A stretch of 64,000 nucleotides of DNA. It comes from Synechococcus sp. RCC307 (GTDB lineage: Bacteria > Cyanobacteriota > Cyanobacteriia > PCC-6307 > Cyanobiaceae). Positions within the stretch are counted from its first letter, which is position 1, and the number at the start of each line of letters is the position of its first letter. The DNA lies in contig CT978603.1 of NCBI GenBank assembly GCA_000063525.1, positions 2,041,105-2,105,104 of the forward strand, given 5' to 3'. This document shows, one piece after another, positions 1 through 64,000 of this stretch. Below the pieces are notes generated by a model, which was given only the letters and a program-made list of their open reading frames with translations, searched no databases and was not told the DNA's origin. The position numbers and the translations under genes were made by a program.

Positions 1-1
1 G

Positions 2-532
2 CCCACCTTGGTGCGCCATCTCGATCCTGAGAACCGCAGCGGCGCAGTGCTCAGCTTTGGTTGTTCGTCTTATGGCTACGACCTGCGCCTGTCACCCCAG
101 GAATTCCTGATCTTCCGCCATGTGCCTGGCACGGTGATGAACCCCAAGCGGTTTAACCCCGCCAACCTTGAGCCCGCTCCCATGCAGAGCGACGAGGACG
201 GCAGCTACTTCATCCTCCCGGCCCATTCCTATGGACTCGGTGTTGCTCTGGAGAAGATGAAGGTGCCCGAGAACATCACCGTGATCTGCCTGGGCAAGAG
301 CACCTATGCCCGCCTCGGCATCATCGTGAACACCACCCCGGCTGAAGCCGGCTGGGAAGGGCACCTCACCTTGGAATTCAGCAACAGCTCAGGTGCTGAC
401 TGCCGCATCTATGCCAATGAAGGCATCTGCCAGCTGCTGTTTTTTGAAGGTGATCCCTGCGACACCACCTACAAAGATCGCTCCGGCAAATACCAGCACC
501 AACCCGAGCGCGTCACCTTGGCTCGGATCTGA
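2..532 (+). CDS. dcd: dCTP deaminase, 5' end cut by window edge
   Basis: Deaminates dCTP to dUTP, feeding dTMP synthesis. The reading frame is open to the left edge, so the first residues lie outside; about 176 codons are visible against roughly 190-200 for the family. Recognisable family blocks are SYGYDLRLS near the visible N-terminus, GKSTYARLGI in the middle and AGWEGHLTLEFSNSS, which contains the conserved active-site glutamate region. It converges on thyX with only 3 bp between the two stops, so both enzymes of the dUTP/dTMP route sit together. The product could in principle be a bifunctional DCD/DUT enzyme, which motifs alone do not exclude. Confidence 0.95.
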   Translation, partial: PTLVRHLDPENRSGAVLSFGCSSYGYDLRLSPQEFLIFRHVPGTVMNPKRFNPANLEPAPMQSDEDGSYFILPAHSYGLGVALEKMKVPENITVICLGKSTYARLGIIVNTTPAEAGWEGHLTLEFSNSSGADCRIYANEGICQLLFFEGDPCDTTYKDRSGKYQHQPERVTLARI

Positions 533-535
533 TTC

Positions 536-1258
536 TCAGGGCGCCAAGCGCGCCTTATGAAGACGACTTTTCTCATACCAAGCGGCGATCTCAGGGGCCC
601 ACTGCACCATGTGGGGCCACATCAGATCGCACATCTGGCGAATCTCTTCTTGGGCGTCGAGCTTGGCGCGTAGATCCATGAAATGCAGGAACGCCCTGAG
701 CGTGAAGCTCACCACAAAGTGCTGGCGGTAGTCGAACGGCAAGATGCCGCGGGCATGCTCTTCGGCAAAGCCCGCTTCCAGCATTTCGGCATACCGCTCC
801 GCTGATCGGCGGCAGTGCTCAAGGTCTTTGCCCCGTTCCTCCTCGGTGTATTGGTACTTCTTGCCCTGGCGATCGCTGTAGCTGCCAACGGGACGCAGAT
901 AGAACACCTCTTCGAGATCCAGCTCACCTTTGGCGGCACGGCAGATCCGATCGCCGGTGTAGCGCATCGATTGCACATCAAAGCTGACGCCAACCCGGTG
1001 GGTGCGGGCCTGTTGCATCACCGAATGGGGGAACCAACCCACGTTCAAAACGATCTGCGCATGCTCCAGCGGTCCGTAATGGCCGCGCTCGCCAGAGAGC
1101 AGGCGCTTGACGCAAACCTCACCAGCCCTTGCCTCATCAGGCCACTGGGCTTGATCGGCCACCACATAGCCCTCGGAATAGTCCTGGTGCATCGCCGCGT
1201 AAATGCAGCGCTGAGGATTCGGAGTGGCAGCGATTAAATCAACCCGAAAGCGGTCCAT
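536..1258 (-). CDS. thyX: FAD-dependent thymidylate synthase ThyX
   Basis: Makes dTMP from dUMP using methylenetetrahydrofolate and a flavin. The signature RHRxxSxxxxSxR appears as THRVGVSFDVQSMR at about residues 86-99. The open frame extends 40 codons further upstream, but that part runs into the end of the next gene and looks non-coding; the ATG at 1258 (MDRFRVDL) gives 240 residues, near the family norm, and leaves 25 bp after the cobD-like stop. It converges with dcd, a functional pairing because ThyX consumes the dUMP derived from dCTP deamination. No thyA was seen in the window. Confidence 0.95.
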   Translation of the reverse strand: MDRFRVDLIAATPNPQRCIYAAMHQDYSEGYVVADQAQWPDEARAGEVCVKRLLSGERGHYGPLEHAQIVLNVGWFPHSVMQQARTHRVGVSFDVQSMRYTGDRICRAAKGELDLEEVFYLRPVGSYSDRQGKKYQYTEEERGKDLEHCRRSAERYAEMLEAGFAEEHARGILPFDYRQHFVVSFTLRAFLHFMDLRAKLDAQEEIRQMCDLMWPHMVQWAPEIAAWYEKSRLHKARLAP

Positions 1259-1283
1259 GCCATGGCACGTTCTGGCAGGGACC

Positions 1284-2375
1284 TTAAGCGCGATCGGTCG
1301 CTTGCACCTGATCAAGAGCGCGCAGCAATCGCCGGTTCCGGCGCCGGTCCAGCAGGGCCAGACGCCACCAACGCTCATCGAGGCCAGTAAAGCTGCGGCA
1401 ATCGCGCACCAAGATGCGGTGCTGCTGCTCGAGCCTTTGGCGCCAGTTCTCCAACGCGTGGCCGCGCTGCACCAACAGGAAATTGCAACTGCTGGGGCTC
1501 ACCTGCCAACCACGCCGCACCAATTGATCAACCAACCAGGGCCGTTCTGTCGCGACCCAGGCCTGCACCTTTTTGGTCCAAGCGGCATCGGCCATCAACC
1601 GTTCACCGGCGGCGGCGGCCAAGCCATTGACGGGCCAAGGATCGCGCCACTGGCTCCAGCGCTGCAGACGCTGGGGCTCAGCAATGGCGTAGCCCAGGCG
1701 CAGCCCAGCGATTCCAAACAGCTTGGTGAGGCTGCGAATCACCACAAGGCGAGGGTGCTGGCTAGCCAGCTGCACTAAGGAGTGCTGCTCACCACCAGGC
1801 ACCAGAGGCAAAAAAGCCTCATCAACGACCAAGAGCGGCACGCGCTCCAACAACGCCAGCAACGACTCCTGGCTCCAGAGCTGACCGGTTGGGTTATGGG
1901 GATTGGTGAGCCACAGGGGCCCCTGCAAGTGGGCCAACTGCGATCGGAACGCCTCGGGTAGCTCTTGTGGGCCTGCTTGTTGATGGGGGAGCTGCAGATG
2001 CTCGTGCTGCCAGCGGCCTCCCCAACAACGCAAGGCGCGCTCGTAATCGACAAATCCAGGAGCCGGCAAATGATTTAGCCCCAAGGCGGCAGCATCTCTG
2101 GCTGCCCAGGTGAACAACTCAGCGGCCCCATTGCCGGGGAGCACTGCATCAGCAGGCACCTGATGCCTCAGGGCGATGGCCTGGCGCAAGGCGCTGTAGC
2201 TGCGATCGGGATACACCTGCAGAGCCAGGGCCTGGCGCAGGCTGCGCCGAACGGCTGCCGGTGGCGCAAAGGGCACCAACGAGGCGCTGAAATCCAACAC
2301 CTGCTCTGGGGCGCAGCCCAGGCGCAACGCTGCTTGCTGCAGGTTGCCGCCATGGCGTGGCGGAACTTGTGCCAT
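1284..2375 (-). CDS. cobD: CobD/CobC-like PLP aminotransferase-fold decarboxylase
   Basis: Fold-type I PLP enzyme of the histidinol-phosphate aminotransferase superfamily. Visible landmarks are NPHNPTG at 158-164, DEAF at 185-188 and the PLP lysine in SLTKLFG (K218), followed by the phosphate-binding arginine in GLRLGY. This subfamily in cyanobacteria is normally annotated as threonine-phosphate decarboxylase, which supplies the aminopropanol arm of cobalamin; picocyanobacteria make a pseudocobalamin. ATG at 2375 (MAQVPPRHGG) is preferred over the 32-codon upstream extension because RHGG is the usual N-terminus of CobD. Histidinol-phosphate aminotransferase activity cannot be excluded by eye. 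It is divergent from the pentapeptide gene, with a 56-bp shared promoter region. Confidence 0.82.
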   Translation of the reverse strand: MAQVPPRHGGNLQQAALRLGCAPEQVLDFSASLVPFAPPAAVRRSLRQALALQVYPDRSYSALRQAIALRHQVPADAVLPGNGAAELFTWAARDAAALGLNHLPAPGFVDYERALRCWGGRWQHEHLQLPHQQAGPQELPEAFRSQLAHLQGPLWLTNPHNPTGQLWSQESLLALLERVPLLVVDEAFLPLVPGGEQHSLVQLASQHPRLVVIRSLTKLFGIAGLRLGYAIAEPQRLQRWSQWRDPWPVNGLAAAAGERLMADAAWTKKVQAWVATERPWLVDQLVRRGWQVSPSSCNFLLVQRGHALENWRQRLEQQHRILVRDCRSFTGLDERWWRLALLDRRRNRRLLRALDQVQATDRA

Positions 2376-2431
2376 CGCCCCATGGTGACCCAGCTCTAGG
2401 ACCGATAAAACGGAGCAGCAACACAATCCCC

Positions 2432-3208
2432 ATGCTGCGGCCCCTGGCCACCCTGTTGCTGCTGGCAACACCCATCGCCGCAGCCGAGCTGCAGGATCTG
2501 CAGCAGCTCCTGGAAGACAAGAGCTGCCAAGGCTGCGAGCTCAACGATGCCGATTTGGTGCATGCCGAGCTCAGCGGCGCACAGTTGCAACAGGCCCAAC
2601 TACGGGGGGCCAACTTGAGCCGGGCGACGCTGCGCGGAGCCGATCTGCGGGATGCCGATTTGCGCCAGGCGGTGTTGCTGGGAGCCGACCTCAGCCGCGC
2701 TGATCTGCGCGGTGCCCAACTCAGCGGCAGTGACCTACGCCAAAGCGATCTGACTGGCGCCAAGTTGGATCCTGGCGCCCTCAGCACGAGCCACTGGCAA
2801 GGAGCGCAAGGGGTTCCAGCAGGGGCCAATAGCTATGCCGATCTCCACAACAGTGGCGTGGAAGAGGCGCTGAAAGGTCGTCATCCAGAAGCAGAACAGC
2901 GCTTTAGTGCCGCCATCGGCCGGCGACCCCAAGCAGCCATCAGCTGGCTCGCCCGCGGTATCGCCCGCGGCGAACAGGGCCGTGAACTGGAGGCCGCTGC
3001 GGATCTACAGCAGGCCGGCCGTCTCTACCGCCAAGGAGGCAACGACGATCTAGCCGATCAGCTGGACAAGGCGGCCCAGCAGCTGCGCGACAACCCCAAA
3101 AAGCCCAATGGCAATGGCTGGGGCAGCGCGATCTTGGGCGGTGCGGCAGGACTGTTTAAGCAGCTGGCTCCTTACGCCCTGAAGTTGATGGGGCCGGGTC
3201 TTCTTTAG
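2432..3208 (+). CDS. Secreted pentapeptide-repeat protein with C-terminal TPR-like region
   Basis: Starts with a clear signal peptide (MLRPLATLLLLATPIAAA, residues 1-18), so it acts in the periplasm or thylakoid lumen. A CQGC pair at 32-35 is followed by about 14 A(D/N)Lxx pentapeptide units to about residue 112, which should form a right-handed quadrilateral beta-helix. Residues 143-205 look like a tetratricopeptide-type helical repeat (ALKGRHPEAEQRF). Secreted pentapeptide proteins with this CxxC cap are common in cyanobacteria and mostly of unknown role. Its last 53 bp overlap the end of the convergent pilO-like gene. The upstream in-frame ATG at 2357 is less likely because it would bury the signal peptide. 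Confidence 0.85.
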   Translation: MLRPLATLLLLATPIAAAELQDLQQLLEDKSCQGCELNDADLVHAELSGAQLQQAQLRGANLSRATLRGADLRDADLRQAVLLGADLSRADLRGAQLSGSDLRQSDLTGAKLDPGALSTSHWQGAQGVPAGANSYADLHNSGVEEALKGRHPEAEQRFSAAIGRRPQAAISWLARGIARGEQGRELEAAADLQQAGRLYRQGGNDDLADQLDKAAQQLRDNPKKPNGNGWGSAILGGAAGLFKQLAPYALKLMGPGLL

Positions 3209-3860
3209 GGGCGCGGCTGTAAACGCTCAAGTTGAACTTGAGGACGGTGGGCTCGGCCGAATCCTCACCATCTCCAGCGGGGGCCGGGTGCGAGAGATTC
3301 AGATCCCTGAGCACCGCTAAGGGCGAAAGGCTCTCGATGCGGCGCAAAAAGACCAGCAGTTGTGGGAATGCCCCGGAGGCCATCACCAGCTGCTCGCGTT
3401 TGACCAGCGCGCCATCAACGAGCAAAGGATCACTGGGGGGAGCCTCGTTGCCTTTGGCTTTGCTGCGCTTGGAGCTGGGCGCTGGCGGCGGCACCTGAGG
3501 CTCATAGCTCTCAAGCGTGACGCCAGCAGCAGCCGCTTCCACCGCCAATTGGGCCAGCAGGGTGTCGAGCTGATCGGTGCCCGCCACGATCTGCAGCAGC
3601 TTGCGCTGATCAGCCTCAGCTTGTTGCAGGCCCTGGCGCGAGCGGCCTAGCCGGGCACGGTTGGCTGCCAATGCCTCTCCTTGGCTCTTGAGCAACTGGC
3701 GTTGCTGCTCAAGAGCGCCGTTGCGCTGCCAAGCGGGCAACAGCCATGCCAGCGCCAGTCCTGCGGCCACTAAGCCTCCAGCCACGGCCGGCAACACCAA
3801 CACCAGGCGCTCTGGCGTGATGCCGAAGCGGCTCGGCGGTTGGGCCTGAAAGTTCGTCAT
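3156..3860 (-). CDS. pilO: PilO-like type IV pilus inner-membrane protein
   Basis: Short N-terminal cytoplasmic segment, one membrane helix at about 20-44 ([21 protein letters not shown]), a coiled coil with many Q/R/E residues at 47-85, then a periplasmic domain with the LLVFLRRIESL helix typical of PilO/GspM. Residues 130-150 form a Pro/Lys-rich insertion. The start overlaps the pilN-like stop (ATGA), so translation is coupled. In type IV pili PilN and PilO form a periplasmic heterodimer linking cytoplasmic PilM to the outer-membrane ring. The assignment rests on gene order plus topology, since these proteins diverge strongly. The 3' end overlaps the convergent pentapeptide gene. Confidence 0.78.
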   Translation of the reverse strand: MTNFQAQPPSRFGITPERLVLVLPAVAGGLVAAGLALAWLLPAWQRNGALEQQRQLLKSQGEALAANRARLGRSRQGLQQAEADQRKLLQIVAGTDQLDTLLAQLAVEAAAAGVTLESYEPQVPPPAPSSKRSKAKGNEAPPSDPLLVDGALVKREQLVMASGAFPQLLVFLRRIESLSPLAVLRDLNLSHPAPAGDGEDSAEPTVLKFNLSVYSRAPKEDPAPSTSGRKEPAA

Positions 3861-4531
3861 GGCAGCACCCCCAACTGTTCAATCACCGCTAACCGGTAGG
3901 CCATGCCTTGGGCCTGCAGGGCCTGCAACTGCGCCCCATCAAGCAACGGAATCCTGCTGCCGAACTGCGCTTCCAGGCGAAAGCGGATGCTGCTTGATGG
4001 CTCAGCTTGGCCGGCATCCCTGCGCTTGGCCTCTTGCACCTGAATGCTGGATGGCACAAACAGCGGCGACTGCTGCAGCCCCAACTGCAACCCATTGATC
4101 CGAACAAAGCCATTGGGATCGGTGGCTTCGCCCTCCAGCTTGAGCAGGCGATCTTCACTGACCGCACTGGTGAGCTGCAGCCCGGCTGGCACCTCTTGAG
4201 CCAAGGCCGTGAGCCAAGCCGAACTGGAGGGAACCGAGACCAAGGCTTCGGCTAACTGCGTGTTGGCGGCTTTCAGACGCTGCGCTTGGCGCCCCACCCC
4301 CTCGGCTTGTTGACGCAACGCTTCACTGTCCGAAGCCGTTGGCTGCAACTGGCTGACCTGCTGCTGCAGCTGGGACTGGCGCCAGCTCAGCCACACGCCA
4401 GCCAGGGCGACCACACCGACGCAGGCCAATCCGACCACGCCACCACGAATCAGCAGTGGCCGCAAGGCAATCATGCGATCAGCCGGGACCCCCAACTGGG
4501 CGCGCCGCTGCTCGAGCAGATCAAGGGTCAT
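3857..4531 (-). CDS. pilN: PilN-like type IV pilus assembly protein
   Basis: The cytoplasmic N-terminus MTLDLLEQRRAQLG resembles the PilN segment that docks on PilM. A membrane helix follows at about 27-49, then a Gln-rich coiled coil (SWRQSQLQQQVSQL) and a periplasmic domain containing AWLTALAQEVPAGLQL, the conserved PilN block. Length (224 residues) is near normal. It overlaps pilM upstream and pilO downstream by 4 bp each, the standard pilMNO order. Expected role: inner-membrane alignment subcomplex for type IV pili, used in motility or DNA uptake. Confidence 0.82.
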   Translation of the reverse strand: MTLDLLEQRRAQLGVPADRMIALRPLLIRGGVVGLACVGVVALAGVWLSWRQSQLQQQVSQLQPTASDSEALRQQAEGVGRQAQRLKAANTQLAEALVSVPSSSAWLTALAQEVPAGLQLTSAVSEDRLLKLEGEATDPNGFVRINGLQLGLQQSPLFVPSSIQVQEAKRRDAGQAEPSSSIRFRLEAQFGSRIPLLDGAQLQALQAQGMAYRLAVIEQLGVLP

Positions 4532-5454
4532 CGGGGCTGTCCCCCAAGGGCCAAGCCGATCAAACGATCAACCGCTGCAGGCGCAGGGCTCACCCAGGCC
4601 TCGGCGTCACTCACTGCGGCCTGGCTGAGGGCATCGATCCGCTCCATACGGCAACCCAACTGCTGACTCCAGCTCTCCAGCGGTGGGGTCAGCTCAGGGT
4701 CAGCCAACACCCAGAGGGTTGGCTGCTGACCATCCAATTCAGCGATCACAGCTTGGAGTTCATCCAACCCGGAGGCTGACGCCAAGCTGAGCTGACGCAG
4801 CGGCACCGCTCCACGCCAGAGCAGGAGCTGCCAAGACTCCCCGCGCACATCGAGGCTGCCGGTCCATTGCTGTGGATCCTGCTGCTGTAGGGGCGCAGGC
4901 AATAGACGCTCAACAGCGAGCACCGATGGCTCAAGGCCATGCAGATCAAGGCCAGCAATTGCGAAGGTGTCGATCCAGCGATCGAGCTGCTCGTTAGGCA
5001 TGCAGGCCAACAGCCAGTGATCGCCTCGCTGCTGCCAACTGACTGCCGCCTCAGCCAGCGGGAAGGGCAAGGCCAATGCAGCCTCTTGCCCCATCAGCCA
5101 CGGAATGATCTCAGCATCCGGTTGCCGGCCGGCCGGCAGCTTCAGCGAGCGCAACACCACAGCTTCTGGCGGCAACAAGGCGCGAGCACCCGGAGCCTGC
5201 AGACCACCTTGAAGCAGCACATCACCAATCAGATCACCCAAGGCCTCGGTTAGCAGAGGCACGCCAGCCTCAACAACGCCACTGGGCAGTGGCGCTTGCT
5301 GCCAGCTCTGCAGCTGCAACTGACCACCGATGGTCTGATACGCCAGCAGCGTGAGCGCATCAGCCTCCATGGCGACGGCAACACGGCCCATGCGCAGCGG
5401 CCTGAGCAGTTGCTCACGCAGGGGGGCCAGCTGCTCGGTCACTCCCGAGAACAC
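4528..5454 (-). CDS. pilM: PilM-like actin-fold type IV pilus assembly ATPase-like protein
   Basis: 308 residues of actin/FtsA-like character. It binds the PilN N-terminus on the cytoplasmic face. N-terminal MGRVAVAMEADALTLLAY would be the first phosphate-binding strand region; LPAGRQPDAEIIPWLMGQEA matches the PilM segment with conserved E and P residues. Overall similarity is weak and the canonical DxG motif is not obvious, as in many cyanobacterial PilM proteins. It is first gene of an overlapping pilMNO trio, 38 bp downstream of pyrD. The usual pilP/pilQ partners do not follow. Confidence 0.75.
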   Translation of the reverse strand: MFSGVTEQLAPLREQLLRPLRMGRVAVAMEADALTLLAYQTIGGQLQLQSWQQAPLPSGVVEAGVPLLTEALGDLIGDVLLQGGLQAPGARALLPPEAVVLRSLKLPAGRQPDAEIIPWLMGQEAALALPFPLAEAAVSWQQRGDHWLLACMPNEQLDRWIDTFAIAGLDLHGLEPSVLAVERLLPAPLQQQDPQQWTGSLDVRGESWQLLLWRGAVPLRQLSLASASGLDELQAVIAELDGQQPTLWVLADPELTPPLESWSQQLGCRMERIDALSQAAVSDAEAWVSPAPAAVDRLIGLALGGQPR

Positions 5455-5492
5455 GCCACATCACTGGCAACTGGGCAGAAACTAGAGCGCTC

Positions 5493-6647
5493 TTAGCACT
5501 CCTGCCAGGGCAAACCGCAACCAACCGCTGCAGCGATGGTGGGCAAACCGTGGTGCTCCAGCTGTTGCAGCAGGCCATCGAGGATGCAGGGCACCAACTC
5601 CGGGCCGCGGTAGATCCAGCCCGTGTAGAGCTGCACCAACGAGGCCCCTGCGGCAATGCGCTCCCAGGCCGCCTGGGGGCTATCGATCCCTCCCACACCA
5701 ATCAGAGGCAACTGCGGGCCGGCGCTAACGCGCAAGCGCCTGAGCACCTCTAGGGCCCGAGCGCGCAACGGCACCCCACTTAGGCCACCCGCCTCTTCGG
5801 CCAAGGTGCGGCCGGTTTGCAGCAAGCGCCGCTGCTCCAGCCCCAAACGATCCAGGCTGGTGTTGGTGGCAATCACGCCAGCCAGACCCTCGGCATAGGC
5901 AAGCCGGGCCAAGGCATCGATCGCTTCATCGGCCAGATCCGGGGCAATTTTCACCAGCAGCGGCGGGCAACCGCTCTGACCGCGCAAGCGCTCCACCAGC
6001 TGGCGCAGCAGGGTTTCATCCTGCAGCTCCCGCAATCCCGGAGTGTTGGGTGAGGACACATTGATCACCACATAGTCCGCCAGCGGAGCCAGGGCCTCCA
6101 GGGAGCTGGCGTAGTCGTCCGCTGCGTGCTCGAGCGGTGTGACCTTGGATTTGCCCAAATTCAAACCCAGCACCAACGGGCGCTCGCCGACCGGCGGCAA
6201 GCCCTGGGCCTGCAGGATCCGCTGCACCGCTGCCGCCCCTTTGTTGTTGAAGCCCATGCGGTTCAGGGCCGCTTGCTCTTTGGCCAAGCGAAAGAGGCGC
6301 GGCTTGGGGTTCCCCGGCTGCGCCTGGGCCGTGATGGTGCCGAGTTCGGCAAAGCCAAAACCAAAGGCCTGCCAGATGCCGGCCGCCACGGCATTTTTAT
6401 CGAAACCAGCCGCCAAACCCACCGGATTGGCAAAGCGGCAACCAAACACCGTCTGGGCCAAGCGAGGGTCGTGACGCTGCAGCGTTTTGGCTGTGGCATC
6501 AAGAGTCGCGCGCACCGGCGGCAGAGCGCGCCAGCGGCTGGCCTGCCCGAGGGCGCTCAGCGTGAACTGGCTCATCCACTCGGCATCGGCGCCGTCATCA
6601 GCGGAGAGCAAAGGCCCCAGCCAGCGCTGCCAAGGATCGGAGCTCAT
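5493..6647 (-). CDS. pyrD: Dihydroorotate dehydrogenase (quinone), class 2
   Basis: Oxidises dihydroorotate to orotate in pyrimidine synthesis, passing electrons to quinone at the membrane. FMN-binding and family blocks are visible: [35 protein letters not shown] (with the class 2 serine) and [15 protein letters not shown] near the C-terminus. The N-terminal helical extension ([22 protein letters not shown]) is the class 2 membrane/quinone domain. The start at 6647 is favoured because its ATG overlaps the rnhA stop as ATGA; upstream codons belong to rnhA in another frame. 384 residues, somewhat longer than the usual 340-370. Confidence 0.95.
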
Positions 6648-7387
6648 GGCGTTGCCTCTGGCTTGGAGCGCTGCAACTGCCAACGGCCATCGCCCAGCGG
6701 TTGCACCTGAAAATCGCGCCACTGCCAGGGGCCATCACGGCTTTCCAGCTGACGCAAGGGTTGCTCCACCAACTGCGCCAGTTCCACCGAGGTGAGGCCA
6801 TAGCCGCCGCTGGCCAGGCGATCGGCCACCTCCAGCCGCGTCAGCACATCCCGCAGCGAAGCTGGCGCCGGATCGACAGGCTCCACAGGCGTGGCTGTGT
6901 TCGCAGCTGGCTGTTGGCCGTGGGAGTGGGCCACGGCAATGGCATCACAGCGCTCGTTATCAGGATCACCGCTATGGCCTTTGACATGGGCCAAGGCCAC
7001 ATCAGGAAGGCGGGCGGCATCGAGCGCCTCCCAGAGATCACGGTTCAGCACCGCACTGCCTGAGGCCGTGCGCCAGCCCTTGCGCTTCCAGCCGTTGATC
7101 CAACGGGTGAAGCCATCGATCAAATATTTGCTGTCGGTGCGGATGGCCAGGCCTTGGGCCCGCGGCAACTGCTGCAGGCGCTCCAGCAACGCCAAACAAG
7201 CGCTGAGCTCCATGCGGTTGTTGGTGGTCTGCGCCTCAGAGCCACCCAGCTCCTCAACGCGTCCATCACTGAAGCGCAGCAGCGCGCCCCAACCTCCCGG
7301 CCCGGGGTTGCCGCGGCAGGCGCCATCACAGGCAGCGGCCACCACCACCGGGGCATCGTCAACAGCAGGGGAAGCTTTGGAAGGCAT
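6644..7387 (-). CDS. rnhA: Ribonuclease HI with C-terminal extension
   Basis: Cleaves the RNA strand of RNA-DNA hybrids. The catalytic DEDD set is visible at D21 ([10 protein letters not shown]), E60 (NRMELS), D85 (RTDSKY) and D148 (NERCDAIA), with the conserved histidine H138 in VKGHSG. The catalytic domain ends near residue 155; about 93 more residues follow, with a Pro/Ala linker and then a basic, Trp-containing domain ([12 protein letters not shown]). E. coli RNase HI is 155 residues, so the extension is extra. A GTG lies directly before the chosen ATG (7390). Coupled to pyrD by an ATGA overlap. Confidence 0.93.
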
Positions 7388-7440
7388 CACTGGAACCTAA
7401 TCACCGGGGCAGACCACTCAGAGAACCGTCTCTCCAGGGG

Positions 7441-7470
7441 GTGGCACATTTTCCTCTGAGGAAATAGTTT
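7441..7470 (+). promoter_or_regulatory. Candidate promoter of the small RNA
   Basis: A -35-like GTGGCA at 7441-7446 and a -10-like TAGTTT at 7465-7470 are 18 bp apart. They would place transcription initiation near 7477, exactly where the conserved-looking part of the RNA begins. The match is only moderate. Confidence 0.35.
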
Positions 7471-7476
7471 TATTTC

Positions 7477-7566
7477 GTGTGAGGAGTGCGGACGCTTCTC
7501 AGGGTCGAAACAAGGACAGACTCCTGAGCTCGTCCGATTCCTGCCCCGCTTCGGCGGGGCTTTTTT
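7477..7566 (+). ncRNA. Structured small RNA, probable Yfr2 family
   Basis: About 90 nt with its own promoter candidate and a perfect intrinsic terminator. The 5' segment GTGTGAGGAGT (7477-7487) is the exact complement of the conserved Yfr1 core ACUCCUCACAC. Next comes a two-part hairpin: CGGACG/CGTCCG (7489-7494 with 7531-7536) enclosing CTCAGG/CCTGAG (7498-7503 with 7523-7528), with a 19-nt loop containing CGAAACAAGGACAG. From memory of the literature, Yfr2 RNAs are 60-100 nt, carry a motif nearly complementary to Yfr1, and have a purine/A-rich loop of this kind. The start is inferred. It lies between rnhA and rplL, both on the other strand. Confidence 0.7.
7543..7566 (+). terminator. Intrinsic terminator of the small RNA
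   Basis: Perfect 7-bp stem GCCCCGC/GCGGGGC closed by a TTCG tetraloop and followed by six T residues. No plus-strand protein gene precedes it for several kilobases, so it marks a separate short transcript. Confidence 0.92.
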
Positions 7567-7572
7567 CTTGGC

Positions 7573-7600
7573 AAAAAAAACCCTCCGCCGGAGCGGAGGG
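7573..7600 (-). terminator. Intrinsic terminator after rplL
   Basis: On the minus strand a GC-rich stem, CCCTCCGC/GCGGAGGG (7581-7600), is followed by eight T residues (7580-7573). It ends the long secE-nusG-ribosomal-protein transcript 30 bp after the rplL stop. It sits tail-to-tail with the small RNA terminator, 6 bp apart. Confidence 0.92.
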
Positions 7601-7630
7601 CATGAAGGTGGTCCGAGAGGACCGGGGCGA

Positions 7631-8023
7631 TCACTTGAGGGTGACCTTGCCGCCGGCTTCTTCGATGGCCTTCTTCATATCTTCGGCAGCGGCCTTGGCC
7701 ACGCCTTCCTTGACAGGGGTCGGAGCCTTTTCGACGAGGCCCTTGGCATCGGCCAGGCCGAGACCAGTGGCTTCGCGAACAGCCTTCAGCACCTTGATCT
7801 TGGCGGCGGCATCGAAGCTTTCGAGGATGACGTCGAATTCGGTCTTTTCCTCAGCGGCTTCACCACCACCAGCAGCGGCGCCAGGGGCGGCCATCACCAC
7901 AGCGCCAGCAGAGGCGGCGGCGGACACACCAAAGGCTTCCTCGATCTGCTTAACAAGCTCAGAGGCTTCCAGCAGCGAGAGAGTCTTCAACGACTCGAGA
8001 ATTTCGTCGGTTTTTGCGGACAT
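7631..8023 (-). CDS. rplL: 50S ribosomal protein L7/L12
   Basis: Multi-copy acidic stalk protein that recruits translation factors to the large subunit. It shows the N-terminal dimerisation domain ([20 protein letters not shown]), an Ala/Gly-rich flexible hinge at about 35-60, and the C-terminal factor-binding domain with [19 protein letters not shown] and [12 protein letters not shown]. 130 residues, normal for cyanobacteria. It is the last gene of the cluster, 39 bp after rplJ, and is followed by a strong terminator. Confidence 0.98.
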
Positions 8024-8062
8024 GGTTGAGAAGAGAGCAACAGAACGGGAGATCGGTGGAAC

Positions 8063-8587
8063 TCAGCTGTTTTCGCTATCAGCGTGCTGCTGAAGCGCAC
8101 GGGCGAGACCAGAGGGAACCTCGTTGACGCCGACGGCCAGCTTGGTGGCCACAGCATTGATGGACCCGGCGATCTGAGCCATGAGTCCCTCCTTGGAGGG
8201 CAGGTCTCCGATGGCCTTGATGTCGTTCTGGCTGAGGAGGCGACCTTCAAACAGGCCTCCCTTCAGCTCCGACTTCTTGCTGTCCTTCTGGAAGGACTGC
8301 ACGGCCTTCACCGCACCACCCACATCCCCTTTGACGAGAACGAAGGCATTGGTGCCGGTGAGCAGGGGGTCGAGGTCGGACCAGGTGTCGTTGCCATCGA
8401 TGGCGCGACGCATCAAGGTGTTTTTGGTCACCTTGCAAATGCCGTTCGCAGCCAAGCGACCGCGTAGGTCGCTCATCTCCTTAATGGAGAGGCCTTTGTA
8501 ATCGAGCACCAGGGCCATTTCGGCCTCGCCGAGCAACTGCTTGAGCTCCTCGACGATCTGTTGCTTGTTCTCCAGCGTGCGGCCCAT
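8063..8587 (-). CDS. rplJ: 50S ribosomal protein L10
   Basis: Forms the base of the ribosomal stalk and binds L7/L12 dimers through its C-terminal helix. It starts [16 protein letters not shown] and contains the conserved block [22 protein letters not shown] split over residues 40-62, and [12 protein letters not shown]. 174 residues, standard length. The 243-bp gap upstream holds a structured leader, expected because L10 usually represses its own operon by binding the leader RNA. Confidence 0.98.
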
Positions 8588-8830
8588 AGGTTGAGGATCG
8601 GATCAGGGGAACAAGCCGGGTTGTGCGGACCGGTGGAGGTCGCAACAACCGATCCGCACCACAAGGGGTGAAACCGATGCGCAAACCTCGGCAGGACTTA
8701 TGGCTGCGGAAACCGCCTCCACCTGCTGTCTTCGGTTGCGAGTGGCCGTTGAGACAAAGCTCTAAGGCCGAACGCTGGGTGCAAAACCCGATTCCGGTGA
8801 AATACCGGATCAATTCACCGTATCAGGCCG
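8588..8830 (-). promoter_or_regulatory. Structured rplJ leader (probable L10 autoregulatory leader)
   Basis: This is the only long spacer inside the ribosomal cluster. It contains a 10-bp hairpin (8649-8658 with 8624-8633, one G-U pair, 15-nt loop). A second GGTG...CACC arm pair encloses a GCGG-AAA-CCGC hairpin around 8706-8716, and a CCGGT/ACCGG hairpin lies close after the rplA stop. L10 leaders of this kind are known in most bacteria; the exact L10 site is not resolved here. A promoter or partial terminator may also lie inside. Confidence 0.5.
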
Positions 8831-9538
8831 TCACTCAGCGTTGCTGAGGTCCTGCAGGGCAGAGAAGTCCACTTCCACCGAAGGGCCCATGGTGGAGGTG
8901 ATGTAGAGGCTCTTCCAGTAACGGCCCTTGGCACCGCTGGGCTTGTTGCGATCCACCGTCTCTTGCACCGACTTGAGGTTCTCCAGCAGGTCGTCAGCGC
9001 TGAAGCTGGCCTTGCCGAACTGCACATGCACGATGCCGCTGCGGTCGGCGCGGAACTCCAACTTGCCGGCTTTGAATTCGTTGATCGCGTTGGTCACATC
9101 GGTGGTGACAGTGCCGGTCTTGGGGTTGGGCATCAAGCCGCGTGGACCAAGGACCCGGCCGAGCTTGGCCACCTTGGGCATCATGTCGGGGGTAGCGATC
9201 AGCAGATCGAAGTCCATCTGGCCACCAGCGATGGAGTCGACAAGCTCCTCGTCGCCCACCAGCTCAGCGCCAGCGGCTTTGGCTTCAGCCACCTTCTCGC
9301 CGCGGGTGATCACGGCAATGCGGATGCTGCGGCCAGTGCCCTTGGGCAGTGCCACGGTGGTGCGCAGCTGTTGGTCGGTGTATTTGGGGTCGATGCCCAG
9401 ACGCACGTGGGCTTCGATGGTTTCGTCGAACTTGGCCGTGGCATTGGCCTTCACCAGCGACACCGCCTCCAGCGGGGCGTAGGCGCGGGGTTCAACGGTG
9501 GCCTGGGCGGCCTTGAAGCGTTTGGAAATGGATTTCAT
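8831..9538 (-). CDS. rplA: 50S ribosomal protein L1
   Basis: Binds 23S rRNA at the L1 stalk and commonly also represses the L11 operon. Recognisable blocks include [46 protein letters not shown] with RGLMPNPK directly after, and the C-terminal [15 protein letters not shown]. 235 residues, normal. It lies 72 bp downstream of rplK in the standard secE-nusG-rplK-rplA-rplJ-rplL order. Confidence 0.98.
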
Positions 9539-9557
9539 AGCGAGATGGGGTGCAGGC

Positions 9558-9574
9558 GACGGTGATCAACCGTC
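9558..9574 (-). other. Hairpin in the rplK-rplA spacer
   Basis: GACGGT/ACCGTC stem with a 5-nt loop, 20 bp before the rplA start. It could serve regulation or mRNA processing between the two genes. No T-tract follows, so it is not a terminator. Confidence 0.3.
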
Positions 9575-9610
9575 TCCCCCGATAAGGGTGTGCAAAGGGC
9601 GGAGCGAAGC

Positions 9611-10036
9611 TCAGTCCTTAACGGCGACGCCCATGTTGCGGGCTGTGCCTTCGATGATCCGCATGGCGGATTCAACGCTGCTGCAGTTGAGATCAGGAAG
9701 TTTGGTGTTGGCGATCTCCTCGAGCTGAGCCCGGGTGATGGAACCAACGCTGCCCTTGGCGGATTCGCCGGAACCCTTCTCGATACCGGCTGCCTTGACG
9801 ATCAGCACGGAAGCGGGAGGGGTCTTGGTGATGAAGGTGAAGCTGCGGTCTTCAAAGACCGAGATCTCCACCGGGATCACAAAACCGGCTTTGTCCTGGG
9901 TACGGGCGTTGTACTCCTTGCAGAAGGCCATGATGTTGACCCCGTGCTGACCGAGGGCAGGACCCACGGGAGGCGCCGGGTTGGCCTTGCCAGCCTGCAG
10001 GGCCAGCTTGATGACGGCGGTGACTTTTTTAGCCAT
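9611..10036 (-). CDS. rplK: 50S ribosomal protein L11
   Basis: Binds the GTPase-associated centre of 23S rRNA. It begins [20 protein letters not shown] and contains [21 protein letters not shown] and the C-terminal RNA-binding part ending [12 protein letters not shown]. The open frame reaches 11 codons further upstream (10069), but the MAKK start gives the conserved 141-residue protein. It follows nusG with an 87-bp spacer that carries a hairpin. Confidence 0.98.
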
Positions 10037-10092
10037 CGATTTGACGGACGGGACAGTGCTGCGGTGCACCCGAAGAAGGGCGCTGAACGAAA

Positions 10093-10117
10093 GGCCGACC
10101 CCCGCAGCGGGACGGCC
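10093..10117 (-). other. Hairpin between nusG and rplK
   Basis: GGCCG/CGGCC outer stem with an inner CCCGC/GCGGG-type pairing, six bases after the nusG stop and followed only by TTT. It may be a weak attenuator separating the transcription genes from the ribosomal genes, or part of an L11-operon leader where L1 could bind. Confidence 0.35.
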
Positions 10118-10123
10118 CTGAGA

Positions 10124-10789
10124 TCAGCTGTCTTTGCTGATCTGGGAGAACTCGAGCTCCACCGGGGTTTCCCGGCCAAAGATCGACAGCAAGGCTTTGA
10201 GCTTGCTGCGATCGCCTGAGATCTCGATGACCTCGCCGGAGAAGTCCTTGAAGGGACCAGCGGTGACGCTGATCCGATCGCCTTCGGCCAGATCGACCTT
10301 GACGACAGGCTTTTTCTCTTGAGCCCGCTTGAAGATGCGATTCACCTCCGAGCGGCTCAGGGGGCGAGGCTTGATGCGGCCGCGCACACGGCCGGTGGTG
10401 CGGCGCTCTTCATGGCCAACGAAGTTGATCACGTTGGGGGTGCTGCGCACCGCTTGCTCGGTGTCTTCATCCATGACCATGCGAATCAGCACATAGCCGG
10501 GGAACACCTTTTCTTCGGTGCTTTGACGGGAGCCGTCTTTTTTGATCTTGACCGCTGGGGTTTGGGGGATCTCAATCTCCAAGATCCGATTGGAGACCCC
10601 AAGGGTTACCGCCCGCTGCTCGAGGGTGGCTTTGACCTTCTTCTCGCAACTCGACGCCACCTGGACGGCATACCAGCGAGCAACTTGCGGCTTGCTTTCG
10701 GCCTGCTCTTCGCCGGCTGCAGCTGAATCAGCCGTCTCAAGGACGTCTTGATCGTTAAGGGGTTCGGTGAGCTCTGACAAGGCGATCAA
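10124..10789 (-). CDS. nusG: Transcription antitermination factor NusG
   Basis: Binds RNA polymerase and modulates elongation. The NGN domain begins at WYAVQVASSCEKKV (about residue 39) and includes KVFPGYVLI; the KOW domain is the EGDRISVTAGPFKDFSGEV segment. An acidic N-terminal tail of about 37 residues precedes the NGN domain, as in other cyanobacteria. The apparent start is TTG at 10789, overlapping the secE stop (TTGA); no in-frame ATG lies before the NGN domain. Confidence 0.96.
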   Translation of the reverse strand: MIALSELTEPLNDQDVLETADSAAAGEEQAESKPQVARWYAVQVASSCEKKVKATLEQRAVTLGVSNRILEIEIPQTPAVKIKKDGSRQSTEEKVFPGYVLIRMVMDEDTEQAVRSTPNVINFVGHEERRTTGRVRGRIKPRPLSRSEVNRIFKRAQEKKPVVKVDLAEGDRISVTAGPFKDFSGEVIEISGDRSKLKALLSIFGRETPVELEFSQISKDS

Positions 10790-11118
10790 CGGAAAACGAG
10801 CTGGGACATCCAGCGGAAGAAGCGATCCAATGACGCGATCGCAGCAGCCGAGAGGGTGACCATCAACAGAACAGCGACGGACTCACTGATCAGTTGCTGG
10901 CGGCTTGGCCAAACCACACGACGCAGCTCAGCCAAGGTGGACTCGATAGGCCCACGCGGCTCCCGAGGGGCGCCAGGGGGCTGAGACGCTGCAGCGTTGC
11001 CGTTCTCCGGCTTGGCTTCAGCCTCAATCACCGCCCCCTCAGGGGCCGTGGGATCACCAGATTTGTTCGGCTGGCTGAAAACCACACTCCTCCGTCGCGG
11101 GGGATGAACCGCAAACAA
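10786..11118 (-). CDS. secE: Preprotein translocase subunit SecE
   Basis: Small essential subunit that clamps SecY. The C-terminal half has the SecE signature: amphipathic LAELRRVVWPSRQQLISES followed by one membrane helix (VAVLLMVTLSAAAIASL). The N-terminal half is a low-complexity Pro/Ala/Glu tail, longer than in many bacteria. The ATG at 11118 lies only 5 bp after the clpB2 stop; a GTG at 11085 would give 99 residues and is an equally possible start. Coupled to nusG. Confidence 0.93.
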   Translation of the reverse strand: MFAVHPPRRRSVVFSQPNKSGDPTAPEGAVIEAEAKPENGNAAASQPPGAPREPRGPIESTLAELRRVVWPSRQQLISESVAVLLMVTLSAAAIASLDRFFRWMSQLVFR

Positions 11119-11123
11119 ACAGC

Positions 11124-13778
11124 CTACAGAACTGGGCTAAAGCGCAGACCGCCTTCCTCCAAGCTCACGTGGACCCCCGCGGCGCCTTGGTAGCGCTCTT
11201 CAAGCAGCTCAGTGGCCAGGGGGTTTTCCAAGCGCCGGCGCAGCAGTCGCCGCAGGGGCCGGGCCCCGTATTCCGGGTCGTAGCTCTCGGTGGCCAGCCA
11301 CTGGACCACGTCCTCATCCACCTGCAAAGGCAGCTCTTGCTCAGCCAGCAGGGCGGCCAGCTCCGCGAGCTGCAAACGCACGATTGGCACCAGGTCCTCC
11401 GGCTGCAGCGGACGGAAGCGAATCACTTCATCGATGCGGTTGAGGAATTCCGGCCGGAATTGGGCCGCCAAGCTGCGATCGATCTCAGCCTCCAAAGCAG
11501 CGGTATCGCCATCACGGGCGTGGCTGAGGATGGCGCGGCTAGCGAGATTGCTGGTCATCACCACCACGGTGTGGCGGAAATCAACGCTGCGGCCCTGGGA
11601 GTCGCTGAGGCGGCCGTCATCGAGCACCTGCAGCAGCAGGTTGAACACCTCCGGGTGTGCCTTCTCGACTTCATCGAGCAGCACCACCGCATAGGGCCGG
11701 CTGCGCACCGCTTCGGTGAGCTGGCCTCCTTCCTCGTAACCCACGTAGCCCGGCGGCGCGCCGATCAGGCGCGCTACGGCATTGCGCTCCATGAACTCGC
11801 TCATGTCGAGCCGCACCAGCGCCTCGTCTTCATCGAAGAGGTTGGCCGCCAAGGTGCGGGCCAGCTCGGTTTTACCCACACCGGTGGGGCCCAAGAACAG
11901 AAACGAGCCCACGGGCCGCCGGGCATCTTTCATGCCAGCGCGGGCGCGCCGGATCGCCGCTGCCACAGCAGCGACAGCATCGGCTTGGCCGAGCACCTTC
12001 TCGCCGAGGCGGTTTTCCAGCTCCAGCAGCTTCTGGCGCTCACCGGCCATCAAGCGCTGCACAGGAATGCCGGTGGTGCGGGCGACCACATCGGCGATGT
12101 CTTGGGCCGCCACCAAATCCCGCAACAGGCGGCCGGGCTGCTGCAGCTCCATCTCCAGCTCCTGACGGCGACGCTGCACGTCCTGCTCCAGTTCCACCTG
12201 CAGGCGCGCCATGTCTTCCCACTCCGTGAGCCGCTCGGCCTCAGCAATGCCGTGGCGCAGCTCCTCCTCACGCTGTTGCAGCTGACGCAAATCCTGAAGC
12301 TGCTGACGCTCGTGCTGCCAGCGGTCTTGCAGTTGTTCAAGCTTGTCGAGAGCGTCGCTGCGGCGCTGCTGGTGCTGCACGCGCTCCTCCATGGGCGCCT
12401 GCTCAGCGGCCAACAGCGAGCGTTCGATGCGGCGCAATTCGGCCTCAGCGGCTTCCACCACCGCCGGCTTGGAGGTGGCCTCCATCTTCAAATCAGCGGC
12501 CGCTTCATCGATGAGATCGATCGCCTTATCGGGCAGGCAGCGATCACTGATGTAGCGATCCGCCAGACGCACGGCCGCCTCGAGAGCGTCATCGCCAATG
12601 CTGACGCCGTGGTGCAGCTCGTAGCGCTCGCGCACACCACGCAGGATCTCCAGCGACACATCCAGGGCTGGTTCCTTAATCAGCAGCTGCTGGAAGCGCC
12701 GGTTCAGCACAGGATCTTTCTCCAGCGTGCGGCGGTATTCCTCGATGGTGGTGGCCCCAATGCAGCGCAACTCACCTCTGGCCAAGGCTGGTTTGAGCAC
12801 GCTGCCGGCATCGGCGCCCGCACGATCACCGTTCACCAGGGTGTGGATTTCATCGATGAACAGCACCACCCCTTCACTGCCTTCATCGCAGGCGGCGATC
12901 TCCTCAAGAACGCTGCGCAAGCGCTCTTCGAACTGACCGCGGTATTTGGCGCCAGCGATCAAGGCGCCGAGATCCAACGAGATCAAACGGCGTCCTTTGA
13001 GGGAATCGGGCACTTCACCGGCCACCATCCGCTGGGCCAGCAGCTCAGCGATGGCGGTTTTGCCAACGCCGGCCTCACCAATCAACACCGGGTTGTTTTT
13101 GTTGCGGCGCGAGAGCACCTGAATCAACCGCCGAATGTCAGCGCTGCGGCCAATCACAGGATCCAGGCTGCCTTCCCTGGCCAAGGCGGTGAGGTCGCGG
13201 CCGTATTGGGCCAAAGCGCCAGCGTCGGCACTGGGCTGGGTGGGCTGAGCGCTGGGCTGATCGATGGCAACAGGGCGTGATGCAGCCGCCGGCACCGAAG
13301 CAGCCATGGGTTCGGCCATCGCCACGCCCACAGGCTGCAATTGCTCATCGAGCTGGGAGCGGCTCAGCCCCTGCCGCTGCAACAGGGCGCCACCAAGGCG
13401 CTCATCACTGGCGAGGGCCAGCAGCAGATGACGTTCATCAATGCTGGCGGCTCCCTGCTGCTGGCGTTCCTGCTCAGCCGCATCCAGCAGCTGCTCGAGG
13501 TCATCGCCCACATAGAGCGTGTTGCTGCTGCGGGTGGGCTGGCGGGCACAAAAGTCTTCGAGATCGTCGCGCAGCTCCCCACCTTGCAGACGAAGGGTGT
13601 TCAGCAGCGGCCGCAGCCGTTGCTCATCGAGCAAGGCCAGCACCAAGTGCTCGACATCCATCTCACCGTGACGCCAGCGGCGGGCTTCCTCCTGGGCGCC
13701 GAGCAGCAGATCCCAAGCGAGATCGTTGAAGCGTTCTGGCTCGGTGGTGAGGCTGAAACGGGAATCAGGCAGCCGCAT
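11124..13778 (-). CDS. clpB2: ClpB2-type AAA+ disaggregase
   Basis: Double-AAA+ unfoldase of the ClpB family (884 residues). Order: duplicated Clp-N domain to about 150; a long Ala/Pro/Ser-rich linker (150-187); NBD1 with Walker A GEAGVGKT at 234-241 and Walker [10 protein letters not shown]; a ClpB-type coiled-coil middle domain rich in Gln/Arg/Glu; and NBD2 with GPTGVGKT near 628 and [17 protein letters not shown]1 carries GEA instead of the usual GEP. Cyanobacteria often have a second ClpB diverged from the heat-induced one, and this fits it. It overlaps the end of gloA by 14 bp and is followed at once by secE. Confidence 0.9.
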
Positions 13779-14169
13779 CGGCTCGAAAGCTCAACTGGAT
13801 CAGTTCCACCTTGTAGCCATCCGGATCCTCCACAAAGGCGATGACGGTGGAGCCGTGCTTCATCGGACCGGGTTCACGCACCACCTTGCCGCCCTGCTGG
13901 CGAATTTGCTCGCAGGTGCCATAGATGTCATCCACGCCCAGGGCGATGTGGCCATAGCCCTCGCCAAGCTCGTAGCAGCTGGTGTCCCAGTTATGGGTGA
14001 GCTCCAGCACCGTTTGATCGGACTCTGGGCCATAGCCCACAAAGGCGAGGGTGAAGCGCCCGCTGGGGTAGTCCTTGCGACGCAGCAGGCTCATCTTGAG
14101 CACATCGGTATAGAAGGCGAGGGAGCGCTCCAGATCGCCCACCCGAAGCATGGTGTGCAGCAAACGCAT
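13765..14169 (-). CDS. gloA: Lactoylglutathione lyase (glyoxalase I)
   Basis: Converts the methylglyoxal-glutathione hemithioacetal to S-lactoylglutathione. It has the VOC fold with metal ligands in the expected blocks: [20 protein letters not shown] (H5), TVLELTHNW (E), [11 protein letters not shown] (H) and [11 protein letters not shown] (E). The LxxTHNW and GYGHIAL blocks are specific to GloA. 134 residues, normal length. Its last codons overlap the clpB2 start, so the two stress genes are probably co-transcribed. It diverges from enolase. Confidence 0.95.
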
Positions 14170-14192
14170 GGGGCGTTGATGGCTCTAGCTGA

Positions 14193-15542
<1,350 letters not shown>

Positions 15543-17204
15543 TTAGCGCTGCTGGCCAGGAAGCTGCTCAAGCCGTTGATCACGCTGCAGCCTCAACTGC
15601 AGCTTGAGCCAACCCAACCCCACAGGAACCCCAGCCACCAAAGGCGCAACGGCCCAAACCGGACGACTACTGGCACCGAGCAGTGCGGCCGCCAAAGCCA
15701 AACAGCCGAGCAACACGGATTGTCCAATGGCGTGCTGAGCAGTCGCCATGCGGCGGAATTGCCGATCGGATTCACCAAGGCGAATCTGCAGTTGCAGATC
15801 ACCTTGTTCAAGGCGCTCCAGGCTGGAATCCAGGCGCCGCGGCAGGGTCACAGCCCGCGTGCCCAAGGCACCCACTTGCCGACCCAGCTCATTGATCAGC
15901 TCGTTGGGGCCATTACCGCTGGCAGTCATGAGGGGAAGAAGCTTGGGCTTGGCGATCGCCACCAAGCTAAAGCCGGGATCCAAGGCGCGGCCAACACCTT
16001 CAAAGGTGGAGAGGGCCCGCATCACAAAAATCAGATCAACCGGTAGCTGAAACGGCTGCCCGTAGACCAAGGCATAGAGATCACCAGAGAGGCGATCGAG
16101 CACATTGCTCGGGAAGGGCGGGGTCAAGGCGTCATCGAGCATCACGCGCACCAATCGGCGCACCGGACCGGTATCGATGCTGGTGCTGATGATTCCTGCG
16201 GCCTGCAACTCCTCCACCAAGCCGCCGGCATCGCGCGCCGCGGCCGCCGTCACCATCGAGCCAAAACGACTGCGCAGCCGGGGAGGGATCTGCCCCATCA
16301 TCCCGAAGTCGTAGTAGATGAGTGCGCCGTCATCGGCAACTGCCAAGTTGCCGGGATGGGGATCAGCATGGAAAAAGCCGTAGAGCACAAGCTGCTGCAA
16401 GTAGCTAGCTGCTCCTTTCTCAGCAACAGCAGCCGGATCAATGCCGCGCTGCAACAAAGCCTCGCGATCGGTGATCTTGGTGCCAGGCACATAGTCCAAG
16501 CAGAGCACGCGCCTTGTGGTTAGCTCCCAGATGACCGCGGGAATACGCACATCGGGGTCATCCAAAAACTGTTGCCGAAAGCGGGCCGCATGCTCGGCCT
16601 CCAAGCGGAAATCCAACTCCCGCAGCAGCACGCGCCGGCATTCACGGGCCATCGCCACCCAATCGCGCCCGCGGCCCCAATTCGGGTGACGTTGCAGCAC
16701 GGCAGCCACCTGCTCCATCACCTGCAAATCGAGGCGGAAGAGCTTCTCCAGCCCCGGCCGCTGCAACTTCAGAACCACATCGCGTCCGCTGTGCAAGGTG
16801 GCGCGATGCACCTGAGCCAAGCTGGCGGACCCCAGGGGCCTGGGCTCGATCCGCATGATCTCGCTGCGTCGCGCCCCCAACTCCGCTTCGAGCAGAGCCT
16901 CCGCCTGCGGGAAAGGAAACGACGGCACCCGATCTTGCAGTTGCGCCAACTGCTCCACCCAGGGAGCCGGCAGCAGATCAGGCCTAGCTGAGAGCAACTG
17001 CCCCAGCTTGATGAAGGCTGATCCCAAAGCCAGCAGCTCGTGCAACAGCCAGCGGGCTAAACGGCGCTGACGCCGTTCCACCGCTGCTTCGCTAGCGCCG
17101 CCTACGTAGGTCCAGCGCCGGCCATCCCACCAAAGGCGGCTCAGCAGCACCACCACGACCGACCAGATGCGCAACGAGCGCAGCACACTGCGCAATCGCG
17201 CCAT
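15543..17204 (-). CDS. ABC1/AarF (UbiB) family atypical kinase
   Basis: 553-residue ADCK-type protein kinase-like ATPase linked to quinone and lipid metabolism. The diagnostic KxGQ is in AFIKLGQLLSARPDLLP; further motifs are PLGSASLAQVHRA (nucleotide loop), VVLKLQRPG (lysine), the family block FFHADPHPGNL and the metal-binding DFGMMG. The C-terminus has two predicted membrane helices (LLGCLALAAALLGA and VAPLVAGVPVGLGW). Cyanobacteria and plastids encode several ABC1 kinases affecting plastoquinone/tocopherol metabolism. The start overlaps the stop of the next upstream gene (TAATG), making it last in a four-gene overlapping cluster. Confidence 0.9.
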   Translation of the reverse strand: MARLRSVLRSLRIWSVVVVLLSRLWWDGRRWTYVGGASEAAVERRQRRLARWLLHELLALGSAFIKLGQLLSARPDLLPAPWVEQLAQLQDRVPSFPFPQAEALLEAELGARRSEIMRIEPRPLGSASLAQVHRATLHSGRDVVLKLQRPGLEKLFRLDLQVMEQVAAVLQRHPNWGRGRDWVAMARECRRVLLRELDFRLEAEHAARFRQQFLDDPDVRIPAVIWELTTRRVLCLDYVPGTKITDREALLQRGIDPAAVAEKGAASYLQQLVLYGFFHADPHPGNLAVADDGALIYYDFGMMGQIPPRLRSRFGSMVTAAAARDAGGLVEELQAAGIISTSIDTGPVRRLVRVMLDDALTPPFPSNVLDRLSGDLYALVYGQPFQLPVDLIFVMRALSTFEGVGRALDPGFSLVAIAKPKLLPLMTASGNGPNELINELGRQVGALGTRAVTLPRRLDSSLERLEQGDLQLQIRLGESDRQFRRMATAQHAIGQSVLLGCLALAAALLGASSRPVWAVAPLVAGVPVGLGWLKLQLRLQRDQRLEQLPGQQR

Positions 17205-17503
17205 TAGCTGGGCTCCTCAAGGCGCCTAGAAAACTCGGCCACTTGAGCGCGCAAGCCATCGAGCTGCTCCTGGAGATTCTCAGGGCCCGCCACAGTGACC
17301 TCACTGGAAACGGTTGGCGGTTGTTCGATGCGTTCGGCTTCCTGCTGCACCTCTTGCCAAAACAGTTCCAGTTCTTGCTGCAGTTTTTGCGGGGCGTCCT
17401 GCGCCATCACGCTGAACTGAGCAGCCGCGTCCATCGCGCTGCTGCCAAGACGGGCAGCCAAACGATTCAACGCGGCTTGCACCAAAGTTTCAGGGGTGCT
17501 CAT
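17204..17503 (-). CDS. Conserved small coiled-coil protein, function unknown
   Basis: 99 residues from the ATG at 17503 (MSTPETLVQ). No signal peptide or membrane helix. The sequence is helix-forming, with QQELELFWQEVQQEAERIE and a C-terminal LDGLRAQVAEFSRRLE coiled-coil segment. It is placed between an ABC1 kinase and a membrane protein with 1-4 bp overlaps at both ends, so it is translated with them. I do not recognise a family. The frame stays open 23 codons further upstream, but that stretch overlaps the proline-rich gene and looks non-coding. Confidence 0.7.
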   Translation of the reverse strand: MSTPETLVQAALNRLAARLGSSAMDAAAQFSVMAQDAPQKLQQELELFWQEVQQEAERIEQPPTVSSEVTVAGPENLQEQLDGLRAQVAEFSRRLEEPS

Positions 17504-18075
17504 CGCCAAACAGGAGGCGGCGCTCCGACTGTGGCAGAAGACGACGGTGGTTGTGGCAGAGGCTGCGGCCAAGGGGGCAGATCCTCGAGCGGATCCACCA
17601 AAGGCAACTGAGGACTGTCGACCATCTCAGGGGCAGGAAGCACCGAGGAATCAACCGCCTCAGGCTCTGGGAACAACTGCGGCACTGGAAGCGCTAAGGG
17701 ATCGACAGCCTCAGGTTCCACAAACAACTCTGGAGCGGGGAGCACAGCGGCATCGGTCGGCTCTGGCTCGGGAAGCAACTGCGGCGACGGGCCAAGCAAA
17801 TTGACCCGTTCGGCGCCGTAACGCATGCGCAAACTCTCCAGCGTCAAACCGGGAACGGGCTTGCTGGAAAAACGCCGGCCCAATGGAACCAGGCCACCAA
17901 GACGATCTTCCAAAAGCCGCCCAGTGACCACATAGGCCAAACCAAAACACAGCCCCACCAACAAGGGACCCATGGGATTCCAAGGGTTGGAGCGCCGCAC
18001 TGGCCGGCGCTGCTTCTGAGCTGGTTGAACCGCCACAGGCCGCGAGGTGCGCTTCTTGGAACTCATCATCGTCAT
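17500..18075 (-). CDS. Single-pass membrane protein with Pro/Glu-rich repeats
   Basis: 191 residues. A basic N-terminus (KKRTSRPVAVQPAQKQRRPVRR) is followed by one membrane helix at about 36-52 (GPLLVGLCFGLAYVVTG). The rest is an acidic, proline-rich tail with imperfect units of the type LPxPEL(F)xEPEAVD at about 97-150. Such a tail may span the periplasm or bind a partner. ATGA overlaps join it to the SGNH gene before it and the coiled-coil gene after it. No family recognised. ATG codons three and four give slightly shorter alternative starts. Confidence 0.65.
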   Translation of the reverse strand: MTMMSSKKRTSRPVAVQPAQKQRRPVRRSNPWNPMGPLLVGLCFGLAYVVTGRLLEDRLGGLVPLGRRFSSKPVPGLTLESLRMRYGAERVNLLGPSPQLLPEPEPTDAAVLPAPELFVEPEAVDPLALPVPQLFPEPEAVDSSVLPAPEMVDSPQLPLVDPLEDLPPWPQPLPQPPSSSATVGAPPPVWR

Positions 18076-19115
18076 GACTTCACTTCCTCCGGCAGGGCCA
18101 GCAGTAATTGACCGGCCGCGTAGCGATTCCCCTGGGGATTGAGGTGCATGTCATGGGTGAAATAAAACGCCTCGGGCTGCCGCAGCAACTCTGGCGCCAT
18201 GGGCACATAGGGAACTTCAAGCTCCTGAGCCAACTGAGCAAAGCAAGGCTCAAGGTGCGGGGCTTTGCGGGGATCGCTGGGGACCGCAGAGATCAGATAG
18301 CGGCCGCCGGCAGCTGCAACCCGGTCACGGATGGAACGCAAGGCACGGCGCGTGGGCTCTAGCTCGGCTGCTGAGCGCGGGCATTGATCACCAGCACTGG
18401 AGGCAACTGGGCTCTGGGCTGTGGTGATCTCCCGGCGGCGCCCCAGCTCGGTCACGGTGAGCTGAGCGCGGCGCAACAAACGCGCCAAATACGACACCCG
18501 TGCCAATCGCTCCAACGGCGAGAGCTGGGTTTCGCTGGAAACCACCATCTCGCCGTTGGAATCGGGCTGGAGCTGATTGCTGTAGCCCTGATCGCCATCG
18601 AGGTCGTTGTCATAGAGAACATGAACAACCACTCCACCGGCCAACAGCACCGGGCCTTGGGGGTGTTGCTGCTGGTATTCACGCAACTGGATCTCTGAGA
18701 GCACCGGGGAGTAACTGCTCACCCCCAGGTTGTGAACGGCCACACCCGCCCCGCAGAGTTGCTGCTGCAACTGGCCAGCCATGCTGTCGGCATCACTGAC
18801 CTGAAACCCTTCAACAAACGAGTCCCCCAACATCAGCACATGCCGCTTGGGGCCAGCAGCTGGGAACTCACAGAGGCCCTTGAGGGAACGGTTACCAAAA
18901 CGATCGGTTTGGATTTCAAAGCCGCCCCATTCGTCCTGCAGCGAATAGGCCTGAAAGGTGTAGTTGGTTGGATGCTGGTGGTGACGCGTTGCGCTGGGGT
19001 TCAGCGGTGTGTTGTTAAAGCCCAGCCGCAGCAGTCTCAAGGCCAGCTCAGCCCCCACCAAGCAAAACGCCAAGCTGAACAGCAGCAGCAGCAGATTGGC
19101 GCGCAGCGCTCGCAT
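18072..19115 (-). CDS. SGNH/GDSL-family hydrolase, membrane-anchored
   Basis: 347 residues. An N-terminal helix (ANLLLLLFSLAFCLVGAELAL) acts as signal anchor, placing the domain outside the cytoplasm. SGNH blocks: GDSF at 97-100 (nucleophile S99), the glycine in HNLGVSSYSP, the asparagine in YDNDLDG, and DMHLNPQGN near the C-terminus for the catalytic D/H. Members act as esterases or acetyl-modifying enzymes on glycans or lipids. The substrate is unknown. First gene of the overlapping cluster that ends with the ABC1 kinase, hinting at an envelope or lipid task. Confidence 0.8.
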   Translation of the reverse strand: MRALRANLLLLLFSLAFCLVGAELALRLLRLGFNNTPLNPSATRHHQHPTNYTFQAYSLQDEWGGFEIQTDRFGNRSLKGLCEFPAAGPKRHVLMLGDSFVEGFQVSDADSMAGQLQQQLCGAGVAVHNLGVSSYSPVLSEIQLREYQQQHPQGPVLLAGGVVVHVLYDNDLDGDQGYSNQLQPDSNGEMVVSSETQLSPLERLARVSYLARLLRRAQLTVTELGRRREITTAQSPVASSAGDQCPRSAAELEPTRRALRSIRDRVAAAGGRYLISAVPSDPRKAPHLEPCFAQLAQELEVPYVPMAPELLRQPEAFYFTHDMHLNPQGNRYAAGQLLLALPEEVKS

Positions 19116-19126
19116 TCAGCCTGGGA

Positions 19127-19774
19127 TCAGGCGGCCAGGTTATCGGCTGAATCTGCTTTCAAAATGGCCTGCAATTGGTTGGCGGCAGCGCAATAGGCCG
19201 CCCAGCCCATCATGCGGCGCGGATCCGAACGCCCTTTGTCATCGACGGCCTCACGCACGGTGACGCCCTGAACTTCTGCTTTGTCAAACGCAGCGAGCAA
19301 GGGAATGGAGCCATCCAGCACCTCAAGGCCAAAACCCTCAAGCGTGTCGCGCGCCTCATCAGCAAAGCGCTGCTTGCGCGTGTCCACCTTCACCAGCAAG
19401 GCGGCATGGCGGATGCCGTAGCCCCGCAAAATCGCCGACATCTCGATGGTCAGCTCCACCGAGCGGGCTTGCGGCGTGGTGGGCAGCACAACGATGTCGG
19501 AGCCAGCCGAGAGGTTCTTCAACTCATCTTCATGGCTACTGGCCTGGCCATCGGTGATCACGATCTGAGCCGTGCGGGTGGCTTTGGCAGCAGCCTCGAC
19601 AGGCACCACATCAAAGCCGAGCAGACCCCTCGCTCCATAGGCGGTTGCCGAGCGGTTGCGGTCAGCATCAACGACGCAGACGGCGTAGCCCTGCTGGGCC
19701 CAAACACTGGCTAAGTGAATGCTGGTGCAGGTCTTCGCTACACCGCCTTTCTGGCCAAAAACAGTTACGAACAC
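19127..19774 (-). CDS. ParA/MinD-family ATPase without a ParB partner
   Basis: Deviant Walker A KGGVAKT at 9-15 with the signature lysine K9, switch I region DADRNRSATAYGARG, Walker B-like IVITDGQ, and PTTPQARSVE. ParA-type ATPases position chromosomes, plasmids or protein bodies. The GTG at 19774 gives a 215-residue protein starting right at the first beta strand (FVTVFGQ); the 85 codons upstream in frame overlap arfB and look non-coding. No parB or McdB-like gene is adjacent, so the cargo is unknown. It lies 11 bp upstream of the SGNH gene. Confidence 0.85.
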   Translation of the reverse strand: MFVTVFGQKGGVAKTCTSIHLASVWAQQGYAVCVVDADRNRSATAYGARGLLGFDVVPVEAAAKATRTAQIVITDGQASSHEDELKNLSAGSDIVVLPTTPQARSVELTIEMSAILRGYGIRHAALLVKVDTRKQRFADEARDTLEGFGLEVLDGSIPLLAAFDKAEVQGVTVREAVDDKGRSDPRRMMGWAAYCAAANQLQAILKADSADNLAA

Positions 19775-19842
19775 TTTTTCGGCAAAGAGTAAGCAGCACA
19801 AAGTGAAACGCAAGGGGCTGCTGCTGGTGTGCTGACAAAGCC

Positions 19843-20277
19843 TCAGTCGTCGCTGTGATGGCGCCTTTGGCGCTGCTGCTTGATCTGGCCGCGTTGTTTC
19901 TTGGCATCCAAGCGGCGGCGCTGGGAACCGCGGGTGGGCTTGGTGGCACGGCGAGGCTTCGGCGGTGGCTTGAGGCCTTCCCGCAACAACTCCGCCAGCC
20001 GCTCGAGGGCCAACTGCCGGTTGCGCCATTGGGAGCGATGCTCAGCGGCCACAACCCGCAACACCCCGCCACTGAGCTTGGAGCCCAAGCGCTGTTGCAG
20101 GCGCTGGCGCCGAACCTCTCCCAAGACCGAGGAAGCCTGCAGGTCAAACAACAGCTCAACAGCTGTTTCCAACTTGTTGACGTTCTGCCCGCCTGGGCCG
20201 GAGGAGCGCGTAAAGCGCCATTGCAGCTCAGCGGCAGGGATCGCCAAGCGTTGATGAATCACTAGATCGCGATCCAC
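19843..20277 (-). CDS. arfB: Alternative ribosome-rescue hydrolase ArfB (YaeJ)
   Basis: Releases stalled peptidyl-tRNA from ribosomes lacking a stop codon. The class I release-factor motif GGQ is at 29-31 within SSGPGGQNVNK, and the C-terminal tail is strongly basic (KKQRGQIKQQRQRRHH), as needed to enter the empty mRNA channel. 144 residues, normal. Its start lies 8 bp from the remnant of the argJ 3' end that forms the left attachment site. Before the island entered, argJ and arfB would have been direct neighbours on the minus strand. Confidence 0.93.
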   Translation of the reverse strand: MDRDLVIHQRLAIPAAELQWRFTRSSGPGGQNVNKLETAVELLFDLQASSVLGEVRRQRLQQRLGSKLSGGVLRVVAAEHRSQWRNRQLALERLAELLREGLKPPPKPRRATKPTRGSQRRRLDAKKQRGQIKQQRQRRHHSDD

Positions 20278-20286
20278 GGCGCACTC

Positions 20287-20308
20287 AAGTGGTGTAGTCG
20301 GCGTTGAT
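20287..20308. repeat. Left attachment site (attL), displaced argJ 3' end
   Basis: Read on the minus strand, this is ATC AAC GCC GAC TAC ACC ACT then TGA (stop at 20287-20285): the last codons I-N-A-D-Y-T-T of argJ, without the rest of the gene. It matches 23869-23890 with one mismatch in 22 positions and includes a perfect 17-bp core. Homology to argJ ends exactly here. Confidence 0.85.
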
Positions 20309-20362
20309 AGACACTTATAGGCAGATTCCCCTTCAACACTTGGGTTTTGGCGGTGGAATGAC

Positions 20363-20441
20363 CGTTAGCAAGGTGTTAGCACCACCATGCGCACACCCAA
20401 ATCCCTGTGGTGGCGGTGATGGCGTAAGCAAACCGTTAGCA
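20363..20441. repeat. Two paired GTTAGCA sites (integrase arm-type candidates)
   Basis: GTTAGCA-4bp-GTTAGCA at 20364-20381 and a variant GTAAGCA-4bp-GTTAGCA at 20424-20441. Both keep an 11-bp period, about one helical turn. The 19-bp string at 20363-20381 recurs exactly at 23801-23819. They lie between attL and the integrase start, where arm-binding or autoregulatory sites would be expected. Confidence 0.65.
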
Positions 20442-20456
20442 GGAACACCCCTGTAG

Positions 20457-21983
20457 ATGACCTCTACCTCCACCTCCACCTCCACCTCCAAGGCATCCAC
20501 AAATGGTTCAGGCCAAGCCAAGGCGGTGCTGGACCGCAAGGACATTCCTGGGGACAAAAATGCATATGTATATAGAGATGGGAAACGAGGCGGAAGGTGG
20601 TGCCTCTACTTCTATGACCGTGAAACCACGAACAGGCATCGGTTCGTCCTGAAGGATGGGAATGGTGTTCATCCACCAGCGACACCAGAAGCACAAGACG
20701 AAGCTTGGATGCTGGGTATCGCCAAGTTCGTTGAACTGAAGGGTAAGAGCGATAGAGGTGAAGCCATTCAGTCTTTGTCCTGGGGAGAGATGGTGAAGAA
20801 GTTTCTTCTCAAGGAAAGAAGACGCATCTCCGACATTCCTCACAATGGAATATCAAAAGCAAGATTTAGGCTTATTGAGACACAACTCAGATGGATAAGT
20901 GATTATGTCGATGACGAAAACAAACATGTTCACAAGTTCAGACGCAATGCTTTTCTGAACTACGAAGTATGGAGGAAAGAAAGAGCCAAAGAATTCGGAA
21001 AAGCAATTCCAAGACAAACAACGATCAATCAAGAACTTTCTACGCTTCGTCGTTGTTTCACTGAAGTTGCAGTAACCAATGGTTTCCTCACAAGAGACAG
21101 TGTTCCAGAAATTCCGTCAGTCAAACTTCCCAAAGACAAGAAGCACAGAAGAGATGATCTAACAGCAAGAGAATGGGAAGAGATGGAAAAGGTGATGAGG
21201 TATTACTGGACCAAAGGAAAGACAAGGCTTTTAGATAATCAGTACAAAACAGAGAAGGACAGTGATGGTCAGTACAAGGTCTTATGGAATGTCGGAAGGA
21301 AAGGAGAACAACGAAGCCAAAGAGGAAAACGGCAAATCGTTCATAGAGAGATGCTGTACTGGATGATGAGAATCTCTATGGATACTGGAACAAGGATTGG
21401 TTCTCTTCGGAAGATGCAGTGGAAGCACATAGACAAGTCCACATACATTCCAAAGAAAGAGCAAGCAATCTGGGTTTTCATCAATGTCCCACCAGAGAAC
21501 ACCAAGACTGGGCGCTCTTACCGAATTGCGGCACCCATTGCGAAGCATCTTGAAAATCTGAGGAAATCAAATTCATTCACTAAACCTGACGACTTCCTGT
21601 TCTGCAACCAACAGACGGGACAACCGTTCAGTCAAAGAATCCTTCACGACAGTTTGTGCGAAGTTTTGGTTGAGGCACGTTTAGCGGACTGGTCAGGGGA
21701 CGATACGAACAATCGGCGAAAAATTGATATCCACTCTGGGAAGAACTTGACTTGGTGTAGCTTCAGACATACTTACATCACGATGCGATTACAAGCAGGA
21801 ACACCTGTAGCAGTTGTCGCCGCAAATACAGATACAAGCCTCAAGTACATCGAAGAGCATTACTTCCACTACAGAGCAGAAGAGTCCACTGACCAGTTGG
21901 GCAAGGGACGACGCTTCAAGGAAGCGATGACAGAATTGGTATGGATCGAGGAAGTCTCAGATAAAGAAGCAAAAAGAATCTGA
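20457..21983 (+). CDS. int: Tyrosine recombinase (island integrase)
   Basis: 508-residue site-specific recombinase. The catalytic domain shows the first arginine in TGTRIGSLRKMQW, HxxR-type SFRHTYIT and the nucleophile tyrosine in the EEHYFHYR segment near the C-terminus. An N-terminal arm/core-binding region precedes it (about 105-220, TTINQELSTLRRCF). The extreme N-terminus is a Thr-Ser run encoded by ACCTCC repeats (20460-20489). Codon use is AT-richer than in flanking genes. Placement next to attL is typical for an integrase acting on its own element. The ATG at 20457 follows the second paired GTTAGCA site closely, suggesting autoregulation. Confidence 0.92.
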   Translation: MTSTSTSTSTSKASTNGSGQAKAVLDRKDIPGDKNAYVYRDGKRGGRWCLYFYDRETTNRHRFVLKDGNGVHPPATPEAQDEAWMLGIAKFVELKGKSDRGEAIQSLSWGEMVKKFLLKERRRISDIPHNGISKARFRLIETQLRWISDYVDDENKHVHKFRRNAFLNYEVWRKERAKEFGKAIPRQTTINQELSTLRRCFTEVAVTNGFLTRDSVPEIPSVKLPKDKKHRRDDLTAREWEEMEKVMRYYWTKGKTRLLDNQYKTEKDSDGQYKVLWNVGRKGEQRSQRGKRQIVHREMLYWMMRISMDTGTRIGSLRKMQWKHIDKSTYIPKKEQAIWVFINVPPENTKTGRSYRIAAPIAKHLENLRKSNSFTKPDDFLFCNQQTGQPFSQRILHDSLCEVLVEARLADWSGDDTNNRRKIDIHSGKNLTWCSFRHTYITMRLQAGTPVAVVAANTDTSLKYIEEHYFHYRAEESTDQLGKGRRFKEAMTELVWIEEVSDKEAKRI

Positions 21984-22004
21984 GACTCCACTCAAAACCC
22001 AGAA

Positions 22005-23135
22005 TCAACGCAAACCAATATCCGAAAGAGAACGTTTCCCCAGCGCTATCGCCTCAAGACGTTCGATTCGTGCTAACAGGTCTTGATTTTCTTGGCGGAT
22101 AGCAGCATTTTCCTGTTTCACCCCATCAAGTTGCGACTGCAGTTGATCTTCGTGTGAAGTCGATGCCTTAGGGATGGCACCTAATTTAAAAACAAAACCT
22201 GAACGTAAAGCTACGGTATCCAACGAACCACCGCCATAGTTACTGGATCCACCAAAGACATGTGATCCACCAACGTTAATGGAGAGACGTTCATTTAGTC
22301 GTGCAGCACAACCAATACCCATGGCAAAACGACTGCTATATCCACCCGTACCAACACCGCAGGATAAGGGAGCATCATCAGCAACAACAGGTAGCGACGA
22401 CAGCGCCGCAGTCAAAGCAGTTGCACCAGCAACGCCAGAACCTAGATCATTAATATTGCCGCGATTAGTTTCAATATTTTTGCGATTATTGACTATGTCC
22501 TGAGCGTTGTCATCAATTTGACCTTGCACACTTCTACCATTGATAAGCAGATCAGAACCATTAGTTATATCAATGTCAATCGGATCAGAATTTGCATCGG
22601 TTGCGAACAACTGCTGGACACCTCCCCTCTCTCTCGTGATTAATGAATTTTCTCCTATGTGAATATCACCATTTGGTTTAACAGTAACAGGAGAACTTAT
22701 CGCTCCAGGTGAAAATGGGATTAGTTTACTGTCAACCCCCTCGCCATTAGGCAATGCAGTTGGTGAATTCAGAAAGGTGACACCGGCAGATGGATTATTG
22801 CGATCCCAAACTGCAAATTTTGGAGTGTATCCACTATCCGGATTCCAATCGTTTCCAGGACCTACAACAAGCCTTTCAGTATAAACATCGTAGAAGGTAT
22901 CACCATCACCATAGGGATTATCCCATTCACCCAACAGCACTGACTCGCCAGTGTCCTGGTCCACTCCATAAACTCGCTGCTTCCAACAGGAATCCGACTG
23001 ACCTGGTATGGAGCAATTAGCACCATCCTGTGTAGAAGTAAATAGCAAATAAGGATCTACCGTTTGCGATACGGCTGGTTTACAACTAAAACTGCCAAGA
23101 ATAAATGCAATAAACAACAGAGATTTTCTTTTCAT
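22005..23135 (-). CDS. Trimeric-autotransporter-like surface protein (YadA-type anchor)
   Basis: 376 residues. Signal peptide at 1-23 (KRKSLLFIAFILGSF, cleavage near AVSQ). The head, to about 195, is rich in Gly/Asn/Asp. A short stalk coiled coil follows (DDNAQDIVNNRKNIETNRGN, about 205-225). Next is a YadA-like anchor: GVAGATALTAALSSLP, then VGTGGYSSRFAMGIGCAARLN and strand-like Gly-rich segments to FVFKLG near 320. Unusually, a further coiled coil (LQSQLDGVKQENAAIRQENQ) follows the barrel and would lie in the periplasm. Such proteins trimerise in the outer membrane and act in adhesion. It is convergent with the integrase, 21 bp apart. The family call comes from pattern, not a search. Confidence 0.65.
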   Translation of the reverse strand: MKRKSLLFIAFILGSFSCKPAVSQTVDPYLLFTSTQDGANCSIPGQSDSCWKQRVYGVDQDTGESVLLGEWDNPYGDGDTFYDVYTERLVVGPGNDWNPDSGYTPKFAVWDRNNPSAGVTFLNSPTALPNGEGVDSKLIPFSPGAISSPVTVKPNGDIHIGENSLITRERGGVQQLFATDANSDPIDIDITNGSDLLINGRSVQGQIDDNAQDIVNNRKNIETNRGNINDLGSGVAGATALTAALSSLPVVADDAPLSCGVGTGGYSSRFAMGIGCAARLNERLSINVGGSHVFGGSSNYGGGSLDTVALRSGFVFKLGAIPKASTSHEDQLQSQLDGVKQENAAIRQENQDLLARIERLEAIALGKRSLSDIGLR

Positions 23136-23424
23136 TGGTTAAATAGCATTAAAATAACAATATGTGTGCGCGAAATCAGCAATCTGTACGGTAGACAGAA
23201 AAAGGATCGTCACAAAAATTGGTAACAAATACGCCCTGAAAACAAATGAAGAAAAGATTCAAGAGAATAAGTCAATGATTCAATTGCGACTAGGGATCAT
23301 GTTATCCAGTGTATATACAACGGTATACAGCCACAAAGGTGTCCTCACATCTGTGGAATTTACGGTGTATTTGTAGAACCTTCTAACAAGTCAAACGCAC
23401 GTTTCGGAACATTCCGAAGGGTTC
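23136..23424. other. AT-rich island spacer
   Basis: Holds the upstream region of the surface-protein gene (minus) and that of the broken recombinase (plus). A 70-codon plus-strand frame (23164-23376) shows no recognisable features. Near 23311-23330 there is a palindrome-rich stretch with GTATAC-like halves. Nothing else could be supported. Confidence 0.5.
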
Positions 23425-23640
23425 ATGAGGAAGTACGTCACCTACAAACGAGTCAGCGGTGGAGAAAACCAAAAGAGTGGCCTTGGTCTGGATGCACAAG
23501 AACGGGACATCCAACTCTTCCTGGAGAACTACGCAGACGATCCCTATGAAGTCCTGGAGGAGTTTGTAGAGGTACAGACAGGCACCGATAACGACAGACC
23601 ACAACTGACTGCTGCCATCGCGCTGGCAAAGCAGCACTAA
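23425..23640 (+). pseudogene. Truncated serine recombinase (N-terminal fragment)
   Basis: 71 residues resembling the start of a small serine recombinase/resolvase: KYVTYKRVSGG holds the RVS active-site serine, followed by GLGLDAQERDIQLFLENYADD and DNDRPQLTAAI. The frame stops just after the first beta-alpha units; the helices, arginines and DNA-binding part are missing. Full-length relatives are usually well over 180 residues. It is therefore probably inactive, though a stable small protein is not excluded. It lies inside the argJ island, close to attR. Confidence 0.7.
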
Positions 23641-23806
23641 CGAGAGTACGAATGTTGTCGTAAGACAAAAGAATTCACCTGATAGACATCAATTACCTGT
23701 ACGTTTTCACGCTGGGTTTAGTGAGGGTCAGGTGTCCTCAATCGTTGGGTGTTCCCCTTCCGATGTACACATCATCGCTGAAAACTACGTCCGTATCAAG
23801 CGTTAG
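23641..23806 (+). pseudogene. Decayed open frame, possible recombinase tail
   Basis: In the frame ending TAG at 23804-23806 the sequence reads open for about 55 codons, ending in GFSEGQVSSIVG and ENYVRIKR. That resembles the helix and nucleophile-tyrosine region of a tyrosine recombinase C-terminus (a GHS-like turn, then Y). No start codon or upstream catalytic part is present. It may be the relic of an earlier integrase or chance. Low certainty. Confidence 0.25.
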
Positions 23807-23819
23807 CAAGGTGTTAGCA
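23801..23819. repeat. Right paired GTTAGCA site
   Basis: CGTTAGCAAGGTGTTAGCA, identical to 20363-20381. It ends 54 bp before the attR core, and the left copy begins 54 bp after the attL core, in the same orientation. The equal spacing argues for a functional recombination site. Confidence 0.65.
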
Positions 23820-23866
23820 GTAGGTTTAGACCCCCCAAAACACCTGTATTTGCAGCACTTCTTGAA

Positions 23867-25105
23867 TTAAGTCGTGTAGTCGGCGTTGATGCGCACGTAT
23901 TGATCAGAGAGATCGCAGCCCCAGGCCGTTGCCGTGCCTGGGGCCTGGCCAACCACCAGGCGAATCACGACCGTGTCATCCAGCAAATACGTGCTCGCCG
24001 CGCGCTCTCGCATATATGCGCTGGCTGCTGCGCGATCGAATGCCAACGGCTGACCAGCGGCCATCAGCTGATGCTCGCCAAGCCAAAGGGCCACGGCATC
24101 AGGATCCATTGGCACCCCAGCGCGGCCAGCCGCCGCAACGATGCGGCCCCAGTTGGGATCGCGGCCATGCAATGCGGTCTTCACCAGCGAGGAGCCACAC
24201 ACCGTGCGGGCAATGGCCTGGGCTGCCGCTTCATCAGCAGCGCCTTCCACCTGGACTTCCAGAAGCAACGTGGCCCCTTCCCCATCGCGGGCAATGGCGC
24301 GGGCCAACTGCTGCATCGCCGTGGTCAGCCCTTGCTCGAGGGCGTTGTGGTGCTCAACCGCCAAAGGCTCTCCGGCGGCGTAAGCCAGCACGGTGTCGTT
24401 GGTACTGGTGTCGCCATCGACGGTGATGCTGTTGAACGAGCGCTGCACCGCACGGCGCACCATCGCTTGCCACACATCCGCTGGCACGACTGCATCACAA
24501 CTAAAGAACCCAAGCATCGTGGCCATGTCGGGATGAATCATTCCCGAACCTTTGGCCATTCCACCAATGCGAACGGTGCGGCCTCCGAGCTCGGCCTCCA
24601 GGGCCACCTGCTTTTCAAGCAGATCAGTGGTGAGAATCGCATCAGCTGCCGCAGCCGCTGCCTGGGGCGATGAACCCAAGGCCGACACTAATGGCGCAAC
24701 CCCGGCCAGCAGCGTGTCCATCGGAATCGGCACGCCAATCACCCCGGTGGAGCAGATCAGCACCTCGTCTTGGCTCAGCCCCAGCTGATCAGCCACTGCC
24801 TGGGTGGCCCTGTGGCTATCGATCAAGCCCAAGTCGCCCGTGCAGGCATTGGCCTGGCCGGAGTTGATCAGCACCGCCTGCGCCTTGCCGCCTGAGGCCT
24901 CGAGCCGCTCCGCGCAGAGATCCACGCAAGCCGCCCGAACACGGTTGGTGGTGAAGCTGCCCCCGCAAACCGCTCCGGCTGGTGCCAGCAACAAGGCCAA
25001 ATCAGAGCGGCCACTGGCCTTGAGCCCTGCAGTGATGCCGGCAGCCTGAAATCCAGCCGGTGCCGTGATCCCACCCTCGATGGCACGCCAGGGGTGCGTC
25101 ATCAT
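23867..25105 (-). CDS. argJ: Bifunctional ornithine acetyltransferase/N-acetylglutamate synthase
   Basis: Recycles the acetyl group between N-acetylornithine and glutamate in arginine synthesis. It is made as one chain and self-cleaves before a threonine: the site is visible as GMIHPDMA/TMLGFF (A195/T196). Other blocks are INSGQANACTG, STGVIGVPIPMD and DPNWGRIVAAAGRAG. 412 residues from the ATG at 25105; a second ATG follows directly. The 3' end hosts the island attachment site but the protein is complete. Only 28 bp separate it from divergent coaE. Confidence 0.96.
   Translation of the reverse strand: MMTHPWRAIEGGITAPAGFQAAGITAGLKASGRSDLALLLAPAGAVCGGSFTTNRVRAACVDLCAERLEASGGKAQAVLINSGQANACTGDLGLIDSHRATQAVADQLGLSQDEVLICSTGVIGVPIPMDTLLAGVAPLVSALGSSPQAAAAAADAILTTDLLEKQVALEAELGGRTVRIGGMAKGSGMIHPDMATMLGFFSCDAVVPADVWQAMVRRAVQRSFNSITVDGDTSTNDTVLAYAAGEPLAVEHHNALEQGLTTAMQQLARAIARDGEGATLLLEVQVEGAADEAAAQAIARTVCGSSLVKTALHGRDPNWGRIVAAAGRAGVPMDPDAVALWLGEHQLMAAGQPLAFDRAAASAYMRERAASTYLLDDTVVIRLVVGQAPGTATAWGCDLSDQYVRINADYTT
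23869..23890. repeat. Right attachment site (attR) inside argJ
   Basis: The last seven codons of intact argJ (I-N-A-D-Y-T-T, here ending ACG ACT and then TAA at 23869-23867). It matches attL in 21 of 22 positions. The island thus replaced the original end of argJ with a synonymous copy: ACC became ACG and TGA became TAA. Confidence 0.85.
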
Positions 25106-25133
25106 CCAACCCAACACACTGCACCATTCTCCC

Positions 25134-25721
25134 GTGGCCCAGCGCCGCATCGGCCTCACTGGCGGCATTGCCACTGGTAAGAGCAGCGCCGCGCGGCTGC
25201 TTGAACAGCACCATGGCCTGCCGGTGCTCGACGCTGACCTCTACGCGCGCCAAGCCTTAGAACCTGGCCAACCCGCCACAGAGGCGGTGCTTGAGCGCTT
25301 TGGCCCTGGGGTGGTGAGCAGCGGTGGGGTGGTGGATCGCCGCGCCTTGGGAGCGATTGTGTTCAACAACCAAGACGAGCGCCGCTGGCTGGAGCAACTG
25401 GTGCATCCAATCGTGCGCCAGCGCTTTGACCAGGAGCTCGTGCAGCTGGACACCAACCCTGCTGTGGTGCTGATGATTCCGCTGCTGTTTGAAAGCGGGC
25501 TTGAAGCGCTCTGCAGTGAAACTTGGCTGGTGGATTGCGATGAAAGCCAACAGCTGCAGCGATTGATGGCCCGCGACCAACTCAACGAAGCAGAGGCGCA
25601 AGCGCGCATGGATGCTCAGTGGCCACTGGCACGCAAGCGTCCTCTCGCCGATGTGTTGATTAGCAACCGCGGAGATGCCGCTGCCCTCAATGCGCAGCTG
25701 GAAGACGCCCTCAGCCCTTGA
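25134..25721 (+). CDS. coaE: Dephospho-CoA kinase
   Basis: Phosphorylates dephospho-CoA in the last step of CoA synthesis. The P-loop GGIATGKS is at 10-17, followed by the CoaE blocks LDADLYARQ, VHPIVRQRF and IPLLFESGLE. The GTG at 25134 (VAQRRIGLTGG) puts the P-loop at the usual place and gives 195 residues; the in-frame ATG at 25065 would overlap argJ by 41 bp. The last 11 bp overlap the end of convergent gatB. Confidence 0.95.
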   Translation: MAQRRIGLTGGIATGKSSAARLLEQHHGLPVLDADLYARQALEPGQPATEAVLERFGPGVVSSGGVVDRRALGAIVFNNQDERRWLEQLVHPIVRQRFDQELVQLDTNPAVVLMIPLLFESGLEALCSETWLVDCDESQQLQRLMARDQLNEAEAQARMDAQWPLARKRPLADVLISNRGDAAALNAQLEDALSP

Positions 25722-27186
25722 GCTTCTGACTAAGGATTTGGTTGGCCAACTTGGGATCAGCCTTACCGCCGGTCTTCTTCATCAGCTGACCAACGAAGAA
25801 CCCCTGCAGTTTGTTCTTGCCGCCGCGGAAGGCTTCCACCTCATCTGGATGGGCCGCCAGCAGCTCATCGACGATGGCGGTGATGGCAGCAGGATCGCTG
25901 ATCATCCCTAAACCGCGCTCATCGACGATGGCCTTCGGGGAGCCGCCCTTCTCAAGCAGTTCCGGCAGGATTTCTTTGGCGATCTTGCCGCTGATCTTGC
26001 CGCCATCAATCAGCTGCACCATCTCGGCGAGCTGCTCGGGGCGGAAGGGCAATTCGCTGAAGCTCAAGCGCTGGGAATTCACATAGGCAGCGATATCTCC
26101 CGTGATCCAGTTGGCGGCCAACTTGGCGTCAGCACCTGAGGCCACCACGGCTTCGAAATACTCCGCCATCAGCCGCTCATCGGTGAGCACGCGGGCGTCG
26201 TACTGGGAGAGCCCCAGGGCATCGGCGTAGCGATGGCGTTTGGCAGCCGGGAGTTCCGGTAGCTCATTGAGCCAGGCTTGGCGCTGATCGGCTTTCACCT
26301 CAATTGGACCAAGATCCGGTTCCGGGAAATAGCGGTAGTCACTGGATCCTTCCTTGCTGCGCATGCTCTTGGTGAGCTGCTTGCCCTCGTCCCACAGGCG
26401 CGTTTCTTGCACCACCGGCTCGCCGGTTTCATAGGCCTTGATCTGCCGCTGAATCTCGTGCTCGCAAGCCTTCTGAATCGCCGAGAAGGAGTTCATGTTC
26501 TTGATCTCCACCTTCGTGCCGAAGGGAGCATCCGGCCCCCGCCGCACGGAGATGTTCACGTCACAACGCAGCGAGCCCTCCTGCATGTTTCCGTCGGAAA
26601 CACCCAGATAACGCATGATCCGGCGAATCTCGGAGGCGTATTCCGCCGCCTCACGACCGGTGCGCAGATCGGGCTTACTCACGATCTCCGCTAGGGCCAC
26701 GCCGGCGCGGTTGTAGTCCACCAGGGAGTGGGTTGAGCCAGCCAAGCGGTCGCTGCCGGCATGCACGAGCTTGCCGGCGTCTTCTTCCATATGCAGCCGC
26801 TCAATGCCAATGCGCTTGAGGTAGGTGTCTTTGCCTTTCTCGGCGACTTCCACCTCGATCCAGCCGTTTTCAGCGATGGGCTCATCGAACTGGGAGATCT
26901 GATAGTTCTTTGGCAGATCGGGATAGAAGTACTGCTTGCGGTCGAACTTGCTGTGCTCGGCGATCTCAAGGTTCAGCGCCAGGGCTGCCTTCACCGCATA
27001 CTCGAGCACCTTTTTATTGAGCACTGGCAAGGTGCCTGGCAGGCCGCACACCACAGGATCGATGTGGGTGTTGGGGTCATCGCCAAAAGCAGTTGAGGCG
27101 GCAGTAAAAATCTTGCTCTCCGTTCCCAGCTGCACGTGGGTTTCGAGGCCAATGACGGCTTCCCAATCCGCTGCCATCTGCTGCAC
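25711..27186 (-). CDS. gatB: Aspartyl/glutamyl-tRNA amidotransferase subunit B
   Basis: With GatA and GatC it converts Glu-tRNA(Gln) to Gln-tRNA(Gln), needed because cyanobacteria use the indirect pathway. Diagnostic blocks: WEAVIGLETHVQL, CGLPGTLPVLN, KFDRKQYFYPDLPKNYQISQ, HMEEDAGKLVH, DYNRAGVALAEIVSKPD and DYRYFPEPDLGP; the C-terminal YqeY-like helical domain ends LANQILSQKL. The frame begins at GTG 27186, with an ATG three codons later at 27177, either being possible. 488-491 residues, as expected. Confidence 0.97.
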   Translation of the reverse strand: MQQMAADWEAVIGLETHVQLGTESKIFTAASTAFGDDPNTHIDPVVCGLPGTLPVLNKKVLEYAVKAALALNLEIAEHSKFDRKQYFYPDLPKNYQISQFDEPIAENGWIEVEVAEKGKDTYLKRIGIERLHMEEDAGKLVHAGSDRLAGSTHSLVDYNRAGVALAEIVSKPDLRTGREAAEYASEIRRIMRYLGVSDGNMQEGSLRCDVNISVRRGPDAPFGTKVEIKNMNSFSAIQKACEHEIQRQIKAYETGEPVVQETRLWDEGKQLTKSMRSKEGSSDYRYFPEPDLGPIEVKADQRQAWLNELPELPAAKRHRYADALGLSQYDARVLTDERLMAEYFEAVVASGADAKLAANWITGDIAAYVNSQRLSFSELPFRPEQLAEMVQLIDGGKISGKIAKEILPELLEKGGSPKAIVDERGLGMISDPAAITAIVDELLAAHPDEVEAFRGGKNKLQGFFVGQLMKKTGGKADPKLANQILSQKLKG

Positions 27187-27248
27187 TTGCTCAAAGGCTG
27201 GGGGGATCCTATGGACCCGCAGGAGCCTCTACGGTCAGCTGGGGAGCA

Positions 27249-28391
27249 TTGAGTGCATTGGCGGCTGCTGAGCCCGTACTGATTCTTGGTGGTGGCTTGA
27301 TGGGCCTGGCCCTGGCCCATCAGCTGGCCCGGCGCGGCCAGAGCGTTCAAGTGATCAGCCGACGCCGCAGCGAAGCCGCGGGTTTTGTCGCCGCTGGCAT
27401 GCTGGCGCCCCACGCTGAAGGCCTCAGTGGAGAGCTGCTGGCCCTGGGCCAACGCAGCCTGGAGCTGGTGCCCAGCTGGTTGCAGCAAGTGGAAGCCGAT
27501 AGCGACCTGGATTGCGGGCATCGGCCCTGCGGCATCGTTGTGCCGTTCCGCAGCGAACAGGAACGCGACGCCTACCCCACAGCCAGCTGCGGAGTCGCAC
27601 TGAACAGAGATGCGCTGGAACGTGAAATCCCCGGCATTGCCGCTGTCTGGAGCACCGGCTTGCTGTTTGAGCAGGACGGGCAAATTGATAACCGCCGGAG
27701 GCTGATGCGCGCCTTGGAGCGGGCTTGCTCACGGCTGGGGGTGCAGTTCGAAGAAGGCGCTGAAGTGCAGAGCCTTCAAGCCCATAGCCATGGCGCTCTG
27801 CAAGCGATCAGCCTGCGGCGAGCTGACGGTGAACTCCAGCAGTTGCCCTGCCAGCAGGCCGTGCTCTGCAGTGGCGCCTGGAGCGGCCAACTGCTGCCGG
27901 AGCTGCCAGTGTTCCCGGTCAAAGGCCAAATGCTGTCGCTGCAAGCCCCGCGGCAAGCCCTGCGGCGAGTGCTATTTGGCCCGGGCACCTATCTGGTGCC
28001 AAGAGAAGACGGGCTCTTGGTGGTGGGAGCCACCAGCGAACAAGACGCCGGATTCAGCGAAGGGCTAACACCTGAAGGACAAAAACAACTCGAGGCCGGT
28101 ATTGCCGCGTTGCTGCCGGAAGCCAGCCAGTGGCCACCGATGGAGCGCTGGTGGGGCTTTCGCCCCTGCACACCCGATGAAGGGCCGCTCCTGGGGGCAA
28201 GCCCAATGGCAGGGCTGTGGCTGGCCTGCGGCCACCACCGCAATGGCGTGCTGCTGGCGGCCATCACCGCAAAGCTGCTGGCGGGGGCCATCACACAAGA
28301 AACCCCCAGCAGCGCCGACGCGGCACTGCTGGGGGCCTTTGCTTGGGACCGGTTTAACCGAGGGGATCAGCCCTCAACGCGCCAACCCTGA
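27249..28391 (+). CDS. thiO: Glycine oxidase-type FAD amine oxidoreductase ThiO
   Basis: Oxidises glycine to the imine used for the thiazole part of thiamine. The FAD-binding [10 protein letters not shown] (about 13-22) follows a beta strand; [21 protein letters not shown] and the C-terminal [14 protein letters not shown] are DAO-family blocks. 380 residues. In some cyanobacteria ThiO is fused to ThiG; here it stands alone. The start appears to be TTG at 27249 (a second TTG lies three codons later); no ATG/GTG fits. Its end overlaps convergent ndk by 25 bp. Confidence 0.85.
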
Positions 28392-28825
28392 TCAGAAGGA
28401 GTCCAATCATTCAATTCGGAAGGCTGGAACCACAGACCAATTTCGAACTGAGCGGTTTCGGCAGCATCGGAGCCATGGATCACATTGCGGCCGATGTTGA
28501 CGGCCAGATCGCCGCGGATCGTGCCGGGCTCTGCTTCCAGGGGCTTGGTGGCACCGATCAGCTTGCGGGCGCTGGCGATCACGCCATCACCTTCCCAAAC
28601 CATGGCCACCACAGGACCGGAGGTGATGAAGTCCACCAAACCAGCAAAGAACGGACGCTCCTTGTGAACGCCGTAGTGCTGCTCAGCCAGCTCTCGGCTC
28701 GGGGTGAGCTGCTTGAGGCCCACCAACTTGAAGCCCTTGCGCTCGAAGCGGCCAAGGATCTCGCCGACGAGACCGCGCTGGACGCCATCGGGCTTGATGG
28801 CAATGAAAGTCCGTTCGGTGGACAT
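28367..28825 (-). CDS. ndk: Nucleoside diphosphate kinase
   Basis: Transfers the gamma phosphate between NTPs and NDPs through a phosphohistidine. The active-site histidine is H117 in [26 protein letters not shown] and the Kpn-loop region [11 protein letters not shown] are also typical. 152 residues. The ATG at 28825 (MSTERTF) gives the conserved N-terminus; 35 codons of upstream frame are discarded. The extended C-terminus [14 protein letters not shown] is usual for this family. Divergent from speA across 133 bp. Confidence 0.97.
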
Positions 28826-28958
28826 GGTTTGGCTGGTAAGACGGGCGCCATCGTCCGTGGCCGCCCTACCGCTTGGCAAGCACACCCACATCAGTGGGAG
28901 CGCAGATGGCCGAGCCTTCCTACATTTCACTCATCAGATGAATTGATGGGCGGCGTCG

Positions 28959-30881
28959 ATGGTGGTGGCCCCAAGCCAGGTGGAACAGCAGAACTGGACG
29001 CCGGCCGCCAGCGCTCAGCTCTATGGGCTCGATCAATGGGGTGATCCCTATTTCAGCGTCAATGCGCGCGGCCACGTGCTGGTGCAGCCCCGCGGTGATC
29101 GCGGCGGGTCGTTGGATCTGGTGGAGCTGGTGGAGGGATTGCAGAGCCGCGACCTGCAGTTGCCGCTGCTGATCCGCTTTGAAGACATCCTCGAAGACCG
29201 CCTAGAGCGGCTGCATGGCGCCTTTGAGCGGGCCATTGCCCAGTACGGCTATGGCGGCCACTACCAAGGCGTTTTCCCGGTGAAATGCAACCAGCAGCGC
29301 CACGTGGTGGAGCAGCTGGTGGAAAGCGGCCGCCGCTGGCACTTCGGCCTGGAGGCCGGCAGCAAAGCGGAGCTACTGATTGCGCTCTCGCTGCTGGATG
29401 ACCCCAAGGCGCTGCTGATCTGCAATGGCTACAAAGACCAGCGCTACATCGAAACGGCGATCCTGGCGCGTCAACTGGGGCGTCAGCCCGTGGTTGTCAT
29501 CGAGCAAGCCGATGAGGTGCCGCGCATCATCGAAGCCAGCCGCAACCTTGGGGCAGCGCCTTTGATCGGCGTAAGGGCCAAGTTGTCGACCCGGAGCACC
29601 GGTCGCTGGGGCAGTTCGGTGGGCGAGAAGGCCAAGTTCGGTCTCTCGATCCCTGATCTACTGGCGACGGTGGAAGCCCTGCGTGACGCCGATCTACTCG
29701 GTGACCTGCGTCTGCTGCACTTTCACGTCGGCAGCCAGATCTGCGATATCGCCGTGCTGAAAGACGCCTTGCAGGAGGCCGGTCAGCTGTATGTCCAACT
29801 GGCTTCCCTGGGCGCACCAATGGGCTTCCTGGATGTGGGCGGCGGCCTTGGCGTGGACTACGACGGCAGCCGCAGCGCCACAGCGGCATCAACGAACTAC
29901 TCGCTGCAGAACTACGCCAACGACGTGGTGGCCACCATCCGCGAGTGCTGCGAACCCCAGGGCATCGTCGTCCCCACTCTGGTGAGCGAAAGTGGCCGTG
30001 CCATCGCCAGCCATTTCTCGGTGCTGGTGTTCAACGTGTTGGGCCAAAGCGGCGTCAACCAACCATCCATCCCCGAGGCGGTGGAAGGTGAGGCCTTGAT
30101 CGTGCGCAACCTGCGCGAAACCCTCTCCGGAATCGGGCCCGACAACCTGCAGGAAGCCTGGAACGACGCGCTCAAGTTCAAAGATGACGCCCTGGCCGCG
30201 TTCCGTCTGGGCTACTTGAGCCTGACCGAACGGGGGAAAGCCGAGCAGCTCTATTGGGCCTGCTGCAGCGCCATCGCTGATCTCCTGCCTGGTGAAGAGG
30301 AATTGCCCGATGAGCTCAAAGGCCTCAAAGCGGCCTTTGCCAGCACCTATTACGCCAACCTCTCGGTCTTCCGTTCGGCCCCGGACACCTGGGCCATTGA
30401 CCAACTGTTCCCGGTGATGCCGATTCACCGGTTGGAGGAGCAGCCGCGCGAGCTCGGCAGCTTTGCCGACCTCACCTGCGACTCCGACGGCAAGCTGGCG
30501 CGCTTCATTGCCAGCGGCAGCGCCAAGCCGCTGCTGGAACTCCATGAACTCAAAGACGGCGAGCCCTATTGGATCGGTTTGTTTCTCGGAGGCGCCTATC
30601 AGGAGGTCATGGGCAACCTGCACAACCTCTTTGGCAGCACCAATGCCGTCTCCATTCGCCTCAGCCCGGGCGGGCCATACAGGGTCGAGCATGTAGTGCG
30701 CGGCCAAACCAACTCCGATGTGCTCGAGGCCATGGAACACAACCCCGAAGCGCTACTCGAACGGCTGCGGCAAGCCAGCGAAGAAGCGATCGGCAGCGGT
30801 GATCTATCGATCAGTGCAGCCAGGCGCTTGATGCAGCACTTGGAAGGCAGCCTGCGGCAAACCACTTACCTCGAGGAATAA
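28959..30881 (+). CDS. speA: Biosynthetic arginine decarboxylase
   Basis: Converts arginine to agmatine for polyamine synthesis. Fold-type III PLP enzyme: the PLP lysine K109 is in FPVKCNQQ; LLICNGYKD, FHVGSQICD, DVGGGLGVDYDG (glycine loop) and VVPTLVSESGRA are family blocks. 640 residues, a standard length for SpeA. It sits near argJ but is not in an operon with it. The upstream region holds the shared promoter with ndk. A cNMP-fold protein follows after 36 bp and may be co-transcribed. Confidence 0.97.
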   Translation: MVVAPSQVEQQNWTPAASAQLYGLDQWGDPYFSVNARGHVLVQPRGDRGGSLDLVELVEGLQSRDLQLPLLIRFEDILEDRLERLHGAFERAIAQYGYGGHYQGVFPVKCNQQRHVVEQLVESGRRWHFGLEAGSKAELLIALSLLDDPKALLICNGYKDQRYIETAILARQLGRQPVVVIEQADEVPRIIEASRNLGAAPLIGVRAKLSTRSTGRWGSSVGEKAKFGLSIPDLLATVEALRDADLLGDLRLLHFHVGSQICDIAVLKDALQEAGQLYVQLASLGAPMGFLDVGGGLGVDYDGSRSATAASTNYSLQNYANDVVATIRECCEPQGIVVPTLVSESGRAIASHFSVLVFNVLGQSGVNQPSIPEAVEGEALIVRNLRETLSGIGPDNLQEAWNDALKFKDDALAAFRLGYLSLTERGKAEQLYWACCSAIADLLPGEEELPDELKGLKAAFASTYYANLSVFRSAPDTWAIDQLFPVMPIHRLEEQPRELGSFADLTCDSDGKLARFIASGSAKPLLELHELKDGEPYWIGLFLGGAYQEVMGNLHNLFGSTNAVSIRLSPGGPYRVEHVVRGQTNSDVLEAMEHNPEALLERLRQASEEAIGSGDLSISAARRLMQHLEGSLRQTTYLEE

Positions 30882-30917
30882 AAGCAGCGCTATCAAAGAG
30901 ATAGAAGCTGGGCCCAC

Positions 30918-31487
30918 ATGTGGGGCGACGAACCACAACTGGAAGCCTTCCGTGAGCGCCTGAAGGTGCTGCTGGAGGCCCATGAACAGGATCTCAACCC
31001 GCAGGTGATCACGGCCGAGGAAGGCACGGTGCTCTGCCGCCAAGGCGAGCCGGTCGACACGTTGATGCTGCTGAGAAAAGGACGTGTGGCCGTCGATCTC
31101 CACCAAGGGCCATTGGTGCACACACTCGCCGAGATTGATGCGGTGGAGCTGCTCGGCGAGGTGGGCTTTTTCGCCAATGGGCAGCACTACGCCGACATGC
31201 GGGTGGTGAATGGTCCAGCGGAGCTGGCCACGATGCGAGGTGAGCAGCTGCTCAAAGCCATGCTCTACGACACCGATCTGGTGGTGGAGCTGCTGTCGCT
31301 GGTCAGTGAACGCTGCCGCCGCGGCAACCGCGTAATCGGACTCCTGCTCAACGGCATCGAAGCTGTGCACAAGAGCCAAAGCGACCGGCTGCAGCACACC
31401 AGCGATCAACTTGGCGGCATCCATTTCTGCGTGGGCAAAGCCAGTGATCAGCTCCAAGAGCTGCACAACAAGCTGCAGGGCAATTAG
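30918..31487 (+). CDS. Cyclic-nucleotide-binding-fold protein
   Basis: 189 residues with a single cNMP-binding beta-roll: GTVLCRQGEPVDTLMLLRKGRVAV resembles the first strands and ELLGEVGFFANGQHYADMRVV the phosphate-binding cassette, but the usual arginine of the R-A pair is not at its normal position, so ligand binding is doubtful. No HTH DNA-binding domain follows as in CRP; the C-terminus is helical (SERCRRGNRVIGLLLNGIE and QLQELHNKLQ). A stand-alone sensor or protein-interaction module is likely. It follows speA by 36 bp and its stop abuts the alaS stop. Confidence 0.72.
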   Translation: MWGDEPQLEAFRERLKVLLEAHEQDLNPQVITAEEGTVLCRQGEPVDTLMLLRKGRVAVDLHQGPLVHTLAEIDAVELLGEVGFFANGQHYADMRVVNGPAELATMRGEQLLKAMLYDTDLVVELLSLVSERCRRGNRVIGLLLNGIEAVHKSQSDRLQHTSDQLGGIHFCVGKASDQLQELHNKLQGN

Positions 31488-34136
31488 TTAGCCCTGAAGC
31501 TCCTGCTGCAACGAGCTTTTGGCCTGCTCCAGGGCACCATCCAAGGCCGCCCCATCACGGCCACCCGCTTGAGCCAGATTGGGGCGACCGCCGCCGCCGC
31601 CGCCGCAGAGCTTGGCCACACCGCCAATGAACTGCCCGGCTTTCTGGCCTTTGGCGACCACCGCTTTGCCGAACGCGGCCACCAGGATCACCTTGCCCAG
31701 ATCGCTTGGATCGGGCAGACCCCCCAGCACAACAGCCGCACCATCACCGAGCTGATCAGCCAAGCCTTGCGCAGCGCTTTGCAGCCCGCCGCCATCAACC
31801 CCATCGAGGCGCGCCACCAGCAGTTGATGCTCGCCAATCGCCTCGGCTTGAGCCGCCAAGGCTGCGGCTTTGGCAACAGCTAATTCTGAGCGGGCCGCCG
31901 CCAGGGCTTTGGTGGCGCCCTTGAGCTCCTCCTGCAGGCCAGCCACGCGAGCGGTGATCTCAGCGGGCTGCACCTTGAAGCGCTCACTGAGCTGCTTCAC
32001 CACCACATCACGTTCATTGAGATAAGCCAGCACCGCTGGTCCGGCGACCGCCTCAATGCGGCGGATGCCGGAAGCCACGCCGGCTTCGCTAACGATCTTG
32101 AACAGACCGATCTCGGCGGTGTTGGCCACATGGGTGCCGCCGCAGAGCTCCATCGACACCCCAGGCACATCCACCACGCGCACCACATCGGCGTACTTCT
32201 CGCCAAACATCGCCACGGCCCCAGCGGCCTTGGCGGCCTCAATCGCCATCTCCTGCACCTCAAGGCTGTGGGCCTCGGTGATCCAGCCATTGATCAAGGC
32301 CTCCAGCTGCTCGAGCTCAGCGGGTGTCACGGCGCGGGGGCAGTGGAAATCGAAACGCAACCGATCGAAGTCCACCAATGAGCCGGCCTGGCTGATGCTG
32401 GAATCCACCACCTGCTTGAGGGCCGCCTGCAGCAGGTGCGTAGCGGTGTGATGGGCCTGGGCCCGGCGCCGGCAGGTGGGATCCACCTGCGCAGTCACCA
32501 GATCACCAACCGACAGCTGACCGCGCTCGATGGTGCCGTGATGCACAGACACATCGCGCTGACGGTTCACCGACTCAATCGAGACGATCAGGTCTTGACC
32601 GTTCAAGCTGCCGCGATCACCCACCTGGCCGCCGCCTTCGCCATAGAAGGGGGTGGAATCAAGCACAAGCTGAACGGCATCACCGGCACTGGCCGTTTGG
32701 GCCGGTTCACCGTTGACCACCAACGCCACCACACAGCTGGGGTGCTCCAGGGCCTCATAGCCCCTAAAAGCGGTGGCCTCCAGATCAGCTGCCATCTGCT
32801 CAATGGCCCCTTGCAGGGTGAGGTCGATGCTCACCGCCGCGGCCTTGGCTCGCTGACGTTGGGCCTCCATGGCCGCCTCAAAGCCAGCCAAATCAACACT
32901 TAAGCCGTGCTCTTCGGCGATTTCCTCGGTGAGCTCCAGCGGGAAGCCATAGGTGTCATAGAGCTCAAACGCCTGCTCACCACTGATCTGCTTGGGCTTG
33001 GCCGCCAGCACATCGGCCAGCAACTTCTCCCCACGCTCCAGGGTTTCCAAGAAGCGCGCTTCTTCGCGCTGCAGCTCCGCCAGGATCAGCTCACGGCGTT
33101 CATTGAGCTGCGGGTAGGCCGCCTGCATCAGGGCAATGGCCGCCTCGCCCATGGCCACCAAAAAAGGCTTGCTGATGCCGAGCAGGCGCCCATGGCGCAC
33201 AACCCGGCGCAGCAGCCGCCTCAGGATGTAGCCGCGGCCGAGGTTCGAGGCGGTGACGCCATCACAGATCAGCTGCGTCACCGCACGGCTGTGATCACCA
33301 ATCACCTTCAGTGACGTCTGCCCTTTGACATCGAGCTGGCGATAGTCGACACCGGCCAGGCCCGCGGCTGTTTCAATCAACGGGTAGATCAGATCAGTTT
33401 CGTAGTTGTTGGGCACCCCCTGCAGGATCTGAGCCATCCGCTCAAGGCCCAAACCGGTATCGATGTTTTTGTTGGCCAGCGGCGTGAGCGTGCCTTCCGC
33501 ATCACGGCTGTATTGCATAAACACCAAGTTGTAGAACTCGATGAAGCGGCTGTCGTCCTCAAGATCGATGTCCTCATCGCCCAGTGCAGGCTTGAAGTCG
33601 TAATAGATCTCGGAGCAGGGACCGCAAGGGCCGGTGGGACCCGACGCCCAGAAGTTGTCGGCCTCATCCATGCGGATGATGCGCTTGGGGTTCACCCCCA
33701 CCACATCACGCCAGATCGCCTCGGCTTCATCGTCTTCGCGGAAGACACTCACCACCAAGTTCTTGGGATCTAGGCCAAACACCTCGGTGCTGAGCTCCCA
33801 AGCCCATTCGATGGCCTGCTGCTTGAAGTAATCCCCAAAGGAGAAGTTACCGAGCATCTCGAAGAACGTGTGATGCCGAGCGGTGCGGCCCACGTTTTCG
33901 ATGTCATTGGTGCGAATGCACTTTTGGCTGCTGGTGGCCCGCGGCGCTGGACGCTCCTGCTGACCAAGGAACACCGGCTTAAACGGCAGCATCCCGGCGA
34001 TGGTGAGCAGCACCGTGGGGTCCACAGGAATCAGCGAGGCACTGGGGATGGGCTGATGACCGCGGGATTCGTAGAACTCCAGAAACGCTGCACGGATCTC
34101 GGCACCACGGCGGGGACGGGCGACGGCAGGGGCCAT
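31488..34136 (-). CDS. alaS: Alanyl-tRNA synthetase
   Basis: Charges tRNA(Ala) and edits mischarged tRNA. The catalytic core starts [20 protein letters not shown] and contains [16 protein letters not shown] and [19 protein letters not shown]; the editing domain has the zinc motif [12 protein letters not shown] with CGGTH; the C-Ala domain ends [16 protein letters not shown]. The ATG at 34136 (MAPAVARP) gives 882 residues, as usual; a long in-frame upstream extension overlaps the helicase gene and is not coding. It abuts the cNMP-fold gene end-to-end. Confidence 0.98.
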
Positions 34137-34233
34137 GGTGAACACGTTGCAAGCCAGCGGCCATGATCCCGCAACACCTGCACGCCCATAGTGTGGAGAT
34201 GGCTTCCCGTGCCGTTTCTCCGCTGCCGCAGCC

Positions 34234-37200
34234 ATGAGCCTGCTGCACGCCGTTTGGCTGCCCAACCCCGGAGCGCCCCATTTGGCCCTCTGGGCGGATA
34301 CCTGGCGCGTGGCCAAACCACGCAAATTGGACGGCCTCGAAGCGCCACTGCTGCACCCCCTGGCGCTGGAGGCGGGCGACCTCAAGGCTTGGCTGGAAGA
34401 GATCGATCGGTTGCCGGCTGAGGCGCAAGCCATCGAAGTGCAGCTGACCCTGCCCAGCCGCAGCAATGGCCTGCCGCTGATGGCTGGTGAAGCGATCCCG
34501 AAAGCAGTGCAGTGGTGGCCCTGGCGCGTGCCCGCCCTGGCCATGGCCCCGGCGGATGCCGCCAGCTGGCTGGGGCAGCTGCCCCTAGCCAGCAGCCCAG
34601 CCGAACTCGGTGATGACCTGAGCTGGTGGGCCCATCTGCAGCGCTGGGCCTTGAGCTTGGCGGCCCGCGGCCGCTGGTTGCCGGTAGTGCGGCGGCTGGA
34701 ACCCGGCCATGTGCAGGCCAGCTGGCAGCCCCTGCTCAACCACGAAGAAGACCGCCGCCGCCTGGAGGATCTCGCCAGCCAGATGCCGCTGGTGGTCAGC
34801 GCAGCGGACACCCCAGGCGCCCTGGGCTGCCGCCGGCCCAGCGCCAAACGTTTGCAAGTGGCCCAAATCGCTGGGGCCCTACTCGATGGCCAACTGCGCA
34901 AAGGCTTTCAACCCTCTGCGGAGGGATTGGATCCACTGCTGGCGGGCTGGCAACAAGCCCTGGGGCCAGGCGATGGAATCCTGGCTCTCAGCGACGACGA
35001 CAGCGCCCGGCTGATTAGTGCCACCTCCCGCTGGCGCGAGACCGTGGCGGGCCAAGTGGCACCGGCGCGGGCCCTGCTGGAGCTCGACACACCACCCCAG
35101 GGCAGTGAGCTCTGGCCCTTGCGCTTTGGCCTGCAAGCCGAAGCCGACGCCAACCTGCGCCAGAGCGCCACAGCTGTTTGGAATGCCGGTGATGGGGTGC
35201 TGCAACTGGGTGAAATCCAGGTGGAGCAGCCCGGTGAACTGCTCTTGGAAGGCCTGGGCCGTGCCCTGGTGGCCTTTGAGCCCCTGGCCCGCGGGCTGGA
35301 TGCAGCAGCCCCAGAAGCGATGGAGCTGGCACCAGCGGAAGCGTTTGTGTTGGTGCGCACTGCCGCGGCCAAGCTGCGGGATGTGGGGGTTGGGGTGGTG
35401 TTGCCCCCCAGCCTCAGTGGGGGCCTCGCCAGCCGGCTGGGCCTTGCGATCAAGGCCGAGCTGCCTGAACAAGGCCGTGGCTTCAGCCTCGGCGAAAACC
35501 TTGAGTGGTCGTGGCAGCTGATGATCGGCGGCGTCACCTTGACGCTCAAGGAGCTCGAACGGCTAGCCGGTAAGCGCAGCCCCTTGGTGCAACACAAAGG
35601 CGCCTGGATCGAGCTGCGGCCCAGCGATCTCAAAAACGCCGAGAAGTTCTGCGCGGCTGATCCACCGCTGAGCCTCGATGACGCCTTAAGGCTCACCGCC
35701 AGCGAAGGCGACACGCTGATGCGCATGCCTGTGCACCGCTTTGAAGCGGGCCCCAGGCTGCAGGCGGTGCTGGAGCAATACCACCAGCAAAAAGCACCCG
35801 ATCCGCTGGCGGCACCGGAAGGCTTTGAAGGCCAATTGCGGCCCTATCAAGAGCGCGGCCTCGGCTGGTTGGCCTTCCTGCACCGCTTTGATCAAGGCGC
35901 CTGCCTGGCCGATGACATGGGCCTGGGCAAAACGATCCAGCTGCTGGCCTTCCTGCAACACCTCAAGGCCGAGCAAGAACTCAAACGCCCGGTGCTACTG
36001 GTGGCGCCCACCTCAGTGCTGACGAACTGGAAGCGCGAGGCCGCCCAGTTCACCCCGGAGCTGCAGGTGCTGGAGCACTACGGCCCCAAACGCGCCAGCA
36101 CCGATGCAGCCCTGAAAAAGGCGCTCAAGAGCGTTGATCTGGTGCTCACCAGCTACGGGCTGCTGCAACGGGATAGCGAACTGCTGGGCAACTTCGATTG
36201 GCAAGGACTGGTGATCGATGAAGCCCAAGCGATCAAAAACCCTGGCTCCAAGCAGAGCAAAGCGGCCCGCAGCTTGGCGCGGCCCAGCCGCCAGAGCCGC
36301 TTCCGCATCGCCCTGACCGGCACACCCGTGGAGAACCGGGTCAGTGAGCTGTGGGCCCTGATGGATTTCCTCAACCCGCGGGTGCTGGGCGAAGAGGACT
36401 TCTTCCGCCAGCGCTACCGCTTACCGATTGAGCGCTATGGCGATACCTCCTCGCTCAAGGACCTCAAAGCCCGCGTCGGCCCCTTCATCCTCAGGCGCCT
36501 GAAAAGCGACAAATCGATCATTGCCGATCTGCCTGAAAAGCTGGAGCTCGCCGAATGGGTGGAGCTCAGCGGCGAGCAGGCCAAGCTGTATCGCAAGACT
36601 GTCGACAACACCCTGGAGGCGATCCAGCGGGCACCGCTCGGCCAACGCCATGGCCAAGTGCTGGGACTGCTCACCAAGCTCAAGCAGATTTGCAACCACC
36701 CGGCGCTGCTGCTGGGGGAAGAGGAGGTGGGCACCGATTTCGCCAGCCGTTCGGCGAAGTTGCAACGGCTTGAGGAGATTCTCGAAGAAGTGATGGAAGC
36801 AGGGGATCGCGCCCTGCTGTTCACCCAATTCGCCAGCTGGGGCCACCTACTCAAAACCCATCTGCAGCAGCGCTGGCGCCAGGAGGTGCCCTTCTTGCAC
36901 GGGGGCAGCAGTAAGAACGAACGCCAAGCGATGGTGGATCGCTTCCAGCAGGATCCCCGCGGGCCGCAGCTGTTCTTGCTTTCGCTCAAAGCCGGCGGTG
37001 TGGGGCTCAACCTCACCCGCGCCAGCCATGTGTTCCACATCGATCGCTGGTGGAATCCAGCTGTTGAGAACCAAGCCACCGACCGGGCTTATCGCATTGG
37101 CCAAACCCAGCGGGTGCTGGTGCACAAATTCATCACCACCGGCTCGCTCGAGGAAAAAATCGATCGCATGATTCAGGAGAAGGCCTCCCTGGCCGCTGAC

Positions 37201-37284
37201 ATCGTGGGCAGTGGTGAGGAATGGCTGGGCGGGCTGGAGCTCAGCCAATTGCGCGATCTCGTATCCCTGGAGGCCACACCATGA
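34234..37284 (+). CDS. SNF2-family DEAD/DEAH-box helicase
   Basis: 1016-residue Swi2/Snf2 ATPase. The N-terminal half (to about 510) is a helicase-associated region; the motor starts with ALRPYQ-like [15 protein letters not shown], Walker A DDMGLGKT (near 560), [17 protein letters not shown] in [10 protein letters not shown] (near 661), LTGTPVENR, and the C-lobe [16 protein letters not shown] plus [13 protein letters not shown]. These enzymes translocate on DNA and remodel protein-DNA complexes. The stop overlaps the SWIM gene start (ATGA). Bacterial SNF2-SWIM pairs occur widely; the target is not known. Confidence 0.93.
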
Positions 37285-38126
37285 CCAACACCACCCTGGG
37301 CAAGGAAGGACTGGGGCAACAGCCCTGGTGGGTTGTCGAGTGGATGGAGCTGATCAACTCCTACCGCTACAAAAAACGGCTTGAGCGCGCCTGGATCTAT
37401 GCCCGCGAGGGCAACGTGCTCTCGATTCGTTTTGAAGGCCGGCGCGTGCAGGCAAGGGTGCAAGGCACTGAGCCAGAGCCCTACAAGCTCAAGCTCTGGC
37501 TTGATGTGCTCAACGACGAGGACTGGGACTTTGTGCTCGAGGCGCTGCTGCAAAAAGCGCGGTGGACCTGCCAGCTGTTGGCTGGGGTGATGCCCGATGA
37601 CATCGAGCGGGCCTTCGCAGCCAGCGGCAAGCGGCTGTTCCCGTTCAAGTTGCAGGAGGTGCGCAGCGAATGCAGCTGCCCCGATAAGGCCAACCCCTGC
37701 AAACACATCAGCGCCGTCTACTACTTGATGGGCGATCGCTTCAGCGAAGACCCATTCGTGCTGTTCCAGTTGCGGGGCCGCAGCCGCAGCCAACTGCTCA
37801 AAGAACTCGCCGAACGGCGCAAGCAGCGGCTGCAAGAGCAAAGGGAGAGCGGTGAAGCACCCGCAGCCTTGAGCCCAACGGTGGCACCGCCACCGGATCC
37901 GACGCGCTGGTGGAGCTACAGCGCTGCCCTCGATCCCGACCTGGTGGTGATTACCCCAGCCATGGAGGGCAGCACCGGCCTTGATGAGGCGGGCGACCTA
38001 CCCCTAGCCGCTGAACCCCGCTTCCCCGAGGCCAACCAACGCTTCCTCGATCAACTGCGGCAGCACGGAACCATGGTGGGGCAGATGGCCATGATGGAAG
38101 CGATGGCGGCTGGCGCTGAGCCATGA
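37281..38126 (+). CDS. SWIM zinc-finger protein
   Basis: 281 residues. The SWIM motif CxCx(n)CxH is CSCPDKANPCKH at 131-142, followed by the usual hydrophobic helix ISAVYYLM. The N-terminal part (about 16-120) is mixed alpha/beta with WWVVEWMELINSYRY, and the C-terminus is Pro/Ala-rich. SWIM domains bind DNA or proteins and are often found with or inside SNF2 helicases. The start overlaps the helicase stop and the stop overlaps the next start by 4 bp, so all three are translated together. Confidence 0.9.
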   Translation: MTNTTLGKEGLGQQPWWVVEWMELINSYRYKKRLERAWIYAREGNVLSIRFEGRRVQARVQGTEPEPYKLKLWLDVLNDEDWDFVLEALLQKARWTCQLLAGVMPDDIERAFAASGKRLFPFKLQEVRSECSCPDKANPCKHISAVYYLMGDRFSEDPFVLFQLRGRSRSQLLKELAERRKQRLQEQRESGEAPAALSPTVAPPPDPTRWWSYSAALDPDLVVITPAMEGSTGLDEAGDLPLAAEPRFPEANQRFLDQLRQHGTMVGQMAMMEAMAAGAEP

Positions 38127-38599
38127 GTGAAGCGGCGGAGGCTCCTTGGCTCTCCCCGCAGCTCTTGGGGCTCACGGCACTGTTGCTGGAATCCCACCAA
38201 CGGCTCTTTCAACGCCCACTCGTCCGCAGCACCGGCATCCGGCTGGCGGCCCAGGAGCTGTTTGTGCTCGATCAGGTGGTGCTCTGCCATGACGGCAGCG
38301 AAGACCCCCGCTTTCTTTATGCCAACCGGGCGGCCTTGCAGCTGTTCAGCCGCAACTGGGAGCAGATGGTGGGCATGCCATCACGGCTCAGTGCCAGCGC
38401 CAATCAACGCCTCAGCCGGCGTGAACAGCTGGAGCTCGCTAGACGCCAAGACAAGCTCGAGAACTACAGCGGCGTGCGGGTGAATAGCCAGGGCCGGCGC
38501 TTTCAAATCCGCGGAGCGCGGATCTGGAGCCTGATCGATCAAGAGCGCCACTACAGCGGCCAGGCGGCCTGTTTCAGCCAGTGGTGGTGGGAACCGTAA
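38123..38599 (+). CDS. MEKHLA (PAS-like) domain protein
   Basis: 158 residues matching the MEKHLA domain: LLLESHQRLFQRPLV, ELFVLDQVVLCHDGSEDPRFLYANRAALQLF, PSRLSAS and the RFQIRGARIWSLIDQ end. The domain resembles PAS sensors and also occurs at the end of plant HD-ZIP III proteins. Here it stands alone. The ATGA overlap with the SWIM gene makes it third in the SNF2 operon; whether it works with the helicase or is only co-transcribed is unknown. Confidence 0.8.
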   Translation: MSEAAEAPWLSPQLLGLTALLLESHQRLFQRPLVRSTGIRLAAQELFVLDQVVLCHDGSEDPRFLYANRAALQLFSRNWEQMVGMPSRLSASANQRLSRREQLELARRQDKLENYSGVRVNSQGRRFQIRGARIWSLIDQERHYSGQAACFSQWWWEP

Positions 38600-38721
38600 T
38601 GGGTGTGGTGGACCGCACTGCAAACGCCGGTTCTCCTCATCGCCGCAGCGAAGGAGGCGTCGAACACTGAGGTCAACGGGGCGGCAATCAGCCAGCCCCA
38701 CCACCCCGTGAGGACACCACC

Positions 38722-39114
38722 ATGCTTTCCCGTCATGCCACCCCGTTCGATCTGTTTGAAAAGCTCGAGCAGCAGCTGGCCCAGGCCGAGCGCGTGCCTG
38801 CCGCTGAAGTGATGGAAACCGACGCCGCCTTCCAAATCGCCGTTGAACTGCCTGGCGCCGCCAAGGACTCCATTGATGTCAAAGCCACCGACCGCAGCCT
38901 GGTGATCAGTGCTGAGCGAGCTCAACCGGAGGGCGAACGCGATGGCGAACCCCTGGTCAGCGAGTTTCGCTATGGCAGCTGGAGCCGCAGTTTCCGCTTC
39001 CCCAAAGGGATTCAACGCGATGAACTCAAGGCCAGCTACCGCGATGGCCTGCTGCGCATCACCGCCCCCAAAGCGGAGAGCAACGCGGCTGTGAGCATCA
39101 CGGTTGAGGCCTGA
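38722..39114 (+). CDS. Small heat-shock protein, Hsp20/alpha-crystallin family
   Basis: 130 residues. The alpha-crystallin domain covers about 30-125: VMETDAAFQIAVELPGAAKDSIDVKA, LVISAER, SRSFRFPKGIQRDELKASYRDGLLRITAPK with the A-x-x-x-n-G-L pattern. It binds unfolding proteins and prevents aggregation. The N-terminal arm (FDLFEKLEQQLAQAE) is short and the C-terminal I-x-I/V tail is weak (VSITVEA). The 122-bp region upstream shows no CIRCE element that I can recognise. Confidence 0.92.
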   Translation: MLSRHATPFDLFEKLEQQLAQAERVPAAEVMETDAAFQIAVELPGAAKDSIDVKATDRSLVISAERAQPEGERDGEPLVSEFRYGSWSRSFRFPKGIQRDELKASYRDGLLRITAPKAESNAAVSITVEA

Positions 39115-39138
39115 AGTCGCGGAGCGCACAGACAAAAC

Positions 39139-39179
39139 AGGCTGCGACAGCTGAGGCTCATCTCGAGCCATCGCAGCCT
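39139..39179 (+). other. Nested inverted repeat between hsp20 and the next gene
   Basis: Outer perfect 9-bp stem AGGCTGCGA/TCGCAGCCT (39139-39147 with 39171-39179) encloses an inner GGCTC/GAGCC stem (39155-39159 with 39165-39169). No T-tract follows; the next ATG is 4 bp away. It could be a weak terminator, a processing site or an operator. Confidence 0.45.
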
Positions 39180-39183
39180 CACC

Positions 39184-39537
39184 ATGGAACTGGTCCGCGT
39201 CCGCACCACCTCAGCCCCTGGTCTGGGCCTCTGGTTGAAGACCCTGCGCAAGGGATTGAGCGGCCAGGGCTACCGCGTTGAGGTGATCGATAACGGGCCG
39301 GTTCAGGTGTCGCTCAAGTCCACCCACCCCGACATTGAAGGGGTGCTTTGTCTGGATGCCACGCTGCAAGCCGATCGCGAAGCCGGCGGGCTGGAGCTGC
39401 TGACCCGCTTGCAGTGGCGCGGCGAGCCCGGCACCGATGAGACCCTGCAACAGATGCGTGATGTGGTCGCAGCCTTGGTGCCCAACGACAGCATCTTGAG
39501 CCTGAGGGACTGCGCCTCCGAATTGGTAGCCGCCTGA
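39184..39537 (+). CDS. Conserved cyanobacterial protein, function unknown
   Basis: 117 residues, soluble, mixed alpha/beta: MELVRVRTTSAPGLGLWLK then VEVIDNGPVQVSLKSTHPD and a helical C-terminus (DETLQQMRDVVAALV). No motif recognised. Codon use and composition match the neighbours, and the start sits just behind an inverted repeat. It lies 61 bp upstream of flv3 in the same direction, so it may share a transcript with the flavodiiron genes; no functional link can be shown. Confidence 0.65.
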   Translation: MELVRVRTTSAPGLGLWLKTLRKGLSGQGYRVEVIDNGPVQVSLKSTHPDIEGVLCLDATLQADREAGGLELLTRLQWRGEPGTDETLQQMRDVVAALVPNDSILSLRDCASELVAA

Positions 39538-39598
39538 GCCAGCCTCCAGCCACCGAAGTTCGGTCCTAGGTTTTATCCCCAGGAGCCATGAAACGGCA

Positions 39599-41341
39599 AT
39601 GGTGGCGATCCAACCCAGGCTGACGTTGCAGCAGCAAGAGATTGCAGCGGATACCAGGACTTTGCGGTCCCTCGATTGGGACCGCAGCCGCTTTGATATT
39701 GAGTTCGGCCTGCGCAACGGCACCACCTACAACGCGTTTTTGGTGCGCGGTGAGCGCACCGCACTGATTGATTCAAGCCACGCCAAATTCCGCAGCAGCT
39801 GGATCCCTGCGCTGCAGGAGATGGTGGACCCCACAACGATCGATGTGCTGATCGTTTCCCACACCGAACCCGACCACTCCGGCCTGATTGGTGATCTGCT
39901 GGACCTCAATCCCGAGATTGAGGTGGTGGGCTCCAAGGTGGCCATCAACTACCTGCAAAGCCAGGTGCACCGGGCCTTCAACAGCCGGGCGGTGAAAAGC
40001 GGCGAAACCTTGGATCTGGGCACCAACCCCGAGAGCGGCATCGAGCACCGCTTTGAATTCCTCAGTGCCCCCAACCTGCACTGGCCCGACACGATCTTCA
40101 GCTTTGATCACGGCACCGGGGTGCTCTACACCTGTGATGCCTTTGGCCTGCACTACTGCAGTGATGAGGTCTTCGATACCGACCCCGGCTCAATCGCACC
40201 GGACTTTCGGTATTACTACGACTGCCTGATGGGCCCCAACGCCCGCAGCGTGCTGCAGGCCCTCAAGCGCATGGAGGGACTGCCAGAAATCACGATGATC
40301 GCTACCGGCCACGGGCCGCTGCTGCGCGATCACCTCAACCTCTGGATCACCGACTACGGCGACTGGAGCCGCGAGCGAAGCAAAGGTGATCGCTACGCCG
40401 CAGTGGTTTATGTGAGCCAATACGGCTTCTGTGATCGGCTCAGCCAGGCCATTGCCCGCGGCATCAGCAAAACCGAACTGCCGGTGCAACTGGTGGATCT
40501 ACGCGGCACTGATCCCCAGGAGCTGACCGCCCTGATCAGTGAGGCCACCGCCTTGGTGCTGCCAACCCCACCGGCTGATCGCGATAGCGATTTGCAAGCC
40601 AACTGGGGCACCTTGCTGGCAGCGCTGAAAGCCAAACAAGCCGTTGGCCTCTACGACGCCTACGGCGGCAATGACGAGCCGATTGATGCGGTCGCCAACC
40701 AACTGCGCGAACTCGGCCACCCCGAGGGCTTTGCACCCCTGCGCATCCGCAGCGTTCCTGATGCCGCGGCCTATCAGCTCTGCGAAGAGGCCGGCACCGA
40801 CCTCGGTCAGCTGGTGCAACGCGCCAAAACCATCAAGGCGATGAAGTCGCTCGATGGCGATCTCGATAAAGCCCTGGGCCGCCTCAGCGGCGGGCTTTAT
40901 GTGGTGACCGCCCAGCAAGGCGAGGGCAGCGAACTGCGCAGTGGCGCCATGGTGGCCAGCTGGGTGAGCCAAGCCAGCTTTGAACCACCCGGCCTCACGG
41001 TGGCGGTGGCCAAAGACCGCGCCATCGAAGCCTTAATGCAGGTGGGTGATCGCTTTGTGTTGAACGTGCTGGCTGAAGAAAACCACCAGCCCTTGCTGCG
41101 CCATTTCCTCAAGCGTTTCCCGCCTGGAGCCGATCGCTTTGCTGGCGTAGCCACCTTGGAAGGCACCGCTGCTGGAGGACCGGTGTTGAGTGAGGCCCTG
41201 GCCTATCTCGATTGCCAAGTGCAGCAGCGCATGGAATGTGCCGACCACTGGTTGATCTACGCCGTCGTTAATGGCGGCAATGTGGCTGATCAGCAAGCCA
41301 GCACCGCCGTGCACCACCGCAAAGTGGGGAACCACTACTGA
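39599..41341 (+). CDS. flv3: Flavodiiron protein Flv3-type
   Basis: Class C flavodiiron protein reducing O2 to water with photosynthetic electrons. Domains: beta-lactamase-like diiron domain, flavodoxin domain (VVYVSQYGFCDRLSQAI), and C-terminal flavin reductase domain (SGAMVASWVSQASF). All iron ligands are canonical: H88, E90, D92 and H93 (SHTEPDHSG), H161 (NLHWPDT), D180 (CDAFG) and H238 (GHGPL). This canonical set defines Flv3/Flv4 as opposed to Flv1/Flv2. 580 residues. The TGATG overlap with flv1 implies coupled synthesis of the heteromer. Confidence 0.93.
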   Translation: MVAIQPRLTLQQQEIAADTRTLRSLDWDRSRFDIEFGLRNGTTYNAFLVRGERTALIDSSHAKFRSSWIPALQEMVDPTTIDVLIVSHTEPDHSGLIGDLLDLNPEIEVVGSKVAINYLQSQVHRAFNSRAVKSGETLDLGTNPESGIEHRFEFLSAPNLHWPDTIFSFDHGTGVLYTCDAFGLHYCSDEVFDTDPGSIAPDFRYYYDCLMGPNARSVLQALKRMEGLPEITMIATGHGPLLRDHLNLWITDYGDWSRERSKGDRYAAVVYVSQYGFCDRLSQAIARGISKTELPVQLVDLRGTDPQELTALISEATALVLPTPPADRDSDLQANWGTLLAALKAKQAVGLYDAYGGNDEPIDAVANQLRELGHPEGFAPLRIRSVPDAAAYQLCEEAGTDLGQLVQRAKTIKAMKSLDGDLDKALGRLSGGLYVVTAQQGEGSELRSGAMVASWVSQASFEPPGLTVAVAKDRAIEALMQVGDRFVLNVLAEENHQPLLRHFLKRFPPGADRFAGVATLEGTAAGGPVLSEALAYLDCQVQQRMECADHWLIYAVVNGGNVADQQASTAVHHRKVGNHY

Positions 41342-43125
41342 TGGGCGACCAGCGCTCGGTTCTGCAGCTGCCGATCGACGGGGGGCTGATCTGCCTGCGC
41401 GGCCTGAGCCCGCGGCGCACACGCTTTGAGGTGGAGTACGCCCTCGAGCGGGGCAGCTGCCACAACAGCTTTCTGTTCAACAGCAGCGATCCGGCCAAGC
41501 CAGCGGTGCTGATGCATCCGCCTGGAGCCACCTTCACTGAGCCCTTCCTGGCCAGCCTCAAGGAACTGCTCACGGCCGAGCAGCCGCTGCAGGTGGTGCA
41601 GGGCAACGTGAACCCCGATCGGGTGGCTCTGCTGCACGCCCTGGTGCGCCAACACCCACAGGTGCAGCTGGTGGTCTCCAATGCCGGCGCCAAATTGCTC
41701 GATGAGCTCTGGAGCAGGCAAAAGCCCGGCAGTGACGCCCCGCCTCCGCCGCCCCAGCCTCCGCTGACGGTGATCAAACAAGACAGCAGCCTGCCGCTGC
41801 CCGATGACCGCGAGCTGGAGGTGCTGGCGGTGCCAACACCACGCTGGCCTGGCGGGCTTGTGGCGTTTTTGCCCGATAACGGCCTGCTGATGAGTGGCCG
41901 CTTCTTTGCCGCCCACCTCTGCAGCGACAGCTACGCCGAAACCAACCGCAGCAGCACCGAAGAAGACCGCCGCTACTACTACGACTGCCTGATGGCACCG
42001 ATGGCCAGCCAGGTGGAAGCCGTGGTGAGCCGCCTTGAGGAGCTGCCGATCCGCAGCATCGCGCCGGGCTATGGCCCCGCCATTGATGACAGCTGGCGCA
42101 GCCTGCTGGCGGACTACGGCCGCTGGGGGGAAGCCCAGCAGCGCTCGAAGTTGGAGGTGGCTCTGCTCTATGCCAGCGCCTATGGCAACACCGCCTCGAT
42201 TGCCGATGCCATCGGCCAGGGCATCGCCCGCACCGGCGTGCGCGTGAACAGTCTCAACTGCGAGTTCAGCGAGCCGGAAGCGCTGCTCAAGGCGATCCAG
42301 GGTTGCGATGCGCTGCTGATTGGCTCTCCCACCCTCGGCGGCCATGCACCCACGCCGATCGTTTCGGCCCTGGGCACGGTGCTAGCCGAAGGCGACCGCA
42401 GCAAACCGGTGGGGGTGTTCGGCAGCTTTGGCTGGAGCGGAGAAGCACTGGATCTGCTGGAAACCAAGCTCACCGACGGCGGCTTCAGCCAGGCCTTTGA
42501 ACCGATCCGGGTGAAGTTCAGCCCCGATGCACCCACGCTGAAACGCTGCGAAGAAACCGGCATGGGCCTGGCCCGCAAGCTGCAGCAACAGCAGAAGCGC
42601 CAGCAAAAACGCGCTGGTGGCGGCATGAGCGAAAGCCGCAGCGATCCGGGCGTACTCGCCCTAGGACGCGTGGTGGGGTCGCTCTGCGTGCTGACGGCCA
42701 GCAAAGGGGAAGGCGAGCAAGCCCTTGGCGGCGCCATGGTGGCCAGCTGGGTGAGTCAGGCCAGCTTCACGCCTCCAGGCATCACGGTGGCGGTGGCCCG
42801 CGACCGCGCCGTGGAAGCGCTGCTGCATGTGGGCGACCGCTTCGCCCTCAATGTGCTGGCCGAAGGCCGCGAAACCGGCCCGATGAAGCAATTCCTGCAG
42901 CCGTTCAATCCCGGTGACGATCGCTTTGCCGGTTTGGAGCTCGAACGCAGCCCCGGCGGTCAGCCGCTGCTGCCGGAGGCCCTGGCCTGGCTCGAGGGAA
43001 CGGTCAAGCAGCGCATGGACGTTGGTGATCACTGGGTGGTGTACGCCGAAGTCAGTGCTGGCGGACTATTCGACGAGGAGGGAGTGACGGCGCTACATCA
43101 CCGCCGCAGCGGCAGCAACTACTGA
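41341..43125 (+). CDS. flv1: Flavodiiron protein Flv1-type
   Basis: Partner of Flv3 in light-dependent O2 reduction. Same three-domain layout, but the diiron ligands are replaced: at the HxExDH position it has N89, N91, D93, R94 (GNVNPDRV); PRWPG replaces the HWPD histidine, SGRFF replaces the aspartate, and GYGPA replaces the last histidine. The flavodoxin domain (LLYASAYGNTASIADAI) and the flavin reductase domain are intact. A Gln/Lys-rich linker (about 415-425) precedes the reductase domain. 594 residues. Such substitutions are the norm for Flv1 and do not indicate decay. Confidence 0.93.
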   Translation: MGDQRSVLQLPIDGGLICLRGLSPRRTRFEVEYALERGSCHNSFLFNSSDPAKPAVLMHPPGATFTEPFLASLKELLTAEQPLQVVQGNVNPDRVALLHALVRQHPQVQLVVSNAGAKLLDELWSRQKPGSDAPPPPPQPPLTVIKQDSSLPLPDDRELEVLAVPTPRWPGGLVAFLPDNGLLMSGRFFAAHLCSDSYAETNRSSTEEDRRYYYDCLMAPMASQVEAVVSRLEELPIRSIAPGYGPAIDDSWRSLLADYGRWGEAQQRSKLEVALLYASAYGNTASIADAIGQGIARTGVRVNSLNCEFSEPEALLKAIQGCDALLIGSPTLGGHAPTPIVSALGTVLAEGDRSKPVGVFGSFGWSGEALDLLETKLTDGGFSQAFEPIRVKFSPDAPTLKRCEETGMGLARKLQQQQKRQQKRAGGGMSESRSDPGVLALGRVVGSLCVLTASKGEGEQALGGAMVASWVSQASFTPPGITVAVARDRAVEALLHVGDRFALNVLAEGRETGPMKQFLQPFNPGDDRFAGLELERSPGGQPLLPEALAWLEGTVKQRMDVGDHWVVYAEVSAGGLFDEEGVTALHHRRSGSNY

Positions 43126-43207
43126 TAGGCCCATTTGTGCACACCCAAAAAAGTCATGCAGACCGCCCCAACTACGGCTCTAATGCGTTGAGGCGAAACG
43201 TTCGGAA

Positions 43208-43489
43208 TTGGAGATCCAAACTCCTGGGCATGTCGAGCGTTACCGCGGTTTTGTACTCATCCCAGAAGACGACCTGAGCTGGCAGGTGCGACCCGAGCGC
43301 AGCCCAATGCACGTGCTGCCGTTTCGCACGCCGGCCTGCTCGATTGCCGATGTGAAAGCGCTGGTGGATTGGCGCCTGGCCCGTTTGGGCCGCGACCGCA
43401 GGCCCCAGCCCAAGGCGGAGCTACTGCCCAAATCGAAGGGCAACGGCTGGCAGCTGACTGACATGCAAGACCAACAAAAAACCGCCTGA
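43208..43489 (+). CDS. Conserved small protein, function unknown
   Basis: 93 residues starting at TTG 43208. A compact domain of about 60 residues (HVERYRGFVLIPEDDLSWQV, then FRTPACSIADVKALVDWRLA) is followed by a basic tail. The pattern suggests a small alpha/beta fold found in picocyanobacteria; no function known to me. It follows flv1 by 82 bp. Its last codons form half of the terminator of the opposite gene. The start is uncertain, as there is no ATG before the conserved part. Confidence 0.6.
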   Translation: MEIQTPGHVERYRGFVLIPEDDLSWQVRPERSPMHVLPFRTPACSIADVKALVDWRLARLGRDRRPQPKAELLPKSKGNGWQLTDMQDQQKTA

Positions 43490-43509
43490 GCCAGCCAGCT
43501 CAAGCGGTT
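43476..43509 (-). terminator. Intrinsic terminator of the 74-residue gene
   Basis: On the minus strand an 11-bp stem with one mismatch (AACCGCTTGAG with CTCAGGCGGTT) and an 8-nt loop, followed by TTTTTT. It lies 40 bp after the stop of the minus-strand gene and overlaps the 3' end of the plus-strand gene. Confidence 0.85.
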
Positions 43510-43548
43510 GATCACAAGCTGGACCGGGCTTCTCCCAACCCCGCTCGT

Positions 43549-43773
43549 TCAAGCTGCGCGGGGCGGAGGCGTGGGATCAAAGCGCTGGAGAGGCAGAACC
43601 AGGGTGTGCCAGTTATCAGGACGCTCGGGGCGATCGCGGCGGCTACGGCGAACACCGAAGGGAACCCGGACGACATTGGTGCCTGAGACATTGACCGTTT
43701 CACCGCGTGCCAACCGGTCTTGGAAAGGCAAGTTGGGGCCGCTGGTGTGAGAGCCGTGATCGTTGGTGCTCAT
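43549..43773 (-). CDS. Small basic protein, function unknown
   Basis: 74 residues from ATG 43773 (MSTNDHGSHTSG). It is hydrophilic, with RLARGETVNVSGTNVVRVPFG, then an Arg-rich stretch (RRSRRDRPERP) and a Pro-rich C-terminus. The charged RRSRRDR segment could bind nucleic acid, but this is only inference. A strong terminator 40 bp downstream supports a real, independently transcribed gene. The open frame extends 26 codons upstream without obvious coding character. Confidence 0.6.
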   Translation of the reverse strand: MSTNDHGSHTSGPNLPFQDRLARGETVNVSGTNVVRVPFGVRRSRRDRPERPDNWHTLVLPLQRFDPTPPPRAA

Positions 43774-43855
43774 GGTCTCGCTCAATAACGGAATCAGGCT
43801 TGTAGGCCCTCGTCCGCAGTTGCAACAGATGATGCCGGAAAGGCAAGACATAAAT

Positions 43856-43883
43856 CAAGAGGAAAACCTTAAATTTCCTCTTG
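43856..43883 (-). terminator. Hairpin after gcvP
   Basis: Perfect 10-bp stem CAAGAGGAAA/TTTCCTCTTG with an 8-nt loop, 8 bp after the gcvP stop on the minus strand, followed by an AT-rich ATTTAT. The T-tract is weak, so termination may be partial; it may instead protect the 3' end. Confidence 0.55.
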
Positions 43884-43890
43884 CCAAGAC

Positions 43891-46764
43891 TTAACCGGCC
43901 GCTCTCGCCAACTCCTCCACTGAGGGGCAAGTGCAGATCAAATTGCGATCACCAAAGGCATTATCGATGCGTGACACCGCAGGCCAGAGCTTGTTGCTGC
44001 GCAATCCCTGAACCGGATAGGCCGCTTGTTCGCGGCTGTAGGGCCGCTCCCAAACATCAGCTGTCACCGCCGCCAAGGTGTGGGGAGCCCGGCGCAGGGG
44101 ATTGTCATCGCGATCACACAGGCCGGCCTCGATGGCGGCGGCCTCCGCGCGGATCGCCATCATCGCTTCGACAAAGCGATCGAGCTCCAGCAACGACTCG
44201 CTTTCGGTGGGCTCCACCATCACAGTGCCGGCCACGGGCCAGGACACGGTGGGAGCGTGGAACCCGTAGTCCATCAAGCGCTTGGCCAGGTCATCCACCT
44301 CAAGGCCGGCGCTGCGCTTGAGCGGGCGCAAATCAAGGATGCACTCGTGGGCCACGCGGCCATTCGCGCCGCGATACAGAACCGGGAAATGGGGCTCGAG
44401 TCGCTCAGCCAAGTCATTGGCAGCCAGCAGGGCCACCGCCGTGGCTTGGCGCAGGCCGGCGCCACCCATCAAGCGGATATACATCCAGCTGATCGGCAGG
44501 ATGCTGGCGCTGCCCCAAGGAGCTGCTGAGACAGGGCCAATGGCCTGCTCACCGCCGCAGGGCACCAGAGGATGGCCTGGCAGGAAGGGAGCCAAATGGG
44601 CCGCCACAGCGATGGGGCCGACCCCAGGGCCGCCGCCGCCATGGGGGATGCAGAAGGTCTTGTGCAGGTTGAGGTGGCAAACATCAGCGCCAAAGCGCCC
44701 CGGCTGGCAAACACCGACCTGGGCATTGAGGTTGGCGCCATCGAGGTAGACCTGACCGCCGTGGCGATGAATCAGCGCGCAGATGTCGCTGATGCCCTGC
44801 TCGAACACTCCATGGGTGGAGGGGTAGGTGACCATCAAGGCCGCCAACTGATCGGCGTGCTGCTCGGCCTTGGCCGCCAGGTCGGCCTGATCGATGTTGC
44901 CGGCCTCATCGCATTGCACCGCCACCACCTGCATGCCCGCCATCACGGCGCTGGCGGGGTTCGTGCCATGGGCGCTGGTGGGAATGAGGCAAATGTTGCG
45001 ATGGCCTTCACCGCGCTGGCGATGCCATGCGCGAATGACCAGCAAGCCGGCGTACTCGCCTTGGGAGCCGGCATTGGGCTGCAGCGACACCGCCGCAAAA
45101 CCAGTGATCGTGGCGAGCCAGGCCTCCAGCTCGTTGATCAGCTGGTCGTAGCCCTGGCGCTGAGCTGCCGGAACAAAGGGGTGCAAGCGGTTAAAGGCAG
45201 CCCAGCTCACCGGCTGCAGCTCAGCAGCGGCATTGAGCTTCATGGTGCAGCTCCCCAGCGGGATCATCCCGTGCACCAAGGAGAAGTCCTTGGAAACCAG
45301 CCGCTGGATGTAGCGCAGCAGCTCGGTTTCTGAGCGGTAGAGCTGGAACACCGCCTGGGGAAGCCAACCAGCGGGACGCACCGGCAGCTCGCCAACGCTC
45401 TTGGCCTGCGGCGTGGCAGCCAGCAACTCGCTGATGGCAGGGGCAGTGCGGCCGCAACCAGCGGCAAAACACTCCAGCAGCGCCTGAACTTCAGCCTCAT
45501 CGCTGCATTCATCGAGGCTGATGCCAGCTCCATCGGGCAGGGGCAGCAGGTTGAAGCCAGCAGCTTCCAAACGCTCGATCCAGCCATTTGGCTGATCCAG
45601 CCGCAAGCGCAGGGTGTCAAAGGCAGGAGCGGCAGCCACATCCAGGCCCAGCTGCTGCAGGCCAGCGGCTAGGGCTGCTGTCAGGCGCTGGACGCGGCGG
45701 GCGATGGCGGTGAGGCCATCGGGGCCGTGATGCACGGCATAAAAACCAGCCATCACAGCCAGCAGCACCTGAGCGGTGCAGATGTTGCTGGTGGCCTTGT
45801 CGCGGCGGATGTGCTGCTCGCGGGTTTGCAGCGCCAAACGCAGGGCCGGCTCACCAGCCGCATCGCGGGACATGCCCACCAGCCGGCCGGGGATTTGACG
45901 CTTGTAGGCCTCGGTGGTGGCAAAGAAGGCGGCATGGGGGCCGCCAAAACCGAGGGGCACACCAAAGCGTTGGGCACTGCCCACAGCGATCTGCACACCC
46001 AACTGCGCCACCGGTGGCATCAGCACCTGGGCCAGGGGATCAACAGCCGCGATCACCAGCACATCAGCGGCCTTGGCGCGGGCAATCACCTCGGTTGGAT
46101 CCGGGCAAGCGCCACTGGCCGTTGGCAGCTGCAGCAACAAACCAAAACTGTCATCGCCGAAGTCCATCGCGGCGGGATCAGCCACCACCAGCTCAATGCC
46201 GAGGGGCTCAGCGCGGGTCTGCAGCACCGCCAGGGTCTGGGGGAACAGATCGGCCTGCACATGGAACCGGCGGGCCTGCTTAAGGCGGCAGGCGCCGTAG
46301 GCCAAGGTCATCGCCTCAGCGGCAGCGGTGGCCTCATCGAGCAGCGAAGCATTGGCGATCGGCAGGCCGGTGAGCTCGCTGATCAGAGTTTGGAAATTGA
46401 GCAGGGCCTCCAAACGGCCTTGGGCAATCTCCGCTTGATAGGGGGTATAGGCGGTGTACCAAGCCGGGTTTTCCAGCACATGGCGCTGAATCAGCGCTGG
46501 TGTCGCGGTGTCGTAGTAGCCAAGGCCGATCAGGTTGCGAAGCACCGTGTTGGCCGCCGCGCGCTGCTCCAGCTCGCGCAGGGCTTGGCGCTCATCGCAC
46601 TCCTGCGGCAAGGCATCGCGCGCCTGATCGGCATCAATCAGGATTTCGGCAGGAACACACTCCTGCAGCAGCTGCTCGAGGTCGCGGCAACCCAAACGCT
46701 GCAGCATCTGGGCCTGCTCTGCAGGCGAAGGCCCGAGATGGCGTTGAACAAACCCAGCGCTCAA
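43891..46764 (-). CDS. gcvP: Glycine decarboxylase (P protein) of the glycine cleavage system
   Basis: Decarboxylates glycine and passes the aminomethyl group to GcvH; in cyanobacteria it also serves photorespiratory glycolate metabolism. 957 residues as one fused chain of both halves. Blocks: [51 protein letters not shown], and the PLP lysine K702 in LNLHKTFC followed by [12 protein letters not shown]. The start is TTG at 46764 overlapping the gcvH stop (TTGA). An N-terminal ATG is absent, but RHLGPS is the conserved beginning, so little is missing. Confidence 0.97.
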
Positions 46765-47153
46765 GAGCCCCCCTCCACCTTGGCGCTGTAGCTGGTGGCA
46801 TCCATCAGCTGCTCCATCTGGCTGGGATCAGCAGGGGTGATCTTGAGCAGCCAACCCTCTTGATAGGGATCGTTCTGCAGCAGCTCAGGGGTGTCGATCA
46901 CAGCCTGGTTGGCGGCAACCACGGTGCCGGAGACCGGCGCATACATTTCTTCCACCGCCTTGACCGATTCAACGGTGCCAAAGCTGCTGCCCTTCTCGAT
47001 GCTGGCGCCCACCTCGGGCAGCTCAACAAAGACGATGTCGCCAAGCTGATCAACGGCGAAAGCGCTGATGCCGACTTTGATCCCCTCGTCACTGGGGCCG
47101 GCGTACTCGTGGCTATCGGCGTAACGCAGCTCGGCCGGGAAGGTGAGGGCCAT
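46761..47153 (-). CDS. gcvH: Glycine cleavage system H protein
   Basis: Lipoyl carrier shuttling the aminomethyl group between P, T and L proteins. The lipoylated lysine is K65 in [18 protein letters not shown] at the N-terminus and [12 protein letters not shown] in the C-terminal half are typical. 130 residues. It overlaps gcvP by 4 bp and follows the PLP enzyme gene by 24 bp, so all three may be one transcript. gcvT is not in the window. No glycine riboswitch fits in the short upstream gap. Confidence 0.97.
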
Positions 47154-47177
47154 CGGCTGTTGGCTTTAAAAGTGCGC

Positions 47178-48449
47178 TCAGTCTGTCGGACAACCCTCCA
47201 ATCTCGTGAGTGCAGCGGCCAATGCCAAAGCCGCATGAGTGCGGTGGGTGCCCCCCTGGCTGTAGAGCACGTAGGGCTCCCGCAGGGGGCCATCGGCGGA
47301 GAACTCGCTGGTGCTGCCATCGATGAAGGTGCCGCCAGCCATCACCAATTCACTGGCGTAACCAGGCATCGGCGCCGGCACCGGATCGACATAACCGCCG
47401 ATCGGTGAGCAGGCCTGGAAGGCGCGGCACACCTCCTGCAGCGGCTGCGGAGCGCCGAACTTCACCGCTTGAATCACATCGCTGCGCTCCCCACCGGGCA
47501 GCGGTTGCACCGGCAACCCCCGGTTGGCAAACACCTGGGCCACCAGATCAGCGCTGATCAACGCCTCGGCCACCATCTGCGGCGCCAAAAACAGTCCTTG
47601 AAACAGCAGCCGGTTGAGATCAAAGCCGGTGCCGCCTTCGGCGCCAATGCCTGGAGCCGTGAGGCGGCAGCAAGCCTGCTCCACCAAATCAGCGCGGCCC
47701 GCCACATAGCCGCCCGTGGGGGCAATGGTGCCGCCGAGATTTTTAATCAAGGAGCCGGCTATCAGATCAGCGCCCACCTCCGTGGGCTCGGCCGCTTCCA
47801 CCAGCTCGCCGTAGCAGTTATCGACAAACACCAAGGTGGCTGGGCTGTGCTGACGCACTTGCGCCACGAGCCGTCCGATTTGGGCCACCGCCAGCGATGG
47901 CCGCCAGCTGTAGCCGCAGCTGCGCTGAATCAGCACCATCCGCGTGACCGGGCTGAGGGCATCAGCCAAGGCCGGCTCATCAACGCGGCCATCGGCGGTG
48001 AGCTCGAGTTCGTCGTAATGGATGCCGAACTCAGCCAGGGAGCCCTGGCCGCTGCCGCGCAGACCGATCACCTCCTCGAGGGTGTCGTAGGGGCGGCCGG
48101 TGATCGACAGCAACCGGTCGCCTGGACGCAACACGCCAAACAAGGCAGCGGTGATGGCGTGGGTGCCACTGACGAACTGCAGCCGCACCGCCGCTGCTTC
48201 AGCGCCAAGCACCCGGGCAAAGACGCGATCGAGCGTGTCGCGGCCGAGATCGTTGTGGCCGTAACCGCTGACGGAGGCGAAGTGGTGGGTGCCCACCCGC
48301 TCGGCCTGAAAGGCCGCCAGCACCTTGGCCAACTGGGGCTGCACCGCAGCGGTGCGAGCTGCCGCAGCGGCGCTGAGTTGCTGCTGGGCGGCGGCAACGG
48401 CCTCCCAAGCCTGGGGAGAAGCAGCGGGCCAGGAGGGCAGCAAAGCCAA
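47178..48449 (-). CDS. Methionine gamma-lyase-family (aluminium-resistance-type) PLP enzyme
   Basis: 423 residues of the Cys/Met-metabolism PLP superfamily. The PLP lysine is K236 in SLIKNLGGTIAPTGGYVAGR; other blocks are SGYGHNDLGRDTLDRVFA, FVSGTHAITAALFGVLRPGD and FVDNCYGELVEA. Relatives are annotated as methionine gamma-lyase-like or aluminium resistance protein; the true substrate is uncertain. The start is TTG at 48449, with no upstream ATG or GTG in frame. It lies upstream of gcvH on the same strand and is divergent from a desaturase gene. Confidence 0.85.
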   Translation of the reverse strand: MALLPSWPAASPQAWEAVAAAQQQLSAAAAARTAAVQPQLAKVLAAFQAERVGTHHFASVSGYGHNDLGRDTLDRVFARVLGAEAAAVRLQFVSGTHAITAALFGVLRPGDRLLSITGRPYDTLEEVIGLRGSGQGSLAEFGIHYDELELTADGRVDEPALADALSPVTRMVLIQRSCGYSWRPSLAVAQIGRLVAQVRQHSPATLVFVDNCYGELVEAAEPTEVGADLIAGSLIKNLGGTIAPTGGYVAGRADLVEQACCRLTAPGIGAEGGTGFDLNRLLFQGLFLAPQMVAEALISADLVAQVFANRGLPVQPLPGGERSDVIQAVKFGAPQPLQEVCRAFQACSPIGGYVDPVPAPMPGYASELVMAGGTFIDGSTSEFSADGPLREPYVLYSQGGTHRTHAALALAAALTRLEGCPTD

Positions 48450-48562
48450 GGGGCAACTGAAGGCCAGCCTGCTTCAGCAACGGTTTTCTTTAACGGGAGC
48501 TAAGTTCATCCGGCTTATGCGTCGCAACTGCGACACGGCATCAGCCGTTTACGGAGTCTCTT

Positions 48563-49477
48563 TTGGTCGTAGCCCCTACAACCGCGCCGACAGCCGCACC
48601 CGTTGCAGATGATCTGCACGAGCGGCTTTACGGACGCCGGCCTCCACTGCCGGCCAGTCAGCGCAAGCTGAAAGTGGGCACGACTCTGTTCATGCTGGCG
48701 ATGCATGTGGGCGCCGTGTTTGCGCTGCTGCCGCGCTTCTGGAGCTGGCAGGGCCTGGTGGCCTTTGGCGTCCTCTACTGGATGACCGTGCTGGGGGTGA
48801 CCCTGGGCCTGCACCGGCTGATGGCCCACCGCAGCTTTGAAGCCCCCAAATGGCTCGAGCGGGTGTTGGTGGTGATGGGCACCCTCGGCTGCCAAGGCGG
48901 CCCGGTGGAGTGGGTTGGCTTGCACCGCCACCATCACAAGTTTTCTGATCAACCGAACGATCACCACGACGCCGGCCGGGGCCTGTGGTGGTCGCACAGC
49001 GAATGGATGCTGCACTCCATTCCGGCCCTGAAGCACCTGGATCGTTTCGCCGGCGATATGCGCCGCGATCCCTTCTACAACTGGCTCGACCGCTTTTTCC
49101 TGCTGCTGCAGCTGCCCCTAGGCGCGGCTCTCTACTGGATCGGCGAGAACACCGGCGTGCATGGCGGAGGCCTGGGCCTGGTGCTGTGGGCGATCCCCCT
49201 GCGCCTCACCGTTGTGTATCACGTGACCTGGCTGGTGAACTCCGCCACCCACGTCTGGGGTTATCGCAACTTCGATTGCCCTGACCGCTCCACCAACTGC
49301 TGGTGGGTGGCGATCCTCAGCTTTGGCGAGGGCTGGCACAACAACCACCACGCCTTTCCCCACTCAGCCCGCCACGGCCTGCGCTGGTTTGAATTCGACA
49401 TCACCTGGCAGCACATCCGGGCCCTCAAGAGCCTGGGCTTGGCCAAGCGCATTCGCCTGGCCCACTACCGGCCCTGA
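48563..49477 (+). CDS. Acyl-lipid delta-9 desaturase, DesC type (copy 1)
   Basis: Membrane di-iron fatty-acid desaturase. The three histidine boxes are HRLMAH (84-89), HRHHH (121-125) and HNNHH near 259-263 (GWHNNHHAFPHS). Hydrophobic segments around 42-80 and about 168-215 are the membrane hairpins. 304 residues, normal. The start is TTG at 48563 with GGAG 6 bp upstream. A palindromic GTCGCA-AC-TGCGAC lies at 48521-48534 in the divergent upstream region. It is paralogous to the gene at 50268, with stretches of identical DNA. Its end overlaps the convergent next gene by 13 bp. Confidence 0.92.
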   Translation: MVVAPTTAPTAAPVADDLHERLYGRRPPLPASQRKLKVGTTLFMLAMHVGAVFALLPRFWSWQGLVAFGVLYWMTVLGVTLGLHRLMAHRSFEAPKWLERVLVVMGTLGCQGGPVEWVGLHRHHHKFSDQPNDHHDAGRGLWWSHSEWMLHSIPALKHLDRFAGDMRRDPFYNWLDRFFLLLQLPLGAALYWIGENTGVHGGGLGLVLWAIPLRLTVVYHVTWLVNSATHVWGYRNFDCPDRSTNCWWVAILSFGEGWHNNHHAFPHSARHGLRWFEFDITWQHIRALKSLGLAKRIRLAHYRP

Positions 49478-50157
49478 CGCAGGCGCTCCAATAGCGCCTC
49501 GGGCCCTGAGGCCACCAGCTCTTGCATGCCAAGGGCTTCCAGGGTGATCAACAGATCGCCGAGCTCACTATCGAACTCGGCGGCCCCGTAATCCCGCAGG
49601 CCAGCCATCACTTCAGCAAAGCGCTCCCGGCGTTGCCGCTTTTGCGCTGGATAGGCCTGCAAAACCGCTTCACGGCATTGGCGCCAGGGCTTACCGCCAC
49701 TGAGCAGCTCTGCCAAAGCCGCACTGAGCGCTGGGGCTTCCTCATCGCTAATGCGCAAGTCAAAACCAGGTGGCAACGGACGCAAACCAATGAAAATCTC
49801 CAGCAGCTCGCCCGCCTTCAGCGGGGCCCCTGAGGCATCCAGCAATGGCAACGCCGAGATTTTCAGCGCGGCCAGCAACTCCTGTTGGCCTTCCAGCTGC
49901 TCCAGGGCATCGCCGCCCTTGGCAGCTTCCGCCAACCAGCGATTGCAGCTGCCCAGGGCCAAAAACACCTCAGGACCTGGAGAGGCCAGCTTGCGGTTGC
50001 GCAGGTTGGAGAGCTGGGAGCTATGCAGCCGGCCGAAATCGAGCTGTTCCGCCAAGGCGGGCAACACCCGGTGCGACCAGCTGTTGCGCTCATGCCATGC
50101 CTTGAGCATGGCGGCAAAGGCGCCGTGTCCGGCTTCGAGCTGTTCGCGGTAGCCCAT
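49465..50157 (-). CDS. Conserved protein, function unknown
   Basis: 230 residues, soluble, largely helical. The N-terminal third has SHRVLPALAEQLDFGRLHSSQLSNLRNRKL, which could be a helix-turn-helix, but no family is recognised with certainty. The C-terminal half contains QCREAVLQAYPAQKRQRRERF. It sits between the two desaturase genes in opposite orientation, overlapping the first by 13 bp and sharing a 110-bp divergent upstream region with the second. That position would suit a local regulator, but this is speculation. Confidence 0.65.
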   Translation of the reverse strand: MGYREQLEAGHGAFAAMLKAWHERNSWSHRVLPALAEQLDFGRLHSSQLSNLRNRKLASPGPEVFLALGSCNRWLAEAAKGGDALEQLEGQQELLAALKISALPLLDASGAPLKAGELLEIFIGLRPLPPGFDLRISDEEAPALSAALAELLSGGKPWRQCREAVLQAYPAQKRQRRERFAEVMAGLRDYGAAEFDSELGDLLITLEALGMQELVASGPEALLERLRQGR

Positions 50158-50223
50158 CGGGCTGGCAATTCACTTTGCCCAGAGTAAGGGCGGTAATCCC
50201 AACCCGCATAGCTATGCAATATG

Positions 50224-50261
50224 GATTCGTATTGTTATTGTTGGCTCATTGATACGGAATC
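50224..50261 (+). promoter_or_regulatory. Hairpin in the upstream region of desaturase copy 2
   Basis: GATTCGTAT (50224-50232) pairs with ATACGGAATC (50252-50261) through nine pairs and one bulge around an AT-rich loop; a GGA that may serve as ribosome binding site lies in the 3' arm, about 9 bp before ATG 50268. A separate perfect palindrome GCATAGCTATGC sits at 50206-50217. Both could control expression. Confidence 0.4.
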
Positions 50262-50267
50262 AGTCCA

Positions 50268-51170
50268 ATGACCGTCGCTATTCCAGCGGCAACCATCTCA
50301 GCACCAGCCCGCTCGGCTGTGTTGAGTGCGCCGCACCCTGACAAGTCCACCCACTGCGATGGTCCCGGCCGCCGTTGGGGCACTGTTGGCTTTATGGCCG
50401 GCATCCACATCCTTGCTGTGGTGGCACTTCTGCCCATGTTCTGGAGCTGGCAGGCCGTCACCAGCCTGGCGGTTCTCTACTGGGTCACCGCCTGCCTGGG
50501 CGTGACCATCGGCTACCACCGCCTGCTCTGCCACCGCTCCTTCCGCCTACCCCAATGGCTGGAGCGCTTCTTTGCCACCTGCGGCGCCCTGAGCTGCCAG
50601 CACGGGCCGATCGACTGGGTTGGCCTACACCGCCACCACCACAAGTTCTCTGATACGGATGCTGATCATCACAACAGCAACCGCGGCTTCTGGTGGAGCC
50701 ACATGGGCTGGATGTTCGAGGAAATCCCCGCCATGGGCGCGGTGCCCCGCTTCTCAGCCGATCTGGCCAAAGACCCCTACTACCGCTGGTTGAACAACAA
50801 CTTCTTGCTGCTGCAGCTGCCCTTGGCTGGCCTGCTGTTCTTAATCGGCAGCCTCACTGGCGCCGGCGGCTGGGCCCTGGTGCTCTGGGGCATCCCCCTG
50901 CGCCTGGTGCTCGTCTATCACGTGACCTGGCTGGTGAACTCGGCCACCCACTGCTGGGGCGAAGCCGTCCATGAGAGCGGTGACAAGTCACGCAACAACC
51001 CCTGGGTGGCGGCTCTGACCTTCGGCGAGGGCTGGCACAACAACCACCACGCCTTCCCCCACTCGGCCAAGCACGGCCTGGAGCCAGGTCAGATCGATCT
51101 CACCTGGCAGCACATCCGGCTGATGCGCGCCCTCGGCCTGGCCAAGCAAGTCCGCCTGCCGGCGGGCTGA
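50268..51170 (+). CDS. Acyl-lipid delta-9 desaturase, DesC type (copy 2)
   Basis: 300-residue paralogue of the gene at 48563. Histidine boxes: HRLLCH (84-89), HRHHH (121-125) and HNNHH near 257-261. The same membrane layout is seen, with a different N-terminal 40 residues. Two isoforms usually differ in acyl position, chain length or temperature response in picocyanobacteria; which does what cannot be read here. The ATG at 50268 follows an AT-rich leader with a hairpin. A weak terminator-like repeat follows at 51177-51209 before rplI. Confidence 0.92.
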   Translation: MTVAIPAATISAPARSAVLSAPHPDKSTHCDGPGRRWGTVGFMAGIHILAVVALLPMFWSWQAVTSLAVLYWVTACLGVTIGYHRLLCHRSFRLPQWLERFFATCGALSCQHGPIDWVGLHRHHHKFSDTDADHHNSNRGFWWSHMGWMFEEIPAMGAVPRFSADLAKDPYYRWLNNNFLLLQLPLAGLLFLIGSLTGAGGWALVLWGIPLRLVLVYHVTWLVNSATHCWGEAVHESGDKSRNNPWVAALTFGEGWHNNHHAFPHSAKHGLEPGQIDLTWQHIRLMRALGLAKQVRLPAG

Positions 51171-51176
51171 GGCTCA

Positions 51177-51209
51177 GGCCAGGAAGGTAAGATCAACGGC
51201 TGGCCTTTT
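51177..51209 (+). terminator. Possible weak terminator after desaturase copy 2
   Basis: GGCCAG/CTGGCC stem (51177-51182 with 51200-51205) with a large 17-nt loop, followed by TTTT. The loop size makes it weak; it may allow read-through into rplI. Confidence 0.4.
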
Positions 51210-51237
51210 GGCAGTCGAATAGCACCCGGATTCACCC

Positions 51238-51696
51238 ATGGCGAAGCGCGTACAAGTTGTTCTCAGCGAAGACATCCTGAGCCTGGGCAAGGACGGAGAT
51301 CTTGTGGAGGTGGCTCCGGGTTATGCCCGGAACTTCCTCCTTCCCCATGGCAAAGCACTGCCTGTGACCCCAGCGGTGCTCAAGCAAGTGGAGCACCGCC
51401 GCGCCAAGGAAGCTGAGCGCCTGGCAGCCCTGAAAGCCGACGCCGTGGCCTTCCGCACTGCGCTCGACACCATCGGCCGCTTCACCGTTAAGAAGCAGAC
51501 CGGCGGCGACGATGTGCTGTTTGGCACCGTCACCAACGTCGATGTGGCTGAGGCCATCGAATCGGCCACCAAGAAGCTGGTGGACAAGCGCGACATCACC
51601 GTCCCTGAGGTGCACCGCACCGGCAACTACAAGGTCCAGGTCAAGCTGCACCCTGAAGTGGTCGCCGAGATCAATCTGGAAGTGGTCAGCCACTAA
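51238..51696 (+). CDS. rplI: 50S ribosomal protein L9
   Basis: Binds 23S rRNA domain V and extends from the ribosome surface. It begins [20 protein letters not shown] and has [14 protein letters not shown], the strongly conserved L9 N-domain; the long connecting helix ([19 protein letters not shown]) and the C-domain follow. 152 residues, normal. It lies 57 bp upstream of dnaB, a common rplI-dnaB arrangement. Confidence 0.97.
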
Positions 51697-51753
51697 GGCC
51701 AAACCGCCCGAAACGGGGCAGCATGGTTGTCCCTTGAACGACGGAACGGCGCG

Positions 51754-53151
51754 ATGGTTTCTGTTCCCCTGAATGAACCAGAGAGGGAACGCACGCGCCG
51801 CAAAGATGCGGAACTGTTTGAGGCGACGCCCGAGCAGATTCCACCGCAGAACTTAGAAGCCGAGGAAATGATCCTCGGCGGCATCCTGCTCGACCCCGAT
51901 GCCATCGGCCGAGTCGCTGATGTGCTGCAACCGGAAGCCTTCTACACCGGTGCCCACCGGGAGATCTTCCGCACCGCCTTGATGCTGCACGGCCAGGGCA
52001 AGCCCACCGACCTGACAGCGATGGTGGCCTGGCTCGCGGACACCGGCCAGCTGGAGAAGGTGGGCGGCAGCAGCCGGCTCAGTGAGCTGGTGGACCGCAC
52101 CCTCAGCACCGCCTCGATTGAAGAGGTGGCCAAGCTGGTGATGGACAAGCACCTGCGCCGCCAGCTGATCCGCTCCGGCAATGAGGTGATTGGCCTTGGC
52201 TTTGATCAAAGCAAGCCCATGGATCAGGTGCTCGATGAAGCCGAGCAGAAGATCTTTGCGATCAGCCAGTCCAAACCGAGTCTGGGGCTGACGCCCACCG
52301 CGGAAATCCTCACCCGCACCTTTGAAGAAATTGAAACCCGCTCATTAGGCACCTCGGTGGCGGGCATCCCGGTCAACTTCTACGACCTCGATGCGATGAC
52401 CCAGGGCCTGCAACGCAGCGACCTGATCATCGTGGCCGGCCGCCCTGCCATGGGTAAAACCTCGATCGTGCTGAACATCGCCAAGAACGTGGCACAACTG
52501 CACGACCTACCGGTCTGCGTCTTCAGTTTGGAGATGAGCAAAGAGCAGCTCACCTACCGGCTGTTGTCGATGGAGGTGGGCATCGAAAGCGGACGGCTGC
52601 GCACCGGCCGGCTCAATCAAGAGGAGTGGCCGCTGTTGGGCCAAGGCATCAGCACGCTGGGACGGCTGCCGATCTTCATCGACGACAAACCCAACGCCGG
52701 CGTGCTGGAAATGCGCTCGCTTTGCCGGCGCCTCATGGCTGAACAGGGCCGCGAGCTGGGCTTGATCGTGATCGACTACCTGCAGTTGATGGAAGGCTCC
52801 GGCTCCGATAACCGGGTGCAGGAGCTCTCGCGCATCACCCGGGGGCTGAAGCAAATGGCGCGCGAACTGAATGTGCCGGTGATCGCCCTTTCCCAGCTCA
52901 GCCGCGGCGTGGAAGCGCGCACGAACAAGCGGCCGATGCTCAGTGACCTGCGGGAATCCGGCTCGATTGAGCAGGACGCCGACATCGTGATGATGATCTA
53001 CCGCGATGAGTACTACAACCCGGAAACGCCCGATCGCGGCATCACCGAAGTGATCGTCACCAAGCACCGCAACGGCCCAGTTGGCACCGTGAAGTTGCTA
53101 TTTGAAGCGCAGTTCACCCGCTTCCGCAACCTGGCGGCACCTGGGGGCTAA
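51754..53151 (+). CDS. dnaB: Replicative DNA helicase DnaB
   Basis: Hexameric fork helicase. The N-terminal domain begins PPQNLEAEEMILGGILLDPDA; the RecA-like domain has Walker A GRPAMGKT (near 228-235), FSLEMSKEQLTYRLL, Walker B LIVIDYLQLM and SQLSRGVEAR. 465 residues from ATG 51754; a TTG nine codons upstream is possible. Many cyanobacterial DnaB proteins carry an intein at the P-loop or later motifs; here the motifs run uninterrupted and no intein is present. Confidence 0.97.
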   Translation: MVSVPLNEPERERTRRKDAELFEATPEQIPPQNLEAEEMILGGILLDPDAIGRVADVLQPEAFYTGAHREIFRTALMLHGQGKPTDLTAMVAWLADTGQLEKVGGSSRLSELVDRTLSTASIEEVAKLVMDKHLRRQLIRSGNEVIGLGFDQSKPMDQVLDEAEQKIFAISQSKPSLGLTPTAEILTRTFEEIETRSLGTSVAGIPVNFYDLDAMTQGLQRSDLIIVAGRPAMGKTSIVLNIAKNVAQLHDLPVCVFSLEMSKEQLTYRLLSMEVGIESGRLRTGRLNQEEWPLLGQGISTLGRLPIFIDDKPNAGVLEMRSLCRRLMAEQGRELGLIVIDYLQLMEGSGSDNRVQELSRITRGLKQMARELNVPVIALSQLSRGVEARTNKRPMLSDLRESGSIEQDADIVMMIYRDEYYNPETPDRGITEVIVTKHRNGPVGTVKLLFEAQFTRFRNLAAPGG

Positions 53152-53162
53152 CCAAACGACTC

Positions 53163-53420
53163 ATGTGGATCGGGCGGATCTTGCTGCTGGGTTATCTGTC
53201 TTCGGTGGTGGCTCGTTGGACGATGAGTCCTGCTGCACACCGCCGTTATGTGGCCGGTTGGCTCCGCGCCTTTCGTAAAGCCACCGGTTGGCTGCCGCGG
53301 GGGCGGCACCGCAGCCGCCGCATGGCCACCAAGGTGTTTTGCTCCACCTTGAAGCAACGCCATTCGCTAAAACCAGCCCGTAGATCACAGCCGCCGCAGG
53401 CCGCAGCCGCCAGGCGCTGA
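53163..53420 (+). CDS. Small basic protein with N-terminal membrane helix, uncertain
   Basis: 85 residues filling most of the 300-bp gap between dnaB and mnmG, in the same direction. One hydrophobic segment ([18 protein letters not shown]) is followed by a strongly basic Arg/Lys-rich tail. The ATG lies 11 bp after the dnaB stop. I do not recognise a family. High GC makes chance open frames common, so this could be spurious; otherwise the gap holds no other feature. Confidence 0.4.
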
Positions 53421-53451
53421 AACCAAATACGCCGGTTCCGATAATGAAGCG

Positions 53452-55383
53452 ATGGAGCCAGCTGCGCTGCCCACCGAATCCTTTGAGCTGATCGTTGTCG
53501 GCGGTGGTCATGCCGGCTGCGAAGCAGCGCTCACCGCCGCGCGGCTGGGCATCTCCACGGCCCTGTTCAGCCTCAACCTTGATCGCATCGCCTGGCAGCC
53601 CTGCAACCCAGCTGTGGGTGGGCCGGCCAAAAGCCAGCTGGTGCATGAAGTGGATGCCCTTGGCGGGGTGATCGGCCGCTTGGCCGATGCCACCGCCCTG
53701 CAAAAGCGGGTGCTCAATGCCAGCCGCGGCCCAGCGGTCTGGGCCCTGCGCGCCCAAACCGATAAACGCCAATACGCCCGCCAGATGCTGCAGCTGCTGC
53801 AGCACACCCCGAATCTGGCCCTCCGCGAAGCCATGGTCACGGGGCTGGAAACCAGCGGCAGCGCCGAGAGCGGTGATCTGCGCATCACCGGCGTGCGCAC
53901 CTATTTCGGCAGCATCTACAACGCCCAAGCGGTGGTGCTCACCACCGGCACTTTCCTGGGCGGACGCATCTGGGTGGGCAACCAATCGATGCCAGCAGGC
54001 CGGGCCGGAGAGCAACCCGCTGAAGGCCTCACTGAAGCGCTGCAGGCCTTGGGTTTTGCCACCGATCGGCTCAAAACCGGCACCCCGGCGCGGGTGGATC
54101 GCCGCAGCGTGGCGCTCGAGACCCTGGAGGAGCAGCCCAGCGATGCCCATGAGCGCTGGTTCTCCTTTGACCCAGAAGCCTGGGTGAGCAGTGAACCGAT
54201 GAGCTGCCACATCACCCGCACGACCGCGGCCACCCATCAGCTGATCAAAGACAACCTGCACCTCACCCCGATCTACGGCGGCTTCATCGACAGCAAAGGG
54301 CCCCGCTATTGCCCCTCGATCGAAGACAAAATCGTGCGCTTTGCCGATAAGGACTCCCATCAAATTTTTCTGGAGCCAGAGGGGCGCGACACCCCTGAGC
54401 TCTACATCCAGGGCTTCTCCACGGGCCTGCCGGAACGGCTGCAACTGAAGCTGCTGCGCACCCTGCCTGGGCTGGAGCAGTGCGTGATGCTGCGCCCGGC
54501 CTACAACGTCGAATACGACTACCTGCCCGCCACCCAACTGCTGCCTTCGCTGCAAACCAAACGCGTGGCGGGGCTGTTCAGCGCCGGGCAGCTCAATGGC
54601 ACCACCGGCTATGAGGAAGCGGCGGCCCAGGGCTTGGTGGCTGGGCTCAATGCGGTGCGCTTGATCCGCGGCCAAACACCGGTGCACTTCCCCCGCGAAG
54701 GCAGCTACATCGGCACCTTGATTGATGATCTGGTCACCAAGGATTTGCGTGAGCCCTACCGGGTGCTCACCAGCCGCAGTGAATACCGCCTGGTGCTGCG
54801 CGGCGACAACGCCGACCGCCGGCTGACGCCATTAGCGCGCGAGCTGGGCCTGATCGATGCGCGGCGCTGGCAGATCTATGAGCGCAAACAAGAGGGCATT
54901 GCGGCGGAAACCAAGCGCCTAGAAACCGTGCGGCTCAAAGTCAGCGATCCCGTTGCACCAGCGGTGGTGGAGCAAACCGGCGCGGCGATCAAAGGATCCA
55001 TCACCCTGGCTGATCTGCTGCGCCGGCCGGGCTTTCACAGCAACGATCTGGTGCGCCACGGCCTCGCCGATGGCGAGCTGCCGGTCGACGTGCGTGAAGG
55101 CGCCGAGATCGATGTGAAATACAGCGGCTATCTCGCCCGCCAAACCCAGCAGATCGAGCGGGTACAGCGCCAAGGCCAGCGCCTGATCCCCAGCGGCATC
55201 GACTTTTACAGCATCACCACCCTTTCCCGCGAAGCCCGCGAACGGCTCACCGCAGCCCAACCGCTGAACCTGGGCCAAGCCTCCCGTCTGCCGGGGGTGA
55301 GCCCAGCCGATGTCACAGCGCTGCTGTTGTGGCTGGAGTTGCAGGATCGCCAAGCGGCTACCACCACCCTCGCCAGACCTTGA
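53452..55383 (+). CDS. mnmG: tRNA uridine-5-carboxymethylaminomethyl modification enzyme MnmG
   Basis: FAD enzyme that with MnmE modifies U34 of several tRNAs. The dinucleotide-binding [10 protein letters not shown] is near residue 17; family blocks are [82 protein letters not shown] and [15 protein letters not shown]. 643 residues, slightly longer than E. coli. A second ATG is absent nearby, and the chosen one starts 11 codons before the first strand. Confidence 0.97.
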
Positions 55384-55482
55384 GCTGATCGATAGGTTGG
55401 TGCGTTCGCGCCCCAATCCCTGACCAGCTCAACCCTGCCAGATCTGCACCAACGGCATTGCCGCCATCTGGCCTACTGGGAT

Positions 55483-56109
55483 TTGCGCGCCGAAGAAGTC
55501 ATGGACCGGGTGTTTGCCGCTGTGAATCCCCTCAACGGCACGGCTCTGGTAGCCGTTGCTGAGCCAACGGCTCCTGCAACAGCTCCAATTCAAGAGGACG
55601 CCGACGTTGCAGCACCCCCCTCGCCCTGGCGGCAGCGGCGCTGGTGGCTACTGCTGGGGGCCCTGTGCCTGTTGAGCAGCAGCGCTGCTGTGACCGCCGG
55701 TCTGCTCTGGCGCGGCTGGATGCAAGCCCGCGATGAGCTGCAGCATCAGCGCCAACTGCAATTAATTGAGCGGCTCAAGCCCGCCAGCGAGCCCGCTCCT
55801 GCTCCGGCACCGATGCCGCCCTTGCGCGTTGAAATTCCGCCGGTGATTCCCCCCGCCGCAACACTGGATCCCGCCGCTGAGCGGCCTGGTTCACCTTCAC
55901 CCGCCAGTGCTGTGGTGCCAGAACTGCTGGGTGTGGTGAAAGTGCCTGGCCGCAGCGGTAGCGCCATCTTCACAACAGGCGGAAATTCACTGAGTACCGG
56001 CGTTGGCGAACCAATTGGCAGCAGCGGCTGGATCCTGGAGCAGGTCCAGGCCGATCGGGTGGTGATCCGCCAAGGCAACGACACGCTGCAACTGAGCCTG
56101 GGCCGTTAG
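55483..56109 (+). CDS. Single-pass membrane protein with C-terminal beta domain, unknown
   Basis: 208 residues from TTG 55483. One membrane helix at about 54-76 (WWLLLGALCLLSSSAAVTAGL), then a short coiled coil, a Pro-rich spacer (SEPAPAPAPMPP) and a C-terminal domain (LLGVVKVPGRSGSAIF, GEPIGSSGWILEQV, VVIRQGNDTLQLSL) resembling the small domain of type II secretion/pilus PilP/GspC-like proteins. The frame stays open upstream to 55396 with protein-like sequence (SSTLPDLHQ, HCRHLAYWD) but offers no ATG, GTG or TTG. The true start is unclear. It is followed by chorismate lyase after 30 bp. Confidence 0.65.
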   Translation: MRAEEVMDRVFAAVNPLNGTALVAVAEPTAPATAPIQEDADVAAPPSPWRQRRWWLLLGALCLLSSSAAVTAGLLWRGWMQARDELQHQRQLQLIERLKPASEPAPAPAPMPPLRVEIPPVIPPAATLDPAAERPGSPSPASAVVPELLGVVKVPGRSGSAIFTTGGNSLSTGVGEPIGSSGWILEQVQADRVVIRQGNDTLQLSLGR

Positions 56110-56139
56110 CGTCAAAACAGCTGGCCTGGCATCAACGCT

Positions 56140-56763
56140 TTGCCGTCCACATCTCAAACAAGGCTGCTGCGCGCCTCACCGGAGGTGTTGTGGCGTGATC
56201 CAAGCCTCAGCGGCAGCTTCCTCCGGGGCCCCTGGCGGCTTTGGCTGCTGGGTGATGGCAGCCCCACGCGCCACCTGCAGCTCCTAACCGGCCATCCGGT
56301 GACCATTGATCTGGCGGCCATGGCTCCAGACACCGGCAGCGATTTGCACACCCCCAAGGAGGTGCAGGAGCTACAAGCCCCACTCCTGCGCCGCCAGGTG
56401 TGGCTCACCTGCGGCGGTGAAACCTTGGCCTGGGCCGAGAGCTGGTGGAACCAGCAGCAGGCCGAAGAACATCTCAAGGAAAAGGATCAACCGATCTGGC
56501 GCAGCCTCACCAGCAACCGCGCCGAGCTATTTCGCGAGGTGGATGGGGTAGCGCTGGTGCAAGCCGATTGGTTGCATGAGCGTTTGCAAGGGGAGGGTCC
56601 GTTTTGGAGCCGCCACTACCGCTTCTTCCGCAAAGGCCAGCCCCTGACTGTGATCCGCGAGGTGTTTTCACCAAAATTGGAGCGCTGGCTGGGGCGGGCC
56701 ATCGACGCAGAAAATAATGAAGTTTTTTTAAATATGTTCGGTAATGCTGCGAAACCCTGTTGA
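56140..56763 (+). CDS. Cyanobacterial-type chorismate lyase
   Basis: 207 residues resembling the cyanobacterial chorismate--pyruvate lyase that makes 4-hydroxybenzoate for plastoquinone. Recognisable segments: LTGHPVTIDLAAM, RRQVWLTCGGETLAWAESWW and the C-terminal RFFRKGQPLTVIREVFSP. The start is TTG at 56140. The last about 20 residues fall in an unusually AT-rich stretch and look like run-on past the normal family end. The assignment rests on motif memory, not a search. It is followed by a terminator-like hairpin. Confidence 0.8.
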   Translation: MPSTSQTRLLRASPEVLWRDPSLSGSFLRGPWRLWLLGDGSPTRHLQLLTGHPVTIDLAAMAPDTGSDLHTPKEVQELQAPLLRRQVWLTCGGETLAWAESWWNQQQAEEHLKEKDQPIWRSLTSNRAELFREVDGVALVQADWLHERLQGEGPFWSRHYRFFRKGQPLTVIREVFSPKLERWLGRAIDAENNEVFLNMFGNAAKPC

Positions 56764-56780
56764 CAGGTTGCGCGCTTTTT

Positions 56781-56817
56781 CCCTCGCGTCAGCATTAAGG
56801 CATCCGACGAGGGTTTT
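56781..56817 (+). terminator. Terminator-like hairpin touching the next start codon
   Basis: CCCTCG/CGAGGG stem (56781-56786 with 56808-56813), alternatively extended through CGTC/GACG, followed by TTTT and immediately ATG (56818). It can terminate the chorismate lyase transcript, but the 3' arm GAGGG would also be the ribosome binding site of the next gene. Confidence 0.55.
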
Positions 56818-57282
56818 ATGGAATCCCAAGTCAATTGGCTCACGCTCACCGACCTGGGACGCCGTTTTGGCCTCTCGGCCGTGAGCTGCGGCCGCATGCT
56901 CAGCACCGCTGGCATGCGCGATGACGATGGACTGCCCAGCGATGTCGCCCTCGATGGTGGCTACGCCTACCGGCGCCCCGATCAAAATGCCAACCGCTCC
57001 GTGCTTTGGCATGAAGAGCGCTGCACCGAGCTGCTGCAAAGCCTGGGTTTGCACGCCATTGATGAACAGCAGCTGGTGAGCCAGTGGGCCGATCTGCTCT
57101 CAGCCCTTGATGAAGGTTCACCCTCCATCAGCGCCTCAGCTGAGCAAATGGCTGAGGACATGCCCAAGCACCTAGTGGCTGCCGTCAATGCCCGGCTGCA
57201 ATTGCTGGGCTGCGGCTTTCAGGTCAGTCAGTTCAAAACAGTGGCACAGGGCAGCTCTGGTAGCCGTACTGCTGCAACGTGA
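56818..57282 (+). CDS. Conserved protein, function unknown
   Basis: 154 residues, soluble. The N-terminus (WLTLTDLGRRFGLSAVSCGRML) looks like a helix-turn-helix or winged-helix-type segment, then GGYAYRRPDQNANRSVLWHEER. This resembles small cyanobacterial proteins with a DNA-binding-like start, but I cannot name a family. The start follows directly on a terminator-like hairpin. The last 50 bp overlap the 3' end of the opposite small secreted gene. Confidence 0.65.
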   Translation: MESQVNWLTLTDLGRRFGLSAVSCGRMLSTAGMRDDDGLPSDVALDGGYAYRRPDQNANRSVLWHEERCTELLQSLGLHAIDEQQLVSQWADLLSALDEGSPSISASAEQMAEDMPKHLVAAVNARLQLLGCGFQVSQFKTVAQGSSGSRTAAT

Positions 57283-57448
57283 AGCTGCCGTAGTCGTGCA
57301 GGAACTCAACGCCCTGATCGCAGGGGTTGGCCACTTCGATCACCATCGGCTGCATCAGAACCGGATCAGGGGCTGCTGCGATCTGAGCGGGATCAGCGGT
57401 AGCCATCCCAACGCCCATGGCCAACAGGCCGAGCACGGAAGGGTCCAT
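57233..57448 (-). CDS. Small secreted protein, function unknown
   Basis: 71 residues from ATG 57448. The N-terminal VLGLLAMGVGMATADPAQIAAAP is signal-peptide-like though short and not strongly basic. The mature part (VLMQPMVIEVANPCDQGVEF, HDYGSFTLQQYGYQSCPVP) has two cysteines that may pair. No family recognised. It is convergent with, and overlaps, the preceding gene and diverges from phoX across about 118 bp. Confidence 0.55.
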   Translation of the reverse strand: MDPSVLGLLAMGVGMATADPAQIAAAPDPVLMQPMVIEVANPCDQGVEFLHDYGSFTLQQYGYQSCPVPLF

Positions 57449-57566
57449 GAGTCTTAAGTGAGTCTCATTTTTCTTTAGCCAAGGATTCGGCCTTCGCGCC
57501 ACTGCTTTGGGGAATGCTCACGATCCAATCCCTTTAGGCTCAAGGCCATCCCCAACCATCCCAGAC

Positions 57567-59672
57567 ATGGCCCTGCAACGACGGCAGTTTTTGCTGTTGC
57601 TTGGTGCTGGAGTGGGCGGCGTTGCCTTGAGCACCACAACCGGTTGCAGCCAGCAGCAAACCCAGCTGCCCTTTGCACCCGTTCGCACGCCGTTGCCCTT
57701 ACCAAGCGACGGATTAACCCCCAGCCAGCAACGCGAGGCCTACCGGGTGGTGCGCATCAACGATGCCCTCAGCCTGCCCGAGGGATACGACCAACAACTG
57801 CTCGCCAGCTGGGGCGACCCCGTTGGCTCCAGCCGCTTTGGCTTCAACAACGACTTCCTGGCCTTTCGCCAACTCGACACCAATAGCGCCCTACTGACCG
57901 TCAATTTCGAATACATCAGCCCGCTGCCCTGGAGCCAAGGCTTTGCGGAGGTCACCGGATCAACCCTGCCTTACGAACAAGTCGTGCAGGCACTCGCTGG
58001 CAGCAACGGCAAGCGCGATGTCTGGGCGGATGCACCGGCAGCAGACGTAACAGCCGCCATCAACAGCGTTGCTGCAGAAGCTCTCGCCGATCAAGGGATC
58101 GGCGTGATCCGCCTGAAACGCGATGGCCAAGGCCGCTGGCAGCGGCAGCCCGGCCCAGAAGACCGCCGCATCACAGGCCTTGCTGGCCTCGATGATCCTG
58201 AGAGCCGCTTGCGCACCACCGGTCCTGCCAGCGCCGTCTTCCGTCTCGCCCAACGCCAGGGCTACGACGATGGCCTCGGGGATCGGATCATTGGCACCTT
58301 CGCCAACTGCGCCGGCGGCACCACCCCCTGGGGCACGGTGCTCAGCGCTGAAGAGAACTTCCAAAGCCAAGTGCCAGAGGATGTCTACGCCGACGGCAGC
58401 GCCATGGCACCGTCAGCGCGGCCATTCACCTGTCAGGCCAAACGGCTCTATGGGTTGGGCAATCCCTTTGGCCTGGCTGGCAACAAGTACGGCTGGATGG
58501 TGGAAATCGATCCAGCCAACCCCGGCGACCCTGGCACGAAACACACCGCCCTCGGCCGCTTCCGCCATGAGGCTGTGGCCGTGCGAGCCCGCGCAGGGGA
58601 GCCGCTGCACGTTTACTCCGGCTGCGATCGCCGCGGCGGCCACCTCTACCGGTTCCTCAGCGATGGCATCGTCAACAACCCCAGTGATCCAGCCAACAGC
58701 CGCCTGTTTCACAGCGGCACCCTCTATGGAGCTGTGTTCAACTCCGATGGCACCGGCAGCTGGGTGGCCCTCACAGCTAGCACCCCAGTGAACCCACTGC
58801 CGGCCCCAGTGAAGGTGCCCCACAGCGACCGCAAGCGGGCCGGCGCCGAGAGCCTCGATAGCCCCGCTGCCACTGCCGCCTACCGCCAGCGCTACTCAAC
58901 CCTGGGCGATCTCTACGCAGGCGAAGGCGAGGCTCAACTCGGTGCTCTGTTGATCGATGCCCACCTGGCCGCCAATGCCGCTGGCATCACCCCCACAGCG
59001 CGGCCGGAAGACACGGTTCTTGACCCAGCGACTGGGGATTTGCTGGTGACCTTCACCTCAGGGATGCCCGGCAACGACGGCACTCCCGATCCAGCGATCT
59101 TCCGCGGTCCCCAAGGCCAAAGCCCCTGGAATGAGGGTTGGATCATGCGCCTCAGCGAGCAGGGCGAGAACCGCTTTCGCTGGCAGATGGTGGCCACCGG
59201 TGGCGAGCCAGCAGATGGTGGTTTGGGGTTTGCCAATCCCGACAACCTGGCGGTGGATCCCACAGGCGCGCTGTGGATGGTCACCGACATCGGCACCGGC
59301 AGCCAGAACAACGACAAACAAAATGGCGGCGTCTTTGGCAACAACAGCTGCTGGGTGATTCCCACTAGCGGCAGCCAAGCCGGAGAGGCGTTCTGCTTTG
59401 CCACAGGACCCATGGAATGCGAGCTCACCGGCTTGGCCCTCACTCCCCAAGCTGATCAGCTGTTTTTAGCCGTGCAGCACCCTGGCGAGCGCCACGGCAG
59501 ACGAGAGCAGAACGCCGAAGAAGCGCGCAGCTTTCAGCTGAAACTCACCAATGGCGAACCACTGGAGCAATTGCGCTGGGTTCCCCTGGGCTCCAACTGG
59601 CCGACCGGAGGCTTACCCAAGCCCGGCGTTGTGGTGATCCACCGCCGCAACGGCCAAGCGCTGCTCAGCTAA
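57567..59672 (+). CDS. phoX: PhoX-family alkaline phosphatase (DUF839), TAT-exported
   Basis: Extracytoplasmic phosphomonoesterase using calcium and iron, typical of marine bacteria short of phosphate. The twin-arginine signal is LQRRQFLLLLGAG at the N-terminus, with a cysteine in TTTGCS that might be a lipoprotein site. PhoX blocks: NFEYISPLPW, NCAGGTTPWGTVLSAEENF (the metal-binding cysteine region), RFRHEAVAV, VYSGCDRRGGHLYRF and NPDNLAVDPTGALW. 701 residues. The ATG at 57567 places the RR motif correctly. No convincing Pho box was seen upstream. Confidence 0.9.
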   Translation: MALQRRQFLLLLGAGVGGVALSTTTGCSQQQTQLPFAPVRTPLPLPSDGLTPSQQREAYRVVRINDALSLPEGYDQQLLASWGDPVGSSRFGFNNDFLAFRQLDTNSALLTVNFEYISPLPWSQGFAEVTGSTLPYEQVVQALAGSNGKRDVWADAPAADVTAAINSVAAEALADQGIGVIRLKRDGQGRWQRQPGPEDRRITGLAGLDDPESRLRTTGPASAVFRLAQRQGYDDGLGDRIIGTFANCAGGTTPWGTVLSAEENFQSQVPEDVYADGSAMAPSARPFTCQAKRLYGLGNPFGLAGNKYGWMVEIDPANPGDPGTKHTALGRFRHEAVAVRARAGEPLHVYSGCDRRGGHLYRFLSDGIVNNPSDPANSRLFHSGTLYGAVFNSDGTGSWVALTASTPVNPLPAPVKVPHSDRKRAGAESLDSPAATAAYRQRYSTLGDLYAGEGEAQLGALLIDAHLAANAAGITPTARPEDTVLDPATGDLLVTFTSGMPGNDGTPDPAIFRGPQGQSPWNEGWIMRLSEQGENRFRWQMVATGGEPADGGLGFANPDNLAVDPTGALWMVTDIGTGSQNNDKQNGGVFGNNSCWVIPTSGSQAGEAFCFATGPMECELTGLALTPQADQLFLAVQHPGERHGRREQNAEEARSFQLKLTNGEPLEQLRWVPLGSNWPTGGLPKPGVVVIHRRNGQALLS

Positions 59673-60186
59673 GCCGCAGGGCCTCAGCTTGCTGCTTGGC
59701 CTGATCCAGCAACTCCTTGAGATGGTCTTCATCGGTGTGGCTGAGGTTGGTCTGCAGCAGTTGGGTATGGCCGGCATGGCGGCGCAATTTCTCAATCACC
59801 CGATCGGTGGTGGCCTCTTTGAGCAGCAAGCACAGGGCTGCCTTGCCGGGCTTGAGAGCTTCGCCCACCTCCTTGAGGAAGCCGTCGTTGATGCCGAGAT
59901 CGGTCATGGCACCTGAGGCAGCACCCACGCCGGCACCGACGGCTGCTCCCACCAGGGGATTGAGGAACAACAAGCCCACCAACGTGCCCCAAAAGCCACC
60001 ACTGACCGCACCAGCGGCCGTGAGGTTGAGGGCTTGGCGCAGCTCCACCTTGCCCTCGCTGTGGTGCACCACCACCACGGCATCTTCCAGGGCAATCAGA
60101 TGGTCTTGCTGCAAGCCCACCAGCTCACGGCGCACTTCTTCGGCTTCGGCGGCATCGGGATACCCGAGCACGATCAGTTGGCCCAT
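59665..60186 (-). CDS. DUF1269-like protein with glycine-rich membrane segment
   Basis: 173 residues. The N-terminal domain (QLIVLGYPDAAEAEEVRREL, then ALEDAVVVVHHSEGK) is followed by a Gly/Ala-rich hydrophobic stretch (GTLVGLLFLNPLVGAAVGAG, about 67-95) of glycine-zipper type and a C-terminal helical domain (ALCLLLKEATTDRVIEKL). This layout matches DUF1269 membrane proteins of unknown role, some linked to stress. ATG 60186 preferred over 60195. It overlaps the phoX end by 8 bp. Confidence 0.82.
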   Translation of the reverse strand: MGQLIVLGYPDAAEAEEVRRELVGLQQDHLIALEDAVVVVHHSEGKVELRQALNLTAAGAVSGGFWGTLVGLLFLNPLVGAAVGAGVGAASGAMTDLGINDGFLKEVGEALKPGKAALCLLLKEATTDRVIEKLRRHAGHTQLLQTNLSHTDEDHLKELLDQAKQQAEALRLS

Positions 60187-60246
60187 GAGCAACACGGCGT
60201 TGTCCCTTGAGCCTTTGACCGCTGGGTTAAGCCCGCGTGAACAGAC

Positions 60247-60639
60247 CTAGCCCTGGCTGCGACGCCGAGACGAACGGGGCAACGGACGCTGGTTGCTGGG
60301 TTGGCGCCGCGGCGGCGCACTGTTTAACGGATCAGGCGCAGGCTGACGCGTGGGTTCCGGGCGCTGCCAGCGGGGCAGGCTGAAGACATCGTCATCAGGC
60401 CACTCGCTATCGGCATCACTCCAGCCCGGCACCGGCTCAGTAGGAGCTGGGCGTTGACCGCGCCTGGAGATGGCATCAAGGGGCCGCCGGCGCGAATTGC
60501 TGGAGGTGCCAGAGAAGCTCGGACGGGGCCGATTGCTGGCTGCTGCGTTGGCAGCCACACCATCCACAAACTCGCGACCACGATCGATCCAACCTTCGAG
60601 GCGCTCCTCCAGACCACCGTCGAAGAACCGATCCACCAT
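60247..60639 (-). CDS. Basic, proline/arginine-rich protein, unknown
   Basis: 130 residues. A short N-terminal helix (VDRFFDGGLEERLEGWIDRG) precedes a low-complexity tail rich in Pro, Arg and Ser (RPSFSGTSSNSRRRPLD, PPRRQPSNQRPLPRSSRR), probably disordered. No family recognised. The ATG overlaps the stop of the 39-residue peptide gene (ATGA); a GTG lies directly before it. It is last in the sprT cluster. Confidence 0.6.
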   Translation of the reverse strand: MVDRFFDGGLEERLEGWIDRGREFVDGVAANAAASNRPRPSFSGTSSNSRRRPLDAISRRGQRPAPTEPVPGWSDADSEWPDDDVFSLPRWQRPEPTRQPAPDPLNSAPPRRQPSNQRPLPRSSRRRSQG

Positions 60640-60758
60640 CACCCATTCATCCGTTGAGGCACCTTAGGCAGGCGGGGCCGCAAGGTCGCCTCACGCCGCA
60701 GACCCAGCCAGCTGATCACCCAGCCGCTCACCACCACGCCCGCCAGAAATTCAGCCAC
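60639..60758 (-). CDS. 39-residue single-pass membrane peptide
   Basis: Short frame starting GTG at 60758. It consists of one membrane helix (EFLAGVVVSGWVISWLGL, about residues 3-20) and a basic tail (RREATLRPRLPKVPQRMNG). It overlaps the sprT stop by 8 bp and the next gene start by 4 bp (ATGA), so both junctions suit translational coupling. It may help membrane attachment of a neighbour. No known family; evidence is architecture only. Confidence 0.5.
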   Translation of the reverse strand: MAEFLAGVVVSGWVISWLGLRREATLRPRLPKVPQRMNG

Positions 60759-61290
60759 TGCACACCTCCTGAGGCCGCTCAAAGCGCAGCAGAAAGCGCG
60801 CATCCCAGCGGCCGCCATTGTGCTGCTCGCAGCAGTGCCGGCAGGCCAACCCCTGGCGCCGGCGCCGGTAGGCCGCCGTGCGTCCACAGACCGGACACAC
60901 AGCAATCCAGCCAGCCACAACCGCTGGCAAGGGATAGCTATGGCGCAGGCTCACCTCAAACTCCTGCTGGGCCCCATTGATCTGGGCCATGCGAGTCCGG
61001 AATTGGGGGCCATGCACCTCCTTAACCCGCTGCACCCGATCCACCCAGGCATGGATCATTTCGTGGCAGAGCGTGCTGACGGTGGCCTCAGGGGGCAACG
61101 GCGCGAGTACCGGCCGAGACAAGACGATTTCGCAGATGCCTGGACCCCGCCGATAAAGACCGGCCGTGCGTGTCATGCGGCCATCACTCCAACGCAATTT
61201 CAGCGCTGGCCGCCCGAGCTCTCCCAGACAACCGGAAAAGTGCTCCCGGTCGAGCCGGTGGAACAGCGGCGGTAGCGGCGCGATGGGCAT
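60751..61290 (-). CDS. SprT-like zinc metalloprotease-fold protein
   Basis: 179 residues. The metalloprotease motif HExxH is HEMIH at 76-80, preceded by EATVSTLC; a third ligand probably comes from VHGPQFRTRM. A C-terminal zinc ribbon has CPVC and CRHCC pairs. The SprT/Spartan fold is linked to DNA-protein crosslink repair in eukaryotes; the bacterial role is poorly known. First gene of a coupled three-gene minus-strand set; divergent from the gene at 61366. Confidence 0.88.
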   Translation of the reverse strand: MPIAPLPPLFHRLDREHFSGCLGELGRPALKLRWSDGRMTRTAGLYRRGPGICEIVLSRPVLAPLPPEATVSTLCHEMIHAWVDRVQRVKEVHGPQFRTRMAQINGAQQEFEVSLRHSYPLPAVVAGWIAVCPVCGRTAAYRRRRQGLACRHCCEQHNGGRWDARFLLRFERPQEVCSG

Positions 61291-61365
61291 TGAAGCGATT
61301 GTGCGCGCAATCGTGGCCGCAGTCCTGCAGACTCGTGCCAGCCCAGCTGATGCCCCGCCCCTGCC

Positions 61366-63830
<2,465 letters not shown>

Positions 63831-63845
63831 GCCCCAGTCATACCG

Positions 63846-64000
63846 CTAAAGGAAACGCTTCAGGCGGATGGTGAAACGACTTCCCTCCCCCGGCACGGAG
63901 TGAACTGTGATTGATCCACCCATTCCATCGACAAGCATCTTGACGATGGAAAGGCCTAAACCAGAACTGCTCTGACCTTGGCGCAGCGTGACCCCTTCGG
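63846..64000 (-). CDS. Sensor histidine kinase, 3' end only
   Basis: 51 complete codons read from the right edge to TAG at 63848-63846. The sequence contains the G2 box of the HATPase domain, [19 protein letters not shown], then [17 protein letters not shown], the usual end of a histidine kinase. The sensor, HisKA and N/G1 parts lie outside the window. The stimulus and response regulator are unknown. Confidence 0.88.

Follow-up and report, generated by a model that had tools for sequence, protein, structure and literature searches.

Why does the end of argJ occur twice in Synechococcus sp. RCC307, the second copy lying beside arfB? The 64,000-nucleotide stretch analysed here (the window) had been read, in a preliminary description, as carrying a small island at the argJ 3′ end, and direct comparison confirmed the two copies, 3,582 bp apart, on which that reading was built. 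They form a direct repeat of 32 nt at 84% identity and contain an exact 17-nt core, ATCAACGCCGACTACAC, of which the window holds no further copy. The argJ end shares no exact match longer than these 17 nt with the intervening 3.6 kb; the maximum in 1000 Markov-simulated islands was 13. The core encodes the conserved ArgJ C-terminus INADYT, and among 429 segments of ArgJ ordered by conservation INADYTT comes 18th. The two gene ends differ as had been claimed, reading ACG ACT TAA at argJ and ACC ACT TGA beside arfB.

The empty site predicted for a relative was found in a congener whose ArgJ is 97% identical (G005). Here argJ and arfB are joined via a single core and lie about 8 bp apart. The flanks are 91.0% and 92.75% identical to those of the window over 400 bp on each side; identity is 29% if the comparison is read on into the island. 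The G005 argJ end matches the displaced copy beside arfB, which argues that the last codons and stop of the present argJ were supplied by the island, as had been proposed. On the sequence evidence the argJ-side core, together with its stop codon, arrived as part of the element, and argJ thereby remains whole. In a second congener (G001) argJ and arfB are separated by about 1 kb in which no duplicated core occurs, so this junction is struck by other events as well.

Table 1. Features of the argJ island and its flanks (window positions)
Feature	Position	Strand	Evidence
argJ, host gene	23867..25174	-	Pfam ArgJ 8.5e-139
argJ-side core (att site) ATCAACGCCGACTACAC	23874..23890	-	exact 17-nt repeat
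argJ-side arm-site pair (putative) TGCTAACACCTTGCTAACG	23801..23819	-	two sites, 11 bp apart; ~+70/+81 from core
Truncated serine recombinase (resolvase N-terminus)	23425..23640	+	PF00239 3.9e-05
Cargo gene, 376-aa protein with YadA-type outer-membrane anchor	22005..23135	-	PF03895 3.8e-09
argJ-specific tyrosine integrase, 508 aa, directed toward argJ	20457..21983	+	PF00589 1.9e-06, phrog_1 1.1e-21
Distal arm-site pair (putative) TGCTAACGGTTTGCTTACG	20423..20441	-	repeat analysis
Core-proximal arm-site pair, arfB side (putative)	20363..20381	-	identical to argJ-side pair TGCTAACACCTTGCTAACG
Displaced core ATCAACGCCGACTACAC, original argJ end ACC ACT TGA, running on into arfB	20292..20308	-	
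arfB, distal flanking host gene	19843..20277	-	NCBIfam PRK09256 2.8e-51

Between the two cores the GC content drops from about 62% to 40–47%, and the tyrosine integrase and AT-richer genes reported there are indeed present (Table 1). The single cargo gene of the preliminary description also stands; a truncated serine recombinase has to be added to it. This recombinase is intact in related islands (192–215 aa), the window copy being a remnant, and resolvase homologues make up 6 of 81 island ORFs. An HTH-like reading frame follows the remnant up to about 23805 (frame-0 translation). A YadA-anchor ORF also adjoins argJ in the island of another genome, G276 (L071 ORF, PF03895 4.4e-07). No excisionase gene was identified. 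Judged by its sequence, the window island is a small, single, partly decayed member of its family, made up of an integrase, a YadA-anchor protein and the resolvase remnant.

Integrases of this family were found across the Cyanobiaceae, including Prochlorococcus, and share 45–64% identity. All 21 that were examined have a displaced argJ-end core 107–180 bp upstream of the integrase start; this regularity, together with the empty site in G005, supports site-specific integration at the argJ 3′ end. Where integrase and argJ lie on one contig, the integrase sits 2–27 kb 3′ of argJ and is directed toward it. A second integrase lineage likewise uses argJ. The choice of a protein gene rather than a tRNA gene had been called unusual; the target is not a tRNA, but its use is recurrent across the Cyanobiaceae. 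The relationships of integrase and argJ disagree: integrases are 46–53% identical where ArgJ is 94–97% identical (g45), and 96% identical where ArgJ is 86% identical (G329/G240). No homologue beyond the Cyanobiaceae was found at E<=1e-20 in a 390-genome sample of the class. Integrases found elsewhere in the family (L127–L138) are 22–27% identical and have neither an argJ core nor a tRNA within the 9–15 kb around each.

A structure model of the integrase built with 16 homologues (pLDDT 76.5; 36 for a single-sequence model) matches XerH, Tn1549 Int and lambda Int, with E values of about 1e-7 to 1e-6. The window integrase has a Cys in the motif WCSFRHT at a place occupied by Tyr in every other homologue aligned, and this copy may thus be inactive. 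The position is that of the HxxR histidine in canonical enzymes.

Inside both ends of the islands we observed paired octamers with an 11-bp period at a fixed distance from the core, which are putative arm sites of the lambda type. Of 48 non-redundant units, 35 have such pairs, against an expectation of 2.9% (binomial 1.7e-43). The period is 11 in 39 of 54 units; no other period and no left-end control position accounts for more than 3. The arm sequences vary between islands yet match from left to right within one island; a right end holds 2.2 matches to its own octamers, against 0.21 in the right ends of other units. In the window the repeat CGTTAGCAAGGTGTTAGCA is present inside both island ends and there are six arm-like sites, one pair at about +70/+81 from the argJ border and two at about −64/−75 and −124/−135 from the other. 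On sequence grounds these internal repeats are the putative arm sites of the family.

The island is thus very probably one of a family of integrative elements, widespread in picocyanobacteria, in which the tyrosine integrase has the argJ 3′ end as its attachment site. Like lambda-type elements it encodes a tyrosine recombinase near one end, is bounded by a direct-repeat core that is single at the empty site, and carries arm-type repeats, distinct from the core, inside both ends. A circular form with one core would enter by strand exchange within the core, pushing the original argJ end to the far border. By analogy with lambda Int, the N-terminal domain of the integrase would bind the arms and the catalytic domain the core. 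Some members may have lost, or never had, the integrase while keeping core and arms, and could so have given rise to tandem cassette arrays behind argJ.

The argJ end might instead have been doubled by homologous recombination or tandem duplication, independently of the integrase, and G148 does have a longer argJ-end duplication. The constant position of the core relative to 21 integrases, the fixed spacing of the arm sites and the precise empty site make this account very improbable. A tRNA target was also considered and rejected: in the complete genomes scanned, the 20 kb or so to each side of the integrase–argJ region are free of tRNA genes, the exception being G210, where a tRNA-Ser lies inside an array unit. 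The window itself contains no tRNA gene. Going downstream, the tRNA reached first in four of five complete genomes is one for Val or Gly, at a distance of some 55–100 kb; in the fifth no downstream tRNA was found within about 100 kb.

Whether the RCC307 island still moves is less clear-cut. It may have been integrated once by the argJ integrase family and now be immobile, and the truncated resolvase, the Tyr-to-Cys change and the many integrase fragments seen in other genomes fit such decay. Against it, the integrase reading frame runs uninterrupted through 508 aa, the core and the arm sites are undamaged, and the empty congener G005 is so close in ArgJ that insertion here, or else loss in G005, would be fairly recent; we regard immobility as a real possibility, though not the favoured one. 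This account competes for present activity only, not for origin. The preliminary description had further proposed a candidate satellite, and an element spread in phage capsids (tycheposon-like or PICI-like) would suit the small size and the pairing of integrase with resolvase. One member (G155) encodes an 822-aa T7-like RNA polymerase, 28–29% identical to Synechococcus podovirus polymerases, and 1 of 81 island ORFs matched the major-head-protein family phrog_6020, a match not traced in follow-up scans. In the window island, however, no packaging, packaging-hijack, capsid, terminase, primase or replication gene was recognised; its cargo is the YadA-anchor gene and the resolvase remnant, and most cargo consists of host-fitness genes. 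Searches of 50,697 phage records, of 72,556 plasmids and of the viral contigs of IMG/VR gave no match to the integrase. The satellite proposal is therefore not supported, and we consider it unlikely. The core pattern did occur in 11 viral contigs, none of which has argJ or the integrase; these are chance matches in coding sequence, and a stricter pattern found nothing there.

Duplicated argJ ends without an integrase, named beforehand as a refuting case, do occur, in 14 genomes. Since arm sites persist at the position specific to the element in 18 of the 28 integrase-less units analysed, such units are better taken as integrase-less members than as a refutation. Several genomes have tandem arrays of 0.6–6-kb units after argJ, bordered by argJ cores and free of integrases. 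The cassettes are often single-gene (0.6–2.6 kb) and recur in different genera; several keep complete arm-site sets, and the cargo of many arm-bearing units is cyanase, restriction-modification or lanthipeptide-type precursor genes. From these features the integrase-less units look mobilisable in trans. Tentatively, and at a little short of even confidence, we suggest that argJ anchors a trans-mobilised gene-cassette system in picocyanobacteria, in which integrases of other elements excise and insert integrase-less cassettes of one or two genes. The cassettes would be bounded by argJ-end cores, with arm sites matched in specificity to the integrases, and arrays would grow and exchange behind argJ.

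In integrons, single-gene cassettes line up in tandem at a single anchor site, and the tyrosine recombinase that moves them is encoded elsewhere. The argJ arrays resemble them in their tandem single-gene cassettes, their one anchor site and, perhaps, a recombinase encoded elsewhere. They differ in that integrons use folded single-stranded attC sites and an attI anchor, whereas the argJ arrays have what appear to be double-stranded lambda-type sites, argJ cores with arm repeats, anchored at argJ; profile searches gave no IntI family match for the window integrase. According to Hackl et al. (2023), Prochlorococcus tycheposons reportedly integrate at tRNA genes, some of them being satellites. CIMEs, which are conjugative or mobilisable elements that have decayed and are moved in cis, with tandem accretion (PMC5704250), share with the argJ cassettes integrase-less units that have both attachment sites and pile up in tandem at a single target. 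With its integrase the window island is not such a unit; the integrase-less units of related genomes are. Unlike CIMEs, the argJ cassettes are often single-gene, form arrays and recur in different genera, several with complete arm-site sets.

As the accounts in PMC10872708 and PMC10187409 have them, tycheposons are likewise cargo-bearing integrative elements with a tyrosine recombinase, with nitrogen-acquisition cargo and tRNA genes as targets, in contrast to the protein gene argJ used here. A novel picocyanobacterial tyrosine-integrase family (e.g. WP_052038630) was described in "Large language models improve annotation of viral proteins" (PMC10187409), with a small serine recombinase nearby and restriction-modification, nutrient and biosynthetic cargo. 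Its integrase is reported to keep the active-site Arg, Lys, Arg and Tyr, with no mention of the two histidines. By description, the argJ family agrees with it in hosts, active-site pattern, serine recombinase and kinds of cargo. The sites differ: tRNA-Phe or tRNA-Cys was proposed there from proximity, whereas here every integrase examined has its argJ core close by, and in four of five complete genomes the closest downstream tRNA is neither of these. Among thaumarchaeal integrated elements, 14 of 68 with mapped sites used protein genes, and these likewise bring a replacement gene end and stop codon (PMC6563490); they belong to another domain of life, and the target genes quoted do not include argJ.

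Islands hold a large part of the variable genes in Prochlorococcus and Synechococcus, and the mobile islands so far described have been attributed to tRNA sites. The argJ case calls into question tRNA-site assignments of similar integrases made from proximity alone. It also indicates that a recombinase can land on a housekeeping gene, at its conserved end, without breaking the gene. A hotspot in a protein gene, equipped with integrases, an arm-site code and cassette arrays of its own, is a direct, testable route by which ecologically relevant genes, among them cyanase, restriction systems and lanthipeptide-type precursors, may be swapped between genera; a family using the argJ site would let Prochlorococcus- and Synechococcus-type cyanobacteria exchange genes.

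The genome containing the window is complete (2.22 Mb). Its argJ and arfB genes are separated by 3.6 kb of DNA with a GC content of 40–47%, against ~62% outside, and a second copy of the last seven argJ codons sits on the arfB side. The two argJ ends share an exact core; the pair is unique within the window and none of 1000 simulated islands gave a match as long. The endings noted in the preliminary description, ACG ACT TAA in argJ and ACC ACT TGA in the displaced copy, are indeed those read from the window.

Features of the argJ–arfB junction (window positions)
Feature	Position	Strand
arfB	19843–20277	(-)
Core ATCAACGCCGACTACAC, displaced copy	20292–20308	
Core ATCAACGCCGACTACAC, argJ copy	23874–23890	
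argJ	23867–25174	(-)
Repeat CGTTAGCAAGGTGTTAGCA	20363 and 23801	
Degenerate copy of repeat	20423	
Thr-Ser codon run (TCCACC repeats)	20457–20500	

An empty site, with argJ meeting arfB through one core, had been expected in relatives and is present in the congener G005 (ArgJ 97% identical; G numbers denote compared Cyanobiaceae genomes, g numbers genera and L numbers loci). Its argJ ending, ACC ACT TGA GTGCGC, is that of the window's displaced copy. The window flanks joined at the core match G005 with 91.0% and 92.75% identity (400 bp each side); continuing into the island instead gives 29%. Taken together, these comparisons indicate that the last codons and stop of the window argJ were brought by the island, replacing the original ones. 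In G003 an assembly break falls inside the core, and in G002 the contig with arfB starts just beyond it; populations of mixed occupancy could explain both breaks, which are only suggestive. In G001 argJ and arfB are ~1 kb apart with no duplicated core, an event of another sort.

Our evidence is sequence-based throughout and the genomes are a sample, of which 53 of 400 Cyanobiaceae carry integrase homologues (fragments and weak matches included); none was found in 390 genomes of the class beyond the family. An argJ-end core lies 107–180 bp upstream of the integrase start in all 21 cases examined, the window's and 20 homologues of 45–64% identity. Where both are on one contig, the integrase lies 2–27 kb past the argJ end and is directed toward argJ. 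A separate search located two integrases on one contig of Prochlorococcus AG-315-C08 and a partial one in AG-402-A08. Within genus g45, ArgJ is 94–97% identical but the integrases just 46–53%; between G329 and G240, of different genera, the integrase is 96% identical and ArgJ 86%. This discordance in both directions indicates horizontal movement. A second lineage (nine matches in eight genomes), 22–29% identical to the window integrase, occupies the opposite island end, starting ~190–215 bp inside the argJ-side core in the members measured. We also note integrases at L127–L138, 22–27% identical to the argJ type, with neither argJ cores nor tRNAs nearby. At L112 (G198:C1:1778924) an argJ-end core lies ~350 kb from argJ, possibly a secondary integration site.

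The integrase islands compared share a common plan of paired octamers, to which the window's repeat CGTTAGCAAGGTGTTAGCA and its degenerate copy belong. One pair, 11 bp apart, lies ~+70 from the argJ-side core; two further pairs lie ~64–75 and 124–135 upstream of the displaced core. The arm sequences vary among islands (TGCTAAC, GGGTAAC, TGTTAGC, TGCTCAC, TGTGTCAC) and left and right match within most. The exceptions are G262, where no match was found, and composites such as G365, so regarded because its left arms are of one type and its right arms of another. The period-11 pair is present at the left end of 39 of 54 core-to-core units (delimited at cores with ≤1 mismatch), against ≤3 of 54 for each other period or control position. 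With near-duplicates removed it occurs in 35 of 48 units versus 2.9% of random interior windows (binomial 1.7e-43). In the second lineage the arm pair carries a TGTGAY motif and lies at +88 to +96. Judged by sequence, the layout corresponds to a lambda-type complex attachment site, its arms presumably read by the integrase N-terminal domain. A structure model of the integrase (16 homologues used) matches tyrosine-recombinase structures; its N-terminal part has beta strands and then a helix, in the place where an arm-binding domain would be expected.

Besides its integrase, the window island encodes a truncated resolvase and a single YadA-anchor protein; no finding in this analysis supports a phage satellite. 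A YadA-anchor ORF also adjoins argJ in G276, and resolvase is the most frequent accessory gene of integrase islands (6 of 81 simple ORF calls). The window integrase reads WCSFRHT where every other aligned homologue has WYSFRHT, suggesting that it may recombine poorly or not at all. The Thr-Ser run at its N-terminus is absent from the aligned homologues.

A degenerate argJ-end pattern occurs in two to four copies in 41 of 400 genomes and its reversed control in none; the strictness of the pattern, which never matched the reduced-genome genus g18, makes such counts minimum values. An integrase match is absent from 14 of the 41. Several genomes contain arrays, with five successive cores in G056 and four each, within 5–8 kb, in G261 and G298. 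The arm pair is kept in 18 of 28 non-redundant units lacking an integrase, some with a full or almost full arm set (type II restriction-modification in G261, cyanase in G298). The cyanase segment begins precisely at a core both in this G298 unit and in the G365 integrase island, with 98.1% identity over 1101 bp compared with 84.0% for argJ; it recurs behind a degenerate core in G169. The cynS cassettes lie at 7915–9225 of L114 (G298, without integrase) and 9128–9568 of L078 (G365, with integrase). G042 and G261, which belong to different genera and whose argJ genes are 61.1% identical, share a methyltransferase-like cassette at 84.6% identity. Among the other cargo are a complete type I restriction system (G210), a sulfotransferase (G262) and HupE/UreJ (G127). 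Two adjoining G112 units (L076, 5398–7522 and 13004–15446) hold nine Nif11-leader, lanthipeptide-type RiPP precursors with variable tails, and may act as carriers of orphan prochlorosin-type genes. L124 (G155, 3214–5679) encodes an 822-aa single-subunit T7-like RNA polymerase, 28–29% identical to Synechococcus podovirus polymerases. At L126 (G345:C27) two 1711-bp units flank one of 1575 bp, which suggests cassette duplication inside an array. The displaced argJ end at L108 (G385:C50:5864-5980) spans at least 39 codons, far exceeding the usual core.

Published work describes a family of picocyanobacterial integrases, separate from those of tycheposons, that lie in variable islands with a small serine recombinase nearby; tRNA-Phe and tRNA-Cys were proposed as their integration sites (PMC10187409). 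Likened by that description, the argJ integrases agree in features save for the site. Scanning downstream in five complete genomes, the first tRNA was tRNA-Val or tRNA-Gly, roughly 55–100 kb off, in four; none was found in the fifth. Our literature search found no paper linking argJ, attB and integrase. Integrase-less elements that retain the two att sites have been described as CIMEs (PMC5704250), and archaeal elements target protein genes and supply stop codons (PMC6563490); the argJ element is thus a variation on known kinds of element. The possible reading of these loci as cassette arrays would be the more novel one.
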